Of a stretch of 64,000 nt of DNA, positions 1 through 64,000 are shown piece after piece. The translations under genes and the position numbers were made by a program. Below the pieces are notes generated by a model. That model saw nothing but the letters and a program-made list of their open reading frames with translations, was not told where the DNA came from and searched no databases. Origin of the DNA: a virus. The stretch covers positions 82,743 to 146,742 of IMG/VR virus record IMGVR_UViG_3300028800_000062, one strand, 5' to 3'. The first letter of the stretch is position 1, and each line of letters opens with the position of its first letter.

Positions 1-1
1 G

Positions 2-628
2 CATTGGGGGGTGTCCACATTAGGTACCTCTTGCGGCAGTAACATGGTGGCCAGCCAGTCTAATCATCCGGGTATCTTCCAGATCGTGAGCGGCAGCACT
101 CCAGGTGATGGCTGTTCTTTAACCCTGTCGGACAACACCGAAGGTGCTCTTTATCCTTTCATCAACTTCGGGTCCGCCGCCGGACTGTCCTGGGAAATCC
201 AGGCCATAGTGCAGACTGACGTCAGTGGAGTAGGGAACGCGAAGTACTTGGTGGGTTTCAGTGATAGCCAATCAACCTACCACCCGGCCAGCGGTAATGA
301 CATTGCAATTCGGTATGACCATTCCGGCGGAGGGTGCGTTTCGAATGAAAGCACCACCACTTGGGTTTACGAAGTTAGTGTTGGCGGAACTAAGACGTGC
401 GTGAATAGCGGTGTTGCGATTGCTTCGAACACCTGGTATCACCTGCGCATATACTCCACCGCGCCAGGCACTATTCAGTTTCAGATCAACGGAGCGAACG
501 CTGGCAGCATTGCAACGGCTCCCACGGCTAACATGGCGCCCCAGTTCCTCACCACGAGTACAGGCGGCTCTCAGGAGTCATTGTTTGTGGACTGGTGGGC
601 CATGAAGATTCAAGGGTTGACTCGATGA
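2..628 (+). CDS. Jelly-roll (lectin-like) surface protein, 5' end outside the window
   Basis: The frame is open to the window edge; a GTG at 11 has no clear ribosome site, so this is probably the C-terminal part of a longer protein. The roughly 200 visible residues are rich in beta strands and aromatic pairs and resemble a concanavalin-type jelly roll (NTWYHLRIYS near the middle, then a strand with FQINGA, ending VDWWAMKIQG). Such domains bind or degrade surface sugars in phage tail spikes. The stop overlaps the next start as ATGA, so the two genes are translationally coupled. The fold is inferred from strand pattern only. Confidence 0.6.
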   Translation, partial: HWGVSTLGTSCGSNMVASQSNHPGIFQIVSGSTPGDGCSLTLSDNTEGALYPFINFGSAAGLSWEIQAIVQTDVSGVGNAKYLVGFSDSQSTYHPASGNDIAIRYDHSGGGCVSNESTTTWVYEVSVGGTKTCVNSGVAIASNTWYHLRIYSTAPGTIQFQINGANAGSIATAPTANMAPQFLTTSTGGSQESLFVDWWAMKIQGLTR

Positions 629-3600
629 AGATTCTCGTCCTACTCACGATTTGTGCTTGTTCCGGGTGGGCTGCCATCACCGGTTTTCAGGTGCAGGGTA
701 CCACGTCCACCCAGGTTCTGGTCTCTTATAAAGCGCCGGATGCCAATGCGTGCACGATTCAAGTTAGTCAGAGCGCGAGTCTGACGCCGCTGGCACTCGA
801 TGTGGACCCTGCCACGTTTGCGAATTCCAATCTCGATCTGAGCCGGCCTAGCACCGTGACTAGTGGAATGTCCAGAACGTTGCTGATCGGCCAACGCACG
901 GTGCAATATGCGACCGCTGGGACATACTCAGGTGTCCGGCACTTTTCCCGCGCACTCCAGGCTTATACGCCTTACTTCGGAATGATTACCTGTCCCTCCA
1001 CCGGGGATACGTACAACTTCACGTTTTCCACCGGCAACATTCCGCTGGGCATGTCCTACGGGGATCCGTTACCGGCCGATCCCGCCGATCCGGGAAATCA
1101 ACCCTGGCCGGAGGCGGTGGGAGGCTTGTCCCCGGAATCCTTCATCGACCCTTTTACCGGAACCTATCTCACGCGCCTGGGCCTGCGTTCGAATAACTTC
1201 GGGTATTGGGGCAGCTTTCCATTCGGATCAGCCTTTAATCAGGGTCAGTTTCCATGCGACAGCGCGGGGCCGTGGACCAACCCCTGCGGCACGATCGTGA
1301 CCGGAGGCGCCGGCAGCGTGACCGTACTCAATAGCCAGGCGCCCCTCATCATCCGGCCGCCGCTCGCCGGAGGCAATGCCTTCAATGGAGGGTATGGGTC
1401 CAACAATTACGGCAGCATGTGGACACTCGATCAGTTTGCGGTTTCTCTGACCGGGCTGGGCAGCTCGACCACTTCCGCATTCCGTGTCCTGGATGTCTGT
1501 CTGTCACTTAACGGCGGCGCTTCCTGCGCCAACTCCGCACAGCAGATCACCATGGGCCAGACCAGCAGCGTGCAGAAGGCCGGCCAGTACAACACCACGC
1601 AGTATGGAGTCATTCCCTGGTTGCTTGATACCAAGCCCAGACTGAACGTACAGGAGGCCTCGCCACACTCAGGAGCGGCTACCGTGAGCGGGAATACCGT
1701 CACCTGGGTTTCCGGCAACCTGTTCAGTCTTTATTGGGTGACGGGCGGTAATGGCACGGTCCGGCTATCGACTGTCTCAAGCAGCGACGCCTGCGCCACA
1801 CCTCCCAATACCACCAGTTCGACGGAATACACCATCCTGGGTATGCCCGATGGAAATCACCTGACGGTGTCCGGAACTCCTCCCGCGGGCAGTGTGTACT
1901 GGTGTGCTGACAATTTCGCTGTCATGGTGTGGCGCGATCAGGCGCCCTCCGACGGAAGCAGTATCACGCTCACGGCCGCTTCCATGGCCGCCATCGAGAG
2001 CACTTCTCCCACTTATCCGGATAACGGCGCGGACCACGCCTGCTTCAACAAGCTGGTGCAGGGTGGATACTTCTGCCTCTATGGCGGCCTTTACTGGATC
2101 AATCCTCAGACAGGTGCCTCTGCCTACTACGGTTACATGACGGCCCCGTCCAACAACCAGAGCGGGCAGGCGATCACTAATCCGTGGCATACCATAGGCA
2201 TCATCCCAGCCAGTGAGTCAGCCAACATCGATCAATCGCAGAATGTCCTGACGTTTTACACTACCGCGATCGATCCGACGAGTGCCACCGCACTGGTGAT
2301 TCAAGGGGTATTCAATCCCACGACGATCGCAACTCCGGCGGCGCCTTACGTCAACGGGAGTCAGATTGGCAGCGCCAATGTGATCGGAAGCACGGCCTAT
2401 TCCGTCACCTACAACAACGGTCTGACCTTTTCCAATCTCACGCCGCAGGTCAGTTTGAATCAAGGAATTGTGGCTCAGATGGCCACACTCGACCCGACCT
2501 TCAAGGTCTCCCAGATAGGGTCGCCGTGGAATTGTCAAGCCTACGGGTTCTCAGGATCCCTCTTCTATTTAGGATGCTACACGAGTTATGAAGATGGTCC
2601 TGGTTGGATTCTGGCCTTCTCTCCAGGGGACGGCAATCCAGCGCATGCCGGCCAAGCCGGAGGGCCTCAGATTGTAGGGGCGATCAGCACTTTCAACACG
2701 CCCAGCAATGCGCCGGTTACCCCCGGGTATGTGGGGATGTACGGCCATGGCCTGCACGCTGTGGTGGAAGCCGACAGTGGCTGGGTGCAGGTCAACACGC
2801 ACTTCCTGCAGCCGATCAACACCAGCAACAACACGTTGCCGGCAACCGGGGTGGATTGCTCTACCTACGGCCTGGCCAGCGGAAAGCAATGCACACTGCT
2901 GAACATCAACAGTTATACGCATGCTTCGGTGACCAGCTATGAGCCTTATTATGCATCGCCTTCCACTCCATTCACCGGAGCTCCCGGGGAAACCCGCACA
3001 GCACAGATCGGGGATACTGCCTGCGTGGCAGTCAGTACGTCGGGGAGCTGCAGCTATACCAGCTCTCAGGAATTGCTGACGCTGGTAGCGAAGAACTATC
3101 AGGGAGTGCAGGGCGCCTGGGTCTTTCAGCGCAACGGCTACGGTGTAGAGAAGGCGATCGCTACTGGGCCTATCACCCTCTGGTGGGCCGCGATCGCTGC
3201 GAACATGCCTCCCGGCAGCGCTGCGGCAGGATCTTTCAGTGTCTACTGGAACCCGGTGACGGGTTGCGCCGGCTCGCCCGATCCGCACGGCAATTGTATG
3301 ACGACCGATACCAATGAGACGGCCGGACACGGAGAATGGCGCAATGGCGGTGAAGCGGTGACTACCAACGTGCCGGACTGGTCGGTACCCATTATGGGTT
3401 GGGGCAGTGTATATCAAACCACTCTGGGAAATGTGCCCGGCATCCTCAGCTTGAACCCGACCAACGTGACACCTGATGTGACTCCCGGCATAAACTACGT
3501 GAACGACGAGCCTCCCTTTGCTGGAGTGTATGGTCATCCTTTCGGCTTCGACGCCGGCAGTCACCCGAATGCGCCGGGAAACCTGGCTCCAGCCAACGAG

Positions 3601-4587
3601 CAGATCCGCGCATTCGACAACGTCCCTCTACAGGGCGGCCAGAATGAACCGACCTGGGTGAGTATTTCCGGGCAACTCTATACCGCGGCGCCGGCATCCA
3701 ATCTGGACGCTGACGATCCTTTTGGTTACGGATCCATTATAGCCATGAACCGTAAATTGTATGCCCAGGGAGCCAGCTGTGGACCCCATCCGCTGACGGA
3801 TATAAGCGGACCGGCATCGAGTATTTCGACCTCTACTGCCAGCTCCTACACTTATTGCTTCGCGCGCACCGCGGGCGAATGTTATTCCGGTAGTTCGGTG
3901 GGTCAAGTCTATGTGAACTGCCCGGGAGTGACAGCAGTTACCTGTCAAGGTTCTGGGATTCACGGCGGGGCGCCCTTCGGGGCCGGTGCGGATATTTGCC
4001 TGGGCAATATCAACAATACGGCCAATGCGGTCCGTCAGTTCACATTGGACCGGACGGACATGGCCGGATTGCGCAGCCGCACCGTGGTTGCCGCCACGGC
4101 GCGCACCCGCATGGTGTACGGGTTCGAGAACAATGAGTTAGTGCCGGACAACTCCTGGCTGTTGTACCGCTCGGATTGGCTGGACTTTCAGCGCGCGGAG
4201 ATGTGGGCGGCTAAGCTGCCGCCGTATCCGCCTGTCGATTCGGTGACGCGCAATACCTTCGTGCCTGTGACGGTCAGCCTGAGACCGGCTGCCGGCCTGC
4301 AGGTCAACAACGCCATCGTCGAGTTTGGGTATCAGGAATATGGGAATACGCTGCTCAACTGTACTACGCGTAACGATATCTGCGTGTCCGCATCGAACGT
4401 CAGGATTTCCGGTACGCAACCGTTTTCCTTCATCTCTGAAAACCCGGCCGGGTTGGCCTGCGCCACCGGCTGCACTCTCGTGATTCCGGCCCTTTCGCAG
4501 AGAGTCCTGTATTACCGGGTCGTGTATCGTAGTCTAACTAACAGTGTGTTGTACACGGGTCCACTGACGTCAGTGGTGGTTCCGTAA
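625..4587 (+). CDS. Very large secreted beta-rich protein, candidate tail spike or adhesin (1320 aa)
   Basis: The start chosen is the ATG at 625, overlapping the previous stop as ATGA; an in-frame ATG at 595 would precede the signal peptide. Residues 1-17 are a Sec signal (MKILVLLTICACSGWA), followed by a fibronectin type III-like stretch (about 20-130) and then about 1100 residues of Gly/Ser/Asn/Thr-rich beta sequence with many cysteines. No catalytic motif is recognised. Its position between a jelly-roll protein and a tail fibre suggests host-surface recognition. A cleavable signal is unexpected for a virion protein. Confidence 0.75.
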   Translation: MKILVLLTICACSGWAAITGFQVQGTTSTQVLVSYKAPDANACTIQVSQSASLTPLALDVDPATFANSNLDLSRPSTVTSGMSRTLLIGQRTVQYATAGTYSGVRHFSRALQAYTPYFGMITCPSTGDTYNFTFSTGNIPLGMSYGDPLPADPADPGNQPWPEAVGGLSPESFIDPFTGTYLTRLGLRSNNFGYWGSFPFGSAFNQGQFPCDSAGPWTNPCGTIVTGGAGSVTVLNSQAPLIIRPPLAGGNAFNGGYGSNNYGSMWTLDQFAVSLTGLGSSTTSAFRVLDVCLSLNGGASCANSAQQITMGQTSSVQKAGQYNTTQYGVIPWLLDTKPRLNVQEASPHSGAATVSGNTVTWVSGNLFSLYWVTGGNGTVRLSTVSSSDACATPPNTTSSTEYTILGMPDGNHLTVSGTPPAGSVYWCADNFAVMVWRDQAPSDGSSITLTAASMAAIESTSPTYPDNGADHACFNKLVQGGYFCLYGGLYWINPQTGASAYYGYMTAPSNNQSGQAITNPWHTIGIIPASESANIDQSQNVLTFYTTAIDPTSATALVIQGVFNPTTIATPAAPYVNGSQIGSANVIGSTAYSVTYNNGLTFSNLTPQVSLNQGIVAQMATLDPTFKVSQIGSPWNCQAYGFSGSLFYLGCYTSYEDGPGWILAFSPGDGNPAHAGQAGGPQIVGAISTFNTPSNAPVTPGYVGMYGHGLHAVVEADSGWVQVNTHFLQPINTSNNTLPATGVDCSTYGLASGKQCTLLNINSYTHASVTSYEPYYASPSTPFTGAPGETRTAQIGDTACVAVSTSGSCSYTSSQELLTLVAKNYQGVQGAWVFQRNGYGVEKAIATGPITLWWAAIAANMPPGSAAAGSFSVYWNPVTGCAGSPDPHGNCMTTDTNETAGHGEWRNGGEAVTTNVPDWSVPIMGWGSVYQTTLGNVPGILSLNPTNVTPDVTPGINYVNDEPPFAGVYGHPFGFDAGSHPNAPGNLAPANEQIRAFDNVPLQGGQNEPTWVSISGQLYTAAPASNLDADDPFGYGSIIAMNRKLYAQGASCGPHPLTDISGPASSISTSTASSYTYCFARTAGECYSGSSVGQVYVNCPGVTAVTCQGSGIHGGAPFGAGADICLGNINNTANAVRQFTLDRTDMAGLRSRTVVAATARTRMVYGFENNELVPDNSWLLYRSDWLDFQRAEMWAAKLPPYPPVDSVTRNTFVPVTVSLRPAAGLQVNNAIVEFGYQEYGNTLLNCTTRNDICVSASNVRISGTQPFSFISENPAGLACATGCTLVIPALSQRVLYYRVVYRSLTNSVLYTGPLTSVVVP
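4534..4550 (+). promoter_or_regulatory. Copy of the shared CTAACTAACAGTGTGTT motif upstream of the tail-fibre gene
   Basis: The 17 bases are identical to the copy at 52726-52742 and differ at one base from 32433-32449. The site lies at the 3' end of the 1320-aa gene, 53 bases before the fibre start at 4604, on the same strand. Good sigma70 boxes are not visible around this copy, so it may be an operator or activator site rather than a promoter core. It codes L-T-N-S-V in frame, as does the 52726 copy, so a coding explanation cannot be excluded. Confidence 0.5.
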
Positions 4588-4603
4588 TAGGACTGAGATC
4601 TCT

Positions 4604-6307
4604 ATGATTACCAAAAGGTTGATTGCTTTCGTGCTGCTGGCTGGCGGGTTGTTCGGCCAACAGCCGATCAAGAGAAACATGATCTGCGTGGCGGCCAGCG
4701 GGTCGGGCACTGCTTATGCCTGTAACATCGCATCGGCTCCTTCTGCGTATACCCTGAGTGAACGTTATCTGTTCAAAGCGGATGTGGCCAACACCGGCGC
4801 TGCGACTATTTCCTTCAACGGTATTGGCGCAGTACCGATCGTGAAGCTGGTGGGTGGGGTCGCCACCAATCTGGCCGCCGGGGATATCCAACTCGGCGAA
4901 TGGGTTAGTGTGATCTATGACAACACCGGCAGTCCGGTAATGCAGAAGCAGTCCATTCCGCAGGTTGTCGCGGACTGGAATGCCGCTTCCGGGCTGGCGC
5001 AAATCCTCAACAAGCCTACTATCCCAACCGGCGCTCCCAGCACCTGGCCCAGCTTCGCTGGTGTGGCAACATCCGGTAGCTACTCCGACTTGTCGAACAA
5101 GCCGACTGTGCCTGCAGCAGCGAGCACCACACCTGTAATGAATGGAACCGCAGCGATTGGATCCGCGGCAACCTACGCGAAAGCCGATCACGTTCACCCT
5201 ACTGATACTTCCAGGCAGGCCACCATCACCGGAGCTCCCGGGACCTGGCCTAGTGCCTTTGCACCGGTTGCTCCCACGGTATCGACGCTGGGCGGAATCA
5301 ACGCAAAGGATTGTTCCGTAGGTGGCCAGGTCATGCAGAAAGTCAACACGGATGGCAGTGTGACCTGTGTCAACCAAACTGGCGGAGGAATGGCCGACCC
5401 TGGTTCAAACGGCCTGTTGAAGCGCACGGGCATCAACACTACAGCAGTCGCTATAGACGGACTGGGTGGCGATTACGTGTCGGCCGCCTCGGTCAATAAC
5501 GGCACTTTGCCCATGAGCATTCTGAGCCTGCTGGTGGCCAATGGCATCACTGCCACCGGTAACATTTACGCCAACAGCACCAGTCTCGTAGCAGGTTGTG
5601 TGGTGCTCTCCGATTCCAACGCGGTGCACGATATGGGACTGTGCGCCCCGAGTTCCGGATATTCAGGTTTCCTGAATCTTCCCACCGCCGCCGGCACTCT
5701 CAATCAGTTTCTGCTCAGTGACGGGAACGGGGGGCTCGTGTTCTCAGGCACGGCTCCGGCGGGAGCTGTAGTAGGTACCACGGACGCCCAGAACCTGAGC
5801 AATAAGGTCATCGATGGAGTGTCTGCGACCACGATGGCGTTCATGGATGCGACGTCTTCCATCCAGACCCAGTTGAATACCAAGTTCGCTACGGCGAATG
5901 CCGCCGCGGCTGCCACTCTAGGAGTTCCGATACCGCTAGGCTGTTCGGGATCGTCCACCGCTAATACAACCGGGGGTGTCACTTACCTCTGGCCCTCCGG
6001 AGGTACTTATAGCTGTGCTAGCGGCACAGCGCCTGTAGGCATCATGGGTATCCCGATGCCCTACAACTGCACAGTCAAGTCGATGTATGTCAAAGTCAGC
6101 GCAGCCCCTGCCACAGGCAGCGATGCGGTAACGTTGTACCACAACGGCACAGCGAGCGCAGTGACTTGTTCTATAGGCCCGGGTCTCTCTTGTAATGACA
6201 CGGCGCACAGCAGCGTGTTTTCCGCAGGTGACACTCTGGCGGTCGGTGTGGCTGTGCAGGCGTCGGATGCCATTGCAAATATCCGAGTTGGGGTTTCCTG
6301 CCAATGA
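4604..6307 (+). CDS. Phage tail fibre protein with N-terminal signal-like segment (567 aa)
   Basis: Residues 1-19 are a hydrophobic signal-like segment ending GLFGQ. Residues 60-115 carry the common fibre motif (TGAATISFNGIGAVPIVK, then AAGDI); residues 190-210 carry KADHVHPTDTSRQ, typical of phage tail-fibre repeats. The C-terminal 120 residues are a beta-rich head (LYHNGTASAVTCSIG). The role is host recognition. The stop overlaps the next start as ATGA. The shared regulatory motif lies 53 bases upstream of the start. Confidence 0.8.
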   Translation: MITKRLIAFVLLAGGLFGQQPIKRNMICVAASGSGTAYACNIASAPSAYTLSERYLFKADVANTGAATISFNGIGAVPIVKLVGGVATNLAAGDIQLGEWVSVIYDNTGSPVMQKQSIPQVVADWNAASGLAQILNKPTIPTGAPSTWPSFAGVATSGSYSDLSNKPTVPAAASTTPVMNGTAAIGSAATYAKADHVHPTDTSRQATITGAPGTWPSAFAPVAPTVSTLGGINAKDCSVGGQVMQKVNTDGSVTCVNQTGGGMADPGSNGLLKRTGINTTAVAIDGLGGDYVSAASVNNGTLPMSILSLLVANGITATGNIYANSTSLVAGCVVLSDSNAVHDMGLCAPSSGYSGFLNLPTAAGTLNQFLLSDGNGGLVFSGTAPAGAVVGTTDAQNLSNKVIDGVSATTMAFMDATSSIQTQLNTKFATANAAAAATLGVPIPLGCSGSSTANTTGGVTYLWPSGGTYSCASGTAPVGIMGIPMPYNCTVKSMYVKVSAAPATGSDAVTLYHNGTASAVTCSIGPGLSCNDTAHSSVFSAGDTLAVGVAVQASDAIANIRVGVSCQ

Positions 6308-7935
6308 GACGTCTCCTGTGGTTAGTCTTGCTGGTCGCGCCAGTCTTCGCGCAGACTTGCAATATTCTGACACCGAGCAACTGTAAGGACACTGGTTCGC
6401 CGGTTGGTTTTACCGGCAACCAGGCCTGCTCGGCGACGGACTTACTGCCTGGCGGAGCTTGCCAGAACGGCCTGTATGCCCAGTCTCCCACACTGAAGTC
6501 CTTCGTGACCGGTTTGTCTACTTCTTTGCCGGCATTGACGAGTTGGGCCGCGGCACAGCCGGCCAAGCCGCCAATCTATTTCTCAGGCGAACTGGTGCCG
6601 CTGTCCATGAATTACGTCAACCTGGATTCGCACTCCTGCGGAGGTTCCGGGGTGACCAAGTCCCTCAGTCCCTGCCCCTGGAACAATTACCTGAATGCCA
6701 ACGCCTGGACGGATAAGCTGGTCAACGCACCACCATCCGGTGTGGGCTTGAACTCGCTGGATATCAATATCTGGACCAGCCCTCTGTTTACCTCGTCAAC
6801 CTACGCGGCCGCCTGCACGAGTTATATCGCTGCAGGTGGCGGCAACATCTGTTCTTCGATCGTGGCCAGCGTGACGGCCAACAGTCCGCAGGGTGCCTGT
6901 ACGCAATGCACCGCCTCCAATATCGCCTGGTGGGCGCGCGGACTGACCACCTACCAGAATGCGATCGCGCATATCAAGGCTAAGGCAGGTGTGCGGCTCC
7001 GGCTGGCACCAATGATCAATGGCGATACGCTGCTGGCCTGCAACATGAATCAGGGAGTTGGCAACTGGACCGCTCAACAGTTGCAGGATTGTATGATTCC
7101 CGCCGAAATCGCCATGGCAGCCTTGTGGAGTGTGGATGATCTTTCCATCTGGCACGAACCTTGTGGCGTGGCCAAGCTGGTAATGAACGGCGGGACAGGT
7201 GGTTGTGTGCCGGCTGTTAGCGACCTGCACGCTATGATCACGATGGCTATCCCGCTACTGAATGCCGCTTCCATCAACCCCAATATTCAGTTGGGTGCAG
7301 GTGTGACCGCGGGTGATATCGGAGGCATTCCGTATAATGCCAGCAATTCCGGCAACTACTGGTCGGACTGGTTCACGATCCCTGGATTGAACTTCCAAGG
7401 TATCGACGCTTATCCTATTTCTAGTCAGCCGAGCAGCAACTACTTCACTTATACGATCAACGTCTTCACCATGATGACCCAGGACGCAATCGCGCATGGC
7501 AAGAAAGTATGGGACAGCGAGTCGGCGCCGCCGAGATGGGAAACCACAAATGCGTCGATCGGTGCCGGTGAAAGCTCCGCTTACCTGGGGTGCGGCGATC
7601 AGGAGTGGTATAACGACGGAACCGGGCCGGCCTGGCTGCTCGCCTATACGTCTTATGGGCGGGCCGTAGGGCTAACCGGCTTCAGTCTGTTCGGTACGGA
7701 GATGTGGCTCGTCCAATCGACGGATCCAAACAATAACCACTGCAGTTCGAGCGGGGATGGAACTCCGGGGCAATTCGACCAGTGGGCTCTCAATGCAGCG
7801 ATCACCAATGCTCCGCTCTCCCCTTTGGGAACAGTGATGGGTCAAATCACATCGGATAATTCCACGGATACGGTGCCGGGAGTCTCTTTGACAGGTAGGG
7901 CACGGCTGACCGGCCGCGCGAGATTAGGACGGTAA
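6304..7935 (+). CDS. Secreted TIM-barrel glycoside hydrolase-like protein, candidate depolymerase (543 aa)
   Basis: Residues 1-17 are a Sec signal (MRRLLWLVLLVAPVFAQ). The body has the alternating pattern of a TIM barrel. LSIWHEPCG puts Glu285 where clan GH-A enzymes keep the acid/base glutamate, GIDAYPIS follows, and VWDSESAPP puts Glu406 where the nucleophile would be. The likely role is cleavage of host capsule or exopolysaccharide; the exact family is not recognised. The C-terminus has a short Arg-rich repeat (TGRARLTGRARLGR). It is coupled by ATGA to the tail fibre upstream. Confidence 0.6.
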   Translation: MRRLLWLVLLVAPVFAQTCNILTPSNCKDTGSPVGFTGNQACSATDLLPGGACQNGLYAQSPTLKSFVTGLSTSLPALTSWAAAQPAKPPIYFSGELVPLSMNYVNLDSHSCGGSGVTKSLSPCPWNNYLNANAWTDKLVNAPPSGVGLNSLDINIWTSPLFTSSTYAAACTSYIAAGGGNICSSIVASVTANSPQGACTQCTASNIAWWARGLTTYQNAIAHIKAKAGVRLRLAPMINGDTLLACNMNQGVGNWTAQQLQDCMIPAEIAMAALWSVDDLSIWHEPCGVAKLVMNGGTGGCVPAVSDLHAMITMAIPLLNAASINPNIQLGAGVTAGDIGGIPYNASNSGNYWSDWFTIPGLNFQGIDAYPISSQPSSNYFTYTINVFTMMTQDAIAHGKKVWDSESAPPRWETTNASIGAGESSAYLGCGDQEWYNDGTGPAWLLAYTSYGRAVGLTGFSLFGTEMWLVQSTDPNNNHCSSSGDGTPGQFDQWALNAAITNAPLSPLGTVMGQITSDNSTDTVPGVSLTGRARLTGRARLGR

Positions 7936-7947
7936 GCGAGGATCCCT

Positions 7948-8193
7948 ATGTTTCAGTCTTTTAGCGATGTACAAACGGCTGTGGATGCACTGACTGCGCG
8001 GGTCAATGCTCTCGATGGGCAGAATCTCCCGAATCCGTCCACAGCCGCCATCAATGTGTTGCAGGCTAATGTTGCCGGCGCTCAGGAGACCATCAATCAG
8101 CTGGTGCTCACCCTGGATTCCCAATTACAGGACCTGCAGACCACAGTCAATAACCTGCAACTGGCGGTGAACCGGCTCAACGGCATATCATGA
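7948..8193 (+). CDS. Small coiled-coil protein (81 aa)
   Basis: The 81 residues are almost wholly heptad-patterned (LQDLQTTVNNLQLAVNRL near the C-terminus), so a trimeric or dimeric coiled coil is likely. It sits at the end of the plus-strand fibre operon and its stop overlaps the next start as ATGA. It could be a fibre linker or chaperone; no family is recognised. Confidence 0.6.
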   Translation: MFQSFSDVQTAVDALTARVNALDGQNLPNPSTAAINVLQANVAGAQETINQLVLTLDSQLQDLQTTVNNLQLAVNRLNGIS

Positions 8194-8369
8194 TTCTGAA
8201 TCTGACTGAATCGGAGATCGAGGTGTTGTGGTGGGCGGTTGGAAACAGCCGCCGCGTCCTGCATCCGGATCCGGCCACTAATGTGACCTGTCAATGTTCT
8301 TGTTGTACGGCTTTTCGCAGAGTGGATGAGCGCTTCCGGGACGTGGTCGCCAACCGGCACCGCGTCTAA
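8190..8369 (+). CDS. Small Cys-rich protein (59 aa)
   Basis: The start ATG overlaps the previous stop (ATGA) and the stop at 8367-8369 overlaps by four bases the stop of the convergent minus-strand gene. The product has a WW pair and a CQCSCC cluster. Position, coupling and tight fit between genes support it; the function is unknown. Confidence 0.55.
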   Translation: MILNLTESEIEVLWWAVGNSRRVLHPDPATNVTCQCSCCTAFRRVDERFRDVVANRHRV

Positions 8370-9085
8370 CGGAAGGCTCCCGCGGCGGCGGCGCCGGTGA
8401 GCATGCCGGCCGCGGTCGGGGCAATGGCGCCGGTGATGGATAACGGGATCCGAAGCCAGTTGGGAAGAGGCTTGGTAGCGATCGCCAGGTTCGTCATCAT
8501 GTGTTCCGTAGCCTGGCTGGCCTTGGCGCTGGCATCCGTGGTAATGGCCACGTTGTGACCGATGTCCTTCCAGGTGACTAGCATACTTGGCAGTGCGCGC
8601 TGAAAGTCCCGGCTGGATTCGGCCAGCTCGCCGGCGGTGACTTTTGAGGCCGCCACCAGTCCCAGCAGCTGCGGATGCAGATCCTTGATGGTCTTATCCG
8701 TATCAAGCACCGTCTGATCCAGGTGCGCGGTGATCGCTCCGGCGTTCTGGAGTACCGGCTGCAGATCGGTGCGCAGCCCATGCACTTCGCCTACCGCAGT
8801 ATCCACACGTTCGAGACCTTCCTGAATACTGACATGCGCGGTATCCACACCGTGGCGGATCTCAGTCTGGGACGCGAAACGCAGATCCGTGAGCTGCCCG
8901 TGCACTTCCTTCAGTAATTCTCCGCGTGTACGATCGAGCTGTGCATTGATCAAGGACCGGGTCTTGTCCGATTCCCTCTGGGCCACGCCGAACTGAGCTT
9001 TGACCAGCGCGCGGGCGTCCAGGAGCAGCAGGCACAGACAGATGGTAACGGCGACAGCGCAGCCGGCGTAGATGTATTTACCCAT
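8366..9085 (-). CDS. Membrane-anchored coiled-coil protein (239 aa)
   Basis: One N-terminal membrane segment (residues 5-24, with CAVAVTICLCLLLLDA) is followed by about 150 residues of coiled coil and a C-terminal Gly/Ala-rich hydrophobic stretch (200-235). It is the last gene of the long minus-strand tail operon. The architecture recalls methyl-accepting-like or structural anchor proteins, but no family is recognised. It overlaps its upstream neighbour by eight bases. Confidence 0.6.
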   Translation of the reverse strand: MGKYIYAGCAVAVTICLCLLLLDARALVKAQFGVAQRESDKTRSLINAQLDRTRGELLKEVHGQLTDLRFASQTEIRHGVDTAHVSIQEGLERVDTAVGEVHGLRTDLQPVLQNAGAITAHLDQTVLDTDKTIKDLHPQLLGLVAASKVTAGELAESSRDFQRALPSMLVTWKDIGHNVAITTDASAKASQATEHMMTNLAIATKPLPNWLRIPLSITGAIAPTAAGMLTGAAAAGAFR

Positions 9086-9668
9086 GGAGAAAAGCTCCTT
9101 CTTTGCCTAGATATTGGCGAGCGTTCAGCAGGCTGCGCGACATTTCCTGCGCGGCGGCCTGGCGCATCGTCCAGGCGGGCTCGCTATCCACGTAATCGCC
9201 TCCGGTCTGCAGCCTGGTCATGTTCCGGCCGGCGTCGGCGGCATACTGCATCGCTTTGCCAACAGAGGCCTGCAACATCGGATCGAGAACAAAGCCTCCC
9301 ACCAGGCCTCCCAGGCCGCCTCCTAAAGCCGTGCCGATGGCCATACCGAGGAAGGGCGTGGCGCCGGCAGCAAATGCGGACAGTTTGTGGCGATGGGGTG
9401 CTTGTGCCGCGCTGAATAGCGCGATCGGTAAACCGAAAGTGAGATAACCGCCCAGCAGGGAACCGCCCGCTAATTTGCCAGCGTCGTTCAGGTGCGGTCC
9501 AGCTTCCTTGATACCTGCCCAAGCCGTGGCTCCGCGCTTTCCCCGCTCGGCAAACATGGCGGGGATGATTCCCTGCCGGGAAACCAGGTTTCCCCAGTTG
9601 CCGGGCCACAGCATCCGGGCCATGTCATCGACTTGCCCGCCTACTATCGGAACTCCGAATATGTTCAT
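9078..9668 (-). CDS. Glycine-zipper membrane-active protein (196 aa)
   Basis: The middle (residues 85-135) is a run of Gly/Ala-zipper helices (GMAIGTALGGGLGGLVGGFV) of the kind found in membrane-inserting virion or holin-like proteins. The C-terminal third is helical and charged. The start ATG at 9668 abuts the end of the nuclease gene. It may be an ejected virion protein; this is inference from composition only. Confidence 0.5.
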   Translation of the reverse strand: MNIFGVPIVGGQVDDMARMLWPGNWGNLVSRQGIIPAMFAERGKRGATAWAGIKEAGPHLNDAGKLAGGSLLGGYLTFGLPIALFSAAQAPHRHKLSAFAAGATPFLGMAIGTALGGGLGGLVGGFVLDPMLQASVGKAMQYAADAGRNMTRLQTGGDYVDSEPAWTMRQAAAQEMSRSLLNARQYLGKEGAFLHG

Positions 9669-10126
9669 CAGGCAGCCTTGGCGTATCCCATCAGGCGGTC
9701 TTTGGCGCCCTTCGGGTCTTTAACGATCTGGTGTTCCCAGAGAAGCATCAGGTGGTAACCGGCGTTGGTCAGGAAAGTAAACCGTCGCGCATCCCGCCGG
9801 CGCCAGCGCAATTGTTGCTTGGTCAGACTCGAAGTTGGGTTACATACCGGGCAGCTGTGCCAATAACAGCCCTGGACTTCCAGTACGGTTTGTGGCGGCA
9901 GGAAGAAGTCCACGTGCGTCCTGGAGATGGCATGCTCCGACTTATAGGGGATGCCCAGTTCCAGCAGCCAGCCTTCGACGATCGCCTCGATTCCGGATTG
10001 CTTGTGTACCTTGCGCTGAATTGTGTGCCAGGAGTGTCCCCGGCGGGCTTTGGCCTTAGCCGAGACCACCAGGCGCAGCTTGCGTTTGCGCGCGGGAGGT
10101 TTAGTCCCTTTGCACTTCCGGGCCAT
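9668..10126 (-). CDS. Vsr-like / EDxHD-type endonuclease (152 aa)
   Basis: The first 45 residues are basic and may bind DNA. Residues 60-135 match the very-short-patch-repair nuclease fold: HVDFFLP supplies the catalytic Asp, then LEVQGCYWHSCPVC with the zinc-type Cys/His cluster seen in Vsr, then RRDARRFTFLTNAGYHLMLLWEHQI, like the closing strand and helix of Vsr. Freestanding phage homing enzymes of the EDxHD family share this fold. It lies inside a tail operon and is coupled as TAATG, which fits a selfish endonuclease rather than mismatch repair. Confidence 0.75.
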   Translation of the reverse strand: MARKCKGTKPPARKRKLRLVVSAKAKARRGHSWHTIQRKVHKQSGIEAIVEGWLLELGIPYKSEHAISRTHVDFFLPPQTVLEVQGCYWHSCPVCNPTSSLTKQQLRWRRRDARRFTFLTNAGYHLMLLWEHQIVKDPKGAKDRLMGYAKAA

Positions 10127-10911
10127 TAGAGCGCCCGAGCAAGTACGTGTAGGATCCCCGTCGGCGCGGTTGTGTCTGTGATCAGGTTTACGGTCAATCC
10201 TGAACCGTTCGCCAGTTTGACGAAGTCGCCGACCACGACGGCATCGAAAGTAGCTGGAGTGCCGTGACCTGTGGGCGTATCCGCGTCCACCGGGATCTCG
10301 ATGCTGAACGTGGGGGTGTAATTATTGTCAGCAAAAGGCGGTGAGAACAGCACGGTGACCGGATTGATGCCGGCCGGTAGGGCGGTGAACGGGAGAGACA
10401 GGCCACGGAAGTTACTGGCCGCCAGGGTAGCGCTCGAAACGCTGGCCGCCATGCTGTTCAACGTGGTCTGAATACTCAGTACGGAGTTCTGCAGCGCCTG
10501 CACGGAGTTCTGCAGGTTGTTCTGGTTGGTGGTGGCCAGGCGGGTCTGCAGGGCCAGAATCTGGGCATTGACGCTGTCCATGGAGGCACTGAGGGATTGC
10601 TGCGCGTTGGAGAGCGAGGACAGTACATCCGACACCAGGTAGAAGTTGCCGTTCTGGTCGTGAAACAACGGACTGTCGATACTGCGGCTGGCGTAGGCGG
10701 TGGACCCGTCGAGTCCGGAAGCCGCGGCAGTCGGCAGGGCATTAATCACCGGCAGGATCTGTTCATTAACCAGGTTGCAGATCTCCGCCAGGTCGTTCAG
10801 GACTTCTTCCTGGAAGGCGTTGAAATCGGAACTGGAGGGGGATCCGTTCAGCGGAACTTTGGCCACCACGGTGGTCAGCTCTACGGTGGGCAGATCAAGG
10901 TTCGTATTCAT
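10126..10911 (-). CDS. Tail-operon protein with coiled-coil middle and beta C-terminus (261 aa)
   Basis: The ATG at 10911 was chosen over a GTG at 10932. Residues 100-165 form a coiled coil rich in Gln/Leu/Asn (LQNSVQALQNSVLSIQ), and the last 90 residues are a beta domain (TPTFSIEIPVDADTPTG). Such layouts occur in short fibres and baseplate wedge attachments. No named family is recognised. Confidence 0.6.
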   Translation of the reverse strand: MNTNLDLPTVELTTVVAKVPLNGSPSSSDFNAFQEEVLNDLAEICNLVNEQILPVINALPTAAASGLDGSTAYASRSIDSPLFHDQNGNFYLVSDVLSSLSNAQQSLSASMDSVNAQILALQTRLATTNQNNLQNSVQALQNSVLSIQTTLNSMAASVSSATLAASNFRGLSLPFTALPAGINPVTVLFSPPFADNNYTPTFSIEIPVDADTPTGHGTPATFDAVVVGDFVKLANGSGLTVNLITDTTAPTGILHVLARAL

Positions 10912-10954
10912 TGGTAAAAGGTACCCTTTCACCAGTTGTTAGTATAGGTGCGGA

Positions 10955-12220
10955 TCAATAAACGTTCTCGAGATAAGCACCCGTAAAGATGGGGGTTAAT
11001 GCCCGGTTGGCACTGGACAACTGCACTCGCAGAGTGGCTGGAACCTGCGCCGGACCTTGGACGTAGATTACCTGGAACGTGCGGCCGCTTTCGTTCGAGA
11101 AGTCCCCGTTGATGATGGGCACGCGGAGCAGCTGCCATTGCAGGTTGACTTCCTGTACACCGACGTACTCGTGCGTCAGTCCCGGCTGCAGCTGTGTAGG
11201 ATCCAGCCCGTAAGCCACGTTCATGTATTCGTTGGCTGCTACATCCAACACATCGAGAGAGCTCGGGTATATTGAGGCAGGCAGCATGTAGGGATTCTGG
11301 CTGCCAGTGGGGCATAGAACCCAGCTGGTGTTGATCTGAGTGTTCTGTGCCACATCCGTAACTCCCGGCAAAGACAGGATGTCGTCGGGATTGACCTTTT
11401 GTGGCAATTGGTCGCCCAGGGTCAGATAGTAGTTTAGGCCGGCGGGCGCCCGGAAGCGCACCTGGCTGGTAACCGGCGCGATCATCACCGGCTTGCTCAC
11501 GAATTCCGAATACAGCTGGTAATCGACGATGTACACGTTCAGGTTCGACAAGCCGAAAGTGAAAGCGGTTCCGCTCAGAGTATCCGGATGCGTTGGCGTG
11601 ATCTCCACCCGAAGATACTGAAAAGATTGGTTATTGAACCAGGCATTGACCCTGGATCCATTCTGCGAAACGCCGGCCGCCGCTTCCCAGGTGACTCCGG
11701 TCTGGCTGCCGTAGACCTGGATGACAGGGGTTCCAGGAGGCATGGTGGCGTCAAATACCAGCAGCGTAAGGGCCTGCGCATTATAAAGCTGGAGTTCGAA
11801 GATGCCGGTGGGCATGGAGTCGTCGGTCAGGCTGACCTGGTACATGTCGCCGAACTGGTTCACCGTGCCGGTAGCCGAGGAAAAGACCGTCGACTTGATA
11901 TTAGCCTCCACCAGGGTCGTCGATTCACGCAGAGTGACCGCCTGGCTGTCCGCCCGCACCGCGGCGCTGGTCAGGGTCTGGTCAATATCCAGAAAGTCGC
12001 TGGTGATGAACCGGCAGGCGATATCCGGCGAGAGCAGTCGCACGGCCCGTTGCCGGCGGGAGGTCAGCGCATTGAAATCCTGCTCGAAGCGAAACAGGGT
12101 GTCCTGCTGAACCTGCGCCATGGCCGCCAGCACTTGGCTGCCGGTGTTCTGCAGTGCAGACAGCAGCCCCATCAGCTGGCTGGCGGATGACGCCGTGTTA
12201 TCGCTCAAGTTGGTAGACAT
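10955..12220 (-). CDS. Tail/baseplate-associated beta-sandwich protein (421 aa)
   Basis: An N-terminal helical region (1-70) is followed by two beta-rich domains; residues 110-230 resemble a galactose-binding jelly roll (FGDMYQVSLTDD, YLRVEITPT). It shares this plan with the next two genes upstream, 12220-13755 and 13757-15751, suggesting paralogous baseplate components. The start overlaps the upstream stop as TAATG and has a good ribosome site (aggag). Confidence 0.6.
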   Translation of the reverse strand: MSTNLSDNTASSASQLMGLLSALQNTGSQVLAAMAQVQQDTLFRFEQDFNALTSRRQRAVRLLSPDIACRFITSDFLDIDQTLTSAAVRADSQAVTLRESTTLVEANIKSTVFSSATGTVNQFGDMYQVSLTDDSMPTGIFELQLYNAQALTLLVFDATMPPGTPVIQVYGSQTGVTWEAAAGVSQNGSRVNAWFNNQSFQYLRVEITPTHPDTLSGTAFTFGLSNLNVYIVDYQLYSEFVSKPVMIAPVTSQVRFRAPAGLNYYLTLGDQLPQKVNPDDILSLPGVTDVAQNTQINTSWVLCPTGSQNPYMLPASIYPSSLDVLDVAANEYMNVAYGLDPTQLQPGLTHEYVGVQEVNLQWQLLRVPIINGDFSNESGRTFQVIYVQGPAQVPATLRVQLSSANRALTPIFTGAYLENVY

Positions 12221-13755
12221 TAGAATGTTCTCCTGAAACTGACTTGGTACAGCCGGGGCGTGTAATATCCTTTGCGAGCCACCAGGCCGGCATTGGCTAA
12301 AGCGGAGGTCTGGTAGCAGATCAGCACGTTGGGCATGCCTTCCGAGCTGGAGAAGGTCAGCGTATTGCCGTTGAACTGATAGACATCCGGACCCAGCAGA
12401 GCGTTGCTCTGGTAAACGGTCAGGGTATTGGGAAGCGGCGTCTCCTGCAATACCAAAGACCGGGTGTCGTTGCTGGGCGGGTTCTGCGGCTGGATGTTGA
12501 TCTTGATGCTGCGCTGCAGGATGTTATTGCCCATATCTAGCGTGGCGATGTTGTTGATCTGGAACCAGCCGGTGGTCGCCGGATCCGCGCCTGGGTCATT
12601 GATGGGCGAGGCGGCTTGCGCAAAGTTGGCGTCCAGCCTCTGCAGCATAGCGCGGTACCAGCAGGTGGTTGCACCAAGATCGATCTCTTGGCCCGGCACA
12701 AGCCCCTGGAAGCTGAGCCCGTCATAACTGATTTGATGGGTAATCGAAGTCAACTGGTCGGCCTGGTGTGAAACGGCATCGAAGTTGACCATTCCCAAGC
12801 TGTCAAAGGTGATCGGATCGGTTTGTACTGAAGCTGTGGTGTCGTAGGTGCGTGCGGAGAAATAGATGTTGCGCAGGGAGATCTGATTGGCGCCGGTTTG
12901 GTCCTCGAGCACCAGGCGTAATTGCGAGACATGCCGCGGATCGAAGTCCAGTGTGACATCTCCGGAAAACTTGTTGGAGCTGCCATCGAGAGACAAGTCT
13001 TCCGCCTGCAGTTCGGCGCGCAGGTCTTCGATGAGCACTCCGTCCGGCGACGAGACCAACTTGTTCAGATAAATTCCCTGATAGCTGTTGAGTTCAATGG
13101 TGATCCGGTTCAGGATCGTCGGCGTGGCAAAGGTGAAGAACAGTTCCAGCAGGGATCCATTCCAGGTCACGTAGGTGGTCAGATCTCCATCCAGCAGGTC
13201 GCTAAGGTTGCCGGTCAGTGTCCCCGTATCGCAGTTCACACCCAGGACCACCGTGGAGGGAACCGCCGGCTGATCCGTGAGCAGTGGCAGGAATGCCGCG
13301 CCCACGCCGAAGTCGATCGAGGCAGAGGTGTGTGCCGCGTCGAGCACCTCGTTATCGATGAAGTTCTCCTGATACTTCTGGCGGGTGGAGGTATAGACCT
13401 GTTTTCGCACCTGCTGGCGCAGTGAGTTCTGGGTAGTGGCTGCCAGATTGAATAACTGGGCCGCGTCTTGTTCGAGGGCCAGCAGCTGCTGACTGATGCC
13501 GAGGGCATCTTGGCTGAGTAGGCTCAGGTTCTGGTATATATCATCCGCCACCGCCGGGGTCTCACCATGCAAGGGGACCAGCCGGGAGACCTGGTTGCCC
13601 TGGGCTATGATGGCATTCAACAGGCTGTAGATCTGGGATTGCAACTCGACTTGCGTGGGCATGGAGAGACTTCGTGCAGTCTGCAGCAGATTGTTGAGCC
13701 TGGACTGCAGAAGTTGGTCTCCACTCGATAAGTTGAGATTGTTGAGAGTAGACAT
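12220..13755 (-). CDS. Tail/baseplate protein with discoidin-like domain (511 aa)
   Basis: Residues 1-150 are helical. LLDGDLTTYVTW (about 185) followed by LFFTFATPTILNRITIELN matches the pattern of F5/8-type C (discoidin) sugar-binding domains. The rest is beta-rich. It lies two bases from the upstream gene and overlaps the downstream one. It is probably a virion component that contacts carbohydrate or other tail proteins; the specific role is unknown. Confidence 0.6.
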   Translation of the reverse strand: MSTLNNLNLSSGDQLLQSRLNNLLQTARSLSMPTQVELQSQIYSLLNAIIAQGNQVSRLVPLHGETPAVADDIYQNLSLLSQDALGISQQLLALEQDAAQLFNLAATTQNSLRQQVRKQVYTSTRQKYQENFIDNEVLDAAHTSASIDFGVGAAFLPLLTDQPAVPSTVVLGVNCDTGTLTGNLSDLLDGDLTTYVTWNGSLLELFFTFATPTILNRITIELNSYQGIYLNKLVSSPDGVLIEDLRAELQAEDLSLDGSSNKFSGDVTLDFDPRHVSQLRLVLEDQTGANQISLRNIYFSARTYDTTASVQTDPITFDSLGMVNFDAVSHQADQLTSITHQISYDGLSFQGLVPGQEIDLGATTCWYRAMLQRLDANFAQAASPINDPGADPATTGWFQINNIATLDMGNNILQRSIKINIQPQNPPSNDTRSLVLQETPLPNTLTVYQSNALLGPDVYQFNGNTLTFSSSEGMPNVLICYQTSALANAGLVARKGYYTPRLYQVSFRRTF

Positions 13756-13756
13756 G

Positions 13757-15751
13757 TTAGACCGTGGTTACCTGCAGGAGAAACCGCTCCATTACCGCGT
13801 ACGGATCCCGCAACACAACTTTGAGATAGAACTGGACCTTGGAGGTGGTTGGAATGGTGGAAGGTGGAATATAGGAGAAGACCGCTCCAGGCGATATCGG
13901 GTAGCCGTTGGGATTCGAAGTCAGCATGGAAGAGGTGACCTGAATCTGGCCGGCGTTGAAGGGCACGTCGAGCAGATAGAACTGAGCCGTGCCGCAATAC
14001 TGCGCATCCATCCGGAGAAGTTCTGGAGTGCCTTCCACTTCAAACGGACCGGAGACAATTACCCCATAGTCCTGCGGCATGGTGACCTGGTTGTCTTCGC
14101 CGCGGATGTCGGTAATCCCCAGATCGTATTGCACTCCGTTGATCTGTGCCGGCTGCGAGATGTTGATGCGCCGGAAGGAGAATGGCAACACGGCTTGAAT
14201 ACTGACCAGGGCGTCGCGGCGCAACTTATCAGTGGGATCGACGGTGTAACTTTGGTAAGAGTAATTCTCCTGATATAGCGTCAGTGTGAGACAGGATACC
14301 AGCTGCCGGTCAAAGCGAATGGACATCGCCCGATCAAGCAAAACATCTCCGCTCCAGATGGTGGATGCCGTATCCGTAGTAAGGCCGGTGGCCTCAAGCG
14401 ACAGGATGTGCGCCGGAAAAGTACTGAAGGGAGCCAGGTGCAGACCGTCCATGTAGGTCGGCTTATCCAACTGCACTGTGAGCGTGGCGGTGACCCCGTA
14501 GGTAGCTGCCACAGGTGTGTCAATACGCAGCAGATATTCGTCGAGGATCGTCTGCAACGGCTCGAGAAATACACCCAGCGGATTGTTCTGATCGTCCAAA
14601 ATAGGGAATTGGTTATCCTGGATCTGCAGCGGACCGTTGCTGTTCCAGTAGGGATTCGAGGCGTCGAATACCAGGATGGAACTCCAGTCCTGCTGGTTGA
14701 GCGAGCTCTGGTAACCGGGCAGCAAGGCAGTGAACAGAATCGTCAGGGATTTATTGGCAGTGGAACTCTTTGCCACGAAGCGGCCTAGGGAGTCCACGGT
14801 ATAATCGATACCCACGTCGTAGCTTTGAGCGTTATCGAGCACCGTGAATTGATCTCCGGTGACCGGGTAATTGCTGAAGGCGATCGGCACCCCGGCGTCC
14901 AGGGTATTGATGGAGGCTTGTATCAGCTGTTCCACCTTGAGGATGCGAACGTAAATCGGGACATTGCCTGCTGCATTCTGGCCGGAAACCGTCATCACTT
15001 CGTTGAAGGATGCGTTCGCCGGAGCCTGCAGCAATGTGACCACCGGAGACTCATAAGTGAGCAAAGGGCTGCCGTACAGCATGCTCAGCTGGGCGTAATC
15101 CGTCCCGGTCTCGTTGTCCAATTCCTGAGCTCCATCCGGAAACTGCCAGGTTAAAGTGACGGGAGGATATTGGACCTGTTGAGATGGCACCCCCAGGCCG
15201 AACCGCAGGGGTTCACTCTCAAATCCGTCTACCGGATTGAGCATGACGCCAACATCCTGTACCTGCGCGGTGTAAAGCACTCCGTTGCTCGGATCGGTGA
15301 GCGGGATCGTGGAGTCCGTGGGCCCGTGGGTGGCGGCGAAGTCCTGGTAGAACTGGGTGGCGCCGGATAGTGGACCCTGCCGGGCTACCCATAGCTCGAG
15401 ATTGCCTTCCGCGAGCAACTGGTCGATCAGCCCGGATTCACTTTCAAGCAGGGTGAGTAGTCTGCCTATCTTGGTATTGAAGTCCTGTCGTTCCTGGTCG
15501 AGCGCGTTGTACCGGGCACTGAGCAGACTCAACATGTAGGTGATCTGATCCGCGGTGGCGCGATCGCCGGCGGCCAGCATGGGCAATGAAGAGAAATCCT
15601 GAGCAGCCTGCTGGAGTTGCGCAATGACGGTCGCGTTCACAAGCGCGCCGCCGCCGTAGTCTCCAGTAGCCAGGGACTGATTGAGCAGGTCCAATAACTG
15701 GTCGTAGTGTTTCGCAACCAGGCCGGACGGATAAGACCCTAGAAGATTCAT
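13757..15751 (-). CDS. Large tail/baseplate protein (664 aa)
   Basis: The start at 15751 follows a strong ribosome site (aaaggagg) and overlaps the stop of a 53-aa gene as ATGA; an in-frame start at 15826 would lie within that gene. A helical N-terminus (1-130) leads to several beta-sandwich domains, the general plan of the two genes downstream. No family is recognised. Confidence 0.65.
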   Translation of the reverse strand: MNLLGSYPSGLVAKHYDQLLDLLNQSLATGDYGGGALVNATVIAQLQQAAQDFSSLPMLAAGDRATADQITYMLSLLSARYNALDQERQDFNTKIGRLLTLLESESGLIDQLLAEGNLELWVARQGPLSGATQFYQDFAATHGPTDSTIPLTDPSNGVLYTAQVQDVGVMLNPVDGFESEPLRFGLGVPSQQVQYPPVTLTWQFPDGAQELDNETGTDYAQLSMLYGSPLLTYESPVVTLLQAPANASFNEVMTVSGQNAAGNVPIYVRILKVEQLIQASINTLDAGVPIAFSNYPVTGDQFTVLDNAQSYDVGIDYTVDSLGRFVAKSSTANKSLTILFTALLPGYQSSLNQQDWSSILVFDASNPYWNSNGPLQIQDNQFPILDDQNNPLGVFLEPLQTILDEYLLRIDTPVAATYGVTATLTVQLDKPTYMDGLHLAPFSTFPAHILSLEATGLTTDTASTIWSGDVLLDRAMSIRFDRQLVSCLTLTLYQENYSYQSYTVDPTDKLRRDALVSIQAVLPFSFRRINISQPAQINGVQYDLGITDIRGEDNQVTMPQDYGVIVSGPFEVEGTPELLRMDAQYCGTAQFYLLDVPFNAGQIQVTSSMLTSNPNGYPISPGAVFSYIPPSTIPTTSKVQFYLKVVLRDPYAVMERFLLQVTTV

Positions 15752-15909
15752 TGCCGCGCCGCCTCCTTTACGGCATCGGAAACCGCTTTCCAGCTTTTCT
15801 TGATCCGGGGCGGCAGGGCCATCCATTCAGGCAGGATCTTGCCAGTCATGGGACAACGTCCCTGATTCTCCGTACGGTAGGTTTCGTATGCGATGCCAGC
15901 GAGTGTCAT
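15748..15909 (-). CDS. Small protein (53 aa) nested between tail genes
   Basis: Both ends overlap neighbours as ATGA, which supports a real gene. The product has MTGKILPEWMALPPRIKKSW, then a helix with AVSDAVKEAA. Tiny helix-rich proteins of this sort occur in phage tail operons; the function is unknown. It also carries the ribosome site of the following gene. Confidence 0.6.
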   Translation of the reverse strand: MTLAGIAYETYRTENQGRCPMTGKILPEWMALPPRIKKSWKAVSDAVKEAARQ

Positions 15910-16454
15910 AACACGTCCAAATCAATTCCAAGAGAGAGTCGATATTGCCCAAACTGAGCCACACCAAACGGTACCCGCAACCGCAGTTGCAGCACCGCCT
16001 GGTTGGTGGGAGGGAAAGGCCCCAGCTGTCCGTCCGGCGCGCCCAGGGCTACAGCGCTCCCCTTCAGCGCCACCCAGGTCGACGGGTCCGACTCAAGGCC
16101 ATGGTCGGAATCGAACAGAGTCCAGGTGATTCCCTGGTCAAAGCTGATCTCATATCCTCCTCCCAGTGCCGGCCACACCTGCTGTACCTGCGCCGCGGAA
16201 TCCCCGGTTAGGTACAACCTGATATTGCTGTAGGTCTGTACATTACCGGTCACCGACTGACCTTCGAGCTGTGCCTCCAGCCGGTAGTCGCAAGCCGGGT
16301 TGCGCAGCACCACGGACTGAATGGTGCTATATTGCGCCGGGAATAGCACACCCTCGAGCAGTGCCTGGTATTGCCAGGTCTCCTCGGCGAAATCTCCGCC
16401 GCGATAAACGATGCTTCCGGTCGGATCGGTCCACTGAACGTGTAGAGGTAGCAT
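15906..16454 (-). CDS. Tail-operon beta protein (182 aa)
   Basis: All-beta composition with many aromatic residues (YEISFDQGITWTLFDSD near the middle, LRLRVPFGVAQFGQYRLSL at the end). It is coupled to the 53-aa gene downstream and spaced five bases from the 518-aa gene upstream. It is probably a baseplate accessory protein; no family is recognised. Confidence 0.55.
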   Translation of the reverse strand: MLPLHVQWTDPTGSIVYRGGDFAEETWQYQALLEGVLFPAQYSTIQSVVLRNPACDYRLEAQLEGQSVTGNVQTYSNIRLYLTGDSAAQVQQVWPALGGGYEISFDQGITWTLFDSDHGLESDPSTWVALKGSAVALGAPDGQLGPFPPTNQAVLQLRLRVPFGVAQFGQYRLSLGIDLDVL

Positions 16455-16459
16455 GATTC

Positions 16460-18016
16460 CTAAACTCCGTAACCTGCCAGCGCCCCGTCGGCAGGGTAAT
16501 CGTCTCCGGTCGATGGATCGTAATACCGGACCAGTGCCATGGTTCCCATGGGGATCACTGCGTTGATTTTGGCCTGGATCTGAGCAGCGGTGAACTGGTT
16601 GAGTATGGAAAGCGGCAGCTCGACTACCAGGGCGCCGCCGGCAGGATAGGGCTTACCGTCGAGAAAGCCGAGATCCCAGAAGTTGGCAGCTTGCGGGATT
16701 GACTGATATGCGGGCGCCAGGCCGCCGCCGCGCTGTCGGACATCGGTCACGGTGATCTGGTTCAATCCAACTGAAAAACCCACCACCAGGCTGCCGAAGT
16801 AGGTCTTGACTCCTGTCGAAGGGCTGGGGTCATTCGTCGAGATCACGTTATTGTTGATGTCCCGGACCTCGTGATAAACCACGTGTTTGGGATCTACGGT
16901 GGGCTGCGGCTTATAGTAAAAGAACAGAACCATCTCTTTGACCGCCGGGTTAGAGTAAGGGTTCACGTCCAGTCCACGGTAAATGAAATCCATTTCACTG
17001 TAGGAATAGAAACCGAATACCTGGTCGGTAGGGTCCAAATCCACCTGCGTTTGCACTCGACCGTTCTTGGAATCGATGTCCACCATCTGGGAAAGGCGCC
17101 AGGGAAACAGATAGCCTTTATCGGCCGGCTGCTGCAGGTTGGGAGGCAGGCCTTCCAAAGCGTACTTCAACTGGTAATTGGAGTCGTAGACCAGAATATC
17201 CGGATATTGCCGCTGCACCGGATCGAACCAGATGCCGGGCCGCTCGAACTCGATGAGGTTATTAGCCAGCACCTTGCCGGGTACCCAGCTGGCCAGCTGA
17301 AAAGGTAGCACAGGCTGAAAGGGCTGCTGGCCCCATTCCGGCGCCACCGGTCGCAGATTGAAGCGGATGCGCGGATACCAGGGATCGTTCGGATGCGTGT
17401 TATAGGGGGGCAGCACGGTGTAACCGTTGACCGCCGTAAAACGCAACCGGAAAGTGGTGTTGCCATCCACCACGGTGATCAATCCAAGGGAATTGAAGAT
17501 GTAACTGCTGGGGCCGACGGAGTCACTCTGCGACATCACCGGCTGATATTGCAGCAGCTTGGTGCAATACACCTGGTTGTAGTAATAGTTGATCCAATAA
17601 GGACTGCCGTCGAAGGAGTGATAGACGGTCGCCCCGTCGATCAGGTAATTCTCTGTGCTGACGTTGCCCGCGAGGTCCGTGATCGTAATATTGGTTACCT
17701 GATCGCTCGGCAGGGCGTGCTGATAGTAGAGAGGGTTTCCCGAGTTGTCGATCTGATTGGTGATCTCGAAGAACTGGTTCTGCACCATGTACTGAGATGC
17801 CCCGCTGAAGACCACAGTGTTGTTGACTACTTTGGCATCCACCGGGGTTCCGGAAGGAACCGGCGTTACGGTAAAGGCGCCGGACAGAAAAGGCGTGCTG
17901 TTGACCGTTGTCAGGTCGCTGGCAAGGTAAGGTTTGGCGCTGATGCTGGCAATAGCCACAGCACCATCCGGTAAGGCACGCCCGTAATAAAGTTGTGCGA
18001 CTCCAAGGCTGTCCAT
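16460..18016 (-). CDS. Large tail/baseplate protein (518 aa)
   Basis: Beta-rich throughout with Tyr/Pro-rich loops (YYNQVYCTKLLQYQP). A C-terminal region (430-518) contains an alpha/beta stretch ending VRYYDPSTGDDYPADG. No recognised domain. Its position between the fibre-like 658-aa gene and the 182-aa gene indicates a structural role. Confidence 0.6.
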   Translation of the reverse strand: MDSLGVAQLYYGRALPDGAVAIASISAKPYLASDLTTVNSTPFLSGAFTVTPVPSGTPVDAKVVNNTVVFSGASQYMVQNQFFEITNQIDNSGNPLYYQHALPSDQVTNITITDLAGNVSTENYLIDGATVYHSFDGSPYWINYYYNQVYCTKLLQYQPVMSQSDSVGPSSYIFNSLGLITVVDGNTTFRLRFTAVNGYTVLPPYNTHPNDPWYPRIRFNLRPVAPEWGQQPFQPVLPFQLASWVPGKVLANNLIEFERPGIWFDPVQRQYPDILVYDSNYQLKYALEGLPPNLQQPADKGYLFPWRLSQMVDIDSKNGRVQTQVDLDPTDQVFGFYSYSEMDFIYRGLDVNPYSNPAVKEMVLFFYYKPQPTVDPKHVVYHEVRDINNNVISTNDPSPSTGVKTYFGSLVVGFSVGLNQITVTDVRQRGGGLAPAYQSIPQAANFWDLGFLDGKPYPAGGALVVELPLSILNQFTAAQIQAKINAVIPMGTMALVRYYDPSTGDDYPADGALAGYGV

Positions 18017-18023
18017 ATAGGTT

Positions 18024-20000
18024 TTAGGAAGAAGGAGAAATACTGATGACTGTGATATAGACCCACCAGTTCGTCGGATCTGAGGGGGCTGTGCCGTTGA
18101 TTTGGATCTGCGCTTGCCAGTTATTGGCGGCGTTCGGCGGAATGAGCTGTAGCGCGGTGAAGTTCATCCGCGGGATGACGGAAAGAGAAGGAATGGCTAC
18201 GGTGAATCCGCGGTTCCAGTTCTGTGTCGGAAACGGCATGATGTCCCCGTGGCGCAGGGCTCCATACCCGAAGGCCACTTTGTAGTTGCCCAGCTGCAGG
18301 ATGTTCCAGTTGAAGGGCTGCGGGTTGGTCTGCGTGGCCGGAGAACTGGAATTGGTTAATGTAGGAGTGCCGGAGGCCGCTACGCCGGTAATGTGGGTAC
18401 CGTCAAATCCCAATACCTGGCCGCTGGTTAGCGCGGCGAGATTGAGGGGCTTCCCTTGTAGGGCGGATACAGCCGTGGCTGTGGGTGCACCGGTGACATC
18501 TCCCTGCAGGTTGGGAATGGATCCACCTCCGGACACCGGCGGCGCCGGCCGCAGAGTGCCGTTTGAATACGTGAGCACGTCGCCGTTGGCGATCGCCGAA
18601 TTGTCGCTGCGGGTCTTGGCCACAGGCATACCCTCAAGGGCCACCACAGTTGTACTGCCCGGGGTACCGTTGACGTCACCTGAAAGCGTGGTGATCGGGG
18701 TTCCGCCTCCGCCGCCGCTGCTGCCACCACTTGAGCCGGCTGATAATCCTTTGAGCGCCATGCCCACCCAGATCATGAAGCCAGTCAGGGTGCTGATTCC
18801 AGTCAACCCGGCATCTGCTAAGGCCGGCAGGATCTGTGGATTGGCGATCAGAAGATCGCCGCCCAGGGTCAAACCTCCCATGGGATTCCCCTGCGAGTCC
18901 TTCACCGCGAAAGCGTAGTGACCGGTGGCGGCTCCGGATCCGCCCGGCGTGGCGGCATAGGCTTCGAAGTTCTGCGTGTCGCTGACACTGACCGGAGGGT
19001 GGGTCAACCCGCTGCGGTCGAGCGGTTTGCCGATGTGATAGCTGAGATCGAGCGGCTGAGCGGTCTTGTTCTCAAGAGCGGTGAGCCGGTTGCCGTAGCC
19101 TGTGAGCACTCCCAGGATGGCCAGGATGTTTGAGTAGGTCCAATCCAGGAAGTCCGTCAGCTTCGCGCGAAGCGTATCGTAGAAACTCACGTTCGTCGAG
19201 ACGCCGGGCGGCGTGTTCTGGTATAGCTGGCTATTGATGGGCGTCTGTTGGCCGGCGACCGGAACCAGGACACTGACCTTGGTTGTGTCGACAGAGTTGG
19301 GGAGAGGCACACGTTGATCGGAAAGCCTGGGATCGTTCGTGGCCGCCGCCACACCTCCGCTGGTCGAGGTGGAAAGCTGCACGAAACCAGCCTGCTGTGT
19401 ATTTGCCAGGGCTGCCGTATTGGCATTCAGCAGAATGGACGCAGTCTGTACATTGCCTGACTTATTGAGCTGCACGACCTGCAGAGCCGTGGTGCTTTTC
19501 GAGAGCATCCGGATGGGATCCAGAGGTTCCTGGCTATAGGATTGATCGGTGCTCAAAATCAACTGGAGCTGTCCGCGGTTAGCGGTGGCTTCCCCGGTGA
19601 CGGCATCTGTCAGACTGACGTCCACCAGGCATCCGGACTGTCCGTTATAAGTGCCGTCGGAAGTGACTCTCCAAAGCACCCAATGCAGGTAGATGTAACC
19701 GATACCGCCCACCGGCAGGTTGAGGGTGGTATCCGGCAAGGGCTCCCAAGCCCCATTGCAGTACACCTTCATGCCCGCTGAGGAGGCCCGGCCGAGAGTT
19801 GCCAGGTTACCGTTGATCGAGATGGTTCCATTCGAGATGGCCCCTTCCCGGAACAGGGTATCGCCAGCATTCAAGTCCTTGGCGACCTGCATGTTCTGCA
19901 AGGCTAGGACCTCGGATTGTTCCAGGATGCGGGCGCCCTCGAATTCGACATATCGGTATCCTGCGCCATTCTGTGTGGAGCGAACGTCTAACCATGCCAT
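18024..20000 (-). CDS. Tail fibre / spike protein with GDVTG repeats (658 aa)
   Basis: The ATG at 20000 is used; a TTG at 20009 overlapping the upstream stop is the alternative. The N-terminal 120 residues (GYRYVEFEGARILEQSEV) look like a baseplate-attachment domain. Residues 430-540 carry two copies of the fibre motif GDVNG/GDVTG with LEGMPVAKT and LQGKPLNL, then GQVLGFDGTHITG. A Gly/Ser linker (SAGSSGGSSGGGGG) separates the halves. The C-terminal 100 residues form a beta head domain. The likely role is host attachment. Confidence 0.75.
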   Translation of the reverse strand: MAWLDVRSTQNGAGYRYVEFEGARILEQSEVLALQNMQVAKDLNAGDTLFREGAISNGTISINGNLATLGRASSAGMKVYCNGAWEPLPDTTLNLPVGGIGYIYLHWVLWRVTSDGTYNGQSGCLVDVSLTDAVTGEATANRGQLQLILSTDQSYSQEPLDPIRMLSKSTTALQVVQLNKSGNVQTASILLNANTAALANTQQAGFVQLSTSTSGGVAAATNDPRLSDQRVPLPNSVDTTKVSVLVPVAGQQTPINSQLYQNTPPGVSTNVSFYDTLRAKLTDFLDWTYSNILAILGVLTGYGNRLTALENKTAQPLDLSYHIGKPLDRSGLTHPPVSVSDTQNFEAYAATPGGSGAATGHYAFAVKDSQGNPMGGLTLGGDLLIANPQILPALADAGLTGISTLTGFMIWVGMALKGLSAGSSGGSSGGGGGTPITTLSGDVNGTPGSTTVVALEGMPVAKTRSDNSAIANGDVLTYSNGTLRPAPPVSGGGSIPNLQGDVTGAPTATAVSALQGKPLNLAALTSGQVLGFDGTHITGVAASGTPTLTNSSSPATQTNPQPFNWNILQLGNYKVAFGYGALRHGDIMPFPTQNWNRGFTVAIPSLSVIPRMNFTALQLIPPNAANNWQAQIQINGTAPSDPTNWWVYITVISISPSS

Positions 20001-20005
20001 ATTGT

Positions 20006-22453
20006 TCAATACCTCGGTACGTTGACCAGGGAAGGCAGAATGAGCGCGCCTCCCAGTCGATTGATGTTGAGCCGGCCCATATTCGGGCGCAGATAGTCCG
20101 ATACTCCGGAGTTGTCATTGATTGTTGGCGGAGGAGCCAGGCTGAGGAGAATCTGGTTGCTGATGACACCCGTATCGGGGGCCATCACACTCAGCGTGAC
20201 GTGACCGACAAAAGCCAGGAAGAAGCTGCCTATGGTGCTTGATTGCGGCAACGCCGTGGGAAATACCAGGCTGGATACAAATCCGCTGAATGCCGGATCG
20301 GTGGAAGCGTGGCCCTGGGCATCCAGCGCTTGCAGGGGAAGGACCGGCTGGTTGCCGGCCATCCATAAGGCCCGCGCTCCGTTGGTGGTGTAACCTGCAG
20401 TACCCGGCGTCCCACTGACAGACCACGCGATCTCGCCTAGATTGGGATCTGCGCCTACCATGCCGAAGAACGGATTATTGTTGGCCACCTGATACAGGCG
20501 CACCAGCCATCCATCGTCGACGTTCCACAGTTGCTGCAGGGCGATCTGCGTCGGCAGATGCACCGTGGCGCCGGATACGGAGCTGAGCGCCAGATACTGC
20601 CCGTACACCTGCGGAGGCAGATACAGGAAAGTGGCTGTTCCATCACCGCCGGTTACCAGGGACACGGCCTGAGACACGGGATTCTGATAATTGATGCTGC
20701 CTTGGAAGTCCGAAGTGACCAACAGCTCGAGTTCCGCGTTAGGCACTTCTTCATCAGTTGAGTATCCGTATGCCGCGGCGAGCAGCATGGCATAATCGTT
20801 CTCGTAGTAGACCGGCCCGAAGGACACCAGGTCCACCATCAACGCGTAGGACTGGGGTGTTATGATCCTGGGCTTGTCCGCGAACAATTGGATGGACTGC
20901 ACTCTCCGGCGGCGGTGGTCGAGGAACAGGTAGCCTCCTGCAATTCCCGCAAAGGCAGGGTTCAGGTCCACGGCTGTTAACAGTGCGTCGGTGCTGGGGT
21001 TCCCGGCCGCCTCGTAAATGACGGCAACGGCCGGCGTGGCGTCCACATAGATGTCCCGGCCGGGAGCATCCAGGGGAAAGTTAATGGTAAGTTTCCCGGA
21101 AGTCGGATCATAACTCCAGGTAGAAACCGTTTCTTCCAGATATTGTCCGAAGGCACCCAGAAACACACGCAGGATCTGACCTACCGGAAATATGGGGATG
21201 TTATAGATTCCGCTGGGACCTTCCGGGGCTGTACCTACAAAGAGCGTGGGCAAAGTGAAGGCCTGGTTGAGAGTCACCGTACCCTGTGTGCGGTTGATGA
21301 GATACTGATAAGCTGGACCGTCTGGATCGAAGCTTCCTACCTGATACTGGTATTCTGTGCTGGCGCGGTATTCCTGCCGGTAGTCGATGCCGTAAGTGCC
21401 AACAAATACAGGCAGTTGCGGCTTGACGCCCTGACTCAGGGTCAGTACCTGTCCGTTGTCGGTGACCGGGAAGATCTCGAGCTGGCCGGCGTCCGAAGGC
21501 AGGTAATAGCGGTCGGGGCCTATGAAATATGTCCCTGGATTGATCCGTGGGCGAATAGCGTGAGGAGTGTCCGCGTCGAGCGACTTCTCAATGTCAATCA
21601 CCGCTAGGTCATTGCCATCGCCGATGCCTGAGATGAACTTCTCCAATCCGATCGCTGTGACATCCAGGTCCCAGGTCGTCGGCATAACCGTCTGGGCGTT
21701 GGCAGAACTCTGGTCACGCCAGCGGTAGGATCCCCAGTTAAAACCTGGCAGCTGCTCCGGGATCTGCCTGCTGGCCGGAAACACCCGGAAGATCTGGTCT
21801 AAGGTTTCATCGCCGCGATACACGTGGCCGGGAGCGCTGGCACTGATTCCAGTGAACCCTAATTCGGGGATGGAGAACTGACTGGTGGATAATCCCCAGT
21901 CGGTCAATTCTCCAGCATCGCCGGCGGGCACAGTGATCTGGACATCGACCTGGGCCAGCACAGACGGGTTGGCCCCATCCATGGAAGACCCGGACTGGAA
22001 ACTGAACAAGGCAGGCGTCCCGGGGATGCCAAACCGGGTACTTCCACCGGGCCGCAAAGCCAGGCTGACGCTCCCTGAAGAGGACATTACCAACAAGCCG
22101 GTGGCGCCGGTATACGTCAGGATTGGATACACCGAGGAGCCAGCCGGCAGGATCATCGGAATGGATCCCGATCCCGTGGCCGGAATTCCGGACAGCACCG
22201 ATCCTGTTTTACCGGTGTAGCTGATGACGGCACCCAGGATCGAGAGATGGCCGGCCACGGGAAGTGCGCCGGTATCCGATACGTACAAGGTAGTGTCCCC
22301 GGGATTGGCCGTTGCCATCAGGAGAACCGAGTAGGTGTCCGCCAGCCATAACGAGAACGTCTTGGTGATCCCTTTGGTGGGAGCCAGTACCCAGAGCGGA
22401 TTGCTGCCGGTTACCGGTATGGTCAGGGCTGCATCTTTGAAGAAAGTAAGCAT
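20006..22453 (-). CDS. Very large baseplate/tail protein (815 aa)
   Basis: A modular beta-rich protein with an N-terminal domain (VTGSNPLWVLAPTKG) and several Ig-like segments; residues 680-790 recall an invasin-like Ig domain (AFVGHVTLSVMAPDTG). No enzymatic motif is seen. It sits between the 264-aa baseplate protein and the fibre gene, so a wedge or fibre-connector role is likely. Confidence 0.6.
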   Translation of the reverse strand: MLTFFKDAALTIPVTGSNPLWVLAPTKGITKTFSLWLADTYSVLLMATANPGDTTLYVSDTGALPVAGHLSILGAVISYTGKTGSVLSGIPATGSGSIPMILPAGSSVYPILTYTGATGLLVMSSSGSVSLALRPGGSTRFGIPGTPALFSFQSGSSMDGANPSVLAQVDVQITVPAGDAGELTDWGLSTSQFSIPELGFTGISASAPGHVYRGDETLDQIFRVFPASRQIPEQLPGFNWGSYRWRDQSSANAQTVMPTTWDLDVTAIGLEKFISGIGDGNDLAVIDIEKSLDADTPHAIRPRINPGTYFIGPDRYYLPSDAGQLEIFPVTDNGQVLTLSQGVKPQLPVFVGTYGIDYRQEYRASTEYQYQVGSFDPDGPAYQYLINRTQGTVTLNQAFTLPTLFVGTAPEGPSGIYNIPIFPVGQILRVFLGAFGQYLEETVSTWSYDPTSGKLTINFPLDAPGRDIYVDATPAVAVIYEAAGNPSTDALLTAVDLNPAFAGIAGGYLFLDHRRRRVQSIQLFADKPRIITPQSYALMVDLVSFGPVYYENDYAMLLAAAYGYSTDEEVPNAELELLVTSDFQGSINYQNPVSQAVSLVTGGDGTATFLYLPPQVYGQYLALSSVSGATVHLPTQIALQQLWNVDDGWLVRLYQVANNNPFFGMVGADPNLGEIAWSVSGTPGTAGYTTNGARALWMAGNQPVLPLQALDAQGHASTDPAFSGFVSSLVFPTALPQSSTIGSFFLAFVGHVTLSVMAPDTGVISNQILLSLAPPPTINDNSGVSDYLRPNMGRLNINRLGGALILPSLVNVPRY

Positions 22454-22456
22454 GAC

Positions 22457-23251
22457 TTAGTCGCCCCAGTAGCTTTGGTCTAGGCCCATAACGTTCCACA
22501 GATATTCCTGTAACTGATACACAATCTGGCCGTTGCTGCCGGTTGCGATCCGGGCCATTCCTGGATCCGTGAGTGAGATCAAACCGACAGGCGCCGCGAT
22601 CAAACTGTAGGGCAACAGCCTGTATTGATAGGTGATCTGACAGTCGTCCGGCACCGGACTGGCGAACCGCAGGGTTTGTCCGTCGGCACTGTAAGCGTAT
22701 GCAGGTACTGTGACGCTAAAGCTCTCCGACCCCTGAACCAGTGCGCCATACTGCAGATGCACGGTCTGGCCTGAGATGTTCTCCGCCAGGATCTGGTTGG
22801 TGTTGGACTGTCGCACCAGTTGCAGCGTCAGCCCATCCTCGCCGAGCAGTGTCGCAGAAAAGCCGGCCACCAGGTTGATGGCGTCTGTAAGTCCGGAGAA
22901 TGTCTGCCATTGCCAGAAATTGTCCACCGTGAGCGTCACCAGCGGAAGGGTGACGGGGACGCCTGCAGTTGTGAGGACCAAACCAGCCAGGGAACTGGTG
23001 ATCGTCGAGTCGGCGGGACCGTTGATCTGAATGGCCTGGGACATGGATAGCCCTAGAGCCAGGCAGATCTGATTCATCAAACCTATGTAGCTGGCGTCCC
23101 GCCGGGAAATCACCGCCAGTGCCAGCCGGTCGAGGTAATCCGCCGCCGGCTCGCCGGGTAGACGATCGATGCCCACCAGCACACCCAGGGAGTCCGCGTA
23201 GGTGGAGCTGTTGATCTGTTGGATGTTTGGGCCTGTAACTTCGACGATCAC
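22457..23251 (-). CDS. Baseplate wedge-type protein (264 aa)
   Basis: The start used is the GTG at 23251, which overlaps the stop of a 42-aa gene (GTGA) and follows aaagga; an ATG at 23311 would overlap that gene heavily. Residues 18-70 (LGVLVGIDRLPGEPAADYLD, then ISRRDASYIGLMNQICLALGL) have the pattern of baseplate proteins that organise insertion of wedge subunits. The remainder is beta-rich. The exact family is uncertain. Confidence 0.6.
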   Translation of the reverse strand: MIVEVTGPNIQQINSSTYADSLGVLVGIDRLPGEPAADYLDRLALAVISRRDASYIGLMNQICLALGLSMSQAIQINGPADSTITSSLAGLVLTTAGVPVTLPLVTLTVDNFWQWQTFSGLTDAINLVAGFSATLLGEDGLTLQLVRQSNTNQILAENISGQTVHLQYGALVQGSESFSVTVPAYAYSADGQTLRFASPVPDDCQITYQYRLLPYSLIAAPVGLISLTDPGMARIATGSNGQIVYQLQEYLWNVMGLDQSYWGD

Positions 23252-23376
23252 TTGGATCCTTTCTTCTTGGGAAGCGGCGGAGGCCAGTGTTCCGGCCGGC
23301 CAGGCTTCCACAGATCGTTGGGGCGTTGTGGTGCAATGATGCCGTATTTCCGTGGTCTTGCTGTAGCGCTTTTCAT
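23248..23376 (-). CDS. Tiny basic Pro-rich protein (42 aa)
   Basis: The start overlaps the upstream stop (ATGA) and the stop overlaps the downstream GTG start. The product is Pro/Lys/Arg-rich (WKPGRPEHWPPPLPKKKGSK). It fills an otherwise empty gap in a fully coupled operon, and its 3' end supplies the ribosome site of the next gene. It could be only a coupling leader. Confidence 0.5.
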   Translation of the reverse strand: MKSATARPRKYGIIAPQRPNDLWKPGRPEHWPPPLPKKKGSK

Positions 23377-24869
23377 GCGGTCAACCTGATGGAATCGTAT
23401 TGATCCGTGGTGTACACGGACCGTGAACCTGGATCGAAGATGTATGCGTCGTACTGGAAACGCACCGGCACCAGATAACTGCCGGTCCAGATCCAGGGGC
23501 GCTGCCGGGCATCAAAACCCAGACCGGCGATATCAGAAACTACTTCGCTTAGATCCAGCTGCACGGCCGAAAAGGCGAAGTTGCCGTAAACCTGCACGTC
23601 CTGAGTGATGAGGTTATTCAGATCGGAGCACTCCAGGGTGAACACGTAGGTTCCCGTCCACGGCAGTTGCAGGCTCATGTTGGGCAGTGGCCCTCCGATC
23701 CATCCGGAAGCACCATCCAAACTGGCCAGAGTACCGGAAGACGTCACTACGTAGCTCATTCCATTCGGAGCATCTACCCGCAACCGGCACTGCCTCAGGT
23801 TGCCTGAGGTCTCGTGTGGAATGGCATGGATAGCCACCGCGGCAATCTGCCCCACATGGGTTTGATCGTAAGACAAGCTCAAACTGTACAGGGGCTCGGT
23901 GGTGATGACTGCCCGGCTCAACATGTCCGGCATCGGTTCCCGCCGGTCGGCGTAATACAGGTTGGTGCCCGCGTAGAGGAACAAACCGTATGTGTTCGGT
24001 TCGACCGTCAGGCCAAGCATGTTGGATGGCAGCAGGCAGCTGTGCACAACCTCAAATCCGGACCAGCGGTTGATGGCGTAGACTTCCTGCAGGTGCAGGG
24101 AATCCAAAGTCCAATAACGCCGGAAGGTTACGTCCCGGTAGGCGGCCAGCGAGACCGGCCGCATATCGTCGGGCTGGTAGGGGCAACCAAATGGAAACAG
24201 CAGCACCTGAAGGGTGGCGCCGGACGGTAATCCGAAGACCTGAATATCATCGACGGACTGCCAGGTCCCGCGCGTGCTGAACAATCCATTGTCATTGATC
24301 GAAACCGTTTCCGATTGCGATAGTAGGTCGGCCGCCCAGTAGTCACAAGGATAAGTCCGGCCTTTAAGGATTACCGTGATATTACTGCTGAAGTTTCCCA
24401 GGTCGGTGACCCAGAAATAGAGCTGATTGGGCAGAGGGAGGTCCAGAGATCCGCCATCCTGAGGATCGTCCGTGCCGCTGAAAGTAATCAGCACAGGGTC
24501 GCCGCAGGCTACCGTAGAGCGATCCGGGTCGGGCACTATGGCCGTGGGGACCGGAATCGTATCGTCGTAGGGTTGTAGGCTGACGTAAGTGCCGTTGCGG
24601 AGGCCTTCGACTTTAGTGGGCCCGGTTGCAGGCAGGCTCATAGGCACCGGAACCCTGTAGTAGATTCCGCGGCCGTCCAGATTGGCCGGGCAGGTGTCGA
24701 AGGACTGCGCGTCGATCTCCCGCTGCATGCGAGTTTCGCCTTCCTCGAGTGATATGGCCGCGGCATTGAGCAGTTGCCCGTCCAACGTGAACGGTAATTC
24801 TCTGCTGCGTGGGTCCAGGTGGTCGAAGTAATTGCGCAGTGCCTGCGTGCGGTGAGAATGATGAATCAT
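23373..24869 (-). CDS. Tail/baseplate protein (498 aa)
   Basis: The N-terminal 60 residues are helical (MIHHSHRTQALRNYFDHLDP), followed by repeated beta-sandwich domains. QLYFWVTDLGNFSSNITV and TGTYVFTLECSDLNN suggest Ig-like folds. It is coupled to both neighbours. Structural; no named family. Confidence 0.6.
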   Translation of the reverse strand: MIHHSHRTQALRNYFDHLDPRSRELPFTLDGQLLNAAAISLEEGETRMQREIDAQSFDTCPANLDGRGIYYRVPVPMSLPATGPTKVEGLRNGTYVSLQPYDDTIPVPTAIVPDPDRSTVACGDPVLITFSGTDDPQDGGSLDLPLPNQLYFWVTDLGNFSSNITVILKGRTYPCDYWAADLLSQSETVSINDNGLFSTRGTWQSVDDIQVFGLPSGATLQVLLFPFGCPYQPDDMRPVSLAAYRDVTFRRYWTLDSLHLQEVYAINRWSGFEVVHSCLLPSNMLGLTVEPNTYGLFLYAGTNLYYADRREPMPDMLSRAVITTEPLYSLSLSYDQTHVGQIAAVAIHAIPHETSGNLRQCRLRVDAPNGMSYVVTSSGTLASLDGASGWIGGPLPNMSLQLPWTGTYVFTLECSDLNNLITQDVQVYGNFAFSAVQLDLSEVVSDIAGLGFDARQRPWIWTGSYLVPVRFQYDAYIFDPGSRSVYTTDQYDSIRLTA

Positions 24870-25360
24870 CAGAATGTGCGCCCGATACCGAGTTCAAACT
24901 TGGAAGTCATGGAAGATCCACTCGAAACAGCCTTCACGCCGACTGTAAACATGGTCTGCTTCCGAGAATAGGCCAGCATGCCTCCGCCGGAGAATGTTCC
25001 TACCATGGACGGGCTGGTGGAACTGCCTCCATCGGCCAGGGCAATGAGTGAAAAGGGACCGGATACAGCTACTACCATCGCTACGCCGGTGCGGACCTGG
25101 GATTGCTGTCCGGTCATTTCGATCGTGGTCATGGAGTAAAGTCCCCCCACACAGCCATAGACCGGGTTTTCTGACGCAGTGCAGACCTGCACACCAAGCT
25201 TGATGCCGAAGGTAACCCATCCTACCGCCACCGGGGATCCGTAGGGAGTCACCCCGGCGCCCGCGAAGGCAAAGTAACTGGTCTGGGAAACCGGTGGAGT
25301 TACAGGAGTTTGCGCGAAGATCGGAAGCACGAACAGAAGAACGGCAAGTAGGCGTCTCAT
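24869..25360 (-). CDS. Outer-membrane beta-barrel protein, Lom/Ail-like moron candidate (163 aa)
   Basis: Residues 1-17 are a Sec signal (MRRLLAVLLFVLPIFAQ). The mature part of about 145 residues alternates polar and hydrophobic residues in roughly eight strands and ends SKFELGIGRTF, a C-terminal Phe beta-signal as used by the BAM machinery. Size and placement beside fibre genes match the lambda Lom and Ail/OmpX type, which sit in the host outer membrane after infection or in lysogens. Superinfection exclusion or altered surface behaviour is inferred. It overlaps its downstream neighbour as TGATG. Confidence 0.65.
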   Translation of the reverse strand: MRRLLAVLLFVLPIFAQTPVTPPVSQTSYFAFAGAGVTPYGSPVAVGWVTFGIKLGVQVCTASENPVYGCVGGLYSMTTIEMTGQQSQVRTGVAMVVAVSGPFSLIALADGGSSTSPSMVGTFSGGGMLAYSRKQTMFTVGVKAVSSGSSMTSKFELGIGRTF

Positions 25361-25372
25361 TAGAACCTTTCC

Positions 25373-26572
25373 TTAATTAGTGATGGCTAGGGAAATTGCA
25401 GTGGGAATCTCTTCCGTGATTACTCGTTCTCCCAGAGCTGGAGTGTAGTTCGCAATCAGGAAGCGGCTATAGCGGGTGCCGTCTGTACGGCTGCGCCAGA
25501 TGAGTACATTGCCCAACGGACGGTTCGGGTCTCCCACATCTAGGATCCTCGAGTCTGAGTTCAGGATCTGGTCGGCGATATCGTTCAGCACCAAGGTGTC
25601 ACCGATAGCCAGATTGTTGATGTAGTTCTCGACAGCGGAAACCGCGGCCGCTACGATGGAGGTCTGGTCACTCTGACTGGCAGATGCCGTCAGGGTCAGG
25701 GTGGTCGCCAGGCTGATCCCCACCAGATCCGGCGCCACGGCAATACCCGTGAGCGGAAAGGCGACCGTGTTGTTGATTGCCTGCTGTACACTCTGTAACA
25801 GCGCCGCCGAACCATCCGAAGCAATGCCGTAGACATAACAGGTGAACGTGCCCGCGGCCGGCGCAAACACTACGTCCTGAATCCCAGGAATCTGCAGGAT
25901 CTGAAAGCGCAGCGCCGCCTCATTGGCTCCATTCTGCGCCTGCAGCTTTAATCTGATCCGATACCGGTAATCATCATCGAGCTCGGCATCGCGCCCGCCC
26001 ACAATTCCATAATTGTTGGTCACCAACAGCGACCCATACCGGCTCTCGGTATAGTTGGTGAAATTCGACTGCGAGAAGATCCCGGAGGCCGCGTTGCCCG
26101 CCGCGCCCGAATACAGAGCCGTGGCACTAAAGGACATCGAGCTGGCCGCCGCCGGCAGCGTCATAGGGTCCGCGATATACACCGGCCCGTTCACCCCCGC
26201 CGCCGTATAAATGCGCACCCCCGAAGGAATCACAATGTCCTGGCCACTGTTGATTGAACCAAAAGTCCCATTGCGGACAAACCACTCAAAGTTCTGATCG
26301 CCAATATCCACGCTGGCAGTCTGCTGCGCCAGGCGCGGCACACCGAAGATCTCCCCGATCAAATCCAGGCTGGTATCGGTGGCAAAAGGCAGAAGCGACT
26401 GGGCAATATTCAGGAACTGGCGGTTCTCCAGCTCGGCCAGCTCGTTGGCCACGATGTCGCCGAACGCCCGCGCCTTGCCTCCCGGCGCCAGCTGCCGGAT
26501 GCCGGTGGCGGAGAGGGCAGCCAGGATGTCGGATTGGTAACCGGAATAGTTCTTCGGAGACTGAATAGCCAT
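25373..26572 (-). CDS. Baseplate J-like protein (contractile tail, gp6/gp47 type; 399 aa)
   Basis: The start at 26572 was chosen because the protein from MAIQSPKNYSGYQ on has the family's usual N-terminus. FLNIAQSLLPFATDTSLD, then IFGVPRL, and residues 220-270 (GGRDAELDDDYRYRIRLKL, AALRFQILQIPGI) are the hallmark of baseplate J/Mu gp47-type wedge proteins. It assembles the hexagonal baseplate of contractile tails. This is the clearest evidence that the phage is a myovirus. Confidence 0.9.
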   Translation of the reverse strand: MAIQSPKNYSGYQSDILAALSATGIRQLAPGGKARAFGDIVANELAELENRQFLNIAQSLLPFATDTSLDLIGEIFGVPRLAQQTASVDIGDQNFEWFVRNGTFGSINSGQDIVIPSGVRIYTAAGVNGPVYIADPMTLPAAASSMSFSATALYSGAAGNAASGIFSQSNFTNYTESRYGSLLVTNNYGIVGGRDAELDDDYRYRIRLKLQAQNGANEAALRFQILQIPGIQDVVFAPAAGTFTCYVYGIASDGSAALLQSVQQAINNTVAFPLTGIAVAPDLVGISLATTLTLTASASQSDQTSIVAAAVSAVENYINNLAIGDTLVLNDIADQILNSDSRILDVGDPNRPLGNVLIWRSRTDGTRYSRFLIANYTPALGERVITEEIPTAISLAITN

Positions 26573-26580
26573 AAGAGCGC

Positions 26581-27069
26581 CTATTGCCCCATGATGGGAA
26601 TGATCTGCACGGAGGATCCGAGATCGGTGAATACCTGGGTTGAAATGATGCTGGCCCCGTTCAGCGTGTTCCAGGTGGGTGGCAACTGTGGGCAGCTGTT
26701 GGTCTGGCAATAGGTCTGTAGGGCAGGTACTCCAATCAATCGAATGGAAGCTTGCATCAGCAGATCCTGTATCGAGGAGAATTTGGCTTTAACCACGAAG
26801 GAGCCATCAGCTTGTTGTATCTTCCAAGTTTGCCCGGTAACGAATGACTGCAGGGCACTAACTTGATAGTTTGGCAACGGCTGAATCACCACAATTGGAA
26901 CCGGCGCCGGGGTTGGGGTGCGCATATCGAGTGTGATCATGGTGACGGTGCCTGGTTGAAATGTCTGGCAGGTCTGCGCCCCGGTGCCTAAAGACCAGCA
27001 TACGTTCACTGGTTGTTGAGCCAGCATCGTGATTGCACCGGCCAAAAGTAAGAGAATGACTTTCTTCAT
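26581..27069 (-). CDS. Secreted protein of unknown function (162 aa)
   Basis: The start at 27069 gives a classical signal peptide (MKKVILLLLAGAITMLAQ); frames starting further upstream lack one. The mature protein is small, mixed alpha/beta, with Cys pairs (SLGTGAQTCQ, LQTYCQTNSCPQ). It lies between the S74 fibre gene and the baseplate J-like gene. Unknown; possibly a periplasmic chaperone or virion accessory. Confidence 0.6.
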   Translation of the reverse strand: MKKVILLLLAGAITMLAQQPVNVCWSLGTGAQTCQTFQPGTVTMITLDMRTPTPAPVPIVVIQPLPNYQVSALQSFVTGQTWKIQQADGSFVVKAKFSSIQDLLMQASIRLIGVPALQTYCQTNSCPQLPPTWNTLNGASIISTQVFTDLGSSVQIIPIMGQ

Positions 27070-27076
27070 CGTTGCC

Positions 27077-29356
27077 TCAGAACTGAGTAAGAGTGTGGAA
27101 ACTATACACGCCGCTGGCGGACTTGCCGCAAACCTGCTCGTTATCGCCCAGCAGGTCGTCCTCGACGAAGAAATGCTGACCACGAGTGGTCTGGTTACAC
27201 ATTAGGGGCTGGGACACATCCACCGGCTGTACTGTTTGCACCGCTAGATTCTTTACAGCATTAACCAACACGTAAGTCAGCGCACCTGGGTTGAGATCGT
27301 AGAGCTGCGTAGGCTCCGCGTCGGTGGGATTCAACTTCGCCGAAAAGGTCCCAACGCTGTACGGGATTACGTTCATAGCATCCTGAGCCAGCAATCCGAT
27401 GCCGGTCATGCCGGCGGTCAAACCAGCCAGGCCGTTGTATTCAAACGCCACCGGATTCAAAGCATTGATAGTACTGAGGCCGTCAAGAAAAGGTCGGATA
27501 TTGGTCTTCAGCCGGGCATCTGAATATACGGTCCAGGTAGCGGTAGCGGCTTTGGATGCTGAGTCGGTAGATAGTTCCAACTGATGGGTGGGGTTGGTGA
27601 CACCGATTCCGATGTTGCCACTTGAATTGATAAAGAGGCGCGTACCGCCGGCGGTGGCCAGGGCGATTGAAGCGTTTGCATCGCCATTATTGATAGTAAA
27701 ATCCCCGGTTGCGTGCTTTAGAATGTCCACGATGGCGATGCCGGTCCCTGCCGAGTTTTCCGTAATCATACGCAGATCGAAGCCACTCGCGGCAGGTGCG
27801 GTATTGGAATTGTATAAGTCTAGGTAACCTAAGGAAGCGTTGGAGCTGAGGAACCTTCCTACGCTGGAATTGGAACCTTCCGCTTGAAAGATGTAAGTAG
27901 GATTTGTGACCCCGATGCCTAGACTTCCACCGGCTGTCCATCGACCGTACTCCGTGAACGTTTGCGTAGAACCGTTAAATTTGCCGAATGCAATGTTCCC
28001 ACCAGCAGCCCCGGCGTAGATTTGCAGCGTACTCGCCGCGATTCCCAGTCCGTATGAATCGACTCCGCCTGAATCGTAGACGTACAACTTATTCGATGCA
28101 ACGGATGACCCGAGAGACAACAGTGCACTTGGAGCAGTTGTTCCGACGCCTACATTCCCTCCGGTATAATCCGCGGTCGATCCATTCAGAGTCCACAGTC
28201 CCACATTGTTCGGGATGCCGCTCAGACGCGCCCAAGGTACTGTACCTGAAGACAGCGTGCCAACAGCTGTAATGAAACTACTCCCGGCCCAGGTAGAGAG
28301 CGCTGTGTTCTGCACGTTGCCAAGGCCCACTTTGTTGGCGCTGATGTTTAGCCAGGGGGGATCGCTGTAGGAACCGTTGGTGTAAACCCCATTGGTCACC
28401 GTACTCGCGTTCGTAGCCGTGGTGGCGTTGCCTGAGATGTTGATGGAATAGGTCCCGCTGGTGATCTTCGTCGCATAGTTCCCGGCGGCCAGAGCTGCGA
28501 TCGGAATGCTCGCCGCGGTCAGGCCCGCTCCGGACCCGTTGAATTGACCGGTGATCGTTGCGTTACCCGCCACCTGTAAGGTATCGATCCCATTATCGGT
28601 GGCAGTTCCAGCCAACACCCGACCGGTATAAGACAGAGCCCCGCTCAGGACGGTCCAGGGGTTGGCCGCGTTGGTCACGGTGGATATAGAAGTCACGCGG
28701 CCAGCAGCATCGATGGTAAGGACTGGGATGGCAGAGGTACTGCCGTAGGTACCTACCGCGGCGCCGGAGGCCGGCAGCTGCGACACGCTGATGGAAGGGG
28801 AGCACCAGAATGGAGGACCGGCTACTGAACCATTTCCCTGAGAACACAACGTATGGATCGTGGTTGAATTCAGACCGTGCAGGATCGAAAGAGCATTATC
28901 ACCCGATCCGTAGATCAGATCGCCGACGGCGTAGTGGGAATTGCCTATATCCATGAATGCGGTGGGGTCGTTGGCCAGCGGAATCGCGGTAGAGAGGTTC
29001 CAGGTAGGACCTGCGATCATATAATTCTGCGTATAGACCAGCTGGCTACCCGCGTAAATATTCACCTGATAGTAGGTCTGTCCAAGTACGGTGCCGCAGG
29101 AGATGATGTCGTTGCCCACCAGGGTTCCGCGCAGGATGCCGGCCGGGTTGGGGACCATGGTCGCCGTAGCCGGCACGATGATGGAGGAGCCTATAACCAG
29201 GGGGATATTGCCGCCGCAGTTCTCCAGGGTGAATTGCACGGTGCGATTGGAGCTCATCGGCTGCCCGGTGAGATTCACGATGTTGCCGCTGATCACCGTG
29301 GCCGGAAGGGAACGAAGCAGGAGCAATAGGCCGGCGGCCAAACGTAAATAACGCAA
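27077..29356 (-). CDS. Tail fibre with S74 intramolecular chaperone (759 aa)
   Basis: The TTG at 29356 has the best spacing (7) from aaggag; an overlapping TTG lies at 29362. A hydrophobic signal-like N-terminus (LRLAAGLLLLLRSLPA) is followed by fibre repeats (GVTNPTYIFQAEGS, IGIGVTNPTHQLELST). The C-terminal 150 residues are a self-cleaving S74 chaperone: YSDARLKTNI places Ser612 and Lys617 five residues apart, as in the endosialidase Ser911/Lys916 dyad. The chaperone trimerises the fibre and is released by autoproteolysis. Confidence 0.85.
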   Translation of the reverse strand: MRYLRLAAGLLLLLRSLPATVISGNIVNLTGQPMSSNRTVQFTLENCGGNIPLVIGSSIIVPATATMVPNPAGILRGTLVGNDIISCGTVLGQTYYQVNIYAGSQLVYTQNYMIAGPTWNLSTAIPLANDPTAFMDIGNSHYAVGDLIYGSGDNALSILHGLNSTTIHTLCSQGNGSVAGPPFWCSPSISVSQLPASGAAVGTYGSTSAIPVLTIDAAGRVTSISTVTNAANPWTVLSGALSYTGRVLAGTATDNGIDTLQVAGNATITGQFNGSGAGLTAASIPIAALAAGNYATKITSGTYSINISGNATTATNASTVTNGVYTNGSYSDPPWLNISANKVGLGNVQNTALSTWAGSSFITAVGTLSSGTVPWARLSGIPNNVGLWTLNGSTADYTGGNVGVGTTAPSALLSLGSSVASNKLYVYDSGGVDSYGLGIAASTLQIYAGAAGGNIAFGKFNGSTQTFTEYGRWTAGGSLGIGVTNPTYIFQAEGSNSSVGRFLSSNASLGYLDLYNSNTAPAASGFDLRMITENSAGTGIAIVDILKHATGDFTINNGDANASIALATAGGTRLFINSSGNIGIGVTNPTHQLELSTDSASKAATATWTVYSDARLKTNIRPFLDGLSTINALNPVAFEYNGLAGLTAGMTGIGLLAQDAMNVIPYSVGTFSAKLNPTDAEPTQLYDLNPGALTYVLVNAVKNLAVQTVQPVDVSQPLMCNQTTRGQHFFVEDDLLGDNEQVCGKSASGVYSFHTLTQF

Positions 29357-29358
29357 GG

Positions 29359-29796
29359 TCAAACTCCTTTTACGTGCATGAGACTCTGAACGAGACGCAC
29401 TACGTAGTAGCCAAATGAGGCGACCCCCATAATGCAGCTGAGGATGAGTCCCACGGCCATGTAGCCTCCGCGGGCGAGCGTCAGGACTTTGTCCTTCTGC
29501 TTTTCACCCTTTTCCAGGTCGTCAATCCGCGAGCCGCTCTGTTCCAGTCTTTCTTTCACCAGCGCGACTTCTCGCTCTTGGAGCGCATTCTGTACCGCCT
29601 GTGCGATGTTGATCTTTTCGTGTTCGGCGATCTTGCCGTTCAACCGCGCCAAGTGATCTATGGTTTGGCTCCCGATGGCCTTTAGGCTGGAAACATCCGT
29701 TGCCATCCCGTTCAACCGGGTGTCTACCCCGGCAAACCGGTCATTCATTTCGTGGCGCAGCTCTTTCAGCTCAGCAAAGATCCGATCCTCTGTCAT
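29359..29796 (-). CDS. Holin-like coiled-coil membrane protein (145 aa)
   Basis: Residues 1-105 are coiled coil (LKELRHEMNDRFAGVDTRLN), and one membrane segment (112-133, GYMAVGLILSCIMGVASFGY) lies near a short C-terminal tail. This resembles XhlA/haemolysin-type holin partners. It sits next to a lytic transglycosylase, so a lysis role is plausible. A 109-base gap with T-rich tracts separates it from that gene and may hold a promoter. Confidence 0.6.
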   Translation of the reverse strand: MTEDRIFAELKELRHEMNDRFAGVDTRLNGMATDVSSLKAIGSQTIDHLARLNGKIAEHEKINIAQAVQNALQEREVALVKERLEQSGSRIDDLEKGEKQKDKVLTLARGGYMAVGLILSCIMGVASFGYYVVRLVQSLMHVKGV

Positions 29797-29905
29797 GTGG
29801 CGGCCTCCCTATACAACGCCACACAGGAGGGTACCAGGGTAAAACAAAAGGAAAAACAAGAGAGGAATGGAGGAACCGGTCCATGGTGGGTGTTTAAGTC
29901 CGAGC

Positions 29906-30604
29906 CTAAGACGGCTTCTCGTCCTTTGCTAGTATAGCGGCGGGCTCTATCAGGAGCTGGCGGTAGGGAAAATAATCGATGTTGGGCAAGCCGTTTGTGG
30001 TGAGCGACATAACGGCATTGAAGTTCTCCGTGAAGCGGTTGGCGTGCGCGCCAGTGCCGCGGGGATACTGGCGCAGACGCCAACGATTCCCGGGAAGGGC
30101 CTCCTGGTACAAGCCTCCGGCGTTGTAAGCACAGGCGGCATAAACCGGGTCAAACCCGGTAATAGGTTTTAATTGCAATAGATAGGAGGCACAAGCCTCC
30201 AGGGAATTGGTGGGATTGATCAGCCAGGCGCGGTCGATCTTCGGGTTGTGCATGACGGAACGCGCGGTGCTGATCAGGAGCTGGCAAAAGCCGGCGCTGA
30301 TCCGGCTGGGAGTCTCCTCATCGGAAATATAGCCCGGCTCTTCGCGAATGGAGGTTTCCGGATGAATAGGGGCGCCCTCGGTCAACGCGCAGGCCGCCAA
30401 CAGTTCGAATGGAACGCGCTTGTCATTGGAGACTTTCCCAAACAAGGGAGCATAGAGATCCGTGTAATGCTTGGCGCGCTGTTGCACGGCGGCGCCGGGC
30501 AGTACCAAACCCAAACCTTCAATCTCTAACCCCTGCATTCCCACTCTCCAGCGCACACCGCCGGGAAACTTCGCATGGAATTCATTCAAGTTGACGTCAG
30601 GCAT
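29906..30604 (-). CDS. SLT-type lytic transglycosylase, endolysin or tail lysozyme (232 aa)
   Basis: The ATG at 30604 follows GGAG at spacing 7; an in-frame GTG at 30610 lacks a site. Residues 60-170 match the SLT fold: LLAACALTEGA supplies the catalytic Glu, ISAGFCQLLISTAR is the GxxQ-like motif, and AACAYNAGG is the closing AYNAG motif. It cleaves peptidoglycan between MurNAc and GlcNAc. No signal peptide is present, so export would need a holin, or it acts from the tail. Confidence 0.85.
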   Translation of the reverse strand: MPDVNLNEFHAKFPGGVRWRVGMQGLEIEGLGLVLPGAAVQQRAKHYTDLYAPLFGKVSNDKRVPFELLAACALTEGAPIHPETSIREEPGYISDEETPSRISAGFCQLLISTARSVMHNPKIDRAWLINPTNSLEACASYLLQLKPITGFDPVYAACAYNAGGLYQEALPGNRWRLRQYPRGTGAHANRFTENFNAVMSLTTNGLPNIDYFPYRQLLIEPAAILAKDEKPS

Positions 30605-31700
30605 GTTCACACTCCACTACGGCTTGCTGCAACAAGCGCAAGATCTTGCTGTAAGACGATCGGACGGTTTGTACTGGAATCAGCAGGGCATCCGCCACCT
30701 TTTCCCAAGTGAACTCCCGGACGAACACCAGATAAAGCAGATACCGGTCAATTTGAGATAAGTCCCGAAACAGAGGGTCTTCCGTGTGCTTGACCCAGTC
30801 CAGATTGATCTCGCCTAGGTCCAACGGATGCAGATGGTTAATTACATTCACTGCCCACCATTTCCCAGAGCGTTCCACAAACGCACCAGTGGAATTAAGA
30901 ACAGCGCCGTCATCCCGGCCATCTGATTTCTCGCGGCCGAAGTCGAGGGAATAGATTCCTTCCTTGGTTTCGATCTCCGATCGGCCATGTTCGATGTACT
31001 GCTGGAGATAATACCGGAACCACGTCTGTAGGTAATATGTAAATCCGATGGGTCCGGCATGCAGGTACTTGGCTGGGGGCGGCCAGGCAGCAGCCTTCCG
31101 CCGATATCGGCGCGGGCAGCCGACTTCCGGTGCCGGCTCCAGAAACCCATGGCGGCAGAGGATGCGCACAAAGCGAGTCCCGTCAAAGTCCAGGTGCTGG
31201 TTGAGTTCATCAATAGAAAAGTCATCTCCACAGGGTTTCTTCTTCTTCAGAATGGCCACCACTTCCGCCACCTTGTCGGAATAGAGTGGATCGTACTTCT
31301 TGGCGGCCTTGAGCAGTTGTTCCATCAATACGTCGTAGATCTCATCCGATCCGAACCCTTTGAAAACCAGATGGAATGTGCGACATACCTGTAAGGTAGT
31401 AGCCTTGCTCATCTTCGTACCCTTGGGCACGAAATACTGGATGAACTGCTTGGTGTCAGCGTTAACCACCTTGGACATCCCGTCGAAACTGACGGGCATA
31501 TGACCGCGGCAGATCATCAACAGGTACTTCATCAGATACCCGTGGAAAGCCTGGACTATCTCGAGAAACTTGGCCCGTTTCTCTGCACCTTCTTCGAGCA
31601 GCGCATACTCGCTGCCCAGCCGGTTGGTCTCATCCAACGATAAGACCTTGCTTTCCCAGCCGGACGCATAATGGGACGCCGGCAATAAGACGGACTTCAT
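30597..31700 (-). CDS. Phage sigma-factor-like protein (367 aa)
   Basis: The N-terminal 120 residues (FLEIVQAFHGYLMKYLLMIC) resemble sigma region 2 helices. The last 55 (RYLLYLVFVREFTWEKVADALL, then VQTVRSSYSKILRLLQQ) match a sigma region 4 helix-turn-helix. The middle third is phage-specific. It could direct host RNA polymerase to phage promoters. It overlaps the transglycosylase gene by eight bases, linking it to late functions. Confidence 0.65.
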   Translation of the reverse strand: MKSVLLPASHYASGWESKVLSLDETNRLGSEYALLEEGAEKRAKFLEIVQAFHGYLMKYLLMICRGHMPVSFDGMSKVVNADTKQFIQYFVPKGTKMSKATTLQVCRTFHLVFKGFGSDEIYDVLMEQLLKAAKKYDPLYSDKVAEVVAILKKKKPCGDDFSIDELNQHLDFDGTRFVRILCRHGFLEPAPEVGCPRRYRRKAAAWPPPAKYLHAGPIGFTYYLQTWFRYYLQQYIEHGRSEIETKEGIYSLDFGREKSDGRDDGAVLNSTGAFVERSGKWWAVNVINHLHPLDLGEINLDWVKHTEDPLFRDLSQIDRYLLYLVFVREFTWEKVADALLIPVQTVRSSYSKILRLLQQAVVECEHA

Positions 31701-31752
31701 ATCGGACCCCTTCTCTCCAGGAGGAGGGTTGTACGGCTGTCTATGCAGCCTG

Positions 31753-32412
31753 TTAAATGAAACTATCTAGCGAGTTGGTATCTTCGCTCTCTGCTGTCTT
31801 CAGGATCTCGTCCAGCCGATTGAGATCCTGGGTACTGCTGGTCTTGATCTTCTTGGGGCGAGGGGTGACCACTTTAGCCGGCAGAAGGCCCAGGCATTTG
31901 CGCCGGGTGTACTCACCGATCAAACAGGCCTCCGCACGGCCGTCATGCTTCACCAGAGTCAGGTAAGACACGGCGCCCTTGATGATTTGCTGGGCTTTCA
32001 GAATGGAGTCGGCTTTATCGCTCCCCGAGAGTCCGAATACCTTCTTCCAGACCTGCGGAGTAATATAGTCCAGGGTCAAGCCTAGGGCACCGATAATGCC
32101 CTCCCAGGTCCCTACGCCACGGCCCATCGAGAACATGCTGGTGACACCCTGTTCCGGCCGCGCTGAAACCTGTTCGAGCCCAATCATCTGTACATTTCCC
32201 TGGTCCTGCGCCAAACGCAACAGCTGGACCATAGACCCGACCATATAGTGCTTCTTGTGCATGGCGCCGCCGCTCTTGCTCTTCTTGCCCTTCTGAACCA
32301 CACTGATCACCGGGGTATCGGAAACCGATACCAGCGTTCCGGACGCATCCAGCACAGCTAGCGCGCCGCTCAGCCCGGGATCAATGCCAATGTAAAAGTC
32401 GTTGTTCATCAT
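31753..32412 (-). CDS. RuvC-like Holliday junction resolvase (219 aa)
   Basis: The N-terminus YIGIDPGLSGALAVLD carries the first catalytic Asp of the RNase H fold; IGLEQVSARPEQG gives the Glu; KHDGRAEACLIGEY gives the C-terminal acidic pair. Length and motif order match phage/poxvirus-type RuvC resolvases. It would cut branched replication or packaging intermediates. Its promoter contains the shared operator (32428-32456). Confidence 0.85.
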   Translation of the reverse strand: MMNNDFYIGIDPGLSGALAVLDASGTLVSVSDTPVISVVQKGKKSKSGGAMHKKHYMVGSMVQLLRLAQDQGNVQMIGLEQVSARPEQGVTSMFSMGRGVGTWEGIIGALGLTLDYITPQVWKKVFGLSGSDKADSILKAQQIIKGAVSYLTLVKHDGRAEACLIGEYTRRKCLGLLPAKVVTPRPKKIKTSSTQDLNRLDEILKTAESEDTNSLDSFI

Positions 32413-32427
32413 CGCCTGCCTGTTTAG

Positions 32428-32456
32428 AATATAACATACTGTTAGTTAGACCACAA
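32428..32456 (-). promoter_or_regulatory. Promoter with operator in the spacer, upstream of the resolvase
   Basis: Read on the minus strand: TTGTGG, 17-base spacer tCTAACTAACAGTATGT, TATATT. The 18-bp motif CTAACTAACAGTATGTTA (32432-32449) fills the spacer and runs into the -10 box. The same arrangement recurs at 52721-52749, which suggests repression by occupancy between the boxes. The -10 box lies 15 bases before the resolvase ATG. Confidence 0.65.
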
Positions 32457-32500
32457 GGGAAAAAGAGTAGGGAAATGTCTGAAATAGGGGAAAAAAGGCC

Positions 32501-32529
32501 TTGACAGCCGGCAGCAGAAGATTTAGAAT
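32501..32529 (+). promoter_or_regulatory. Near-consensus sigma70 promoter with no plus-strand gene downstream
   Basis: TTGACA (32501-32506), 17 bases, TAGAAT (32524-32529). It points rightwards into minus-strand genes, so it should make a small RNA or an antisense transcript. Confidence 0.65.
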
Positions 32530-32535
32530 CGAACC

Positions 32536-32626
32536 AGGTCCGGACCTTCCTCGAGAAGGCACAAGCTGGATTTAGAACTTCTAAACTCGGGGGCCGGCGG
32601 CTCGTACAGAGTCTCCGGCTCTTCCC
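32536..32626 (+). ncRNA. Candidate structured small RNA
   Basis: Downstream of the plus-strand promoter the region can fold into several hairpins: GGTCCGGACC, CTTCctcgaGAAG, TTTAGAacttCTAAA, and an 11-bp stem at 32593-32619 (one mismatch, one G-U) followed by TCTTCCC, which could terminate it. The expected length is about 90 bases. A protein-like frame on the minus strand here lacks a normal start codon. Confidence 0.35.
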
Positions 32627-32629
32627 GTA

Positions 32630-32998
32630 TCAGTAACCGCGACGGACAATCTCTTCCGCCTCTTCCATGGAAATCGTCTTCTTGTCTACGGCGCCATTGA
32701 ACCGCCGCAGATCCTGGCCCCCTTCTGGAAAACGAATCAGGTAGAGATCCCCATGGACATCCTCCACTACCATCGTTATACGGTTGGGGGACACACCCCA
32801 GCGCTCGCAGATATGGACCGCCAGGCTATCCACGCTGGCCAAGGCTCCCAAGCCGACATCCCAGTCGGTATCTGTGATCCAAGCCGTGGTCCAGAATGAA
32901 CCGATAAACAATCGAACGCGCGCCTTTGAAGGCCGGTCGTTCTGCGTCATATAGACCAAAGGACGGTCCATATTCGGCTTGGGTAATGCAACAGTCAA
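32630..32998 (-). CDS. Hypothetical protein (122 aa)
   Basis: The start is a TTG at 32998 with a strong site (ggaggt, spacing 7). Mixed alpha/beta with VHGDLYLIRFPEGGQD and a C-terminal helix EEAEEIVRRGY. Last gene of the initiator operon running leftwards from 34982. No family recognised. Confidence 0.6.
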   Translation of the reverse strand: MTVALPKPNMDRPLVYMTQNDRPSKARVRLFIGSFWTTAWITDTDWDVGLGALASVDSLAVHICERWGVSPNRITMVVEDVHGDLYLIRFPEGGQDLRRFNGAVDKKTISMEEAEEIVRRGY

Positions 32999-33001
32999 AC
33001 T

Positions 33002-33394
33002 TTAACCTCCTGCTTGCGATTCCAGGCGTACGGGCCGGTAGCCCTTGGCGGTCTTCGACAACCGTCCCTTCTTCGTCAGCTCATAGATAGCGGAATAGAT
33101 CCGGCTCGATTTGGTATCTGCATTCAGGTATTGTGCGTCTCGCAGCAATTGAATAATTGCACCCGTAGGTAACGCACGGCGCGATGTTTTCAGGACTTCA
33201 TAAACCGCGTCGGTAGTGGGTAAGCCATGCAATGCAACCTGGTCTAAATGCTCTCCCAAACGAGGTGTGGGCTCCGATGCAGCTTTGGCCGGCTTATGAT
33301 TGAGTACGGAACTCAAGGTGTCCCGTGCGGATTCCAAATTGTGTAGTTCCTGCCGGCGTTGTTCAATGAGTGTGTCCAGTTCAGACAAATCCAT
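33002..33394 (-). CDS. Probable winged-helix DNA-binding protein (130 aa)
   Basis: An N-terminal coiled coil (DTLIEQRRQELHNLESARD) is followed by residues 60-125 with a winged-helix pattern (TDAVYEVLKTSRRALPTG, then SRIYSAIYELTKKGRL, then SKTAKGYR as the wing). It could be an operon regulator; the family is not identified. ATG at 33394 after gagg. Confidence 0.55.
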   Translation of the reverse strand: MDLSELDTLIEQRRQELHNLESARDTLSSVLNHKPAKAASEPTPRLGEHLDQVALHGLPTTDAVYEVLKTSRRALPTGAIIQLLRDAQYLNADTKSSRIYSAIYELTKKGRLSKTAKGYRPVRLESQAGG

Positions 33395-33398
33395 GTGG

Positions 33399-33857
33399 CT
33401 ACCTCGGTAAAAAGATGCGGATGTCTACATCCGTCAGACTGCCTAATTCTTTGTCGAGAATAGAACGAACTTCGGCAAATTGCAAGCCTCCCAGGCCACA
33501 ACCGAGAGCCGGCACGGCAATCGAAGCGATCCCGATCGACCGTATCGCGCGACGGATTTCCGCAATTCCCTGCCCCACCCATTCGATCCGCGAAGGCTGC
33601 TTCCAGTGGTCCTTGGTGGCCACATTGAACACCCATTCGGGAAAGACTCCGTCCGGATTGACCTTGACTGGCTGTAGGTTGCCTGGTTGCAGCTGCCCCT
33701 GCGCGCAGAAGCGTTTGTACTCCGCAAACATGCGCGGCCAGTGCATGCGAAACTGCAACGCCAGGCCGGCGCCCATCACACCTTGTGTGTTGACGGCATT
33801 GACCAGCGCCTGGCAGCCGCTGGTGAGTATATTACCAGATGTCAAATAACTCAGCAT
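33399..33857 (-). CDS. Macro-domain ADP-ribose hydrolase/binder, DarG/TARG1-like (152 aa)
   Basis: A complete single macro domain: YLTSGNILTSG, ALVNAVNTQGVMGAGLALQF (the ADP-ribose loop with Asn and Gly residues), and VPALGCGLGGLQFAEV (second loop). The N-terminal LVNAVNTQGVMGAGLA form is that of DarG/TARG1-type enzymes that remove ADP-ribose from DNA or protein. In a phage this could undo host ADP-ribosylation defence such as DarT. A strong site (aaaggagg) precedes the ATG. Confidence 0.85.
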   Translation of the reverse strand: MLSYLTSGNILTSGCQALVNAVNTQGVMGAGLALQFRMHWPRMFAEYKRFCAQGQLQPGNLQPVKVNPDGVFPEWVFNVATKDHWKQPSRIEWVGQGIAEIRRAIRSIGIASIAVPALGCGLGGLQFAEVRSILDKELGSLTDVDIRIFLPR

Positions 33858-33867
33858 GTTTCCTCCT

Positions 33868-34104
33868 TTACCATTTCGATAGCAGAGTCAACCGCTCATA
33901 ACTGTCCCGGCGGTCGCGTTGCTGGGATGTGGCCACGCCGGCATTGCAATCGACTTCGCAGGCATTGTAGTCATCCCATTCCGCAGCATTCAGCATGGAC
34001 TTCAATTTGTCGCGAAACTCAGTGTGCCGGATCCACGACCGCGCGCCCTGCACCAAAGGAGAACCGGATTGGGGCAGAGGGTTTGATTTGTCGTTTGTAT
34101 TCAT
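33868..34104 (-). CDS. Small acidic hypothetical protein (78 aa)
   Basis: Coupled to the initiator as ATGA. Contains a helical segment (EFRDKLKSMLNAAEWDDYN) and a Cys pair (CEVDC). Function unknown; possibly a replication accessory protein given its position. Confidence 0.55.
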   Translation of the reverse strand: MNTNDKSNPLPQSGSPLVQGARSWIRHTEFRDKLKSMLNAAEWDDYNACEVDCNAGVATSQQRDRRDSYERLTLLSKW

Positions 34105-34982
34105 GGAAATCCTTTCATTTTGCGTTGTTTCATCATAGCCTCAACAATCGGCCGTAATCCAGGGGCGCCGACGCGTTCGCATTCACAGAGACCGCAGACC
34201 GTTTCTCCGGAAGGCAACTGCTTCCAGGACCGGGTCTGACATCTGGGACAAAACGCGACGCTTGCGTCGCTGCTTACGGTTCTTAAAGGTTTAAGACTGT
34301 ATGTCCTGCTGGCAGGACTACCTAGTCTCGCTGGCAGGACTTCTTGTGGAAAAGAAGTCTCGCTGGCAGGACTACTAGTCTCGCCCGCAGGACTACTTTG
34401 GGGAAATTCCAAAGAAGTCCCGGCAGCAGGACTACTTTCCAAGGAAGTCGTGTCAGGCTCCGATACGGAAGTGACTGAGGATGCAGTGCTTGCGTGAAAA
34501 GAAGTCTCGCTGGCAGGACTTCTTCGCACCGTTTGTGGATCGCCGGACCGGCGGCCCATCAGAATTACCGGATCGCCACTGTACAGCACATCCAGATTCA
34601 CGCAGTATTCATGCACGGCGCCCTTGTGGTAACCATCCTTGCGAATCAATCCGCAAGCCAGAATGGGAGCCAGGTGGACATGCACATTCGAGCGGGTCAC
34701 GCCCATCCCTGCCCGGCCGGCAATGCCGTTGGCAAACTGGTCGACCGAGATAGGATCCGTTGATTTGCCGAAACCGAGAGTCTGGCGCAGGATAAACTCC
34801 ACCGCGCGGTACTCCGGAGGCTTCAGTACACCAGCCCAGTGATCCTGCAGCGCGAGCATGGCTTTGGCAAACTTCACCAGGTGCGCCTGGTCCCGCAATC
34901 TCTGGAGTTCGTCCCAAGGGAATACAGAAGTACTTGACTTCCCTTCCGCAGGCTGTGCTACACTTCTGCTGATACGGTTCAT
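34101..34982 (-). CDS. Lambda O-like replication initiator with internal iterons (293 aa)
   Basis: Residues 40-130 match the winged-helix N-terminus of phage replication protein O (PPEYRAVEFILRQTLGFGKS, DQFANGIAGRAGMGVTRSNV, LACGLIRKDGYHKGA). Residues 150-235 are low-complexity Ser/Pro/Thr/Glu repeats encoded by 17-bp iterons. The C-terminus has a four-Cys zinc ribbon (CPRCQTRSW, CGLCECE). The protein would bind its own gene, melt the adjacent DNA and recruit helicase. First gene of a five-gene leftward operon. Confidence 0.75.
   Translation of the reverse strand: MNRISRSVAQPAEGKSSTSVFPWDELQRLRDQAHLVKFAKAMLALQDHWAGVLKPPEYRAVEFILRQTLGFGKSTDPISVDQFANGIAGRAGMGVTRSNVHVHLAPILACGLIRKDGYHKGAVHEYCVNLDVLYSGDPVILMGRRSGDPQTVRRSPASETSFHASTASSVTSVSEPDTTSLESSPAAGTSLEFPQSSPAGETSSPASETSFPQEVLPARLGSPASRTYSLKPLRTVSSDASVAFCPRCQTRSWKQLPSGETVCGLCECERVGAPGLRPIVEAMMKQRKMKGFP
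34303..34520. repeat. Iteron array inside the initiator gene, candidate replication origin
   Basis: Six copies of a 17-bp repeat, consensus GTCTCGCTGGCAGGACT, start at 34303, 34325, 34357, 34378, 34417 and 34504; three are identical and a degenerate seventh lies near 34447. Spacings of 22, 32, 21 and 39 are close to whole helical turns. An AT-richer stretch (34273-34302, gttcttaaaggtttaagact) lies on the side of the gene's 3' end, as in the lambda origin. The repeats also code the S-P-A-S-E-T peptides of the protein. Confidence 0.75.
34934..34964 (+). promoter_or_regulatory. Antisense promoter at the 5' end of the initiator gene
   Basis: TTGACT (34934-34939), 19-base spacer, extended -10 TGCTACACT (-10 box 34959-34964). 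The spacer is long but the extended -10 compensates. It points towards the start and leader of the initiator gene on the opposite strand. Confidence 0.5.
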
Positions 34983-35050
34983 AGGCCGTTCACTACTCGT
35001 CGGAATTTAGAATCCTAAAGAGGTCCTGCTCGCTACAGGGCCTCTTTGCA
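34970..35050 (+). ncRNA. Candidate countertranscript RNA controlling initiator expression
   Basis: A transcript from the promoter at 34934-34964 would run about 80 bases across the initiator start codon and leader in antisense, and end at the hairpin 35017-35047. The arrangement is that of antisense copy-number control in plasmids. It is inferred from positions only. Confidence 0.4.
35017..35047. terminator. 12-bp hairpin terminator, bidirectional
   Basis: AAAGAGGTCCTG and CAGGGCCTCTTT pair over 12 bp with one G-U around the loop ctcgcta. A-tract on the left and T-tract on the right fit termination in both directions, and it lies in the leader of the initiator gene. Confidence 0.6.
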
Positions 35051-35105
35051 TTTCCGATTACGATATCAGTAAACTCCTACCATAACAAGAGCGTGGCGCA
35101 TTTTG

Positions 35106-35280
35106 GATGCAGTTCGTCAGCTTGCAACCTTGTCAGCTTGGCATGCAGGCAGGCAGGCATTTGCACATGCAGCCAGCCATGCAGCTTGGCATGCAAGTGT
35201 TCATGCAGTCATACATGCAGCCAGTCATGCAGATGCACATACAGCCACCAAACTGTCTGACCAGTTGACAAGCCACGCAG
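35106..35280. repeat. 12-bp-period CATGCAG array upstream of parA, candidate centromere (parS-like)
   Basis: Heptamers CATGCAG or one-base variants start at 35142, 35166, 35178, 35190 (CATGCAA), 35202, 35214, 35226, 35238 (CATACAG) and 35274 (CACGCAG), all exact multiples of 12 bases apart; GATGCAG at 35106 keeps the register. Ribbon-helix-helix partition proteins bind such short periodic arrays. The last copy overlaps the parA promoter, so binding should also repress the operon. Confidence 0.8.
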
Positions 35281-35293
35281 CTGCCTGTATAGT
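35265..35293 (+). promoter_or_regulatory. Strong parA promoter, probably leaderless transcript
   Basis: TTGACA (35265-35270), 17 bases, TATAGT (35288-35293). Transcription should start about 35300, at or just before the ATG at 35302, and no Shine-Dalgarno site is present. The last CATGCAG-type repeat lies in the spacer. Confidence 0.75.
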
Positions 35294-35301
35294 TGGCAAA
35301 C

Positions 35302-36021
35302 ATGTCAACAGTCATTGCAGTTGCCAACCAGAAAGGCGGTTGCGGCAAGACCACGGTCACCCTGAATCTGGCCGCCGGCCTGGCCGAGGCAGGGAAGCAA
35401 GTCCTTGTAATTGATGCAGATCCGCAGGGAACCGCACAATACTGGCGGAGCCTGCGGCAGGACAACAACCCACCCTTCCAACTCATCACGCTGGCCTCGG
35501 CCGTCATCCATGAGGAGATCCGGGGACTCCTCGAGCACTCCGAGTACGATATCTTCCTGATCGACTGTCCGCCCGGCGGCAACCTGAAAGGGCAGGGAAC
35601 TGCCCAGATCACCCGCGCCGCGCTCCTGGTGGCGAACATGGTCATCATCCCGGTGGTGCCGAGCGGCCCCGATTACTGGGCAGCGCAGGATATGCTCCTG
35701 CTTATTGAAAGCGCCCAGCTCATCAATCCGCAGTTGATCCCCATGGTGCTGATCAACCGCAAGAATCCCACCACCCGGACGGGCAGGGAAGCCCGCGTGG
35801 CGGCCGAACATTTCCACCTCTCCGTCTTCGAGACCGAAATCATCCAGCGTACGGCCATTATCGACAGCATGCTGGACGGCCGGACCGTGCTCGAATATCA
35901 CCGCGGCAATCAATCGATCGCCGAGTTTCAACTCTTAACCAAGGAGGTCCTGGACATCAATGAGCGAACCCAAACCAAGTCTGTTGAACAGCATGCGACG
36001 TCCACCGTCATCGGAGGTTGA
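35302..36021 (+). CDS. parA: ParA-type partition ATPase (239 aa)
   Basis: Deviant Walker A NQKGGCGKTT at residues 9-18, Walker A' VLVIDADPQG, and Walker B FLIDCPPGG. The length and the lack of an N-terminal helix-turn-helix match small type Ib ParA proteins that work with ribbon-helix-helix partners. It would form ATP-dependent patterns on the nucleoid to separate extrachromosomal copies. The ATG at 35302 is preferred over an upstream TTG at 35293 that lies in the -10 box. Confidence 0.9.
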   Translation: MSTVIAVANQKGGCGKTTVTLNLAAGLAEAGKQVLVIDADPQGTAQYWRSLRQDNNPPFQLITLASAVIHEEIRGLLEHSEYDIFLIDCPPGGNLKGQGTAQITRAALLVANMVIIPVVPSGPDYWAAQDMLLLIESAQLINPQLIPMVLINRKNPTTRTGREARVAAEHFHLSVFETEIIQRTAIIDSMLDGRTVLEYHRGNQSIAEFQLLTKEVLDINERTQTKSVEQHATSTVIGG

Positions 36022-36274
36022 ACGCGCCTTTGTGGAGGGCGGGGAAGTCCAACCCAAACCGATCCGGAGTCCCATCGAGAACCTGGATATCGCCAGGCTG
36101 CAGCGCCCGAAACGGGTTCTGCGGGTGCATGCAACCTTCAATCTTCCCGATCGGATCCAGACCCGGTTGAAGAAGATCTCAAACCGGACCGATATCGACA
36201 TGGTCGACATCGTGGCCGCCGCGCTCGACAAATACCTGGATACGCTGGCCGCGCACTTCAATATAGAGGACTGA
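35960..36274 (+). CDS. Ribbon-helix-helix centromere-binding protein, ParG-like (104 aa)
   Basis: It starts inside parA (62-base overlap) with AAGGAGG 12 bases upstream. Residues 1-50 are a flexible basic tail. Residues 55-100 (VLRVHATFNLPDRIQTRLKK, then DMVDIVAAALDKYLDTL) match an RHH dimer: one strand, two helices. The tail would stimulate ParA and the RHH would bind the CATGCAG arrays, both for segregation and autorepression. Confidence 0.75.
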   Translation: MSEPKPSLLNSMRRPPSSEVERAFVEGGEVQPKPIRSPIENLDIARLQRPKRVLRVHATFNLPDRIQTRLKKISNRTDIDMVDIVAAALDKYLDTLAAHFNIED

Positions 36275-36325
36275 ATTTGTAAACCTTAGGTAGGCAAATC
36301 CGGGGAAAGTTAAACCACAGCCAAG

Positions 36326-36368
36326 CTGCATATGCAGCTGCATGATAGGCTGCACGTGCAACTGCATG
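36326..36368. repeat. Inverted 12-bp-period CTGCATG array downstream of the partition operon
   Basis: CTGCATA, CTGCATG, CTGCACG and CTGCATG start at 36326, 36338, 36350 and 36362, an exact 12-base period. They are the reverse complement of the upstream CATGCAG heptamer. The first overlaps the perfect palindrome AGCTGCATATGCAGCT. Confidence 0.75.
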
Positions 36369-36730
36369 TGTAATCGTAGGCAACGGTGTTTCGCCGCTGA
36401 TCCTGGAAACAGCCGGAAGTGGCAGCGCTTCGACAATCGTCGGCAACCAATCAACTGATTCTACTGCACTTGGATAGCGCATGGTAGATGCCGGAGAACG
36501 GCAGCGATTATGCGCACCTGCGCAATACGGCCTCCCAATGCACGATAAGGGTACATATCGTGCATTCGCTCCAAATGGGGGTATTATCGCTAGCTCAAAC
36601 TCGATCGCATCCAAGCAGACCCCTATTTGCGGCATCCTTATCACCTGATATCTTCAAGAAGAACTCGCCAATAGACGACCTATTCAAGGCGCGAAGCGAG
36701 TTTGCACTTGAGAATCGGAGGAATACCCTT
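36369..36730. other. 362 bases without a convincing gene
   Basis: Between the second partition array and a tiny membrane peptide. Open frames on both strands are short and atypical. Apart from the ribosome site at 36717-36721 no clear element is seen. Confidence 0.4.
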
Positions 36731-36832
36731 ATGATGCACGACCCTATCATCATCATCATTGATGGGCTGTTGAAGTGGATAGCATTCCTGCTGGCGACCC
36801 ACTGCACTGCGCCTTTCTTTCTCCTACACTGA
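36731..36832 (+). CDS. Tiny hydrophobic peptide (33 aa)
   Basis: GGAGG nine bases before the ATG at 36731. Product MMHDPIIIIIDGLLKWIAFL followed by a hydrophobic tail, one membrane segment. It could be a toxin-like or regulatory membrane peptide. Its 3' end overlaps a duplicated promoter-like element. The strong ribosome site is the main support. Confidence 0.45.
   Translation: MMHDPIIIIIDGLLKWIAFLLATHCTAPFFLLH
36802..36830 (+). promoter_or_regulatory. Promoter-like element, copy 1 of a duplication
   Basis: CTGCAC, 17 bases, TACACT. Bases 36810-36833 are identical over 24 bases to 37484-37507. Downstream, 36838-36860 resembles a broken copy of the first part of the HNH gene (ggcgccgct, cctggaa), so this looks like the remnant of a duplicated promoter plus gene. 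Confidence 0.45.
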
Positions 36833-36973
36833 AACACGCCAACTGGCGCCGCTCCTGGAATGTGCTATCTTCAAGGGAACCCGCCGAAAGACGTCCTTCG
36901 AGGCGCAGGGCGAGTTGCAGTATAATGAAGGAAGGCCTGCAGGCCAGTCGAAACCGACCTGCAGGATCGAAGA

Positions 36974-37069
36974 CTACTTGGAACGGCGTTTGATCCGTTT
37001 TACACGGATCTTGACCGTGATCGCCACTGTAATGACGATCGTAGCGGTGATACCGAGGATAGACATCAT
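36974..37069 (-). CDS. Tiny membrane peptide with basic tail (31 aa)
   Basis: AGGAGG nine bases before the ATG at 37069. A single membrane segment (SILGITATIVITVAITV) is followed by a very basic tail (KIRVKRIKRRSK). Shape resembles small membrane toxins or membrane-targeting peptides. Supported by the ribosome site and composition only. Confidence 0.5.
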   Translation of the reverse strand: MMSILGITATIVITVAITVKIRVKRIKRRSK

Positions 37070-37202
37070 CCCTGGCCACCTCCTCTCCGTCCACACAGCC
37101 GGGCCTGGTTTACAGGACCAGACCCGGTCCGTTCTGGACGCCGAAACGTCCCGGTAGCCGTGCAACGGAAACCCGATCATACCACCAGAAGGTCAGGCGA
37201 CC

Positions 37203-37361
37203 TTACACTCGGTTCACCAGCAGGATGACCCACACTCCCATCGACAAGAGCGTAAGGGCCAGGAAGAACATGGCAATCGCACGAATGGACTTCAGCGATT
37301 GATCGATAGAGACCAGACGGTCCTGGACTATGACTATCGGAAGATGTTTGATTGATCCCAT
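37203..37361 (-). CDS. Small single-pass membrane protein (52 aa)
   Basis: The ATG at 37361 with AGGAG ten bases upstream gives an amphipathic N-terminus (RLVSIDQSLKSIRAIA) and a membrane segment (MFFLALTLLSMGVWVILLV). A second ATG four bases earlier in another frame gives an unlikely product. Unknown; haemolysin/holin-like small proteins have this plan. Confidence 0.55.
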   Translation of the reverse strand: MGSIKHLPIVIVQDRLVSIDQSLKSIRAIAMFFLALTLLSMGVWVILLVNRV

Positions 37362-37475
37362 CCATAGGATTCTCCTTTATTTCGCTGGCAATTCCAGATT
37401 GTGCTATATCACCAGGTGAACTCAGCTTTGCCAATGCCACCCGTCTATGTTCATTTCCTGCCCTCGTGAATGTCA

Positions 37476-37504
37476 TTGCACTTCGCCTTTCTTTCTCCTA
37501 CACT
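37476..37504 (+). promoter_or_regulatory. Promoter of the HNH gene, copy 2, leaderless
   Basis: TTGCAC (37476-37481), 17 bases, TACACT (37499-37504). Only six bases separate the -10 box from the ATG at 37511, so the transcript should begin at the start codon; there is no ribosome site. Confidence 0.6.
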
Positions 37505-37510
37505 GAATCC

Positions 37511-37849
37511 ATGCCCATACGGGCTGAATACCGACATTACTACAACTCCGGCTGGCGCCGCTTCCGCCTGGAACGCCTGGCAGCCGCTGGCTACCGCTGC
37601 GCGCACTGCTATCGCTGGAATTCCCGGCTGAACCTGGCGCATCTGACCCATGATCCCACCAGCCGCGCGGCGCTGGCAGTGCTGTGCCCCAGCTGCCACG
37701 CCAAGAACGATACGGCCCAGCGCCTGGCGATGACCCGGCGGACCTGGGCGGAGCGCCGTGGTCAACTATGGCTGAGCGAGGAGCTGCGCTGGGCGCCCTA
37801 TCCAGCCTGGACTTGGCCGGGCGGCTTGCAGCAGTTAGTATTGTTCTGA
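37511..37849 (+). CDS. HNH endonuclease (112 aa)
   Basis: Residues 30-75: GYRCAHC, LNLAHLTHD (first His pair), AVLCPSCHAKND (Asn and last His), with two CxxC pairs binding zinc, a classical HNH fold. It could be a homing enzyme or act in DNA processing. It starts from its own leaderless promoter, and an apparent decayed copy of promoter and 5' end lies 670 bases upstream, consistent with mobility. Confidence 0.8.
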   Translation: MPIRAEYRHYYNSGWRRFRLERLAAAGYRCAHCYRWNSRLNLAHLTHDPTSRAALAVLCPSCHAKNDTAQRLAMTRRTWAERRGQLWLSEELRWAPYPAWTWPGGLQQLVLF

Positions 37850-37958
37850 TATCACAAGATTCCCAAAACCGGTGCCAGCGGGTTACAATGGGAACTGGAG
37901 CCAGCACCCGTCGCAAGCCGGGCGCTGGATTGGATCACTCGATTTAGTCAGCTATTCA

Positions 37959-38016
37959 AGGTGGTTCTATATAGACCACCTCCCTTAAGCGCCCGGCGTT
38001 CCCGCGTCGGGCGCTT
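37959..38016. other. Two adjacent inverted repeats in a 296-base non-coding stretch
   Basis: 37959-37981 is AGGTGGT/ACCACCT around the palindrome CTATATAG. 37987-38016 pairs AAGCGCCCG with CGGGCGCTT. The first could be an operator and the second a terminator for the HNH gene. The rest of 37850-38098 shows nothing recognisable. Confidence 0.45.
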
Positions 38017-38110
38017 GGCGTTTATGTGCGGTAAGCTGGCATATCGCGTGGGAATCCACGTCTGCGTAGGAATTGTAATTAAACAACAGGAAATTCGTAT
38101 GAAAACCGGC

Positions 38111-38139
38111 TTGACTTACTACGTAGTTACCAGTACGAT
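38111..38139 (+). promoter_or_regulatory. Promoter before the 77-aa gene, leaderless
   Basis: TTGACT, 17 bases, TACGAT, then six bases to the ATG at 38146. The same bases also encode a possible 16-aa leader peptide (38099-38149, with AGGA upstream) whose stop overlaps that ATG as ATGA, an alternative way to start translation. Confidence 0.5.
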
Positions 38140-38145
38140 TACTAC

Positions 38146-38379
38146 ATGAAAGGTGGCTTCATCGCAATTCACTTAGAATCATGCCGACAACTCCGCAGTC
38201 AAATGGATGCGTTACTCGGTCTGGACCGAGACCACCAAAGCTCTGTCTCGCAACGAATTCCAGCCGAAATGATCAACATATCCCGAGACCTCAACCGGTA
38301 TATGGAATGGGTTGCCATGAACAAGGAATACCTGGAAGCCTTGAATAGCTCCAAAGAATTCCTTGCCGCTGCCAATTGA
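38146..38379 (+). CDS. Helical hypothetical protein (77 aa)
   Basis: Mostly helical with SRDLNRYMEWVAMNKEYLEA and a C-terminal helix EALNSSKEFLAAAN. Last of the plus-strand genes of the maintenance region, followed by a terminator. No family recognised. Confidence 0.55.
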   Translation: MKGGFIAIHLESCRQLRSQMDALLGLDRDHQSSVSQRIPAEMINISRDLNRYMEWVAMNKEYLEALNSSKEFLAAAN

Positions 38380-38406
38380 AACGTCCGTAGACTGACCATT
38401 TAAGAC

Positions 38407-38440
38407 GGGGTATTCCCCAAGATGAACAGGGGAATACTCC
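38407..38440. terminator. Bidirectional terminator between convergent genes
   Basis: GGGGTATTCCCC and GGGGAATACTCC form a 12-bp stem with one G-U; AATTTATT follows on the plus strand. It separates the plus gene ending 38379 from the minus gene ending 38444. Confidence 0.75.
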
Positions 38441-38443
38441 AAT

Positions 38444-38656
38444 TTATTCCTCAGTAATATGAATGGGGCTACGGCTGGTCAAGTGGAACACTGAAGAAAG
38501 TGGACCGACCTCCAACCGGATCCAAACATGCTTCTCGGTCATCCGCTCGATATGGGCGCTGGTATCGTTGTGGGCCAATACTATATCCTCTGGAGCGTCT
38601 TCCGGATCCCGGCGGATCCGCAACTTCCCCGAATCCGTAAGTCTCTTCTTCGACAT
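38444..38656 (-). CDS. Small hypothetical protein (70 aa)
   Basis: ATG at 38656 overlaps the upstream stop as TGATG. Basic N-terminus then beta-rich (HVWIRLEVGPLSSVFHLTS). Last gene of the long leftward early operon. Unknown. Confidence 0.55.
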   Translation of the reverse strand: MSKKRLTDSGKLRIRRDPEDAPEDIVLAHNDTSAHIERMTEKHVWIRLEVGPLSSVFHLTSRSPIHITEE

Positions 38657-39045
38657 CACAGGGCCTCCACGACTTCCTGCGCCTGAATGATGGCCAAACG
38701 TTTGTTCGTCTCGGCAAGTTGGGCGATCTCAGGGATCATGGGATCCAACTGGGCGGCGATTTCCTCGAGCTTACGGGCATTCTTCCGCTTCAGAGGCAGT
38801 AACATGCCCTTGAGCCCGGAATGTTCGCCGCCGATCGAGATGACCCGGGTCTTGTAGGTCCGGCCCTCATAGGAGCCTTCCTCAATCGTGGTAGGTGTGA
38901 GGTAAATGTAGATACCCCGCCGACTTACACCGCCTGTGAGGAAATTGCTCCCGCCGACTTCGTAACCCACTTTGACCTGCAGGCTGAAACCTATTTCTGC
39001 AGTATCGTACTCGTAATCTTCGTTATTCAATGTAAGGTTCGTCAT
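38656..39045 (-). CDS. Hypothetical protein (129 aa)
   Basis: An N-terminal beta region (YDTAEIGFSLQVKVGYEVGG) with Gly-rich turns and a C-terminal helix (KLEEIAAQLDPMIPEIAQL). ATG preceded by ggag. No family recognised. Confidence 0.6.
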   Translation of the reverse strand: MTNLTLNNEDYEYDTAEIGFSLQVKVGYEVGGSNFLTGGVSRRGIYIYLTPTTIEEGSYEGRTYKTRVISIGGEHSGLKGMLLPLKRKNARKLEEIAAQLDPMIPEIAQLAETNKRLAIIQAQEVVEAL

Positions 39046-39137
39046 GACCTACTCCTTGCTCCAACACCTCTCCGGCGGAATCAGTAGTTGTCTCCTCCGT
39101 AACCGCCGTCGAAGACACCATCCAGTATTCTCCCCAC

Positions 39138-39281
39138 TTACAGTTCGTCGAATTCGATCTTCCAGTCCTCGGCTTCCGTCAGGAGCCGCTCCAGGAACTG
39201 CTGGTATTCAACGCCGCGCAAACCTTCGGATGCTTCGGACACGGTGTCGCGCACCATTTGTACTCGATCTTCTATGGACAT
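39138..39281 (-). CDS. Small acidic helical protein (47 aa)
   Basis: GGAG seven bases before the ATG. Product begins MSIEDRVQMVRDTVSEASEG and ends with an acidic FDEL. It overlaps the end of the lysozyme-like gene by 74 bases. Coding is supported by the ribosome site and composition. Confidence 0.5.
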   Translation of the reverse strand: MSIEDRVQMVRDTVSEASEGLRGVEYQQFLERLLTEAEDWKIEFDEL

Positions 39282-39699
39282 GCTTTCTCCTTGCGCCTAA
39301 TGACAACATGTGACGGAGCACCCGATCCGGGTAGTCCAACTCGGAGTTGTACACGTGCAGTTTGCTACGCAGGGTCTTACCGCGATAACGGAATCCACTG
39401 CTTAAGTTGTAAGCCACCAATTCGGCGGCCTCCGGAACCGATCCAAAACGCGCCTGGCCGGAGTCCCATCCAAACCAGTTGTTCCGGGAACGCACGTGCT
39501 TGCCGCCGCTGGTTTCGACGATCGTCAAAGCCGGTAACAGCCGCCAGTCTAACCGGTAACGGTCAGCAATACGGATGAACGGGACGACGTAGGCCTGCAC
39601 CGGCCGCCCTTCCAAAGCACGCTCCAGCTGGTCAATTCTCCAGTCCCTGGCCGCGAAGGCGCAGGTACAGAGCATGCCAATGTAAAGTAGCCTGTGCAT
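39208..39699 (-). CDS. Secreted lysozyme-like / glucosaminidase-type protein (163 aa)
   Basis: Residues 1-17 form a Sec signal (MHRLLYIGMLCTCAFAA). Residues 45-115 (LDWRLLPALTIVETSGGKHV, RNNWFGWDSG, GSVPEAAELVAYNL) match the lysozyme-fold glucosaminidase family, with the catalytic Glu in IVETSGG. It may serve as a secreted endolysin or help virion penetration. The last 30 residues are Arg-rich and overlap the 47-aa gene. ATG at 39699 overlaps the upstream stop (TGATG). Confidence 0.65.
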   Translation of the reverse strand: MHRLLYIGMLCTCAFAARDWRIDQLERALEGRPVQAYVVPFIRIADRYRLDWRLLPALTIVETSGGKHVRSRNNWFGWDSGQARFGSVPEAAELVAYNLSSGFRYRGKTLRSKLHVYNSELDYPDRVLRHMLSLGARRKHVHRRSSTNGARHRVRSIRRFARR

Positions 39700-39836
39700 C
39701 ACGGTATTAGTCCTCCATCGTCTTCCCAGCGTCCCAACTCGCCGCGGCCGGCTGGGTCATAGTAGGGACACCGGGAGGGCAAACGGCACACATTGCAGTC
39801 GCGCGCCCCGCATCCGGAAATCCGGGCGAAGCGCAT
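39699..39836 (-). CDS. Small Cys-rich protein (45 aa)
   Basis: From the ATG at 39836 the product has CGARDCNVCRLPSRCPYYDP, a likely zinc or iron-sulfur knuckle. Coupled to the lysozyme-like gene. An earlier start at 39905 is possible but gives a less ordered N-terminus. Confidence 0.45.
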   Translation of the reverse strand: MRFARISGCGARDCNVCRLPSRCPYYDPAGRGELGRWEDDGGLIP

Positions 39837-39858
39837 ACAGCAACCAGTGAGAAGAATA

Positions 39859-40275
39859 TTAAACGGCAGGCGGCACCTTGGGAAAGCATGGAGCTGCCGG
39901 CCCAAACAACTTGTGAAAGAGCTCGCAGCAGACGTAAGCCGTCAGGTTGTGCCGGGCATACAGCCAGGCCGGAAACCCCTCCGGCAAAACCGCAGGCAAA
40001 GGCTCATCCTGCGGGATCTCTTCGCCCACTTTATGCGTCGCCGGCCGGCCGCAGTGCGCACAAGCCTCCCCGGTACAGGAAGCACTGACGAAATGCGAAA
40101 CCGGCTGCGCCTCTTCTGGCTTATCCAGCAGGCACCGGCAATACTGCTTCAGTACCTTGGCATGGCATTCCATGGAACATACCCGGGAATGGCTCAGGCT
40201 TTCCACAATGCCGCCGAAGTTCGTAGGGTATGGCAACCCACATCCGTTGCAGTAGAGGGTCTGCTTAGAGAACAT
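39859..40275 (-). CDS. Double zinc-finger protein (138 aa)
   Basis: LYCNGCG with CSMEC and CRC form a first Cys cluster (residues 8-48), and EACAHCGRP starts a second one, joined by a later CC. The C-terminal half is hydrophobic and Pro-rich. A nucleic-acid or protein-binding role is likely; no family is known. Confidence 0.55.
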   Translation of the reverse strand: MFSKQTLYCNGCGLPYPTNFGGIVESLSHSRVCSMECHAKVLKQYCRCLLDKPEEAQPVSHFVSASCTGEACAHCGRPATHKVGEEIPQDEPLPAVLPEGFPAWLYARHNLTAYVCCELFHKLFGPAAPCFPKVPPAV

Positions 40276-40615
40276 CCGGATCCTTCTGTTTCAGCTCCGG
40301 CGTAAACTTAGTCCAGCCACCGTTAGGAAGAGGCTTGCCTTTCTCCCGGCGCTTGGGAAACAGGGTGCCACCTTCCAGTGCCTGGCCGTACTCAAACCGT
40401 GCCCGACAGTCGTTGCAGACCATCTCGAAGTAGTCATACTTCCCGGACTTGCGATGCTGAAAGCGGATGCGAGTTGAGGTGCACGCCCCACAGGCGCACT
40501 CTGCCTCGAAGACCTCCTGCAGCTTGGCGATCTCTTTGAAGACGCCCTTCTGGCCGTCGGCCTCCACTTCAAAAGTGATGCGGCCGTCGCCGGTTCTATA
40601 ATGGACTTTCATCAT
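40265..40615 (-). CDS. Zinc-ribbon protein (116 aa)
   Basis: CACGACT and VCNDCRARFEYGQ supply a four-Cys ribbon around RIRFQHRKSGKYDYFEM, followed by GGTLFPKRRE. This pattern is common in phage early proteins of unknown function. It overlaps both neighbours. Confidence 0.6.
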   Translation of the reverse strand: MMKVHYRTGDGRITFEVEADGQKGVFKEIAKLQEVFEAECACGACTSTRIRFQHRKSGKYDYFEMVCNDCRARFEYGQALEGGTLFPKRREKGKPLPNGGWTKFTPELKQKDPDVL

Positions 40616-40809
40616 TCTCCGTTCGGCGGATCCAATTCGTCCGCCCGCTTCCGCAATAAGGCCGCGGCTTCCTTACGCTCATCCAAAGTTAGAGTTCGGT
40701 CATTGAAGCCGGCCTCGCGCCGCATCGATTCAGGCCAGATCGCAACATCCACATTGACTCCGTGAAACTGGCGATCAAGCCAACCCTTCCGCAGTAACGC
40801 AGCGCTCAT
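40612..40809 (-). CDS. Small hypothetical protein (65 aa)
   Basis: ATG at 40809 overlaps the upstream stop (ATGA). Two helices, the second highly charged (LDERKEAAALLRKRADEL). Unknown. Confidence 0.5.
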   Translation of the reverse strand: MSAALLRKGWLDRQFHGVNVDVAIWPESMRREAGFNDRTLTLDERKEAAALLRKRADELDPPNGE

Positions 40810-41054
40810 TGCAACCTTACCTTCGGCCGGCCGGGATAAGTCTGCCCGATCCACTCATCGGCGAGACCTACCGCGGAAGACTCCGTCTCCGCCAGGCCCA
40901 TCTTGCCGTCGAGCGTCCGGCCGCATTTGACAATGTGCCAGCGCCAGTTCCCGTCGATCGTCTGGGTTATCTTGTATTGCACCGGAGCGTCGCCCAGAAC
41001 ATCCACATCCCAGGACCAGGGTTGTATCTGGCTGGCATCTACGTAAGAACGCAT
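40806..41054 (-). CDS. Small hypothetical protein (82 aa)
   Basis: AGGAG before the ATG at 41054. Aromatic-rich beta segment (YKITQTIDGNWRWHIVKCG) then a helix ending in a basic tail. Unknown. Confidence 0.5.
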   Translation of the reverse strand: MRSYVDASQIQPWSWDVDVLGDAPVQYKITQTIDGNWRWHIVKCGRTLDGKMGLAETESSAVGLADEWIGQTYPGRPKVRLQ

Positions 41055-41057
41055 GAA

Positions 41058-41444
41058 TTACTCCTGACTATTAGGAATGTCCTCGCGAGGATTGGAAACA
41101 CGAATCGCCGCCGCCAGGGCCTTGATCTTCTGTGCGGCTGAAAGATGCAAGAGCACCTTCCGCCAACGGTTCAGGAAGCTGATCTCGTAATCGTTTGCCG
41201 TAGCCGCCTCGGTATACCACTTCCAACAGCAGACGCTGTATTGGAGCCATTGACCCTCTGTAAGCCGCTCTTCCACAGCGTACAGACGATCAAATGTTAG
41301 TCGCACAGGATCCCACTCCCTGCTGCGGCCCGCTATAGCCGCGAGCTCCCACCAACCCAAAGGAGATTGTTGCGTGCAGCACCACGTTGGCAACGCGGGC
41401 CGCGGTTCCATAAAGCCGCAGATAATGCTTTCATCGCTGATCAT
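41058..41444 (-). CDS. Hypothetical protein (128 aa)
   Basis: The start at 41444 overlaps the upstream stop as ATGA; upstream in-frame codons belong to the neighbour's shadow. Trp-rich helical protein (WLQYSVCCWKWYTEAATAND). Unknown. Confidence 0.5.
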   Translation of the reverse strand: MISDESIICGFMEPRPALPTWCCTQQSPLGWWELAAIAGRSREWDPVRLTFDRLYAVEERLTEGQWLQYSVCCWKWYTEAATANDYEISFLNRWRKVLLHLSAAQKIKALAAAIRVSNPREDIPNSQE

Positions 41445-41869
41445 TCCCAAATCCCCTTGCCGCCCTGGCGCGCCGCATCGATCTGTTGCTCCAGCTGGGC
41501 TTTGCCATCTCGCGCCTCCGCCAGTGCTTTGAGGATCTCTTCCGGATCCTGTTGGAAAGTAGCGATAGGCACCATCCGGAGACCTCCCACCGCCGGCTTG
41601 CACTGGCCGAACTTCGACCAGATCTGTTGCATATCCGCGGTGACTTCCCATTTCGGCCGGACCAAACTCAGGATCCGCACCATGTGTTCAAACTCCTTGG
41701 CATGAAAAGGAATCTGTACCAGACGCATGGTAGGGATGTTGACGATGACGCCGCCTTTATCCAAAAAGGGGCGGGTGGCGTACACTTCGCCGCGCGGCCA
41801 AGCCGCCACCCACGCCTGCACCGTACGGAACAGGCGATCGCAAATGCCTGGAAACCAGATAGGACTCAT
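41441..41869 (-). CDS. Hypothetical protein with coiled-coil C-terminus (142 aa)
   Basis: N-terminal half alpha/beta (VVNIPTMRL absent here; visible is GGVIVNIPTMRLVQIPFHA), C-terminal helix EEILKALAEARDGKAQLEQQ. Coupled on both sides. Unknown. Confidence 0.5.
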   Translation of the reverse strand: MSPIWFPGICDRLFRTVQAWVAAWPRGEVYATRPFLDKGGVIVNIPTMRLVQIPFHAKEFEHMVRILSLVRPKWEVTADMQQIWSKFGQCKPAVGGLRMVPIATFQQDPEEILKALAEARDGKAQLEQQIDAARQGGKGIWE

Positions 41870-42375
41870 GCCGCCCGATACATCTCCGGATCAAGGATCT
41901 TCTGGTTCATGAGATAGAACACCAGACTTTCATGGATGCCTTCATCCTCGACCGGCGCCAGCCACTCGAAGAACCAGGTCTGGCCGCTCACACCATGAGA
42001 CTTAGCCAGCGTCTTTGGATTTGCCGTCACCTGGTAAATGTGGATCCGCAGCTCCGTCTGCTTCACCTGCTCATTGAAGATCCAGGCAGGATACCGCTCC
42101 GGGTTCTGCTGGCGGCCCATCAGGGCGTCCATGGTCTCCCGGAAGGCCACAAAGATCTTGCCACTCGGTTTATGGCGCACGCTGGCCAGGTGCTCGTAGA
42201 ACGTGAGCACATCGCTATCCTTGGGATGGTCGATATGCAGCCGCGGGTCGGGCTCCTTGCGCTGCGCCGAACCCCCAGGCAGGGGGTATACACTGGCATC
42301 CAGGACCTCGAGCTGAGCCATGAACTCCAGGTTGACCGGACGCACCGGCAGGTATAGCTTTTTGTCTTCCGGCAT
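41866..42375 (-). CDS. Hypothetical protein (169 aa)
   Basis: Mixed alpha/beta, acidic, without cysteines (FMAQLEVLDASVYPLPGG; TWFFEWLAPVEDEGIHESL). It overlaps the zinc-ribbon gene as TAATG. Unknown early phage protein. Confidence 0.5.
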   Translation of the reverse strand: MPEDKKLYLPVRPVNLEFMAQLEVLDASVYPLPGGSAQRKEPDPRLHIDHPKDSDVLTFYEHLASVRHKPSGKIFVAFRETMDALMGRQQNPERYPAWIFNEQVKQTELRIHIYQVTANPKTLAKSHGVSGQTWFFEWLAPVEDEGIHESLVFYLMNQKILDPEMYRAA

Positions 42376-42914
42376 TAGCGCCCCTTCTTGGCTTCCGGAC
42401 GGGTTTGCAGGTCTTCGACCATCACGCGAACTTCTTCTCCGCGTTGGGCCAAGCCGTCGACCACTTCCTGCAGGCTGGTTACCTGCGCCATCAAATCCTT
42501 CTTCAACTCGACAAATTGCTCGAGCAAAGAAGCAGTGGACGGGTCTTTATCCTCCGCCTCCGCCGCTTTCGGCTCCGGCTCCAGGGACTTCTCATAAGCA
42601 GCCACTGCATCCAGTGCCGTACGCAAGCTGGCCAGATCCTGGCTGGCCGCGCGGCCGCCGCGAGAACCGCCGATGTTCGGCGCAATCACATGTCCGCAAG
42701 GACACATGCGTACCGTGTGATAGGTTTCCGTCAGATACTGAATGTCACCGCCCGGCATCGCCGAGTAGGAGTTGGCCTGGTACTGCCGCAGATTGATCTC
42801 GTATAACCAATCCGACCCGCACCGCGGACACGGCAAAGGCCGCAAGGCCTGCTGCTGCAACCGCTGAAACCCGCTCGGTTGATCATTCGAATACGGATTT
42901 GTTGTTGGCGTCAT
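42375..42914 (-). CDS. Zinc-ribbon and coiled-coil protein (179 aa)
   Basis: LPCPRCGSDWLYE and VRMCPCGHVIAP form a four-Cys zinc ribbon; residues 90-175 are a charged coiled coil (LLEQFVELKKDLMAQVTSLQ). Possibly a DNA-binding or scaffold protein. Confidence 0.55.
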   Translation of the reverse strand: MTPTTNPYSNDQPSGFQRLQQQALRPLPCPRCGSDWLYEINLRQYQANSYSAMPGGDIQYLTETYHTVRMCPCGHVIAPNIGGSRGGRAASQDLASLRTALDAVAAYEKSLEPEPKAAEAEDKDPSTASLLEQFVELKKDLMAQVTSLQEVVDGLAQRGEEVRVMVEDLQTRPEAKKGR

Positions 42915-43056
42915 CGATTACCTCTTTCTTCTTCTTGCAATAAATACAGCGGTCATCTAAAAACAAGTGCTTACAGGTAGAAAGCACCCGGTTGTCTTGA
43001 TCCACGCGAAACCGGGACCGTCCGGTTGCAGGATCCACTATCTCCATGTCGTCCAT
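42883..43056 (-). CDS. Small Cys/His protein (57 aa)
   Basis: GGGAG seven bases before the ATG at 43056. LSTCKHLFLDDRCIYCKKKK could bind zinc. It overlaps both neighbours (32 and 86 bases) in different frames. Confidence 0.45.
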   Translation of the reverse strand: MDDMEIVDPATGRSRFRVDQDNRVLSTCKHLFLDDRCIYCKKKKEVIDDANNKSVFE

Positions 43057-43705
43057 CGCCAGCTCCCTTGATACAAACCTTGGCCTGACAGGTGTCACAG
43101 TAGCTGCTGGGCACCGGGTAAGCTTCCTGATCCCGGTCCTGATGCACATAGGCATGCACCGCCGACTCCAGATACCGCACCATGCGTTCTTTCATCAACT
43201 GGCGGGTATAAGATCCGGTGGCCAGAGAATAATGAATCACATCCACCCGCGGATAAGCCTGCTCGAAGCGGCGGAAATGCATCCAGCGAGCCACAGTCAT
43301 GACATCCGGATAAGGATAGGCCAGGCCCTCGTGCAAGCGCAGGATCAGAGGCTTCTTGCCGGAAAGCAATACCGCATACCGGCCCGTGACTTCTACCTGT
43401 CCAAAACTCAACAGATAGTCCGTAGCAGGCTGAAATACACCGTGCAAGTCCAATAGATCCCGCAACTTACGACAAATACCCGGAAGGGCTAACAGCACCT
43501 TCCGGGACTTGGTGGGCATGCAGAATTCAAAGCGCTCGCGCAGCTGTGCAAGCGACGGCCGGCGCCCATGAAACTCCTCGAGCAACAACCACTTCAGGGT
43601 TTCCATTCCGGCTTTCATATCGTCTGCATAAATACTCTCCTGCAGGCGCAAAGGGCAGCGGGTGTACTCCAGCAGATGACTTTCCGGAATGGTTACGCCC
43701 TTCAC
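42971..43705 (-). CDS. PD-(D/E)XK/Cas4-like protein, catalytic motif apparently degenerate (244 aa)
   Basis: SHLLEYTRCPLRLQESIYAD and the C-terminal YCDTCQAKVCIKG resemble the Cys-framed Cas4/Dna2 nuclease layout. The core (GRYAVLLSGKKPLILRLHEG) lacks an obvious (D/E)xK, so it may be inactive or misread. Coupled to the secreted coiled-coil gene by ATGA. Confidence 0.45.
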   Translation of the reverse strand: MKGVTIPESHLLEYTRCPLRLQESIYADDMKAGMETLKWLLLEEFHGRRPSLAQLRERFEFCMPTKSRKVLLALPGICRKLRDLLDLHGVFQPATDYLLSFGQVEVTGRYAVLLSGKKPLILRLHEGLAYPYPDVMTVARWMHFRRFEQAYPRVDVIHYSLATGSYTRQLMKERMVRYLESAVHAYVHQDRDQEAYPVPSSYCDTCQAKVCIKGAGDGRHGDSGSCNRTVPVSRGSRQPGAFYL

Positions 43706-44079
43706 TTCTTCGCCGGATCGGCAGCCGGCGCAGCAGGCTTCCGGACCAGGGTCCAGGTATTCGAGTCGAGATCGTAGTCTTCCGACTGTACCTTGGCCCG
43801 CAGATAAATCTGCTGCACCAGAGCGTTGACCTGACCGTTGGCCTGTTCCACTTGCGCCTTATTGCGTTCCGCGCGCAAAGAAAGGTTATCGGACTCCAGG
43901 TTCAGCTCGCGTAATGTACGCAGAATATCTTTCACCTGGTTGACTAGCTCCGGCGCGATGGCAATCCGCTCAGCGGCAACTGCCTTGGAGGCTGCCGGCG
44001 GCGCCGGGGTCTTGGGGGCCTCGGCTGCCATGACAGGCAAACAGGCCAAAACGAACAACATGAAATATTGCTTCAACAT
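43702..44079 (-). CDS. Secreted coiled-coil protein (125 aa)
   Basis: Sec signal at residues 1-19 (MLKQYFMLFVLACLPVMAA), a Pro/Ala linker, then a coiled coil (DILRTLRELNLESDNLSLRA). Predicted periplasmic. It could be a spanin-like or envelope protein; no lipobox is seen. Unusual inside a replication gene cluster. Confidence 0.6.
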   Translation of the reverse strand: MLKQYFMLFVLACLPVMAAEAPKTPAPPAASKAVAAERIAIAPELVNQVKDILRTLRELNLESDNLSLRAERNKAQVEQANGQVNALVQQIYLRAKVQSEDYDLDSNTWTLVRKPAAPAADPAKK

Positions 44080-44099
44080 CAGTTATATTGCTCCTTGTC

Positions 44100-45641
44100 T
44101 CACTTCCATTGATCAGCGCCGCGCGTCGTCGTCTGTTCGGCTTGATGCAACTGCTCCGTCTTGGACGACTGGCAGGCGGACACCAACTTGACCATTGGTG
44201 CGGCTTTCCGGACCGATACTTTCCGGGGCTCAACCAGCACGGCTTTAACCTGGGCGGGTTGCTCACGAATCAACAGCATCCGCTTTCCCGCCTCGAGGAT
44301 CTGTTGCGCAGCATCCCCTTCCAATTGGCGGGCCTGCTGCAGTACCGATTCCCAGAGAAACTCCGGCGGAATGGTAGTAGCCTCCGACAACTGGCACAGC
44401 ATGTCATATCGCAGCAGGGGATCCGGCTGCAGCATGATCTTGCGCACATAGGCCGCCGCCACCGACACCCGGTCGGTAGAAAGAGTGGCCTGCACGGCAT
44501 TCCAGTAAAAGTAGCTGCGCCGCGGCAACTCCCGGAAGGACTTCAGGCCATGCCGACGGATATACACATCCGGATCGACCTTCTCCCCGTCCAGCGACGG
44601 CAAGTCGATTAATTCAGCCCGCACATCCGGCCGGCTGGCCAGCTGTTGGTCGAAGAACTCAGCGAACTTCTGCTTGCCGCCCTCGCCTCCGCGATCGGAG
44701 TCGAAACAGCAGATAAAGTGGCGAACCCCGTTATCCAAGGACAACTGCAGATGTTCCTCGTTGAAGCGCGCGTTGCAAACCGCCACGCTGTTCAACAGTC
44801 CGAAGTTATGTGCCGTGACACAATCGGCGTTTCCCTCAAACACATAAATCGAGGAGTTGCCTTTCGCCAGGTGAAACCCGAACAGCACCTTGCGCTTGGC
44901 GAAAGAAGTGTTCACATACTTCGGAGCGTGCTGAAACGACTTGGTTTTGTATTCCGGCGAGTTCTTATCCAGGCCCTCCAGCTCAGCTTCTTCCTTCTCG
45001 AACAACAAGTTACGGCCAGCAAAAGCGATGGGACGGCCTACCGGGTCTTTGATCGTGTAGATCAGGCTCTGTTCACGGAAGATCCGACTGTCACAAAGCC
45101 CAATTTCCTTCAGGAACTTCTCCGAGAACCCTGCCTTATTCATTTCCTCCAGGTACTCGAAGAAACCGCTCACTCCGCCGATTCCAAAACTGCGCACAAT
45201 CGGAGCCGACCAGCCGTAGTCGGTCAACTTCGACCGCACCATGTCGGACTGCTTCATGCACAATACCAGGCGGGCAGCCTTCTCAAAGGCCTGATCGACC
45301 AGTAATTGATGCTGTTCTTCTTCCGTCAGTTCCTGGTTCCGGTTGGGGACCTCCACGCCGAATTCCCCAGCCAGGTAACAGAAAGTCTCCTTGTACCACT
45401 CCACACCACTCTTCGGCCGCCCATCCAAATAATGGCAGGACTCGAAGATGTCGCAGGTTTCTCCACACCCGTGGCAATGCCACAGTCGTTCCTCGGTACC
45501 CGGCACGAAGTTACAACTGGCCACCGAATCTTCATGAATGAAGCACTTCCAGCGGCCTTTCGCGTTGATCTCGACGCCCCGACTGGTCAGATAGGCCCGA
45601 TGAAACTGATGCAATCGGTCTTTGGCCGAACTGGCGAACAT
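44100..45641 (-). CDS. DnaG-type primase (513 aa)
   Basis: Start at 45641 after GAGGAG. N-terminal CHC2-like zinc finger (WKCFIHEDSVASC, WHCHGCGETCDIF), then a TOPRIM domain: SIYVFEGNADCVTAHNFGL (acidic Glu) and FICCFDSDRGGEGG (DxD). The C-terminal third may bind helicase. It makes RNA primers at the fork. It follows the 105-aa zinc-ribbon gene from the strong promoter at 46018-46047. Confidence 0.9.
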   Translation of the reverse strand: MFASSAKDRLHQFHRAYLTSRGVEINAKGRWKCFIHEDSVASCNFVPGTEERLWHCHGCGETCDIFESCHYLDGRPKSGVEWYKETFCYLAGEFGVEVPNRNQELTEEEQHQLLVDQAFEKAARLVLCMKQSDMVRSKLTDYGWSAPIVRSFGIGGVSGFFEYLEEMNKAGFSEKFLKEIGLCDSRIFREQSLIYTIKDPVGRPIAFAGRNLLFEKEEAELEGLDKNSPEYKTKSFQHAPKYVNTSFAKRKVLFGFHLAKGNSSIYVFEGNADCVTAHNFGLLNSVAVCNARFNEEHLQLSLDNGVRHFICCFDSDRGGEGGKQKFAEFFDQQLASRPDVRAELIDLPSLDGEKVDPDVYIRRHGLKSFRELPRRSYFYWNAVQATLSTDRVSVAAAYVRKIMLQPDPLLRYDMLCQLSEATTIPPEFLWESVLQQARQLEGDAAQQILEAGKRMLLIREQPAQVKAVLVEPRKVSVRKAAPMVKLVSACQSSKTEQLHQAEQTTTRGADQWK

Positions 45642-45655
45642 ACTGTCTCCTCGAA

Positions 45656-45973
45656 TTACTTCTTCTTCGACTTGGCCACCTGATGCAGGCACCATTTGCA
45701 GATGGGAGGTTCGTAACTGGCGCCGCGCTCACGGAACAACTGCTGCATGCGATCGGCGGGATAGGACTCCAGGTCGTCGACATACATTTCCAGGACCACG
45801 CCACACTTACATTGCACTGCCACCCGATGCGGCGGCATTCCCTTACGATAGGAAACCGGATTCTGTGCCGCCAGTTCCGCTTCCGGATCCGGCATTACCA
45901 CATCGGGAACTTCCAGCACTTCCAGAACTTCCACTCTAGGGCTCTTGCTGATGTTTCGTTTAGTCAAAGTCAT
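45656..45973 (-). CDS. Zinc-ribbon protein (105 aa)
   Basis: VQCKCGVVLEM and PPICKWCLHQ supply a four-Cys ribbon separated by a helix (LESYPADRMQQLFRERG); N-terminus is Val/Glu-rich. First gene after the operator-controlled promoter. Possibly a regulator or primase accessory. Confidence 0.55.
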   Translation of the reverse strand: MTLTKRNISKSPRVEVLEVLEVPDVVMPDPEAELAAQNPVSYRKGMPPHRVAVQCKCGVVLEMYVDDLESYPADRMQQLFRERGASYEPPICKWCLHQVAKSKKK

Positions 45974-46000
45974 TACACTGGGGTCCCCGCCCCGTTGGCT

Positions 46001-46047
46001 AACTAACCGTTAGTTCGATTGTACAACATGCTGCGGCAGGCTGTCAA
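46001..46047 (-). promoter_or_regulatory. Strong promoter with palindromic operator for the primase operon
   Basis: On the minus strand TTGACA (46042-46047), 18 bases, TACAAT (46018-46023), followed at once by the perfect inverted repeat AACTAACCGTTAGTT (46001-46015). The half site AACTAAC matches the motif found at 4534, 32432 and 52725. Binding would block transcription start. Confidence 0.7.
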
Positions 46048-46074
46048 CAGTCTGGATATCATTCGAAGCAGTTA

Positions 46075-46098
46075 AACACGGCCGCATACGCCAGTGTT
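46075..46098. terminator. Possible terminator of the upstream operon
   Basis: AACACTGGC and GGCCGTGTT can pair with a small bulge; on the minus strand the stem is followed by TTTAACTG. It lies between the gene ending at 46169 and the promoter at 46042. Confidence 0.35.
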
Positions 46099-46168
46099 CC
46101 CGCAAAGGCCGCTGGCAAACTGAGCATTTCTCTGGTTCTGGGTATTCCCACCAATCCGTTGTCACGCC

Positions 46169-46447
46169 TCAACCGTGAACATCATACTGGTCGACGCCCC
46201 AGGACAGAATCTGACTGTTCTCCAGCTCTTCATCAAGGACCGCTTCCAAAGTCACTTCATCCATTTGCGATAGCGGGATATCCGGATCGTTGTCCTGATC
46301 GCCTTCCATAACAAAAGACTCGCCCTTGGCCCACTCCACCAGGTCACGGAGTGCCCCAACCCTCGACCGTAAAACAGCCACACGCACATTTCCCGTGTAA
46401 CTGTCGGCACCTTTCACAGGCACCAACGTGCTTACCCATACCTTCAT
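46169..46447 (-). CDS. Small acidic hypothetical protein (92 aa)
   Basis: Begins MKVWVSTLVPVKGADSYTGN, then acidic (MEGDQDNDPDIPLSQMDEV). Coupled to the upstream gene by ATGA. Unknown. Confidence 0.55.
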   Translation of the reverse strand: MKVWVSTLVPVKGADSYTGNVRVAVLRSRVGALRDLVEWAKGESFVMEGDQDNDPDIPLSQMDEVTLEAVLDEELENSQILSWGVDQYDVHG

Positions 46448-47028
46448 AGATCTTTCCTTTTCAACTTACGGATCAAAACCGCAAAGTCCTCTTCGAACAT
46501 CACCACCACACCTTGCTTGTACTTGTTCTGCAATAACAGAGCACCGAAAGTCGTACCGCCGCGCATGGCATCCTGGGTTACCTTAATCAGTTCCCCCATC
46601 AGCACCACCGGATGAATGCGGTCGCTCTGCATCTTGGTGTCGATAGTGATGCTCCCGTCGTCGAGAACATGATCTCCATTCTTGTTCACCCGGCCGGAAT
46701 TCAGAGTGGCCTTGATGATGGAGCGTTCGGTCCGGCGCTCGGCGGCCCGCGCCAGCCTCTGTATCTCCATACGGGCCTTGTCTTTGAGCAGCCTCGCCGT
46801 AGACTGCTGCTTACGCCGCGCGTCGCGCGCCGCACGTTTGTTGACCGCTTCCTGAGGATGCTTCTTCGAGGCGCCCGCCGCCGGCCGCCAGCGATTGTAG
46901 ATGCCGGCAAACCGCGAGGCATATTTGCACCCGAAGCAGGACGGGTAGTCTGGTTCGACCAGGTTCTGACACTCCTCCGACTCGGCACAGGGCTCGGCCT
47001 TGCCCGACAACTGCAGTAATGCGCTCAT
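46444..47028 (-). CDS. Hypothetical protein with Cys cluster and basic helix (194 aa)
   Basis: GGAGG six bases before the ATG at 47028. CAESEEC and CFGCKY give a four-Cys cluster (about 14-35); residues 55-105 are a long basic helix (RAARDARRKQQSTARLLKDK). The C-terminal half has a beta pattern (VVVMFEEDFAVLIRKL). May bind nucleic acid. Confidence 0.55.
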   Translation of the reverse strand: MSALLQLSGKAEPCAESEECQNLVEPDYPSCFGCKYASRFAGIYNRWRPAAGASKKHPQEAVNKRAARDARRKQQSTARLLKDKARMEIQRLARAAERRTERSIIKATLNSGRVNKNGDHVLDDGSITIDTKMQSDRIHPVVLMGELIKVTQDAMRGGTTFGALLLQNKYKQGVVVMFEEDFAVLIRKLKRKDL

Positions 47029-47308
47029 CGTACCTCCAACACAGATAGGTCACCAAGAACAGGGCGCGGAATTCACAGATTACGTCCTGCATGTCCGGAT
47101 GTGGCGGCAACATCCAGTGCCGTAGCATGTGGCATTGACGATGGACCAGCTGCAGATTATCGATATGATCGTTCCCGTGATAGCTGAGCTGTTGGATGTG
47201 GTCAAGTTCATGCCTGGGATGATGCAGCGGATTGCAACACAACCCGCATTGCCCACCCTGGCACTCGAATAACTGCCTGCGGCGCTTGCGTTTCTGCGCG
47301 CGGTTCAT
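46811..47308 (-). CDS. HNH endonuclease, 3' part overlaps the next gene (165 aa)
   Basis: The core is clear: CQGGQCGLCCNPLHHP, HELDHIQQLSYHGN, NLQLVHRQCHMLRH. After about residue 93 the frame enters the start of the following gene and continues 72 codons to the stop at 46811, a stretch that is Gly/Arg-rich and not domain-like. The natural stop may have been lost. Possible homing or DNA-processing nuclease beside recA. Confidence 0.7.
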   Translation of the reverse strand: MNRAQKRKRRRQLFECQGGQCGLCCNPLHHPRHELDHIQQLSYHGNDHIDNLQLVHRQCHMLRHWMLPPHPDMQDVICEFRALFLVTYLCWRYDERITAVVGQGRALCRVGGVSEPGRTRLPVLLRVQICLAVCRHLQSLAAGGGRLEEASSGSGQQTCGARRAA

Positions 47309-47310
47309 GT

Positions 47311-47589
47311 CTATACAGGGATGGGATAATCGACTGCCGCGGCTTCCACTGGAAACTCGTAGTTCCCAGCGATAGAGTCAGACTGCAGTGTGGCATCCAT
47401 CGCGGCACTCAACTGGGAGTTTACCTTGCCCAGTTCAGCATCCAGTTTGCGGGCCAGGTCGCGCAGGACGCCCCGCGTCAGACCTAATTCCGACTCCGCC
47501 TGGTCAAGCAGCATCTCACGGGCCTGCTCTAAACCGCGGCGCCGGCCCATCAACACATGCACATCTTCAATGATTGCTTCTTGTTCCAT
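47311..47589 (-). CDS. Helical hypothetical protein (92 aa)
   Basis: AGGAG before the ATG. Residues 15-65 are a helix pair (LEQAREMLLDQAESELGL, RDLARKLDAELGKVNSQ). Lies between the RecA C-terminal frame and the HNH gene. Unknown. Confidence 0.55.
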   Translation of the reverse strand: MEQEAIIEDVHVLMGRRRGLEQAREMLLDQAESELGLTRGVLRDLARKLDAELGKVNSQLSAAMDATLQSDSIAGNYEFPVEAAAVDYPIPV

Positions 47590-47597
47590 AACTGCTC

Positions 47598-47849
47598 CTA
47601 CGATGCCTTTGGCATCTCGATTACGTCTTCCCCGTCCACACCTGTGCGAACGGTTTCCATCAGCAGGGGGTGCTCATTGTCCCGCATGGCGCGCACGAAG
47701 TTCAGCATGCCTTGGCGCTTGAACTCACCGGCCGGAATCTCTTCTTCCACAACTTCTCCGGTACTTGCATCGATCAACGCCGGCACCTGAGGCAGCATGA
47801 TCGAATACCAGGCACCACCCTTTTTGACCACCCCGGACTGCACCGCCAT
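47598..47849 (-). pseudogene. recA: RecA C-terminal domain, in frame after an amber codon
   Basis: SGVVKKGGAWYSIMLP and the following QGMLNFVRAMRDN match the RecA C-terminal region around the conserved GAWYS motif. The frame is continuous with the recA frame ending at TAG 47865-47867: five codons (YDYLE) precede the ATG at 47849. It is either a nonsense-split recA, or a readthrough extension, or a re-initiated small protein. Confidence 0.7.
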
Positions 47850-47864
47850 TTCCAGGTAGTCATA

Positions 47865-49802
47865 CTACTTGGAAAAGCTGTAATTGAACAGATACGCCAG
47901 CGTGCAGTTGCGGTACTGCGGAGAGATCTTGTTCTTGTCCGTATGGAGTACGACACGCGTCCCCAGCAGAGGTCCGTCTTTAGTATCCTGGATCTTGTAG
48001 TTGGGAAAAGCCAACTCTAGGGAAATGCGGATCGAAGCCCAGAAAGGCAGCCCGCGGCCGCCGGTGGTCACATATCCAGGTCCGCCTGGCCCGGAAGGCC
48101 CGGTCTTCATACGGGTCTGATTGATCCAGATCACGTTGGCCCGTTTGGCTACATTTCGGCGGAGAAACGCCGAGAGCATCTTACTAACCCCGCCTAGGCG
48201 GCCTTCTTCTCCGGCGTCTTTCTCCAGGTCGGCCTTACTTTCCAATGCCGCTACGGAGTCGACCAGAATCACGTCGAACAGCTGACTCAACTGCCGCAGA
48301 GTTTCCAGGATCGCCTCAGCCGGCATCGTCGTTTCGGCATAGCGCACCATGAAGACCGCAGTCTTCAAAGGATCCGTCTGGCTGTCGGTAATGATTCCAA
48401 TCTGATGCAGGTAGTCAGTCGTAATGGTCCGTTCGAGATCGAAGATCGCCGTTCGAAACCCTTGTGCCTGAGCAGAGCGGATCATCTCCAAACCCAAGCT
48501 CGTGTTATGCGTAACCACATAGTTATCTGTTATATACATATGTGATGGATGGCTGACTTTGATGCAGCGCATTTCTTCTACACCGTCGGCTTCAACGGAG
48601 ACTATCGACAATCTTGGCGTATTCACCTTGTTCAGGTTTACTCTCGATCTCTTGCGGCCCAAACCTAACACGTCTCCGATGTTCTTCATGATCACGCAGA
48701 CACGATAGGACTTCTTGCCACTCCGCTGCTTTCCGTTATAGGTATATTTCGTGATCCTTGGTCCGTGAACAGTAGCCATACCGCCCAACGATCTCACGAG
48801 TTCCTCTGTGTCACGCGCCAATTGTAAGCTCGACGTACAGAACTGAACGGCTCCTTTCGCCGTGGCGGTTCCATCTGTGTCTAATAATCCTTTCAACAGC
48901 GACTGTCTGCTACTCTTGTCAGCCAGGAGATATTCTTTCGGAATCCACTTTTCTTCCGAACGCTTACCTAACAGGTGCAGATCTTCTAACACCTGTGCTA
49001 CGGGATTGGCGGATGGGTACCCCTTGGAAGTTCTCGTTGATACTGTTCGAGCGACGTTATAGCAGTACTTGCTGGTTTGATGGAGTCCGCATCCGTATTC
49101 CTTTAACAAACCATTCATTCGGTTCACTAATTCCGGATCAGCTGTTGTGTACCCTGGAGTTCCATGGTCGCTCATCCCACCATCACCCAACATCAGACCG
49201 AGAAGTTCCGGAGACAAAGGAAGTGCGTCCGTACACCCAAAATCGCCAGAGACAGTAGGAATAGAAAGTCTCTTACGATTGGCGGCCACTTGAATATCTG
49301 CCATGATTTCATAGGTGTTCATCAACTGGTAATCCAGTTTCATGCGATGCCACCACACGTGGTTCTTTTTGATCGGCCACAGATGTTCACCGCAGCATCG
49401 GACAGTACGACCGTCGCTGAAGGTGATCTTCCAAACCCTCCGCATTCCCTGTGGATAAATGGCCTCTACTGTAGATTCTGCCCCATCTACAGATGCCAAT
49501 GGATCACCGATCTGAACGTCCCCTATAGTTGTCCACCCGCTGGGAGTTTTAAGCTTGGCGCTCAATGGTTGCGCTTTTCCAACCTCCGGTTGCTTGCTGA
49601 AGATTTCGATATCCCGTCCCCGGGGAATGCCGCCATTCTCCGTACGCAGGATATGGTCCAACTGCGGAAACCCGGTCGAGATGCACTCCACAGTCATGTC
49701 TTCGCAATCTTCGGCCAGCTTCACAATGGTTAACTTACGTTCCACCAACAGCTTACGCAGTTCATCGGTCGCGTTGGTAATTGTTTGTTCTTTCTTCGCC
49801 AT
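47865..49802 (-). CDS. recA: RecA recombinase precursor containing an intein (645 aa before splicing)
   Basis: N-extein 1-76 ends QPEVGK and the C-extein resumes TSLGLEMI, together the P-loop; the first P-loop Gly is replaced. Other RecA signs: AIFDLERTITTDYLHQIGI, DVILVDSVAALESKADLE (Walker B) and WINQTRMKTG with TTGGRGLPFWASIRI (L2 region). Spliced length to the amber stop is 288 aa, shorter than usual because the C-terminal domain lies beyond TAG at 47865-47867. It pairs homologous strands in phage recombination. Confidence 0.9.
   Translation of the reverse strand: MAKKEQTITNATDELRKLLVERKLTIVKLAEDCEDMTVECISTGFPQLDHILRTENGGIPRGRDIEIFSKQPEVGKAQPLSAKLKTPSGWTTIGDVQIGDPLASVDGAESTVEAIYPQGMRRVWKITFSDGRTVRCCGEHLWPIKKNHVWWHRMKLDYQLMNTYEIMADIQVAANRKRLSIPTVSGDFGCTDALPLSPELLGLMLGDGGMSDHGTPGYTTADPELVNRMNGLLKEYGCGLHQTSKYCYNVARTVSTRTSKGYPSANPVAQVLEDLHLLGKRSEEKWIPKEYLLADKSSRQSLLKGLLDTDGTATAKGAVQFCTSSLQLARDTEELVRSLGGMATVHGPRITKYTYNGKQRSGKKSYRVCVIMKNIGDVLGLGRKRSRVNLNKVNTPRLSIVSVEADGVEEMRCIKVSHPSHMYITDNYVVTHNTSLGLEMIRSAQAQGFRTAIFDLERTITTDYLHQIGIITDSQTDPLKTAVFMVRYAETTMPAEAILETLRQLSQLFDVILVDSVAALESKADLEKDAGEEGRLGGVSKMLSAFLRRNVAKRANVIWINQTRMKTGPSGPGGPGYVTTGGRGLPFWASIRISLELAFPNYKIQDTKDGPLLGTRVVLHTDKNKISPQYRNCTLAYLFNYSFSK
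48504..49574 (-). other. Class 3 mini-protein-splicing intein with LAGLIDADG endonuclease (357 aa)
   Basis: The intein begins with Ala (AQPLSAKLKTPSGWTTIGDV) and ends VVTHN before +1 Thr. It shows the class 3 triplet: Trp66 after block B His64 (EHLW), Cys337 in block F (RCIKV), Thr355 in block G. Two endonuclease blocks, LLGLMLGDGG (124-133) and LLKGLLDTDG (226-235), keep both acidic residues, so homing may still work. Insertion between K and T of the P-loop is the site used by phage-type helicase inteins. The DNA here is more AT-rich than its surroundings. Confidence 0.85.
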
Positions 49803-49809
49803 ATGTTAC

Positions 49810-50070
49810 TCAGTCCTTTGTGAAAGTGAACACCAGCGGCCAGATACTTACGGAAACGCCATCCCGGCTACTGGGCACATACCATCCAACGAAGACGGCA
49901 GCTGTGGCTGAGTCATCTCGGCTCAGTGTCAACCACCCGGTCAACGTCAAACCAATCGCCACAGAGCGCCGGAAACCACCGCCGAGAATCAAAGTGGGAA
50001 CCCCTGTGCACATGAAAACATGCACATATTTACTCAGACGAGTCTTCATGTCCCGAATCGTGTTATACAT
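49810..50070 (-). CDS. Small hypothetical protein, maybe membrane-associated (86 aa)
   Basis: Hydrophobic stretches (VHVFMCTGVPTLILGGGF, AIGLTLTGWLTL) suggest membrane association. Start at 50070 overlaps the upstream stop. Unknown. Confidence 0.45.
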   Translation of the reverse strand: MYNTIRDMKTRLSKYVHVFMCTGVPTLILGGGFRRSVAIGLTLTGWLTLSRDDSATAAVFVGWYVPSSRDGVSVSIWPLVFTFTKD

Positions 50071-50305
50071 TCTTGTCCTTAAGTGTTGCAGCCAACTTGA
50101 ACAGATCAGCTGCCAAACGCGGGAACTTCACCGCGCATTGTGTTGCATACCGCTCCAGAACCGCCGGCGCAAATTCATTATGATCCAGATCTAAGACGAA
50201 ATAGGAACAGTCATGATGTTTACACCCAGGAGCGCTGCCTCCGTCGGTGCGCGAAACGTAAAACTTCCCGTACAGGCCGCCTATGGCATCATTAAGACTA
50301 CGCAT
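50063..50305 (-). CDS. Small hypothetical protein (80 aa)
   Basis: GCKHHDCSYFVLDLDHNEFA is a distinctive motif with CxxxxC/HH that could bind metal; the remainder is helical (VLERYATQCAVKFPRLAADL). Such proteins are widespread in phages. Start overlaps the upstream stop as TGATG. Confidence 0.55.
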   Translation of the reverse strand: MRSLNDAIGGLYGKFYVSRTDGGSAPGCKHHDCSYFVLDLDHNEFAPAVLERYATQCAVKFPRLAADLFKLAATLKDKNV

Positions 50306-50751
50306 CAGCCTACCCTCCGACTGGGCGAAGTCGAAGAGCGATAACCGTCACCCTCTAAACCAAGCAATTTCTTGCACTGGTTTACACGGCTATCGATACA
50401 CCGCACCAGGCCGTCAAGCTGGGACACTAGTGCCTTACCGCCCGCCGAGAAGGTCTTTCGATAAGACTCCACCGAAACGCCCTTCTGCTTGTCCTGCAGA
50501 AACACGGCGCTCTCCCCGTGTTCCTCAAAAGCCACGGCCAGGGACAGCCAACGAACCACTCGAGCCCGCCAGCTTTCGACGTATCCCATGTGGATTTCCA
50601 TGTTCGAGATATCGCCGCTTGAGATATTCTTGTCCAACTTCTCGTATAGCGGGGGCAGGATGCCATCGAGCTCTTCGTCAAACAACAATACCGCCGCCAG
50701 AAACTCTTCAGAAGATGAAATCTTCAATACTTCTCGAATACTCTTAACCAT
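50305..50751 (-). CDS. Helical hypothetical protein (148 aa)
   Basis: All-helical, charged (AAVLLFDEELDGILPPLYEK; ESWRARVVRWLSLAVAFEEH), basic Ser-rich tail. No family recognised. Might be a single-strand-binding or recombination accessory judged only from position next to recA. Confidence 0.55.
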   Translation of the reverse strand: MVKSIREVLKISSSEEFLAAVLLFDEELDGILPPLYEKLDKNISSGDISNMEIHMGYVESWRARVVRWLSLAVAFEEHGESAVFLQDKQKGVSVESYRKTFSAGGKALVSQLDGLVRCIDSRVNQCKKLLGLEGDGYRSSTSPSRRVG

Positions 50752-51157
50752 CGTTCACTCCCAGATCGGGGATCTCAAACAACGCCAACCTGCCATTAGC
50801 CAGCGTGCGCTCCAAGATAGTCAGATGGGCGCTTTGTTGTTCTAATTGTGCCATGCACTGACTCAACTTCTCCTGGGCGATTTGTAGCTCGGCCTGCAGA
50901 CTCTGTTCGCTTTGCCGCAGCCGGAGCAATTCCGACCGCGGCGCTGTAGCATGATCCTGCATCCAGAACAACCGGCATTGCAGTTTCTCCGCATCCGCAA
51001 AATCCGCGTCGACCACCCGTTTGCCTTCAGCTCCCAGGTGGTTAGCGGATTCAATCAGAAGTCCCAAGGTTCGAACTCCATCGGGCCCCACAACTGATAC
51101 CGTCAGGACACCGCACTCCTGCTGCGCCGTATATTCGTCCGGCAGATCAGGCGGCAT
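50744..51157 (-). CDS. Coiled-coil hypothetical protein (137 aa)
   Basis: N-terminal beta part (CGVLTVSVVGPDGVRTLGLL), then a long coiled coil (LLRLRQSEQSLQAELQIAQE). Overlaps both neighbours. Unknown. Confidence 0.5.
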   Translation of the reverse strand: MPPDLPDEYTAQQECGVLTVSVVGPDGVRTLGLLIESANHLGAEGKRVVDADFADAEKLQCRLFWMQDHATAPRSELLRLRQSEQSLQAELQIAQEKLSQCMAQLEQQSAHLTILERTLANGRLALFEIPDLGVNDG

Positions 51158-52430
51158 TGGCGTCGTCGATCGAGATCAGATCGCTGGCCAGGTTGGCATA
51201 GGCCGGATCCTGCAGGCCAATGCACCGTTTCCGGTAATTGCAGAAGTTGCAGTGCCAGTCACCAAGCACCGGGACTTCCCGCGACTTCCGGTTCTTGCCG
51301 GAAGACACCGTTTTCCATTCCTTGTACTTGGTCTTACCGAGAAACCCCCGCTCGTACAATGCTTCGATCTTCTCAGGTGAATAGTTCCACTCGTACTCCG
51401 CAGGTGGCATGAACTCCAGAGGCAGACTGCGCATTTCCAGGCCGAGCGCCTCCCAATACTTCTTCACCTCATAGTAATGCGCATCCGTGGCAGGAGCCCG
51501 AACACCGCGTAGTTCCAGTCGTCGGACCGCTTCATCGTAAGTGCGCAGATAATAGCCCTGTAACGTCTGGAAGCGCTCGTAGATGGATTCCACGGTAAAA
51601 ATGGGAACCACGGCTCCATCAACCGAGGGATAGTGCCAGCCGTCCAAGGGATCGCAGGAGATCCCAATATTGAACTGGCGGCGCCCCGCTTCGTCCCGGG
51701 AAATGTAGATCAACATTCCGGTGGAAGGCCCGTCGCCCATGGCGGCGAAGTTGTCCCAGTCCACCTGCACCCGGTTCCACTTGCGCTTCCATTCCAGGTC
51801 GTGCAGCTCATGAGCCATGACCTTCTGCTCTTCTTCCGTACCGGTCTTGGCCTCCAGAAGGCGCCGCAATTCAATCGTCCGACCTTCCATAACTGTCTTG
51901 TCGCTGCTTGCCTGGCGGATCGCCTCCTTCAACGCCGCGCCGGTGCGGAATTCGTTGAGGTAGACCAGCAGCTGCATGACTGCCGACCACTTGACCTTGC
52001 CCTTATTGAGGACCTGGTCGTTTGACCAGTAGCCGGAGATCGTCTTGCAATCCGCAATGATCGGCTGCTGCGTCTCCGGATCGATCAGGATGTCGTCCAT
52101 TTCAAGGGACGTATTCAGATGCGGGATCTCCACGCGAACGCCGGCCGCCACAAAGATTCCGGCCTTGCGCGCCAGACCGCCTAGATCTTCTTCGACCGCG
52201 CGGCCCACCCGGAATTGCATGGCCTTTTCCGGCTTGATGATTTCTTCGACAGGAGTGCCCACCAGCCGCAGATAGACCGCCCGGTGGCATGCGCCGGTGA
52301 TCTTGGCTTCCGTCTGATCGAACAGCACCGCCGAGGCGTCGCTCGGACGGGTGGAAGCCTTGCGGGCCACGCGCGCCGTCCAGCCTTCTTCCTGCAGTAA
52401 AACCTTGTCAATATGCTCAAATACATCCAC
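51147..52430 (-). CDS. RecB/Cas4-type PD-(D/E)XK exonuclease with Fe-S cysteines (427 aa)
   Basis: Start is a GTG at 52430 after gggaga; an upstream ATG would run through the neighbour. ACHRAVYLRLVG holds the first Cys, SLEMDDILIDPETQQPIIAD then CKT gives the D...DxK core, VMQLLVYLNEF is the QxxxY motif, and WHCNFCNYRKRCIG gives the other three Cys. AddB/Cas4-like nucleases use this to resect DNA ends for RecA. Directly upstream of the recA cluster. Confidence 0.8.
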   Translation of the reverse strand: MDVFEHIDKVLLQEEGWTARVARKASTRPSDASAVLFDQTEAKITGACHRAVYLRLVGTPVEEIIKPEKAMQFRVGRAVEEDLGGLARKAGIFVAAGVRVEIPHLNTSLEMDDILIDPETQQPIIADCKTISGYWSNDQVLNKGKVKWSAVMQLLVYLNEFRTGAALKEAIRQASSDKTVMEGRTIELRRLLEAKTGTEEEQKVMAHELHDLEWKRKWNRVQVDWDNFAAMGDGPSTGMLIYISRDEAGRRQFNIGISCDPLDGWHYPSVDGAVVPIFTVESIYERFQTLQGYYLRTYDEAVRRLELRGVRAPATDAHYYEVKKYWEALGLEMRSLPLEFMPPAEYEWNYSPEKIEALYERGFLGKTKYKEWKTVSSGKNRKSREVPVLGDWHCNFCNYRKRCIGLQDPAYANLASDLISIDDANAA

Positions 52431-52434
52431 TGCT

Positions 52435-52713
52435 TTATCTCCCTTTCGGACTGGGGTACTTATACTCCAACCGATGACCAGCTTCATCCATATTGATCTT
52501 GCGGCCCACCAGGGCATCAAAATCGACCGTCATGGTCTTCTGTGCCCGCGCCCGATCGCCATTCAGGCGGGCCCATAGAAAGAAGAAGATGGCGAGTCCG
52601 ATGAGGTATACTCCCGGTTCCTGGGACCCTCCCACAAGCTCCACCACTACCGAACTCAAAGCAAAGCCGGCGGCTGCTGAATAGAGAAGCTGGCTCAACT
52701 GATAACGGGTCAT
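52435..52713 (-). CDS. Two-helix membrane protein (92 aa)
   Basis: Membrane segments at about 10-28 (YSAAAGFALSSVVVELVGG) and 33-50 (GVYLIGLAIFFFLWARL), then a cytoplasmic basic tail. Its promoter overlaps the 3' end of the preceding gene and carries the shared operator. Unknown. Confidence 0.55.
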   Translation of the reverse strand: MTRYQLSQLLYSAAAGFALSSVVVELVGGSQEPGVYLIGLAIFFFLWARLNGDRARAQKTMTVDFDALVGRKINMDEAGHRLEYKYPSPKGR

Positions 52714-52718
52714 AATAC

Positions 52719-53069
52719 CTAGCTTAACACACTGTTAGTTAGCTGTAAAGCCTGGAGGCGGTACAACAAGGCAGCAGGATCGTCGAGGAGCGACAGCGGC
52801 AACCAATGATTGGGACCGCCAGTGTAGTCCTTACGGTGGCGGCAGGTACGCACCAGAATCCCCAAACTGCAGTCCTTGGACACCTGGATATAGATCCAGT
52901 CAGTGTGTAGCGTAATTTCACCCGACACCGCCGGGCCACCCGGATTGAACCGCAAATCGTACTGGTTCGGACTCAGGCCCAGCAACTCGGCCACGATCTT
53001 CAACTGTTTCTTGGCCTTACGCGCAAACTTCCGCTTGACGGGGCTTTCCTCGTATTCTGATTCAGACAT
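52719..53069 (-). CDS. Hypothetical protein (116 aa)
   Basis: Start at 53069 after GGAG. Basic N-terminal helix (VKRKFARKAKKQLKIVAELL) then beta-rich (GEITLHTDWIYIQVSKDCSL). Its last codons (L-T-N-S-V-L) are made by the shared operator motif. Unknown. Confidence 0.55.
   Translation of the reverse strand: MSESEYEESPVKRKFARKAKKQLKIVAELLGLSPNQYDLRFNPGGPAVSGEITLHTDWIYIQVSKDCSLGILVRTCRHRKDYTGGPNHWLPLSLLDDPAALLYRLQALQLTNSVLS
52721..52749 (-). promoter_or_regulatory. Promoter with operator in the spacer, upstream of the membrane protein and nuclease
   Basis: On the minus strand TTTACA (52744-52749), 17-base spacer gCTAACTAACAGTGTGT, TAAGCT (52721-52726). The 18-bp motif CTAACTAACAGTGTGTTA (52725-52742) sits exactly as in the resolvase promoter. 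Seven bases separate the -10 box from the ATG at 52713, so this too may be leaderless. The -10 match is weak. Confidence 0.55.
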
Positions 53070-53070
53070 C

Positions 53071-53379
53071 TTAGTTCTCCCAAAGCACAATCTTGTTGAC
53101 TTTTCCGCGACAAGGATCCTGCGGTATACCCGCATGCTGCTTCACAGTGCCACACTGTGCGCAAGTCTCGTAGGACATGAACGGCCGCTGTTCCCAGTCA
53201 TGCTGCGTACCGAAAACAGGGTGCAGCACCTGCCAGACCCAGGAGAAATGCGGAGCGCAAAAGCCCTTGTCTTCAAGTAGATACTTGCCCATTCGCCGGC
53301 AGTTGTAGTACCACGTGCCCGGCATTGCGTACTGGCATCGCTTAGTAGTTCGCACAGGTTCCGGATAAGGCACACTCAT
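53071..53379 (-). CDS. Hypothetical zinc-binding protein (102 aa)
   Basis: Cys and His spread through (RCQYAMPGTWYYNC, FCAPHF, ETCAQCGTVKQH) suggest one or two zinc sites. Coupled by ATGA to the upstream gene. Unknown. Confidence 0.5.
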   Translation of the reverse strand: MSVPYPEPVRTTKRCQYAMPGTWYYNCRRMGKYLLEDKGFCAPHFSWVWQVLHPVFGTQHDWEQRPFMSYETCAQCGTVKQHAGIPQDPCRGKVNKIVLWEN

Positions 53380-53777
53380 TTGTGAATATAGTCCCCAGCC
53401 CTACGCGTCCGACCTTGCACGAGATTGTCCAGGCGTACCAGTTGATGGAAGACGTGACTGCGCGCCGAATCACTCCGGGTTCCCTCTTCTCGCACCCGAT
53501 CTTTGTAGTCGTCCAACTCCTCCACCCAGTTGTACTGGATAACGTTGTCCACGGCTTGGATGTCCTCCTTGCCAAGCAACAACAAGTCTCGCCGGCCTGT
53601 CATGGGAATCATTCCGAGCTCGACACGCCGGTCGCGTTCCTGAAACAACAGGGTCAGAGCCTCCACCGCCCGGTCAATCGCCGTATAGACTGCTCCATCG
53701 CCCGCATACGTTCCAGCCAACTCCAGCAACTTCTCTACTTGGCGCAAATCAACAGGCTTCTGCTGTTTCTTGCTCAT
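53376..53777 (-). CDS. Hypothetical helical protein (133 aa)
   Basis: Start at 53777 (MSKKQQKPVDLRQVEKLLEL). Charged helices with an AIDRAVEALTLLFQERDR segment; the C-terminus is basic. Overlaps the upstream gene by 29 bases. Unknown. Confidence 0.5.
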   Translation of the reverse strand: MSKKQQKPVDLRQVEKLLELAGTYAGDGAVYTAIDRAVEALTLLFQERDRRVELGMIPMTGRRDLLLLGKEDIQAVDNVIQYNWVEELDDYKDRVREEGTRSDSARSHVFHQLVRLDNLVQGRTRRAGDYIHK

Positions 53778-54000
53778 TGTTCGAATACCTCGTCTCGTCA
53801 TTCCATTCCACTTGGAAGCGGCCTTCTGGGCAGCTAACCATGTTATTGCAGTCGTCTACCAGATATAACCCGCCATCCTGGTCGACCATAAAACCGTCCA
53901 TGTCCATAGACAGGAGGTTCTGCGCCCACGCTTCCCTGATAGCGATTTGCTTCAGATTCGGCTTCTTGCCGGTCTGCTTGTCAATTACCGTGAACTTCAT
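53749..54000 (-). CDS. Small acidic hypothetical protein (83 aa)
   Basis: Beta-hairpin-like DGGLYLVDDCNNMVSC resembles a small repeat-type fold; the N-terminus is MKFTVIDKQTGKKPNLKQIA. Such proteins are frequent in phage early regions. Function unknown. Confidence 0.5.
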   Translation of the reverse strand: MKFTVIDKQTGKKPNLKQIAIREAWAQNLLSMDMDGFMVDQDGGLYLVDDCNNMVSCPEGRFQVEWNDETRYSNNEQETAEAC

Positions 54001-54185
54001 AGCTTGTTGCCCTCGCGGTCACAACGATATAGACGCAAGCCGCCGATCAGAATTCCAAGCCGGTTGCTGGCATAGGCTGGCACCACTGGAGATTTACGTC
54101 TGGACATATGATCCGCCCAGGAGTTCTTGTACGGAGTGTCCACTCGGATCTCCTTACCATAAATGTCGCGACGTATCTTGGACAT
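53997..54185 (-). CDS. Small basic protein (62 aa)
   Basis: Basic N-terminus (MSKIRRDIYGKEIRVDTPYK) and a short hydrophobic stretch (RLGILIGGLRLYRC). Coupled downstream by ATGA. Unknown. Confidence 0.45.
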   Translation of the reverse strand: MSKIRRDIYGKEIRVDTPYKNSWADHMSRRKSPVVPAYASNRLGILIGGLRLYRCDREGNKL

Positions 54186-54387
54186 CTACCCTACCACTCA
54201 GATCGGCATACTTCTGGCCGCATTGGTCACAGCGTAGTTCGATAATCCCCAAAGCTTCCGCCAACCGGCTGGAAGGGATCCGGATCAGGATGCCACAGCG
54301 GTGCTTGGATGTTTTGTTCGCCTTATTGGGGCACCAGATACCGGTCATATCCAGGTTATGGTGGCGTGAGTCATACGTGATCGTCAT
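54154..54387 (-). CDS. Small zinc-ribbon-like protein (77 aa)
   Basis: GIWCPNKANKTSKHRCGIL and ELRCDQCGQKYADL give four Cys in a ribbon-like arrangement. Overlaps both neighbours. Possibly nucleic-acid binding. Confidence 0.5.
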   Translation of the reverse strand: MTITYDSRHHNLDMTGIWCPNKANKTSKHRCGILIRIPSSRLAEALGIIELRCDQCGQKYADLSGRVDVQDTSRHLW

Positions 54388-54442
54388 TAACTTCTACCAT
54401 GTAGGCCAGGTCGCCGATCTTCAGGGTCAGCGGCTCTTGCAT
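54371..54442 (-). CDS. Tiny acidic peptide (23 aa)
   Basis: The ATG overlaps the upstream stop as TAATG, and the stop overlaps the next gene's start region. Product begins MQEPLTLKIGDLAYMVEVND. Supported by coupling only; may be a linking leader. Confidence 0.35.
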   Translation of the reverse strand: MQEPLTLKIGDLAYMVEVNDDHV

Positions 54443-54660
54443 TAAAGACTCGCTTTCAGCAACGCAGGTGGCAAAGACCAGGACACTGCGGCCCGTCCTT
54501 CCACAGCCGCTATTACATACCTAGGTTCAACACCACCTGTTGCAATGGCCTGTCGAATCTTTTCCATAGCCTCTTCTGGAGACTGTCCGTAAATCCCGAA
54601 GAATGCTGACGGAGATATGTGGTCGTCTACCGTAACGCAAAGTACCGTATATTCCTTCAT
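54442..54660 (-). CDS. Small hypothetical protein (72 aa)
   Basis: Alpha/beta fold suggested by MKEYTVLCVTVDDHISPSAF and the helix PEEAMEKIRQAIATGG. Similar small proteins are encoded in many phages. Start preceded by gggaaag. Unknown. Confidence 0.55.
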   Translation of the reverse strand: MKEYTVLCVTVDDHISPSAFFGIYGQSPEEAMEKIRQAIATGGVEPRYVIAAVEGRAAVSWSLPPALLKASL

Positions 54661-54719
54661 CGCTTTCCCTTGTGGTGAGCCTTCAGATAGTGCACAGATA
54701 CAAAGCCGTAAGCCAACAT
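54657..54719 (-). CDS. Tiny peptide with HKGKR tail (20 aa)
   Basis: ATG at 54719 overlaps the upstream stop (TGATG) and the stop overlaps the next start (ATGA). It ends LKAHHKGKR, close to LKPRHKGKR at the end of the 53-aa gene at 55513; the DNA around both starts is similar, so this may be a duplicated coupling segment that carries the ribosome site. Confidence 0.35.
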   Translation of the reverse strand: MLAYGFVSVHYLKAHHKGKR

Positions 54720-55516
54720 CACATTCTCCAGTCTGTAACCGGACCGATCTGTTCGTCGGCGAGAATCGCTTTCTGGATATCGGCCAAGGATAGGCCTACC
54801 TTGAACGTGTGACCGGTCTCCCGCTCCACCTGAACGTACTCTTCGAGCAGGTCAGGCCGCTGTTTGCCGGCCAGCTTCAATGCGGCCACCGGGGCGAAGA
54901 TACAGAAACTGCAGCTGAGCCTGGGCATGCCAACATCGTAGGCGTAGTGATGCGGAACTCCGCTCTTGCGGATGTCCGACCAGACTTCTTCTACGGGCCA
55001 TTGGTGAATCGCCAGCCAGTCCCAGACCTCTCGGCGGCCATTGCTGGCGCGCTGGTTCAGCTGGTAGGGTAGCTTCTTCGCCCGCGCCGGCGACTCCTCG
55101 GCCCGCATCCCCATACAGTTCAGGATCCGGATCGGTCGATTGCCCCCCAACTCCGTGGTCAGCTTGGTCATTACACGCAGGATGGGCCCGCGTTTGAAAT
55201 CGCTGGTACAGTAGCGCTGTTTGCTGCTGGGCCACTTGCCGCGGCGACGTACGGACTCCAGCAGATCGCCACCGATACGCTTTACGACTTCCAGGCTTAA
55301 TCCGTAATGCTCTGCCTGCTTGCCGGCGAGCTCCGGACAACCGGGCCATTCTATTTTGCCTAAATCTGCGTGGACCGCGACAAGACGTCCGGCCTCTACG
55401 CCGGCTTCCTTGCAGTGCTGCACAACATACCGAAGAATCGTTTGCGAGTCTTTGCCGCTCGAAGTATTGACCAGAATCCAGTCAAAACTGCAAAGATCGG
55501 GAATCATTTCACTCAT
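54719..55516 (-). CDS. PAPS-reductase family / DndC-like ATP pyrophosphatase (265 aa)
   Basis: Start at 55516 (MSEMIPDLCSFDWILVN). The PP-loop SSGKDS at about 19-24 binds ATP; residues 105-120 (SSKQRYCTSDFKRGP) and RLSCSFCIFAP hold Cys residues placed as in PAPS reductases and the phosphorothioation enzyme DndC. It may adenylate or thiolate a substrate. No other dnd gene is seen here, so DNA modification is only one possibility. Coupled by ATGA to the zinc-ribbon gene upstream. Confidence 0.75.
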   Translation of the reverse strand: MSEMIPDLCSFDWILVNTSSGKDSQTILRYVVQHCKEAGVEAGRLVAVHADLGKIEWPGCPELAGKQAEHYGLSLEVVKRIGGDLLESVRRRGKWPSSKQRYCTSDFKRGPILRVMTKLTTELGGNRPIRILNCMGMRAEESPARAKKLPYQLNQRASNGRREVWDWLAIHQWPVEEVWSDIRKSGVPHHYAYDVGMPRLSCSFCIFAPVAALKLAGKQRPDLLEEYVQVERETGHTFKVGLSLADIQKAILADEQIGPVTDWRM

Positions 55517-55674
55517 CGCTTCCCTTTGTGCCGGGGCTTCAAGTAGCGGACCGGCACTTTGTCTTGTAACTGTTGCAGATGTTTCCGATCGTCTAGGGCC
55601 TTCTGGCACGCATAACAGCGCACCGGTCGGCCCCAGACGTTTAGTTCACGCGAACAATCCGCGCACCTGGCCAC
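55513..55674 (-). CDS. Small zinc-ribbon protein (53 aa)
   Basis: The start is a GTG at 55674, four bases after the AAA+ gene, with GGGAG upstream. ARCADCSRELNVWGRPVRCY with the following AC makes two CxxC pairs. The C-terminal KPRHKGKR is followed by ATGA coupling to the PAPS-reductase-like gene, hinting that the two act together. Confidence 0.55.
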   Translation of the reverse strand: MARCADCSRELNVWGRPVRCYACQKALDDRKHLQQLQDKVPVRYLKPRHKGKR

Positions 55675-55677
55675 GGA

Positions 55678-57843
55678 TTACTCCCGCTCGTAGCTGACCT
55701 CGCCGAGATTGGCGGTTTGGTGGGATTCCTTCAGACCGTTCAAGCCTACGTTACGAACTTTCAACGCACGCTCTTTCCAGTCATCCGGACAGTACTTCAT
55801 GTTATTCACGAAGAGCAGGGACAGGTCAATCTGGAAGTCCACTTCACCGGTGTTGGGCTGCACGGCATCCATAGCCGCGTCCCAGTCAGGCTGGGTGATC
55901 ACCGGCTTCTCGTTGATCTCCAGCAGTTGGCTGTTGATCGCCTGCTGATCGGTCCAACTCAGGTTCTCCCATCTCTCGGCCAGAGTACTGCCGACTTTCT
56001 GCTCGGCGTACTTCTTAGCCAGGACGGTGTTGACCAGATCCTCTTCGTTCCGGTCGACATAATTGCCGACGGACTCCTTCAGGACCGATTCGATCTCCGC
56101 TCCAGTCCAGATGCGCGTATCGTTCAGCAGCCGGCCCAGACCTGCTGCATCGGAATGCACGGTCTCCGCCAGCTTCTTCACGAAGGTAACCTGCTTGCGG
56201 ATGCACAACGCCTTCAGAATGGCCAGGCGGCCTTTGGCGTCGCCCTTTGCCGGCGGCAATGCCGGAATCATAGCGTCGAAGCGGCCGTTGCGGATCAGCG
56301 CGGCGTCCAGCAGATCCGGACGATTCGTGGCGGAAATCACCACGACTTTGCCAATCCTGCCCTGATCGCTTAGGAAAGTCATCAGGGACTGAATGACTCT
56401 CTGCGTAGTCCCGGAATCGCCGCTGGCGCCGCGGCCGCCGGCGGTCACGAAGTCCAGCTCGTCGAGGAACAACACGCAAGGAGCGGCACTCTCCACCGCG
56501 GAGAAGAACAGGCGCGTATTGCGCTCCGTGTCTCCCACCAGGCCACCGAAGAGTTTGCCCAGGTTGCCAGACAGGAAGTTCATCTTGAGTACTTTGGCGA
56601 GCGCCAGCGCGATCTGAGATTTCCCCGTTCCGGGAGGTCCGGTCAGGATAAACCCGGCCGCGCAGGTCCGCTTGTCGTTCCGGCGCAGCGGGCTGACGAT
56701 CCGGCGATAGAACGCTTCCTTGATATTCTGATGTCCGCCGATCACCTCGAAGCCGAACTCCGGCTCGACGAAATCGACCAGGCCACCGAAGGTCTGCTCA
56801 ATGGCCTTCCGCTTCCGGCCGGCAATCATCGGGATATCGATCGAAGTATCGTCCTGCCAGCTGGCGCGCACGATCTGCTCCATCTGCCTCAGATTCAACC
56901 CGGCCGACTGATTGACCATCACCCTAGCATCCACGCCAGAGGCAAAGTTGACCGAATTACGCTTCTTGCCGCCGACGATTTCCTGCTTCTCCGCCGGCAA
57001 CTTCGACAGGCTGGTCATGAAGTTGTTCATCCACACTTCACGAGCTTTCACATCCGGCCGGCGAATACGCACCGCCAGAATACCGGAGTCTCCGCCGCGA
57101 ATAGTTTCATGCACATCGTCCAGGTTGGGCGTCAGGATCATGATGCGGCAGCGCGTTCCAATGGCCATATCCTGCGCCCAGTTATAAACGTAAGCGACCG
57201 GATCCCGATCCGCGGACAGTTGCGCAATGGGCGCCGAAGGAAACAGGAAGTTGCCGTTGAAGAAGCACATGGTGAACCAGCCCGGCTTGTTCATCTGCTT
57301 AGCTTCCTTGTAAGCGTTGAAAGCGAAGTTCAAGGTGACCATCACTTCCATGATGTTGGGTCCTGGATTCAACAAGGTATCCAACTTCTTTTCGCTCATG
57401 CCGATCTGGCCGGCGTACCAGGTGAGAACATCCACCCACTGCTGCCGGCTCTCATCGTCCACGAACTTCAGGCCTTCGTTGATCGTGTAGTAGGCGAACA
57501 CCCGCCCCGGCGGTACACTGAGTTTCTTGCCCTGCATCTTGGGTTGATGCGCCAGCCAGTTCGTATCGAACACGGTGGCAAGCAGCATCTTCATGTCGCC
57601 GCGGTTGCCGGTCGTATCCGGGTAGTCGGTGATGTTGTCGTGCACCACGAAGATATGCGCCGAAGCTGCCAGGTATGCCGCATGGCATTCTTCCACCCAG
57701 TACGGAATCTTGTGCACGCTCGTCACGGCGTCTACCGGTGCCAAGGAGGTCACTGCCTGCTTCGCTGCCGTATTCTTGGCCTTTTCATTGGCCGCATCCA
57801 ACGCCAGTTCCAAATCAGCGAAAGTCGTATCTGCTGCGCTCAT
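55678..57843 (-). CDS. AAA+ ATPase, Ycf46/FtsH-clade type (721 aa)
   Basis: The C-terminal half (about 385-600) is a full AAA module: LTGPPGTGKSQ (Walker A, about 400-408), CVLFLDELDFV (Walker B), SATNRPDLLDAALIRNGRFD (sensor 1 and SRH with arginine finger). The N-terminal half (40-250) looks like a degenerate AAA domain without Walker A, as in cyanobacterial Ycf46. A DUF1257 and a DUF2997 protein are encoded nearby, a combination seen in bacteria. Probably a remodelling ATPase; the substrate is unknown. Confidence 0.8.
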   Translation of the reverse strand: MSAADTTFADLELALDAANEKAKNTAAKQAVTSLAPVDAVTSVHKIPYWVEECHAAYLAASAHIFVVHDNITDYPDTTGNRGDMKMLLATVFDTNWLAHQPKMQGKKLSVPPGRVFAYYTINEGLKFVDDESRQQWVDVLTWYAGQIGMSEKKLDTLLNPGPNIMEVMVTLNFAFNAYKEAKQMNKPGWFTMCFFNGNFLFPSAPIAQLSADRDPVAYVYNWAQDMAIGTRCRIMILTPNLDDVHETIRGGDSGILAVRIRRPDVKAREVWMNNFMTSLSKLPAEKQEIVGGKKRNSVNFASGVDARVMVNQSAGLNLRQMEQIVRASWQDDTSIDIPMIAGRKRKAIEQTFGGLVDFVEPEFGFEVIGGHQNIKEAFYRRIVSPLRRNDKRTCAAGFILTGPPGTGKSQIALALAKVLKMNFLSGNLGKLFGGLVGDTERNTRLFFSAVESAAPCVLFLDELDFVTAGGRGASGDSGTTQRVIQSLMTFLSDQGRIGKVVVISATNRPDLLDAALIRNGRFDAMIPALPPAKGDAKGRLAILKALCIRKQVTFVKKLAETVHSDAAGLGRLLNDTRIWTGAEIESVLKESVGNYVDRNEEDLVNTVLAKKYAEQKVGSTLAERWENLSWTDQQAINSQLLEINEKPVITQPDWDAAMDAVQPNTGEVDFQIDLSLLFVNNMKYCPDDWKERALKVRNVGLNGLKESHQTANLGEVSYERE

Positions 57844-58130
57844 TACTGTTCCTTTTTACCCTCGGTACTGAGAGGCCCTAGGACCTCCACGTTGATACCA
57901 TACAAGTCAGCCGGACCGTTGGTCACCGGCATGGTCGCCAGGATCTGTTCATCGCTCAAATAACTGATCATGTATTTGGTGACGGCTTCCTTCTTCTGCT
58001 CGGGATCGGCCAGGTCATAACGCTCGGCAAACCTCTGCCATTCCGGGTCCTGTTCCAACCGCTCCCAATCCATCTCCAGGGAGCCGCTAATAGAAAACCG
58101 AACCTTAATCAAGTCGCTCAAATCGCGCAT
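57843..58130 (-). CDS. Hypothetical protein (95 aa)
   Basis: Acidic, helical (MDWERLEQDPEWQRFAERYD); short beta N-terminus (KVRFSISGSL). Overlaps the AAA+ start as TAATG, so the two may form a complex. Unknown. Confidence 0.55.
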   Translation of the reverse strand: MRDLSDLIKVRFSISGSLEMDWERLEQDPEWQRFAERYDLADPEQKKEAVTKYMISYLSDEQILATMPVTNGPADLYGINVEVLGPLSTEGKKEQ

Positions 58131-58418
58131 TTACTTAGTCTCCCGAATGTGGTCGCGTAACTGGTCCACACTATACAGCTTGTTAACCCACAAAACACCC
58201 TGGACAAAGGCCAGCCAGCGATCAAGCTTGCCCGAATCCGACTTGCCTGATATCAGCCAGCGCTTAATCTGCAATAGCATGAACCATGCATGGTTCAAGT
58301 TCTGGCGCGCATCTCCCGCGCACCCTTCCTTGGACCCCGAATAAATACTATCAGGTAACAGATCTTCCCGGTCGCGCAGACAGTTGAGATACATCTCAAT
58401 CAGTTCGAGGCGTGTCAT
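58131..58418 (-). CDS. Helical hypothetical protein (95 aa)
   Basis: ATG at 58418 with gagg ten bases upstream; a TTG at 58424 is the alternative. All-helical (ARQNLNHAWFMLLQIKRWLI). Adjacent to the 95-aa gene without a gap. Unknown. Confidence 0.5.
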   Translation of the reverse strand: MTRLELIEMYLNCLRDREDLLPDSIYSGSKEGCAGDARQNLNHAWFMLLQIKRWLISGKSDSGKLDRWLAFVQGVLWVNKLYSVDQLRDHIRETK

Positions 58419-58420
58419 AC

Positions 58421-59023
58421 TCAAATGCCCTCGGGAGGAAATCCGGTGACCTGCACCAGGCCGTCCCCGTCGATCTGCATCTCGAACTCCTGCGACGCGA
58501 AGTCGGCATAGGTGTACCGATTACTGAACAGGACCAGCTCCTGGTTACGGGACGAGCACAACGGACGCGAGTCATCCGCCTGATGCTGGTTGTAGCGACC
58601 CATAACAGCGAAATCCAGATCCCGTTTGATCATCTGCCACCACTTCTGTCTCAATGTGTCCGAAGACGGCAGGCCCGCCGTGAAATAATCTCCAAGTTCG
58701 AGCTCCCGTAAGGTATAACCGGTATACATCCCAACCGAGAAACCGTCGAACTTGGTACGGCGCCACAGATGAAACAACAGACCGCCCAAATCGAAAGCCT
58801 GGTGCATTGGTTCGCCGCCGGAGAGTGTTACACCTTGGGTACCGGCAATATCCACCAGTTGGTTGGCAAGGTCCGCGTCATAAACCTGCAGGCCTCCCGT
58901 AAAACTATGGGTATCCTGGTTCCAGCAGCCTGGACAGGCCAACTGGCATCCTTTCACCCAGACCACCGAACGGTCGCCGGGCCCATTCACCTTGCTATGC
59001 TCAATGACTGCGTGCAGGTTCAT
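58421..59023 (-). CDS. Radical-SAM activase, NrdG-like (200 aa)
   Basis: GCQLACPGCW at residues 25-34 is the Cx3Cx2C cluster; VTLSGGEPMHQAF is the GGE SAM motif. Length and the early motif match anaerobic ribonucleotide reductase activase and related single-domain enzymes. No glycyl-radical partner is in the window, so the target is unknown. ATG at 59023 overlaps the upstream stop (ATGA). Its place inside the AAA/DUF1257 cluster suggests a shared task. Confidence 0.8.
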   Translation of the reverse strand: MNLHAVIEHSKVNGPGDRSVVWVKGCQLACPGCWNQDTHSFTGGLQVYDADLANQLVDIAGTQGVTLSGGEPMHQAFDLGGLLFHLWRRTKFDGFSVGMYTGYTLRELELGDYFTAGLPSSDTLRQKWWQMIKRDLDFAVMGRYNQHQADDSRPLCSSRNQELVLFSNRYTYADFASQEFEMQIDGDGLVQVTGFPPEGI

Positions 59024-59220
59024 TTCTTTACCACTTTCAGATCGTAGAATGTGATCAGGCGACAACTCTGACAATAGAGGCCGTATTGCCCGCGGCCTTT
59101 CGGATAGTGGGCATCGATCGCCCGATTAGGATCCAGCGGAACATGACACTCAAAACAACCAGCCAGCGCCGCCTCAACGTGCGACGCATACTGTGGAAAC
59201 TTCCGCGGATCAGGTACCAT
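59020..59220 (-). CDS. Small zinc-ribbon protein (66 aa)
   Basis: AGCFECHVPL and LYCQSCRLI supply two CxxC pairs around DPNRAIDAHYPKGRGQYG. ATG at 59220 overlaps the upstream stop by one base. Unknown. Confidence 0.55.
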   Translation of the reverse strand: MVPDPRKFPQYASHVEAALAGCFECHVPLDPNRAIDAHYPKGRGQYGLYCQSCRLITFYDLKVVKK

Positions 59221-59483
59221 CACACGCCCCATAACTTCCTGGTTACCCAAGTGGCTGCCAGAGAACCAGAGGCGCCGCCCAGGACATAACCGGCCATCGC
59301 TGCCGGCGAGTCGGCCTGCGCCACCTGCTTGATCAGGATGAACCCCAGCGCAGCACAAGCCAGGTCCGATACAATCAGATGCCGGTACCTGGCCTGCGCC
59401 ACGGCGCGGTAGTTCCATGCGACTACCGCGTAGTTCAACGCCTGGGCGAAGAAGAACAACAGGAAGATGACAACCGACCGCAC
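59220..59483 (-). CDS. Small three-helix membrane protein (87 aa)
   Basis: GTG start overlapping the upstream stop as TAGTG. Three hydrophobic segments (VVIFLLFFFAQALNYAVVAW, SDLACAALGFILI, GYVLGGASGSLAATWVT). Small membrane proteins of this kind occur in large phages; a holin role is possible but unsupported. Confidence 0.55.
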   Translation of the reverse strand: MRSVVIFLLFFFAQALNYAVVAWNYRAVAQARYRHLIVSDLACAALGFILIKQVAQADSPAAMAGYVLGGASGSLAATWVTRKLWGV

Positions 59484-59911
59484 TACGCCTTAGCCTGTGC
59501 GCGCGCAAAGCGCACAATAGTCTTCGGCCTTCCCAGGTTGTCTTTGGTTACTTCCTGAGACGTCACGGTGAAGCCGCGCTTCTCGGCCGCGCCGATTCCG
59601 CGACGCACCGAGTACGCCTGTTTGACCTTGTTCAACCACTGCTCATTGTGGTGCCCGCGGTCATACTCACTGATGATCGCCTGGAACGTCCCATTGGCCT
59701 GCTTTTTGAAGCCAATGTCGTTGGCTGCCCCGTTGATCTGATTGCGAGGCACCACGATTTCCGCCGTCTCCGGACGTTTCTTGCCGACATAGTCGTACAA
59801 CGGCTGCGCTTTGTCGTGCACGATCGCCTTATAGCCGCTAACGTCCTGCAGCGCCTGCACCGTGCAGGCCTGGTCCTCGAACTGCGTCGCATACTGATGA
59901 TAAGCACTCAT
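59483..59911 (-). CDS. DUF1257 / Ycf35-like protein (142 aa)
   Basis: The pattern matches DUF1257: CTVQALQDVSGYKAIVHD, YVGKKRPETAEIVVPRN, NDIGFKKQANGTFQAIISEY, WLNKVKQAYSVRRG, then a C-terminal beta strand. Ycf35 of plastids and cyanobacteria is the name-giving member; function is not known. Encoded with an AAA+ ATPase and DUF2997, as in other genomes. Confidence 0.7.
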   Translation of the reverse strand: MSAYHQYATQFEDQACTVQALQDVSGYKAIVHDKAQPLYDYVGKKRPETAEIVVPRNQINGAANDIGFKKQANGTFQAIISEYDRGHHNEQWLNKVKQAYSVRRGIGAAEKRGFTVTSQEVTKDNLGRPKTIVRFARAQAKA

Positions 59912-60292
59912 CTAATTCACCTTTCCTTTCTTCTCGTCCACTACGGTCAAACCGCGGTAGGTAGCCACTTCCATCTGCAGATCGACGATGATCTTGTGCA
60001 GCTCGTATAAGCTCCGGGGAGACAGCAGAAAGCGCGTATGGCAGTCTCTGCAATTGATCGCCACAATGGTCTTTTCGAGACTCTGCAGCTGCTCTCCCAG
60101 GGAGATGCCCCCGGAGAATTCCTCCAGGAAGGCGCGCCGAAACACACCTTCCCACAGAAGGTCGACTCCTCCGCATCCGGGGCACTTGCCGGCGTCCTGA
60201 ACCATGTCGGGATGCAGCGAAACCTCCCGCAGGACTTCGCCTTCGATCTCCATGCGGCCCAGTTCTACGGGCTTATCGATTGGATCTGACAT
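59912..60292 (-). CDS. Zinc-ribbon protein (126 aa)
   Basis: GKCPGCGGVDLLWEGV and INCRDCHTRFLLS form a split four-Cys ribbon joined by a helical insert (LGEQLQSLEKTIVAI). It lies between DUF2997 and DUF1257 genes. Unknown. Confidence 0.55.
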   Translation of the reverse strand: MSDPIDKPVELGRMEIEGEVLREVSLHPDMVQDAGKCPGCGGVDLLWEGVFRRAFLEEFSGGISLGEQLQSLEKTIVAINCRDCHTRFLLSPRSLYELHKIIVDLQMEVATYRGLTVVDEKKGKVN

Positions 60293-60473
60293 TCTCCCTG
60301 ACCACAGCGTTATTACGCTGATAATATTCCGGCTTGAACCCTGTGTCGGCCGGCTTTCCCAGCTCCTCGTCGAATTCCTGCAGAACCTTCTGGCAACTGG
60401 GACCGGAACCGTTTTCTACGTCTACCGTAATCTTGCCCTCGAAATCGATCTCGATCATAATCTCGTCTTGCAT
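60273..60473 (-). CDS. DUF2997-like small protein (66 aa)
   Basis: MIEIDFEGKITVDVENGSGP followed by SCQKVLQEFDEELG fits DUF2997 (beta hairpin, Cys, helix). In other genomes this family is encoded next to DUF1257 and AAA+ genes. It overlaps the zinc-ribbon gene by 20 bases. Confidence 0.65.
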   Translation of the reverse strand: MQDEIMIEIDFEGKITVDVENGSGPSCQKVLQEFDEELGKPADTGFKPEYYQRNNAVVRENVRSNR

Positions 60474-60490
60474 TTGATCTCCCTTCCAAA

Positions 60491-61108
60491 CTACAAATTA
60501 GCTATTCCCGCCAAATAACCGAACGTGCTCCCACTCCAGTACTGATTATGAAGCTGGATCACCCTGGGGCCTCCCGGAATCACATCCGGAGACTCATAGG
60601 TATACTGGTGCGCGAGACAGTACTCCAGTATCTTGTGTGCGCCCTCATCTTTCCACTTAGGCCGGATCACGTTGTCCCATTCATACTCCGTAACGAAACC
60701 CTGGGACCGTGCCCAACGAATCAAGCGGCGCACATACTGAACCGAATCGTCCTTCGGCGACAGGATCGCCGATTGGGAGTCACACCGCTCCTCTGCATTA
60801 TGCTCGCCGATCGACCAGTGATACTGTTCAAACAGAACCTGGGCCCCGTTGAGTGTATAACTGGCGTACATCGGCGATACATGATGCAGGTCACGCACCC
60901 CTTCGCACGCCGCCACGGTGTCGCATTCTATCCAACGCTGTGATAACTCCTCCTCCACCGGCCGGTCGGTTTCAAAAAAGGCATGCATCACGATGCCACA
61001 CCGTGCACAGACATGACCGGAGATCAACTTGCGATCTACCGGCTTGCCTCCGACTCCACGCCACGCTCGCGGCGTGAAGAAGATCCGGCCTTTCTTCAGT
61101 CGAATCAT
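60491..61108 (-). CDS. Hypothetical protein (205 aa)
   Basis: HVCARCGIVMH near the N-terminus may bind zinc; later parts are alpha/beta with many aromatics (VQYVRRLIRWARSQGFVTEY). Coupled to the helicase by ATGA. No family recognised. Confidence 0.5.
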   Translation of the reverse strand: MIRLKKGRIFFTPRAWRGVGGKPVDRKLISGHVCARCGIVMHAFFETDRPVEEELSQRWIECDTVAACEGVRDLHHVSPMYASYTLNGAQVLFEQYHWSIGEHNAEERCDSQSAILSPKDDSVQYVRRLIRWARSQGFVTEYEWDNVIRPKWKDEGAHKILEYCLAHQYTYESPDVIPGGPRVIQLHNQYWSGSTFGYLAGIANL

Positions 61109-63954
61109 GCGACTCTCTCCTCCCCTGCCTGGAACATATCGAGTTCCGGCAAAGTCAACAACTCCTGCATGCCGAGCTGTTGCAGATACTGCGTCAATTT
61201 ATCCTGGCTGGCCATCACCTGTTGAATAAACGACACGGCGTCGAAGGTCATGGCTCTCTTGCTGACGATCTTGCGATCGAGCGCCAACTCCTGTGCGTGC
61301 ATCTTGGCGTAGAAAGTGTTATAGATCACCAGATCCAAGCTATTAGTCAGCAAGGTCATGTAGATCTCACACGTCCGATCCAGGCTACTGGGCTTCAGGA
61401 TACGGCTCCAGGCCTGTAACATCGTCGATGGATTCCACAGCAGATCCACGAGAATACAGGTGTTACAAAGGGAACCGCCGGCCAGGTCTGTACCTAGCCC
61501 GATCGAGCGCGGCCCAGCGATGAACAACTTATAACTGGGGTCATACTCGAAGCGGTCAAACGCCTCATAGCGTTTGTCTTTGTTCCACGCGGGATCAAAC
61601 AGGATCGGATTAAACTCCGACAGGTCCTGACTGATAAGCTTCCGCATCTGCGGATAATCGGACAACACCAGGACCTTCTCGTCGTTCACGCATTTAGTGA
61701 GACAGAGATTGTGAATCGACTCCATCTTGCCGCCGCCGCGCTTGCCGTTATAAATGGGCGGCTTGCCCATCTTCGCGGCCAGCTCGTTGACGTAATCCGG
61801 AACCGTTGCAATCTTCTTCATGCGCGACATCTGGCTGATGATGAAGCTGGTATTGATCTCCTGGATAGCCTCCTTGTCGACGCTCTTCGCCTCCAGCTGT
61901 TTCTGGTACTCCTGCCACTTGAGCTGGAACTCTTCCAGGCTCTTTACCAGCAGAACCGCCTGCACTGGATCCGGATCGCACAGGACCGGCTGCGGAGTCG
62001 CCTGCGGCACCTTCATACCGGCCGCCTCCATCGACTGTTTCACCATTTCGTCGTCATAACTGCGCCGGATCATCACCGGAGCCATTAATTCATGAAACTT
62101 ACGAGGATTCTTCAATCCGGGAAGGCGTTTGCGATACGAGTTGTCTCCAGACTTGGTAACGGTATAAGTACGCACGAAGTCTTCCGCAAAAGCCTGCGGG
62201 CCCTTGTAGGGAACCTGCTTGTTATTGCGGCCGAACATTCGCACCATGGGCCAATAAGCCTCGGCCGGAGAATTCGGCATCAACGTGCCGGTCAGACCGC
62301 TGCAGGCTCGGATATTGTGCAGAGAGAGGGCCGCGGCGGCCGTGGCCGTGCTGCCATCCTTCATTACATGAATCTCGTCGAAGATGGCTCCCCGCCAGCG
62401 ATTCCGCACCCGCCGGGATAAGGGAGGCGTCCAGGTGACCATCGGGATCTTCACCTGCATGGTGGTCTTACCAACATCAAGCTGGCGAACCAGCACCCTC
62501 GGGCCATGAAGCTGAAATGGTACATGGGAGGGTATTTTCGCCACCGACTTCCGCAACCAGTCTACATAGCCACCTTTATGCTTGATGGTTTCCTCTGAAG
62601 ACCAGGCGGCGCCTTTCTCCGGTGCCGATTCTTCCCAGGTACATTCCCGATTCCGGCACAAGTAGCCGCCGCTGGCAATCCAAAGCGGCAGGCCTTCCGC
62701 GTCTTGCACCAGTTGCTCCAAGTTCTGTCCACAGTGTGGGCATACCTTGACAGAGTCCCCGTACACCTCCGATTTCTCTTTCTTCTGCTTCTTAAGCGTG
62801 TTATAGGAGATGAGCTCCATCCAGGGTTGCGGGCCTTCTAAATCCTTATAGTCCCCAATCACGCGATAGTCGGAGATTCCCAGGATGTCCAACTCCCGAG
62901 TAATGAACGGCAGCACGTTCTTAGGGCACACGAAAACATTCCGTTTCGTGCCGCGTAAGTACAGGAAGGCCAAAGCTTCCCGGCTCTTGCCCATGCGCAT
63001 TGGCTTGCCGTTGAAGTAGGCACGCTTGACCGCAGCTTGGGCCGCATCGAACTTAGTGTGCTCGTACAGTTGCCACCCAGTAGCATCCAGTTTCGCCCGA
63101 TTCGCCGCAACTAAGCCGGCATATACCTCGGGGACGCACGTCGCCGGATTGTATAAAGCCTCGGTACTCTCGTCGACATTGAAATAGTCCTCGAACTTGC
63201 CGTTGACCAGGCTACTGGTAATCACACGGGCACTCAAGGACGACTTTCCGTGCAACTGATGAATCGTTAAGGTGTCTTCCGTTCCTTCCGACTCGGATCC
63301 CAGCTTCTTATCCCCAATGACATACGTATAGCCGGAATGCGCTGGAGGATTAAACGTGGCACTGTCCGTCACAGTCTGGATGCATCTCAACACGACGCCT
63401 TCATCGACTCGCTCGAACAAAGGACGATCGTCGACTACTTCCGGCAGCAGCATGGGCGTCTTCTGTCTCTGCGCCCGGCGATACGCCTTAGGCACCCAAC
63501 CAGCCAGGCTGGGAGTAGCAATCACTTCGAACCCTTCGTATTGCAGGTGATCCCATAGCACAGAGTCTTCGATCGACTGCGCGAAGACTTCCTCAATAGG
63601 AAACAGCATATGCGTGGGATCATGCAACTTGTTACCCACATTGTCCAGCTTCAATAAGTGAGGAACCGGAAATGCAGTCATCGTGGCGGAAGGCCCGAAC
63701 TGCATATACAGGATCATGTTATGGAAGGCCTGCGCATCGGCCGGACTGGCCAACACACCTTTCGATCCCAACTTGGACAGGATCAGCGTATTGGGTTTCG
63801 AGACCAGTGACTGCACATACTGCAGTTCCCGGTAATTCGGGAGCACAGGCGACACTTCAACGGCGGGCGGAGTTACCAGAACCGGAGACTCTTCTTCCAA
63901 CTCCAGAGGGATAACGAACTCCCCTGCGGTAAATAACGAATAGCTTTCAAACAT
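61105..63954 (-). CDS. SNF2/SF2-type helicase with internal zinc finger (949 aa)
   Basis: The ATG at 63954 is used; a TTG at 63963 overlaps the upstream stop. Motif I NGKPMRMGKSREAL (about 320), motif II AIFDEIHVMKDG (about 525), motif III GLTGTLMPN, and motifs V-VI LGTDLAGGSLCN and QAWSRILKPS (about 848). A zinc finger (CPHCGQ, CRNREC) lies between I and II. The first 250 residues are phage-specific. It would translocate on DNA in replication or recombination. Confidence 0.8.
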   Translation of the reverse strand: MFESYSLFTAGEFVIPLELEEESPVLVTPPAVEVSPVLPNYRELQYVQSLVSKPNTLILSKLGSKGVLASPADAQAFHNMILYMQFGPSATMTAFPVPHLLKLDNVGNKLHDPTHMLFPIEEVFAQSIEDSVLWDHLQYEGFEVIATPSLAGWVPKAYRRAQRQKTPMLLPEVVDDRPLFERVDEGVVLRCIQTVTDSATFNPPAHSGYTYVIGDKKLGSESEGTEDTLTIHQLHGKSSLSARVITSSLVNGKFEDYFNVDESTEALYNPATCVPEVYAGLVAANRAKLDATGWQLYEHTKFDAAQAAVKRAYFNGKPMRMGKSREALAFLYLRGTKRNVFVCPKNVLPFITRELDILGISDYRVIGDYKDLEGPQPWMELISYNTLKKQKKEKSEVYGDSVKVCPHCGQNLEQLVQDAEGLPLWIASGGYLCRNRECTWEESAPEKGAAWSSEETIKHKGGYVDWLRKSVAKIPSHVPFQLHGPRVLVRQLDVGKTTMQVKIPMVTWTPPLSRRVRNRWRGAIFDEIHVMKDGSTATAAAALSLHNIRACSGLTGTLMPNSPAEAYWPMVRMFGRNNKQVPYKGPQAFAEDFVRTYTVTKSGDNSYRKRLPGLKNPRKFHELMAPVMIRRSYDDEMVKQSMEAAGMKVPQATPQPVLCDPDPVQAVLLVKSLEEFQLKWQEYQKQLEAKSVDKEAIQEINTSFIISQMSRMKKIATVPDYVNELAAKMGKPPIYNGKRGGGKMESIHNLCLTKCVNDEKVLVLSDYPQMRKLISQDLSEFNPILFDPAWNKDKRYEAFDRFEYDPSYKLFIAGPRSIGLGTDLAGGSLCNTCILVDLLWNPSTMLQAWSRILKPSSLDRTCEIYMTLLTNSLDLVIYNTFYAKMHAQELALDRKIVSKRAMTFDAVSFIQQVMASQDKLTQYLQQLGMQELLTLPELDMFQAGEERVA

Positions 63955-63959
63955 GGCAC

Positions 63960-64000
63960 TCAATCGATGTTGACGTTGGGCAGGAACTTGATATTGAAGG
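63960..64000 (-). CDS. C-terminal end of an upstream gene, truncated by the window
   Basis: Twelve codons (FNIKFLPNVNID) and the stop TGA at 63960-63962 are in the window. It lies just before the helicase gene on the same strand. Nothing more can be said. Confidence 0.4.
   Translation of the reverse strand, partial: FNIKFLPNVNID

Follow-up and report, generated by a model that had tools for sequence, protein, structure and literature searches.

DUF1257 and DUF2997 are known mainly from cyanobacteria, and Ycf35 and Ycf46 are retained in red-algal and related plastid genomes. To our knowledge, neither Ycf35 nor Ycf46 has a known function. In cyanobacteria, 'cluster g' (duf2997-ycf35-fed7) is found alongside chromosomal pairs of an AAA (Ycf46-type) and a DUF1257 gene. 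The fed7 gene, which follows duf2997-ycf35, encodes a [4Fe-4S] ferredoxin that interacts with DnaJ in two-hybrid experiments, and sensitivity to iron limitation, oxidative stress and metal stress is seen in fed7 mutants (PMC4284462). A further point of comparison is provided by FtsH ternary systems with a radical SAM protein, for which modification of the small product of an adjacent gene has been predicted (PMC7159879). The same study, which names neither DUF1257 nor DUF2997, proposes that AAA+/vWA systems with radical SAM proteins or Ubl conjugation are conflict systems (PMC7159879).

We analyzed a 64,000-nucleotide stretch of a viral genome (termed the window). Nine coupled genes between positions 55678 and 60473 form one tightly packed operon, which encodes a DUF1257 protein, a DUF2997 protein, an AAA+ ATPase and a small radical SAM protein of the NrdG/PflA type (Table 1). 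Neighboring genes overlap by 1–20 nt or abut, and the Pfam profiles recover DUF1257, DUF2997, AAA and Fer4_12 at the positions listed, confirming the preliminary description. The radical SAM gene is separated from the AAA gene by two coupled genes, encoding proteins of 97 and 95 aa. Zinc ribbons and a small membrane protein had also been described. CX2C-type motifs and hydrophobicity are indeed seen in the respective sequences, but searches of Pfam and PHROG returned no family at a useful E-value for the 126-aa protein and no family match for the 87-aa hydrophobic protein. For both the 126-aa and the 66-aa protein, the term zinc ribbon is a reading of the sequence. Relatives of the 95-aa protein were not found in Pfam or PHROG either, and the small protein preceding the AAA gene on Nostoc plasmids was rejected as its counterpart (18–25% identity with large gaps).

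Table 1. Genes of the coupled run, starting with its first gene.
Feature	Coordinates	Strand	Evidence and remarks
DUF2997 protein, 66 aa	60273..60473	-	first of the coupled run; Pfam PF11211, E = 1.9e-10
Zinc-ribbon-like protein, 126 aa, CPGC and CRDC motifs	59912..60292	-	20-nt overlap with DUF2997 gene; sequence only
DUF1257 (Ycf35-like) protein, 142 aa, long 'YGYxGDxRxETAEIVV' class	59483..59911	-	Pfam PF06868, E = 5.1e-14
Hydrophobic, probably membrane protein, 87 aa	59220..59483	-	GTG start overlaps DUF1257 stop; sequence
Zinc-ribbon-like protein, 66 aa, two CX2C pairs	59020..59220	-	sequence
Activase-type radical SAM protein, 200 aa (NGPGxR..GCQLACPGCWNQDTH..GGEP)	58421..59023	-	PF13353, E = 2.7e-25
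97-aa protein, phage family phrog_7775	58131..58424	-	E = 2.7e-8
95-aa protein, gene immediately preceding AAA	57843..58130	-	between the phrog_7775 protein and AAA
AAA+ ATPase, 721 aa	55678..57843	-	PF00004, E = 1.1e-29; intact Walker motifs (A, GPPGTGKS; B, LFLDELD)

Both DUF families are assigned with scores well above the Pfam cut-offs. The DUF1257 match (52.8 bits, cut-off 22.2; positions 9–97 of 103) was reproduced in an independent six-frame search of the genome. The phage protein is 49% identical to a Nostocaceae copy, and the DUF1257 tree places it near Nostocaceae and Obscuribacterales copies, without strong support. Its AlphaFold2 model has a pLDDT of 93 and a pTM of 0.82. A comparison of this fold with the PDB gave no match below E = 0.1, and the best ones, Bcs1 AAA proteins (E = 0.12, TM 0.28), were taken as noise. 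DUF2997 scores 40.9 bits (cut-off 24.1) and retains the four residues that are invariant in the family alignments, G13, G24, C27 and G39; its structural model is poor (pLDDT 59).

The set of AAA, DUF1257, DUF2997 and radical SAM genes recurs in Acidobacteriota, Chloroflexota and Obscuribacterales. Among 297 Acidobacteriota genomes DUF2997 is found in 14, including 10 of the 11 that carry DUF1257 (P = 8.6e-15). In 13 acidobacterial loci AAA always lies within 0.31 kb of DUF1257, and DUF2997 and the radical SAM gene are each found within 1.1 kb in 12 of them. As in the phage, the four core genes of the Acidobacteriota/Chloroflexota module, which also includes a coiled-coil protein, are all adjacent. 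Unlike in the phage, Walker B is altered in the Chloroflexota AAA proteins that were read, and in Acidobacteriota E1, E2 and JAB genes, resembling a PRTRC cassette, are found alongside.

Versions without a linked radical SAM gene are present on Nostoc plasmids, on cyanobacterial chromosomes (with Fed7), in the Prochlorococcus phages P-SSM2/5/7 and in the Tunturiibacter phage Tunturi_3; some cyanobacteria have a related radical SAM gene elsewhere in the genome. Cyanobacterial cluster g shares with the phage the adjacent DUF2997 and DUF1257 genes in the same order and an Fe-S partner, and an AAA gene is linked to a DUF1257 copy. However, the ferredoxin replaces the radical SAM protein, AAA is found at a separate locus, and the zinc-ribbon and membrane protein genes are absent. 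The Nostoc plasmid cassette (a 354-aa protein, one or two DUF1257 proteins, DUF2997, an 85-aa protein, AAA and a WGR protein) likewise combines AAA, DUF1257 and DUF2997 on a mobile element, with DUF1257 up to 45% identical to the phage protein, but has a WGR protein and no radical SAM protein, and its AAA is only 23–25% identical overall. Tunturi_3, a cultured phage, encodes AAA-DUF1257-DUF2997 (gp103-101), with no radical SAM gene nearby and the AAA motifs in swapped order. Thus, the four-gene set is shared by unrelated bacteria and, minus the radical SAM gene, by plasmids and other phages, which makes it a real conserved system. The co-occurrence that the preliminary description had postulated extends to other phyla, with several relatives on plasmids or phages, and together with the recovered profiles leaves the proposed module standing. 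Moreover, since Nostoc plasmids and several phages carry DUF1257 and DUF2997, with or without AAA, in the absence of a linked radical SAM gene, radical SAM chemistry is not the whole function. Finding the phage relatives depended on alignments and on other family members as queries; single-protein searches of viral contigs and phages with DUF1257 and AAA of the window recovered nothing useful, or general AAA proteins only. DUF1257 is also present in plastids and, within the cyanobacterial phylum, in 98 of 194 genomes. A candidate DUF1257-DUF2997 fusion (L209) was discarded, as its DUF1257 half had no HMM support.

The radical SAM protein had been described as an NrdG-like activase. Its Fer4_12 domain, the CX3CX2C motif (CQLACPGC) and GGEP assign it to the radical SAM superfamily; a TTG at 59074 was rejected as its start, being located within the preceding gene, in favor of the ATG at 59023. 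Like NrdG/PflA activases it has the CX3CX2C, [ND]GPGxR and GGEP motifs, and its best curated match is NrdG. Similar genes, many of them annotated as NrdG, are moreover common in phages (873 records). It might therefore be a genuine NrdG serving the anaerobic ribonucleotide reductase of the host, which has come to lie beside DUF1257, DUF2997 and AAA by chance. However, its 78.2 bits are below the NrdG equivalog cut-off of 126.1, and it falls short of all activase equivalog cut-offs. Neither NrdD nor a Gly_radical enzyme was found in the 146.7-kb phage record, which may be incomplete. The same radical SAM subfamily adjoins DUF1257 and DUF2997 in other phyla, and in a tree from which true NrdG was left out the phage protein groups, with support of 100/99 for the split, with module radical SAM proteins from Chloroflexota, Obscuribacterales and a single acidobacterium. 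NrdD was not found in 17 of 18 genomes with a module radical SAM protein, whose completeness is not stated, and the same count applies to Gly_radical, although divergent glycyl-radical enzymes could escape detection; controls for both searches were positive in E. coli and others. Since both are missing from the phage and from nearly all hosts, the protein is not an ordinary activase, and we consider a genuine NrdG in a chance neighborhood very unlikely. What holds of the original description is that an activase-type protein genuinely belongs to the module; activation of a glycyl-radical enzyme is not supported.

The best module-type relatives of the AAA+ ATPase score 111–115 bits; it reaches 111 bits against a cyanobacterial module AAA compared to 93 against other phage AAA proteins and 90 against FtsH, and its very long branch has no supported placement. 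Residues 1–345 do not match any module AAA even at E = 10, and a Ycf46-type N-terminal half was not recovered. The designation Ycf46-like thus applies at most to the AAA domain. A resemblance of the N-terminus to the ClpB-type AAA of locus L204, noted by eye, was not significant.

In bacteria, the module is found next to HSP70, GrpE-like and WD40 proteins, or next to the PRTRC-like E1-E2-JAB cassette. HSP70 and WD40 genes are near the module in L023, L160, L161, L163 and cyanobacteria, and L207 is an HSP70-DUF2997-radical SAM operon; the GrpE-like match is weak (E = 0.0097). The acidobacterial neighbors resemble PRTRC ThiF, A and B, with scores below the NCBIfam cut-offs, and none of the three was detected in the part of the phage proteome that was scanned. 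As the bacterial module is embedded among these genes and the phage lacks HSP70, it is doubtful that the system is self-contained, as had been suggested.

Based on these sequence comparisons, our preferred reading, to which we assign a probability of about 0.45, is that the locus encodes a mobile, conserved AAA+-driven remodeling module of the chaperone type, in which DUF1257 and DUF2997 are partners and an activase-type radical SAM protein has no glycyl-radical enzyme to serve. DUF1257 and DUF2997 would be the adaptor of the ATPase. DUF2997, via its invariant cysteine and three invariant glycines, would either dock the radical SAM protein to the ATPase or be the peptide that it modifies, and the ATPase, with HSP70 where present, would spend ATP acting on a target complex. 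In cyanobacteria Fed7, as binder of a DnaJ co-chaperone, may take the Fe-S role, and the phage copy would be a streamlined version relying on host HSP70. A more specific version, that the invariant Gly/Cys core of the 65-residue DUF2997 is radical-modified and the protein then handled by the AAA+/DUF1257 machine (plus HSP70), appears rather improbable to us; if true, bacteria and phages would have in common a system of a new kind, based on a radical-modified small protein. FtsH ternary systems similarly combine an AAA+ machine with a radical SAM protein predicted to modify a small neighboring protein, but vWA and FtsH are absent from the phage module. The finding of Ycf35 with a similar ATPase, in a compact module that includes a radical enzyme lacking its usual target and that in bacteria lies near HSP70 or ubiquitin-like conjugation genes, and its presence in phages, including a cultured one, open a long-standing question to defined experiments, and as the genes are small and co-expressible the system is now testable.

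The recurrent Fe-S partner, a ferredoxin in one lineage and a radical SAM protein in the other, might alternatively point to an auxiliary stress module. DUF2997-DUF1257-AAA would then protect or repair Fe-S or redox proteins of the infected host, much as may be the case for the Fed7 operon under iron limitation and oxidative stress, and the radical SAM protein would be just one of several interchangeable Fe-S partners. The fed7 mutant phenotypes (PMC4284462) fit such a role, and DUF2997-DUF1257 is retained in cyanophages, of which P-SSM7 also has a ferredoxin gene close by. However, these phenotypes belong to fed7 rather than to ycf35 or duf2997, and the plasmid copies have no annotated Fe-S partner nearby; we regard this explanation as unlikely. 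The mobility of the carriers, on the other hand, would suit a conflict system, used for defense, counter-defense or exclusion between mobile elements, with a chaperone/AAA+ switch and a radical-modified small protein as the effector. The PRTRC-like genes adjoining the acidobacterial module and the published proposal for AAA+/vWA systems (PMC7159879) point in the same direction, as does a PADLOC match of the AAA domain to IetA. Yet this match is confined to that domain and far below the curated cut-off, the radical SAM protein, DUF1257 and DUF2997 match no PADLOC model, so that a full system is not recovered, and the broad distribution of DUF1257 in cyanobacteria and plastids points to a housekeeping setting as well. 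A role in conflict is therefore doubtful.

A last observation concerns the architecture of the radical SAM proteins. A resemblance of the radical SAM C-terminus to DUF2997 was not significant (E = 0.03), and the phage protein has no N-terminal DUF2997-like segment, which counts against our preferred reading. In Acidobacteriota and Chloroflexota, in contrast, the N-terminus is DUF2997-like, which favors it; hmmsearch E-values within a small set were as low as 5e-5, and hhalign gave an E-value of 3e-7 for one pair.

The virus record (146,742 bases, of which the window is bases 82743-146742) encodes baseplate wedge and tail fibre genes; on its minus strand, nine genes spanning 60473 to 55678 form an unbroken coupled run, adjacent genes overlapping by 1-20 nt or abutting. 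Its module proteins score well over the curated profile cut-offs, which confirms the proposed DUF1257 and DUF2997 memberships; the Ycf46-like label that the preliminary description gives to the AAA+ protein may fit its AAA domain at most, since a Ycf46-type N-terminal half was not recovered. The run has no clear promoter, consensus sites occurring at about chance level, and HSP70 was not found in the phage. A PAPS-reductase-domain protein (window 54719-55609, E 7.8e-9) lies downstream of the AAA+ gene, and a 952-aa SNF2/helicase-like protein with weak Pfam matches (61105-63963) upstream of the module. A 645-aa protein (47865-49802), separate parts of which match primase/helicase, UvsX-like and terminase phage families, is perhaps a composite.

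Genes of the nine-gene run in the phage window
Gene	Product	Start	End	Strand
1	DUF2997	60473		-
2	126-aa protein with CX2C			-
3	DUF1257			-
4	small hydrophobic protein			-
5	66-aa protein, two CX2C pairs			-
6	radical SAM protein (rSAM)	59023		-
7, 8	two small proteins, no assigned function			-
9	AAA+ ATPase, 721 aa		55678	-

The phage rSAM has activase-type motifs, and its best curated match is NrdG. The NrdG-like identity originally assigned to it is not supported, since it falls below the NrdG cut-off, as do its module relatives, and neither NrdD nor a Gly_radical protein was found in the record. Moreover, a survey with NrdD and Gly_radical profiles only, whose controls were positive as expected, detected neither in 17 of 18 genomes (completeness not given) carrying the module with rSAM; the single exception, G006, has both. 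The module rSAM is not an ordinary activase. In a phylogenetic tree, the phage rSAM groups with module rSAMs of Chloroflexota, Obscuribacterales and one acidobacterium, which share a C-terminal extension (..RY..D....E..I...G....G..P) and are split from a second group with support of 100/99. In that second group, the N-terminal ~45 residues resemble DUF2997 but have no counterpart of its Cys (hmmsearch E-values reach 5e-5 in a small set, and one pair gives 3e-7 with hhalign). This links DUF2997 to the rSAM, either through common descent or through physical association. DUF2997 itself has three Gly and one Cys that are invariant in 86 non-redundant sequences. DUF1257 starts with MS and contains a D-I-G-F motif, both close to invariant, and its predicted structure (pLDDT 93; strands and helices, one of them long) has no significant match in the PDB.

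The expectation that these families co-occur outside this phage was borne out in Acidobacteriota, Chloroflexota, Obscuribacterales, plasmids and other phages. A genome-contig scan yielded 79 loci, most from Nostocales, the others including Obscuribacterales, Chloroflexota and Acidobacteriota; with iterated profiles, AAA-DUF1257-DUF2997-rSAM is present in the non-cyanobacterial loci among them. In even samples, 98 of the 194 genomes from the cyanobacterial phylum encode DUF1257, as do, by Pfam, at least 11 of 297 Acidobacteriota and at least 3 of 301 Chloroflexota genomes, the last two counts being lower bounds because Pfam misses diverged copies (G004, G006). Ten of the 11 acidobacterial genomes also encode DUF2997 (hypergeometric P 8.6e-15, which overstates independence because the sampled genomes are related). 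AAA lies within 0.31 kb of DUF1257 in 13/13 acidobacterial loci, some sharing one genome, and DUF2997 and rSAM each within 1.1 kb in 12/13. Nostoc and Trichormus plasmids carry a cassette of a 354-aa protein, one or two DUF1257, DUF2997, AAA and a WGR protein, usually with an ~85-aa protein. Among phages, DUF1257 is encoded by Prochlorococcus phages P-SSM2, P-SSM5 and P-SSM7 and marine relatives, overlapping DUF2997 in the two checked, P-SSM2 and P-SSM7 (clusters T4-GC 174/175). In two cyanophage loci (L198 3802-4381; L199 3832-4384), T4-GC 174 is DUF2997 and T4-GC 175 is DUF1257, both annotated as hypothetical. Tunturi_3, a Tunturiibacter phage with an acidobacterial host, encodes AAA-DUF1257-DUF2997 consecutively (gp103-101). 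The window phage alone among the phages found here has the rSAM in addition.

The module has two recurrent neighbourhoods. In Acidobacteriota it is accompanied by a coiled coil, DUF2958, ThiF-type E1, Prok-JAB and Prok-E2_D; the E1, JAB and E2 are PRTRC-like, yet do not reach the PRTRC models. Among the phage proteins scanned, PRTRC A, B and ThiF were not seen. At L164-L175 and L208, also acidobacterial, E1, E2, JAB and DUF2958 directly adjoin the four-gene module. In Obscuribacterales, other Chloroflexota and cyanobacteria, HSP70 and WD40/HEAT proteins lie nearby, together with a protein that matches GrpE only marginally. HSP70-DUF2997-rSAM is found at one Chloroflexota locus (L207), and related rSAMs adjoin HSP70 and other AAA+ genes in cyanobacteria (L204, L206); across these three loci, the module-type rSAM also adjoins coiled-coil genes and AAA+ genes that look ClpB-like or MoxR-like by eye.

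In the literature searched on DUF1257/DUF2997 we found no description of the AAA-DUF1257-DUF2997-rSAM set. Already known, separately, are a cyanobacterial operon, duf2997-ycf35-fed7, and rSAM-bearing AAA+ systems; a phage version that unites the four was not known. The paper that lists the operon (PMC4284462) reports a requirement for Fed7 when iron is limiting or when cells face oxidative or metal stress, as well as a two-hybrid interaction between Fed7 and a DnaJ protein. In red algal plastids the presence or absence of ycf35 and ycf46 is reported to track habitat (PMC5940233). A survey of AAA+ conflict systems describes an rSAM that presumably modifies the small product of a neighbouring gene, and a related variant that includes Ubl conjugation (PMC7159879). 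The parts, their order and recurrence, the absence of glycyl-radical partners and the chaperone or conjugation neighbours are direct observations. We propose a mechanism in which the AAA+ ring would be the motor, DUF1257 and DUF2997 its adaptors, and the rSAM, or Fed7 in cyanobacteria, the Fe-S partner, with DUF2997 possibly acting as docking subunit or substrate. The phage may use the module in conflict, or to support a host or phage complex that is large or contains Fe-S; it matches no complete PADLOC anti-phage system, the AAA domain alone resembling IetA.

Finally, the AAA+ proteins vary. In the AAA of a Chloroflexota lineage (L038, L041, L042) G[VLM]SEFEK replaces DE[IL]EK at Walker B, and ATP hydrolysis may therefore be changed. 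Longer proteins with a C-terminal DUF2997 or DUF2997-like segment adjoin AAA genes at L209 (4692-5447) and L211 (~5000-5430); of the matches found for the phage AAA, that at L211 scores highest (115 bits). In Tunturi_3 gp103 (L197 6329-7924, PP885686), a Walker B-like VIIWYDEIEKG stands before a Walker A-like ALGVPGVSKS, and BLAST pieces against locus L011 come in swapped order; the AAA domain appears internally rearranged.
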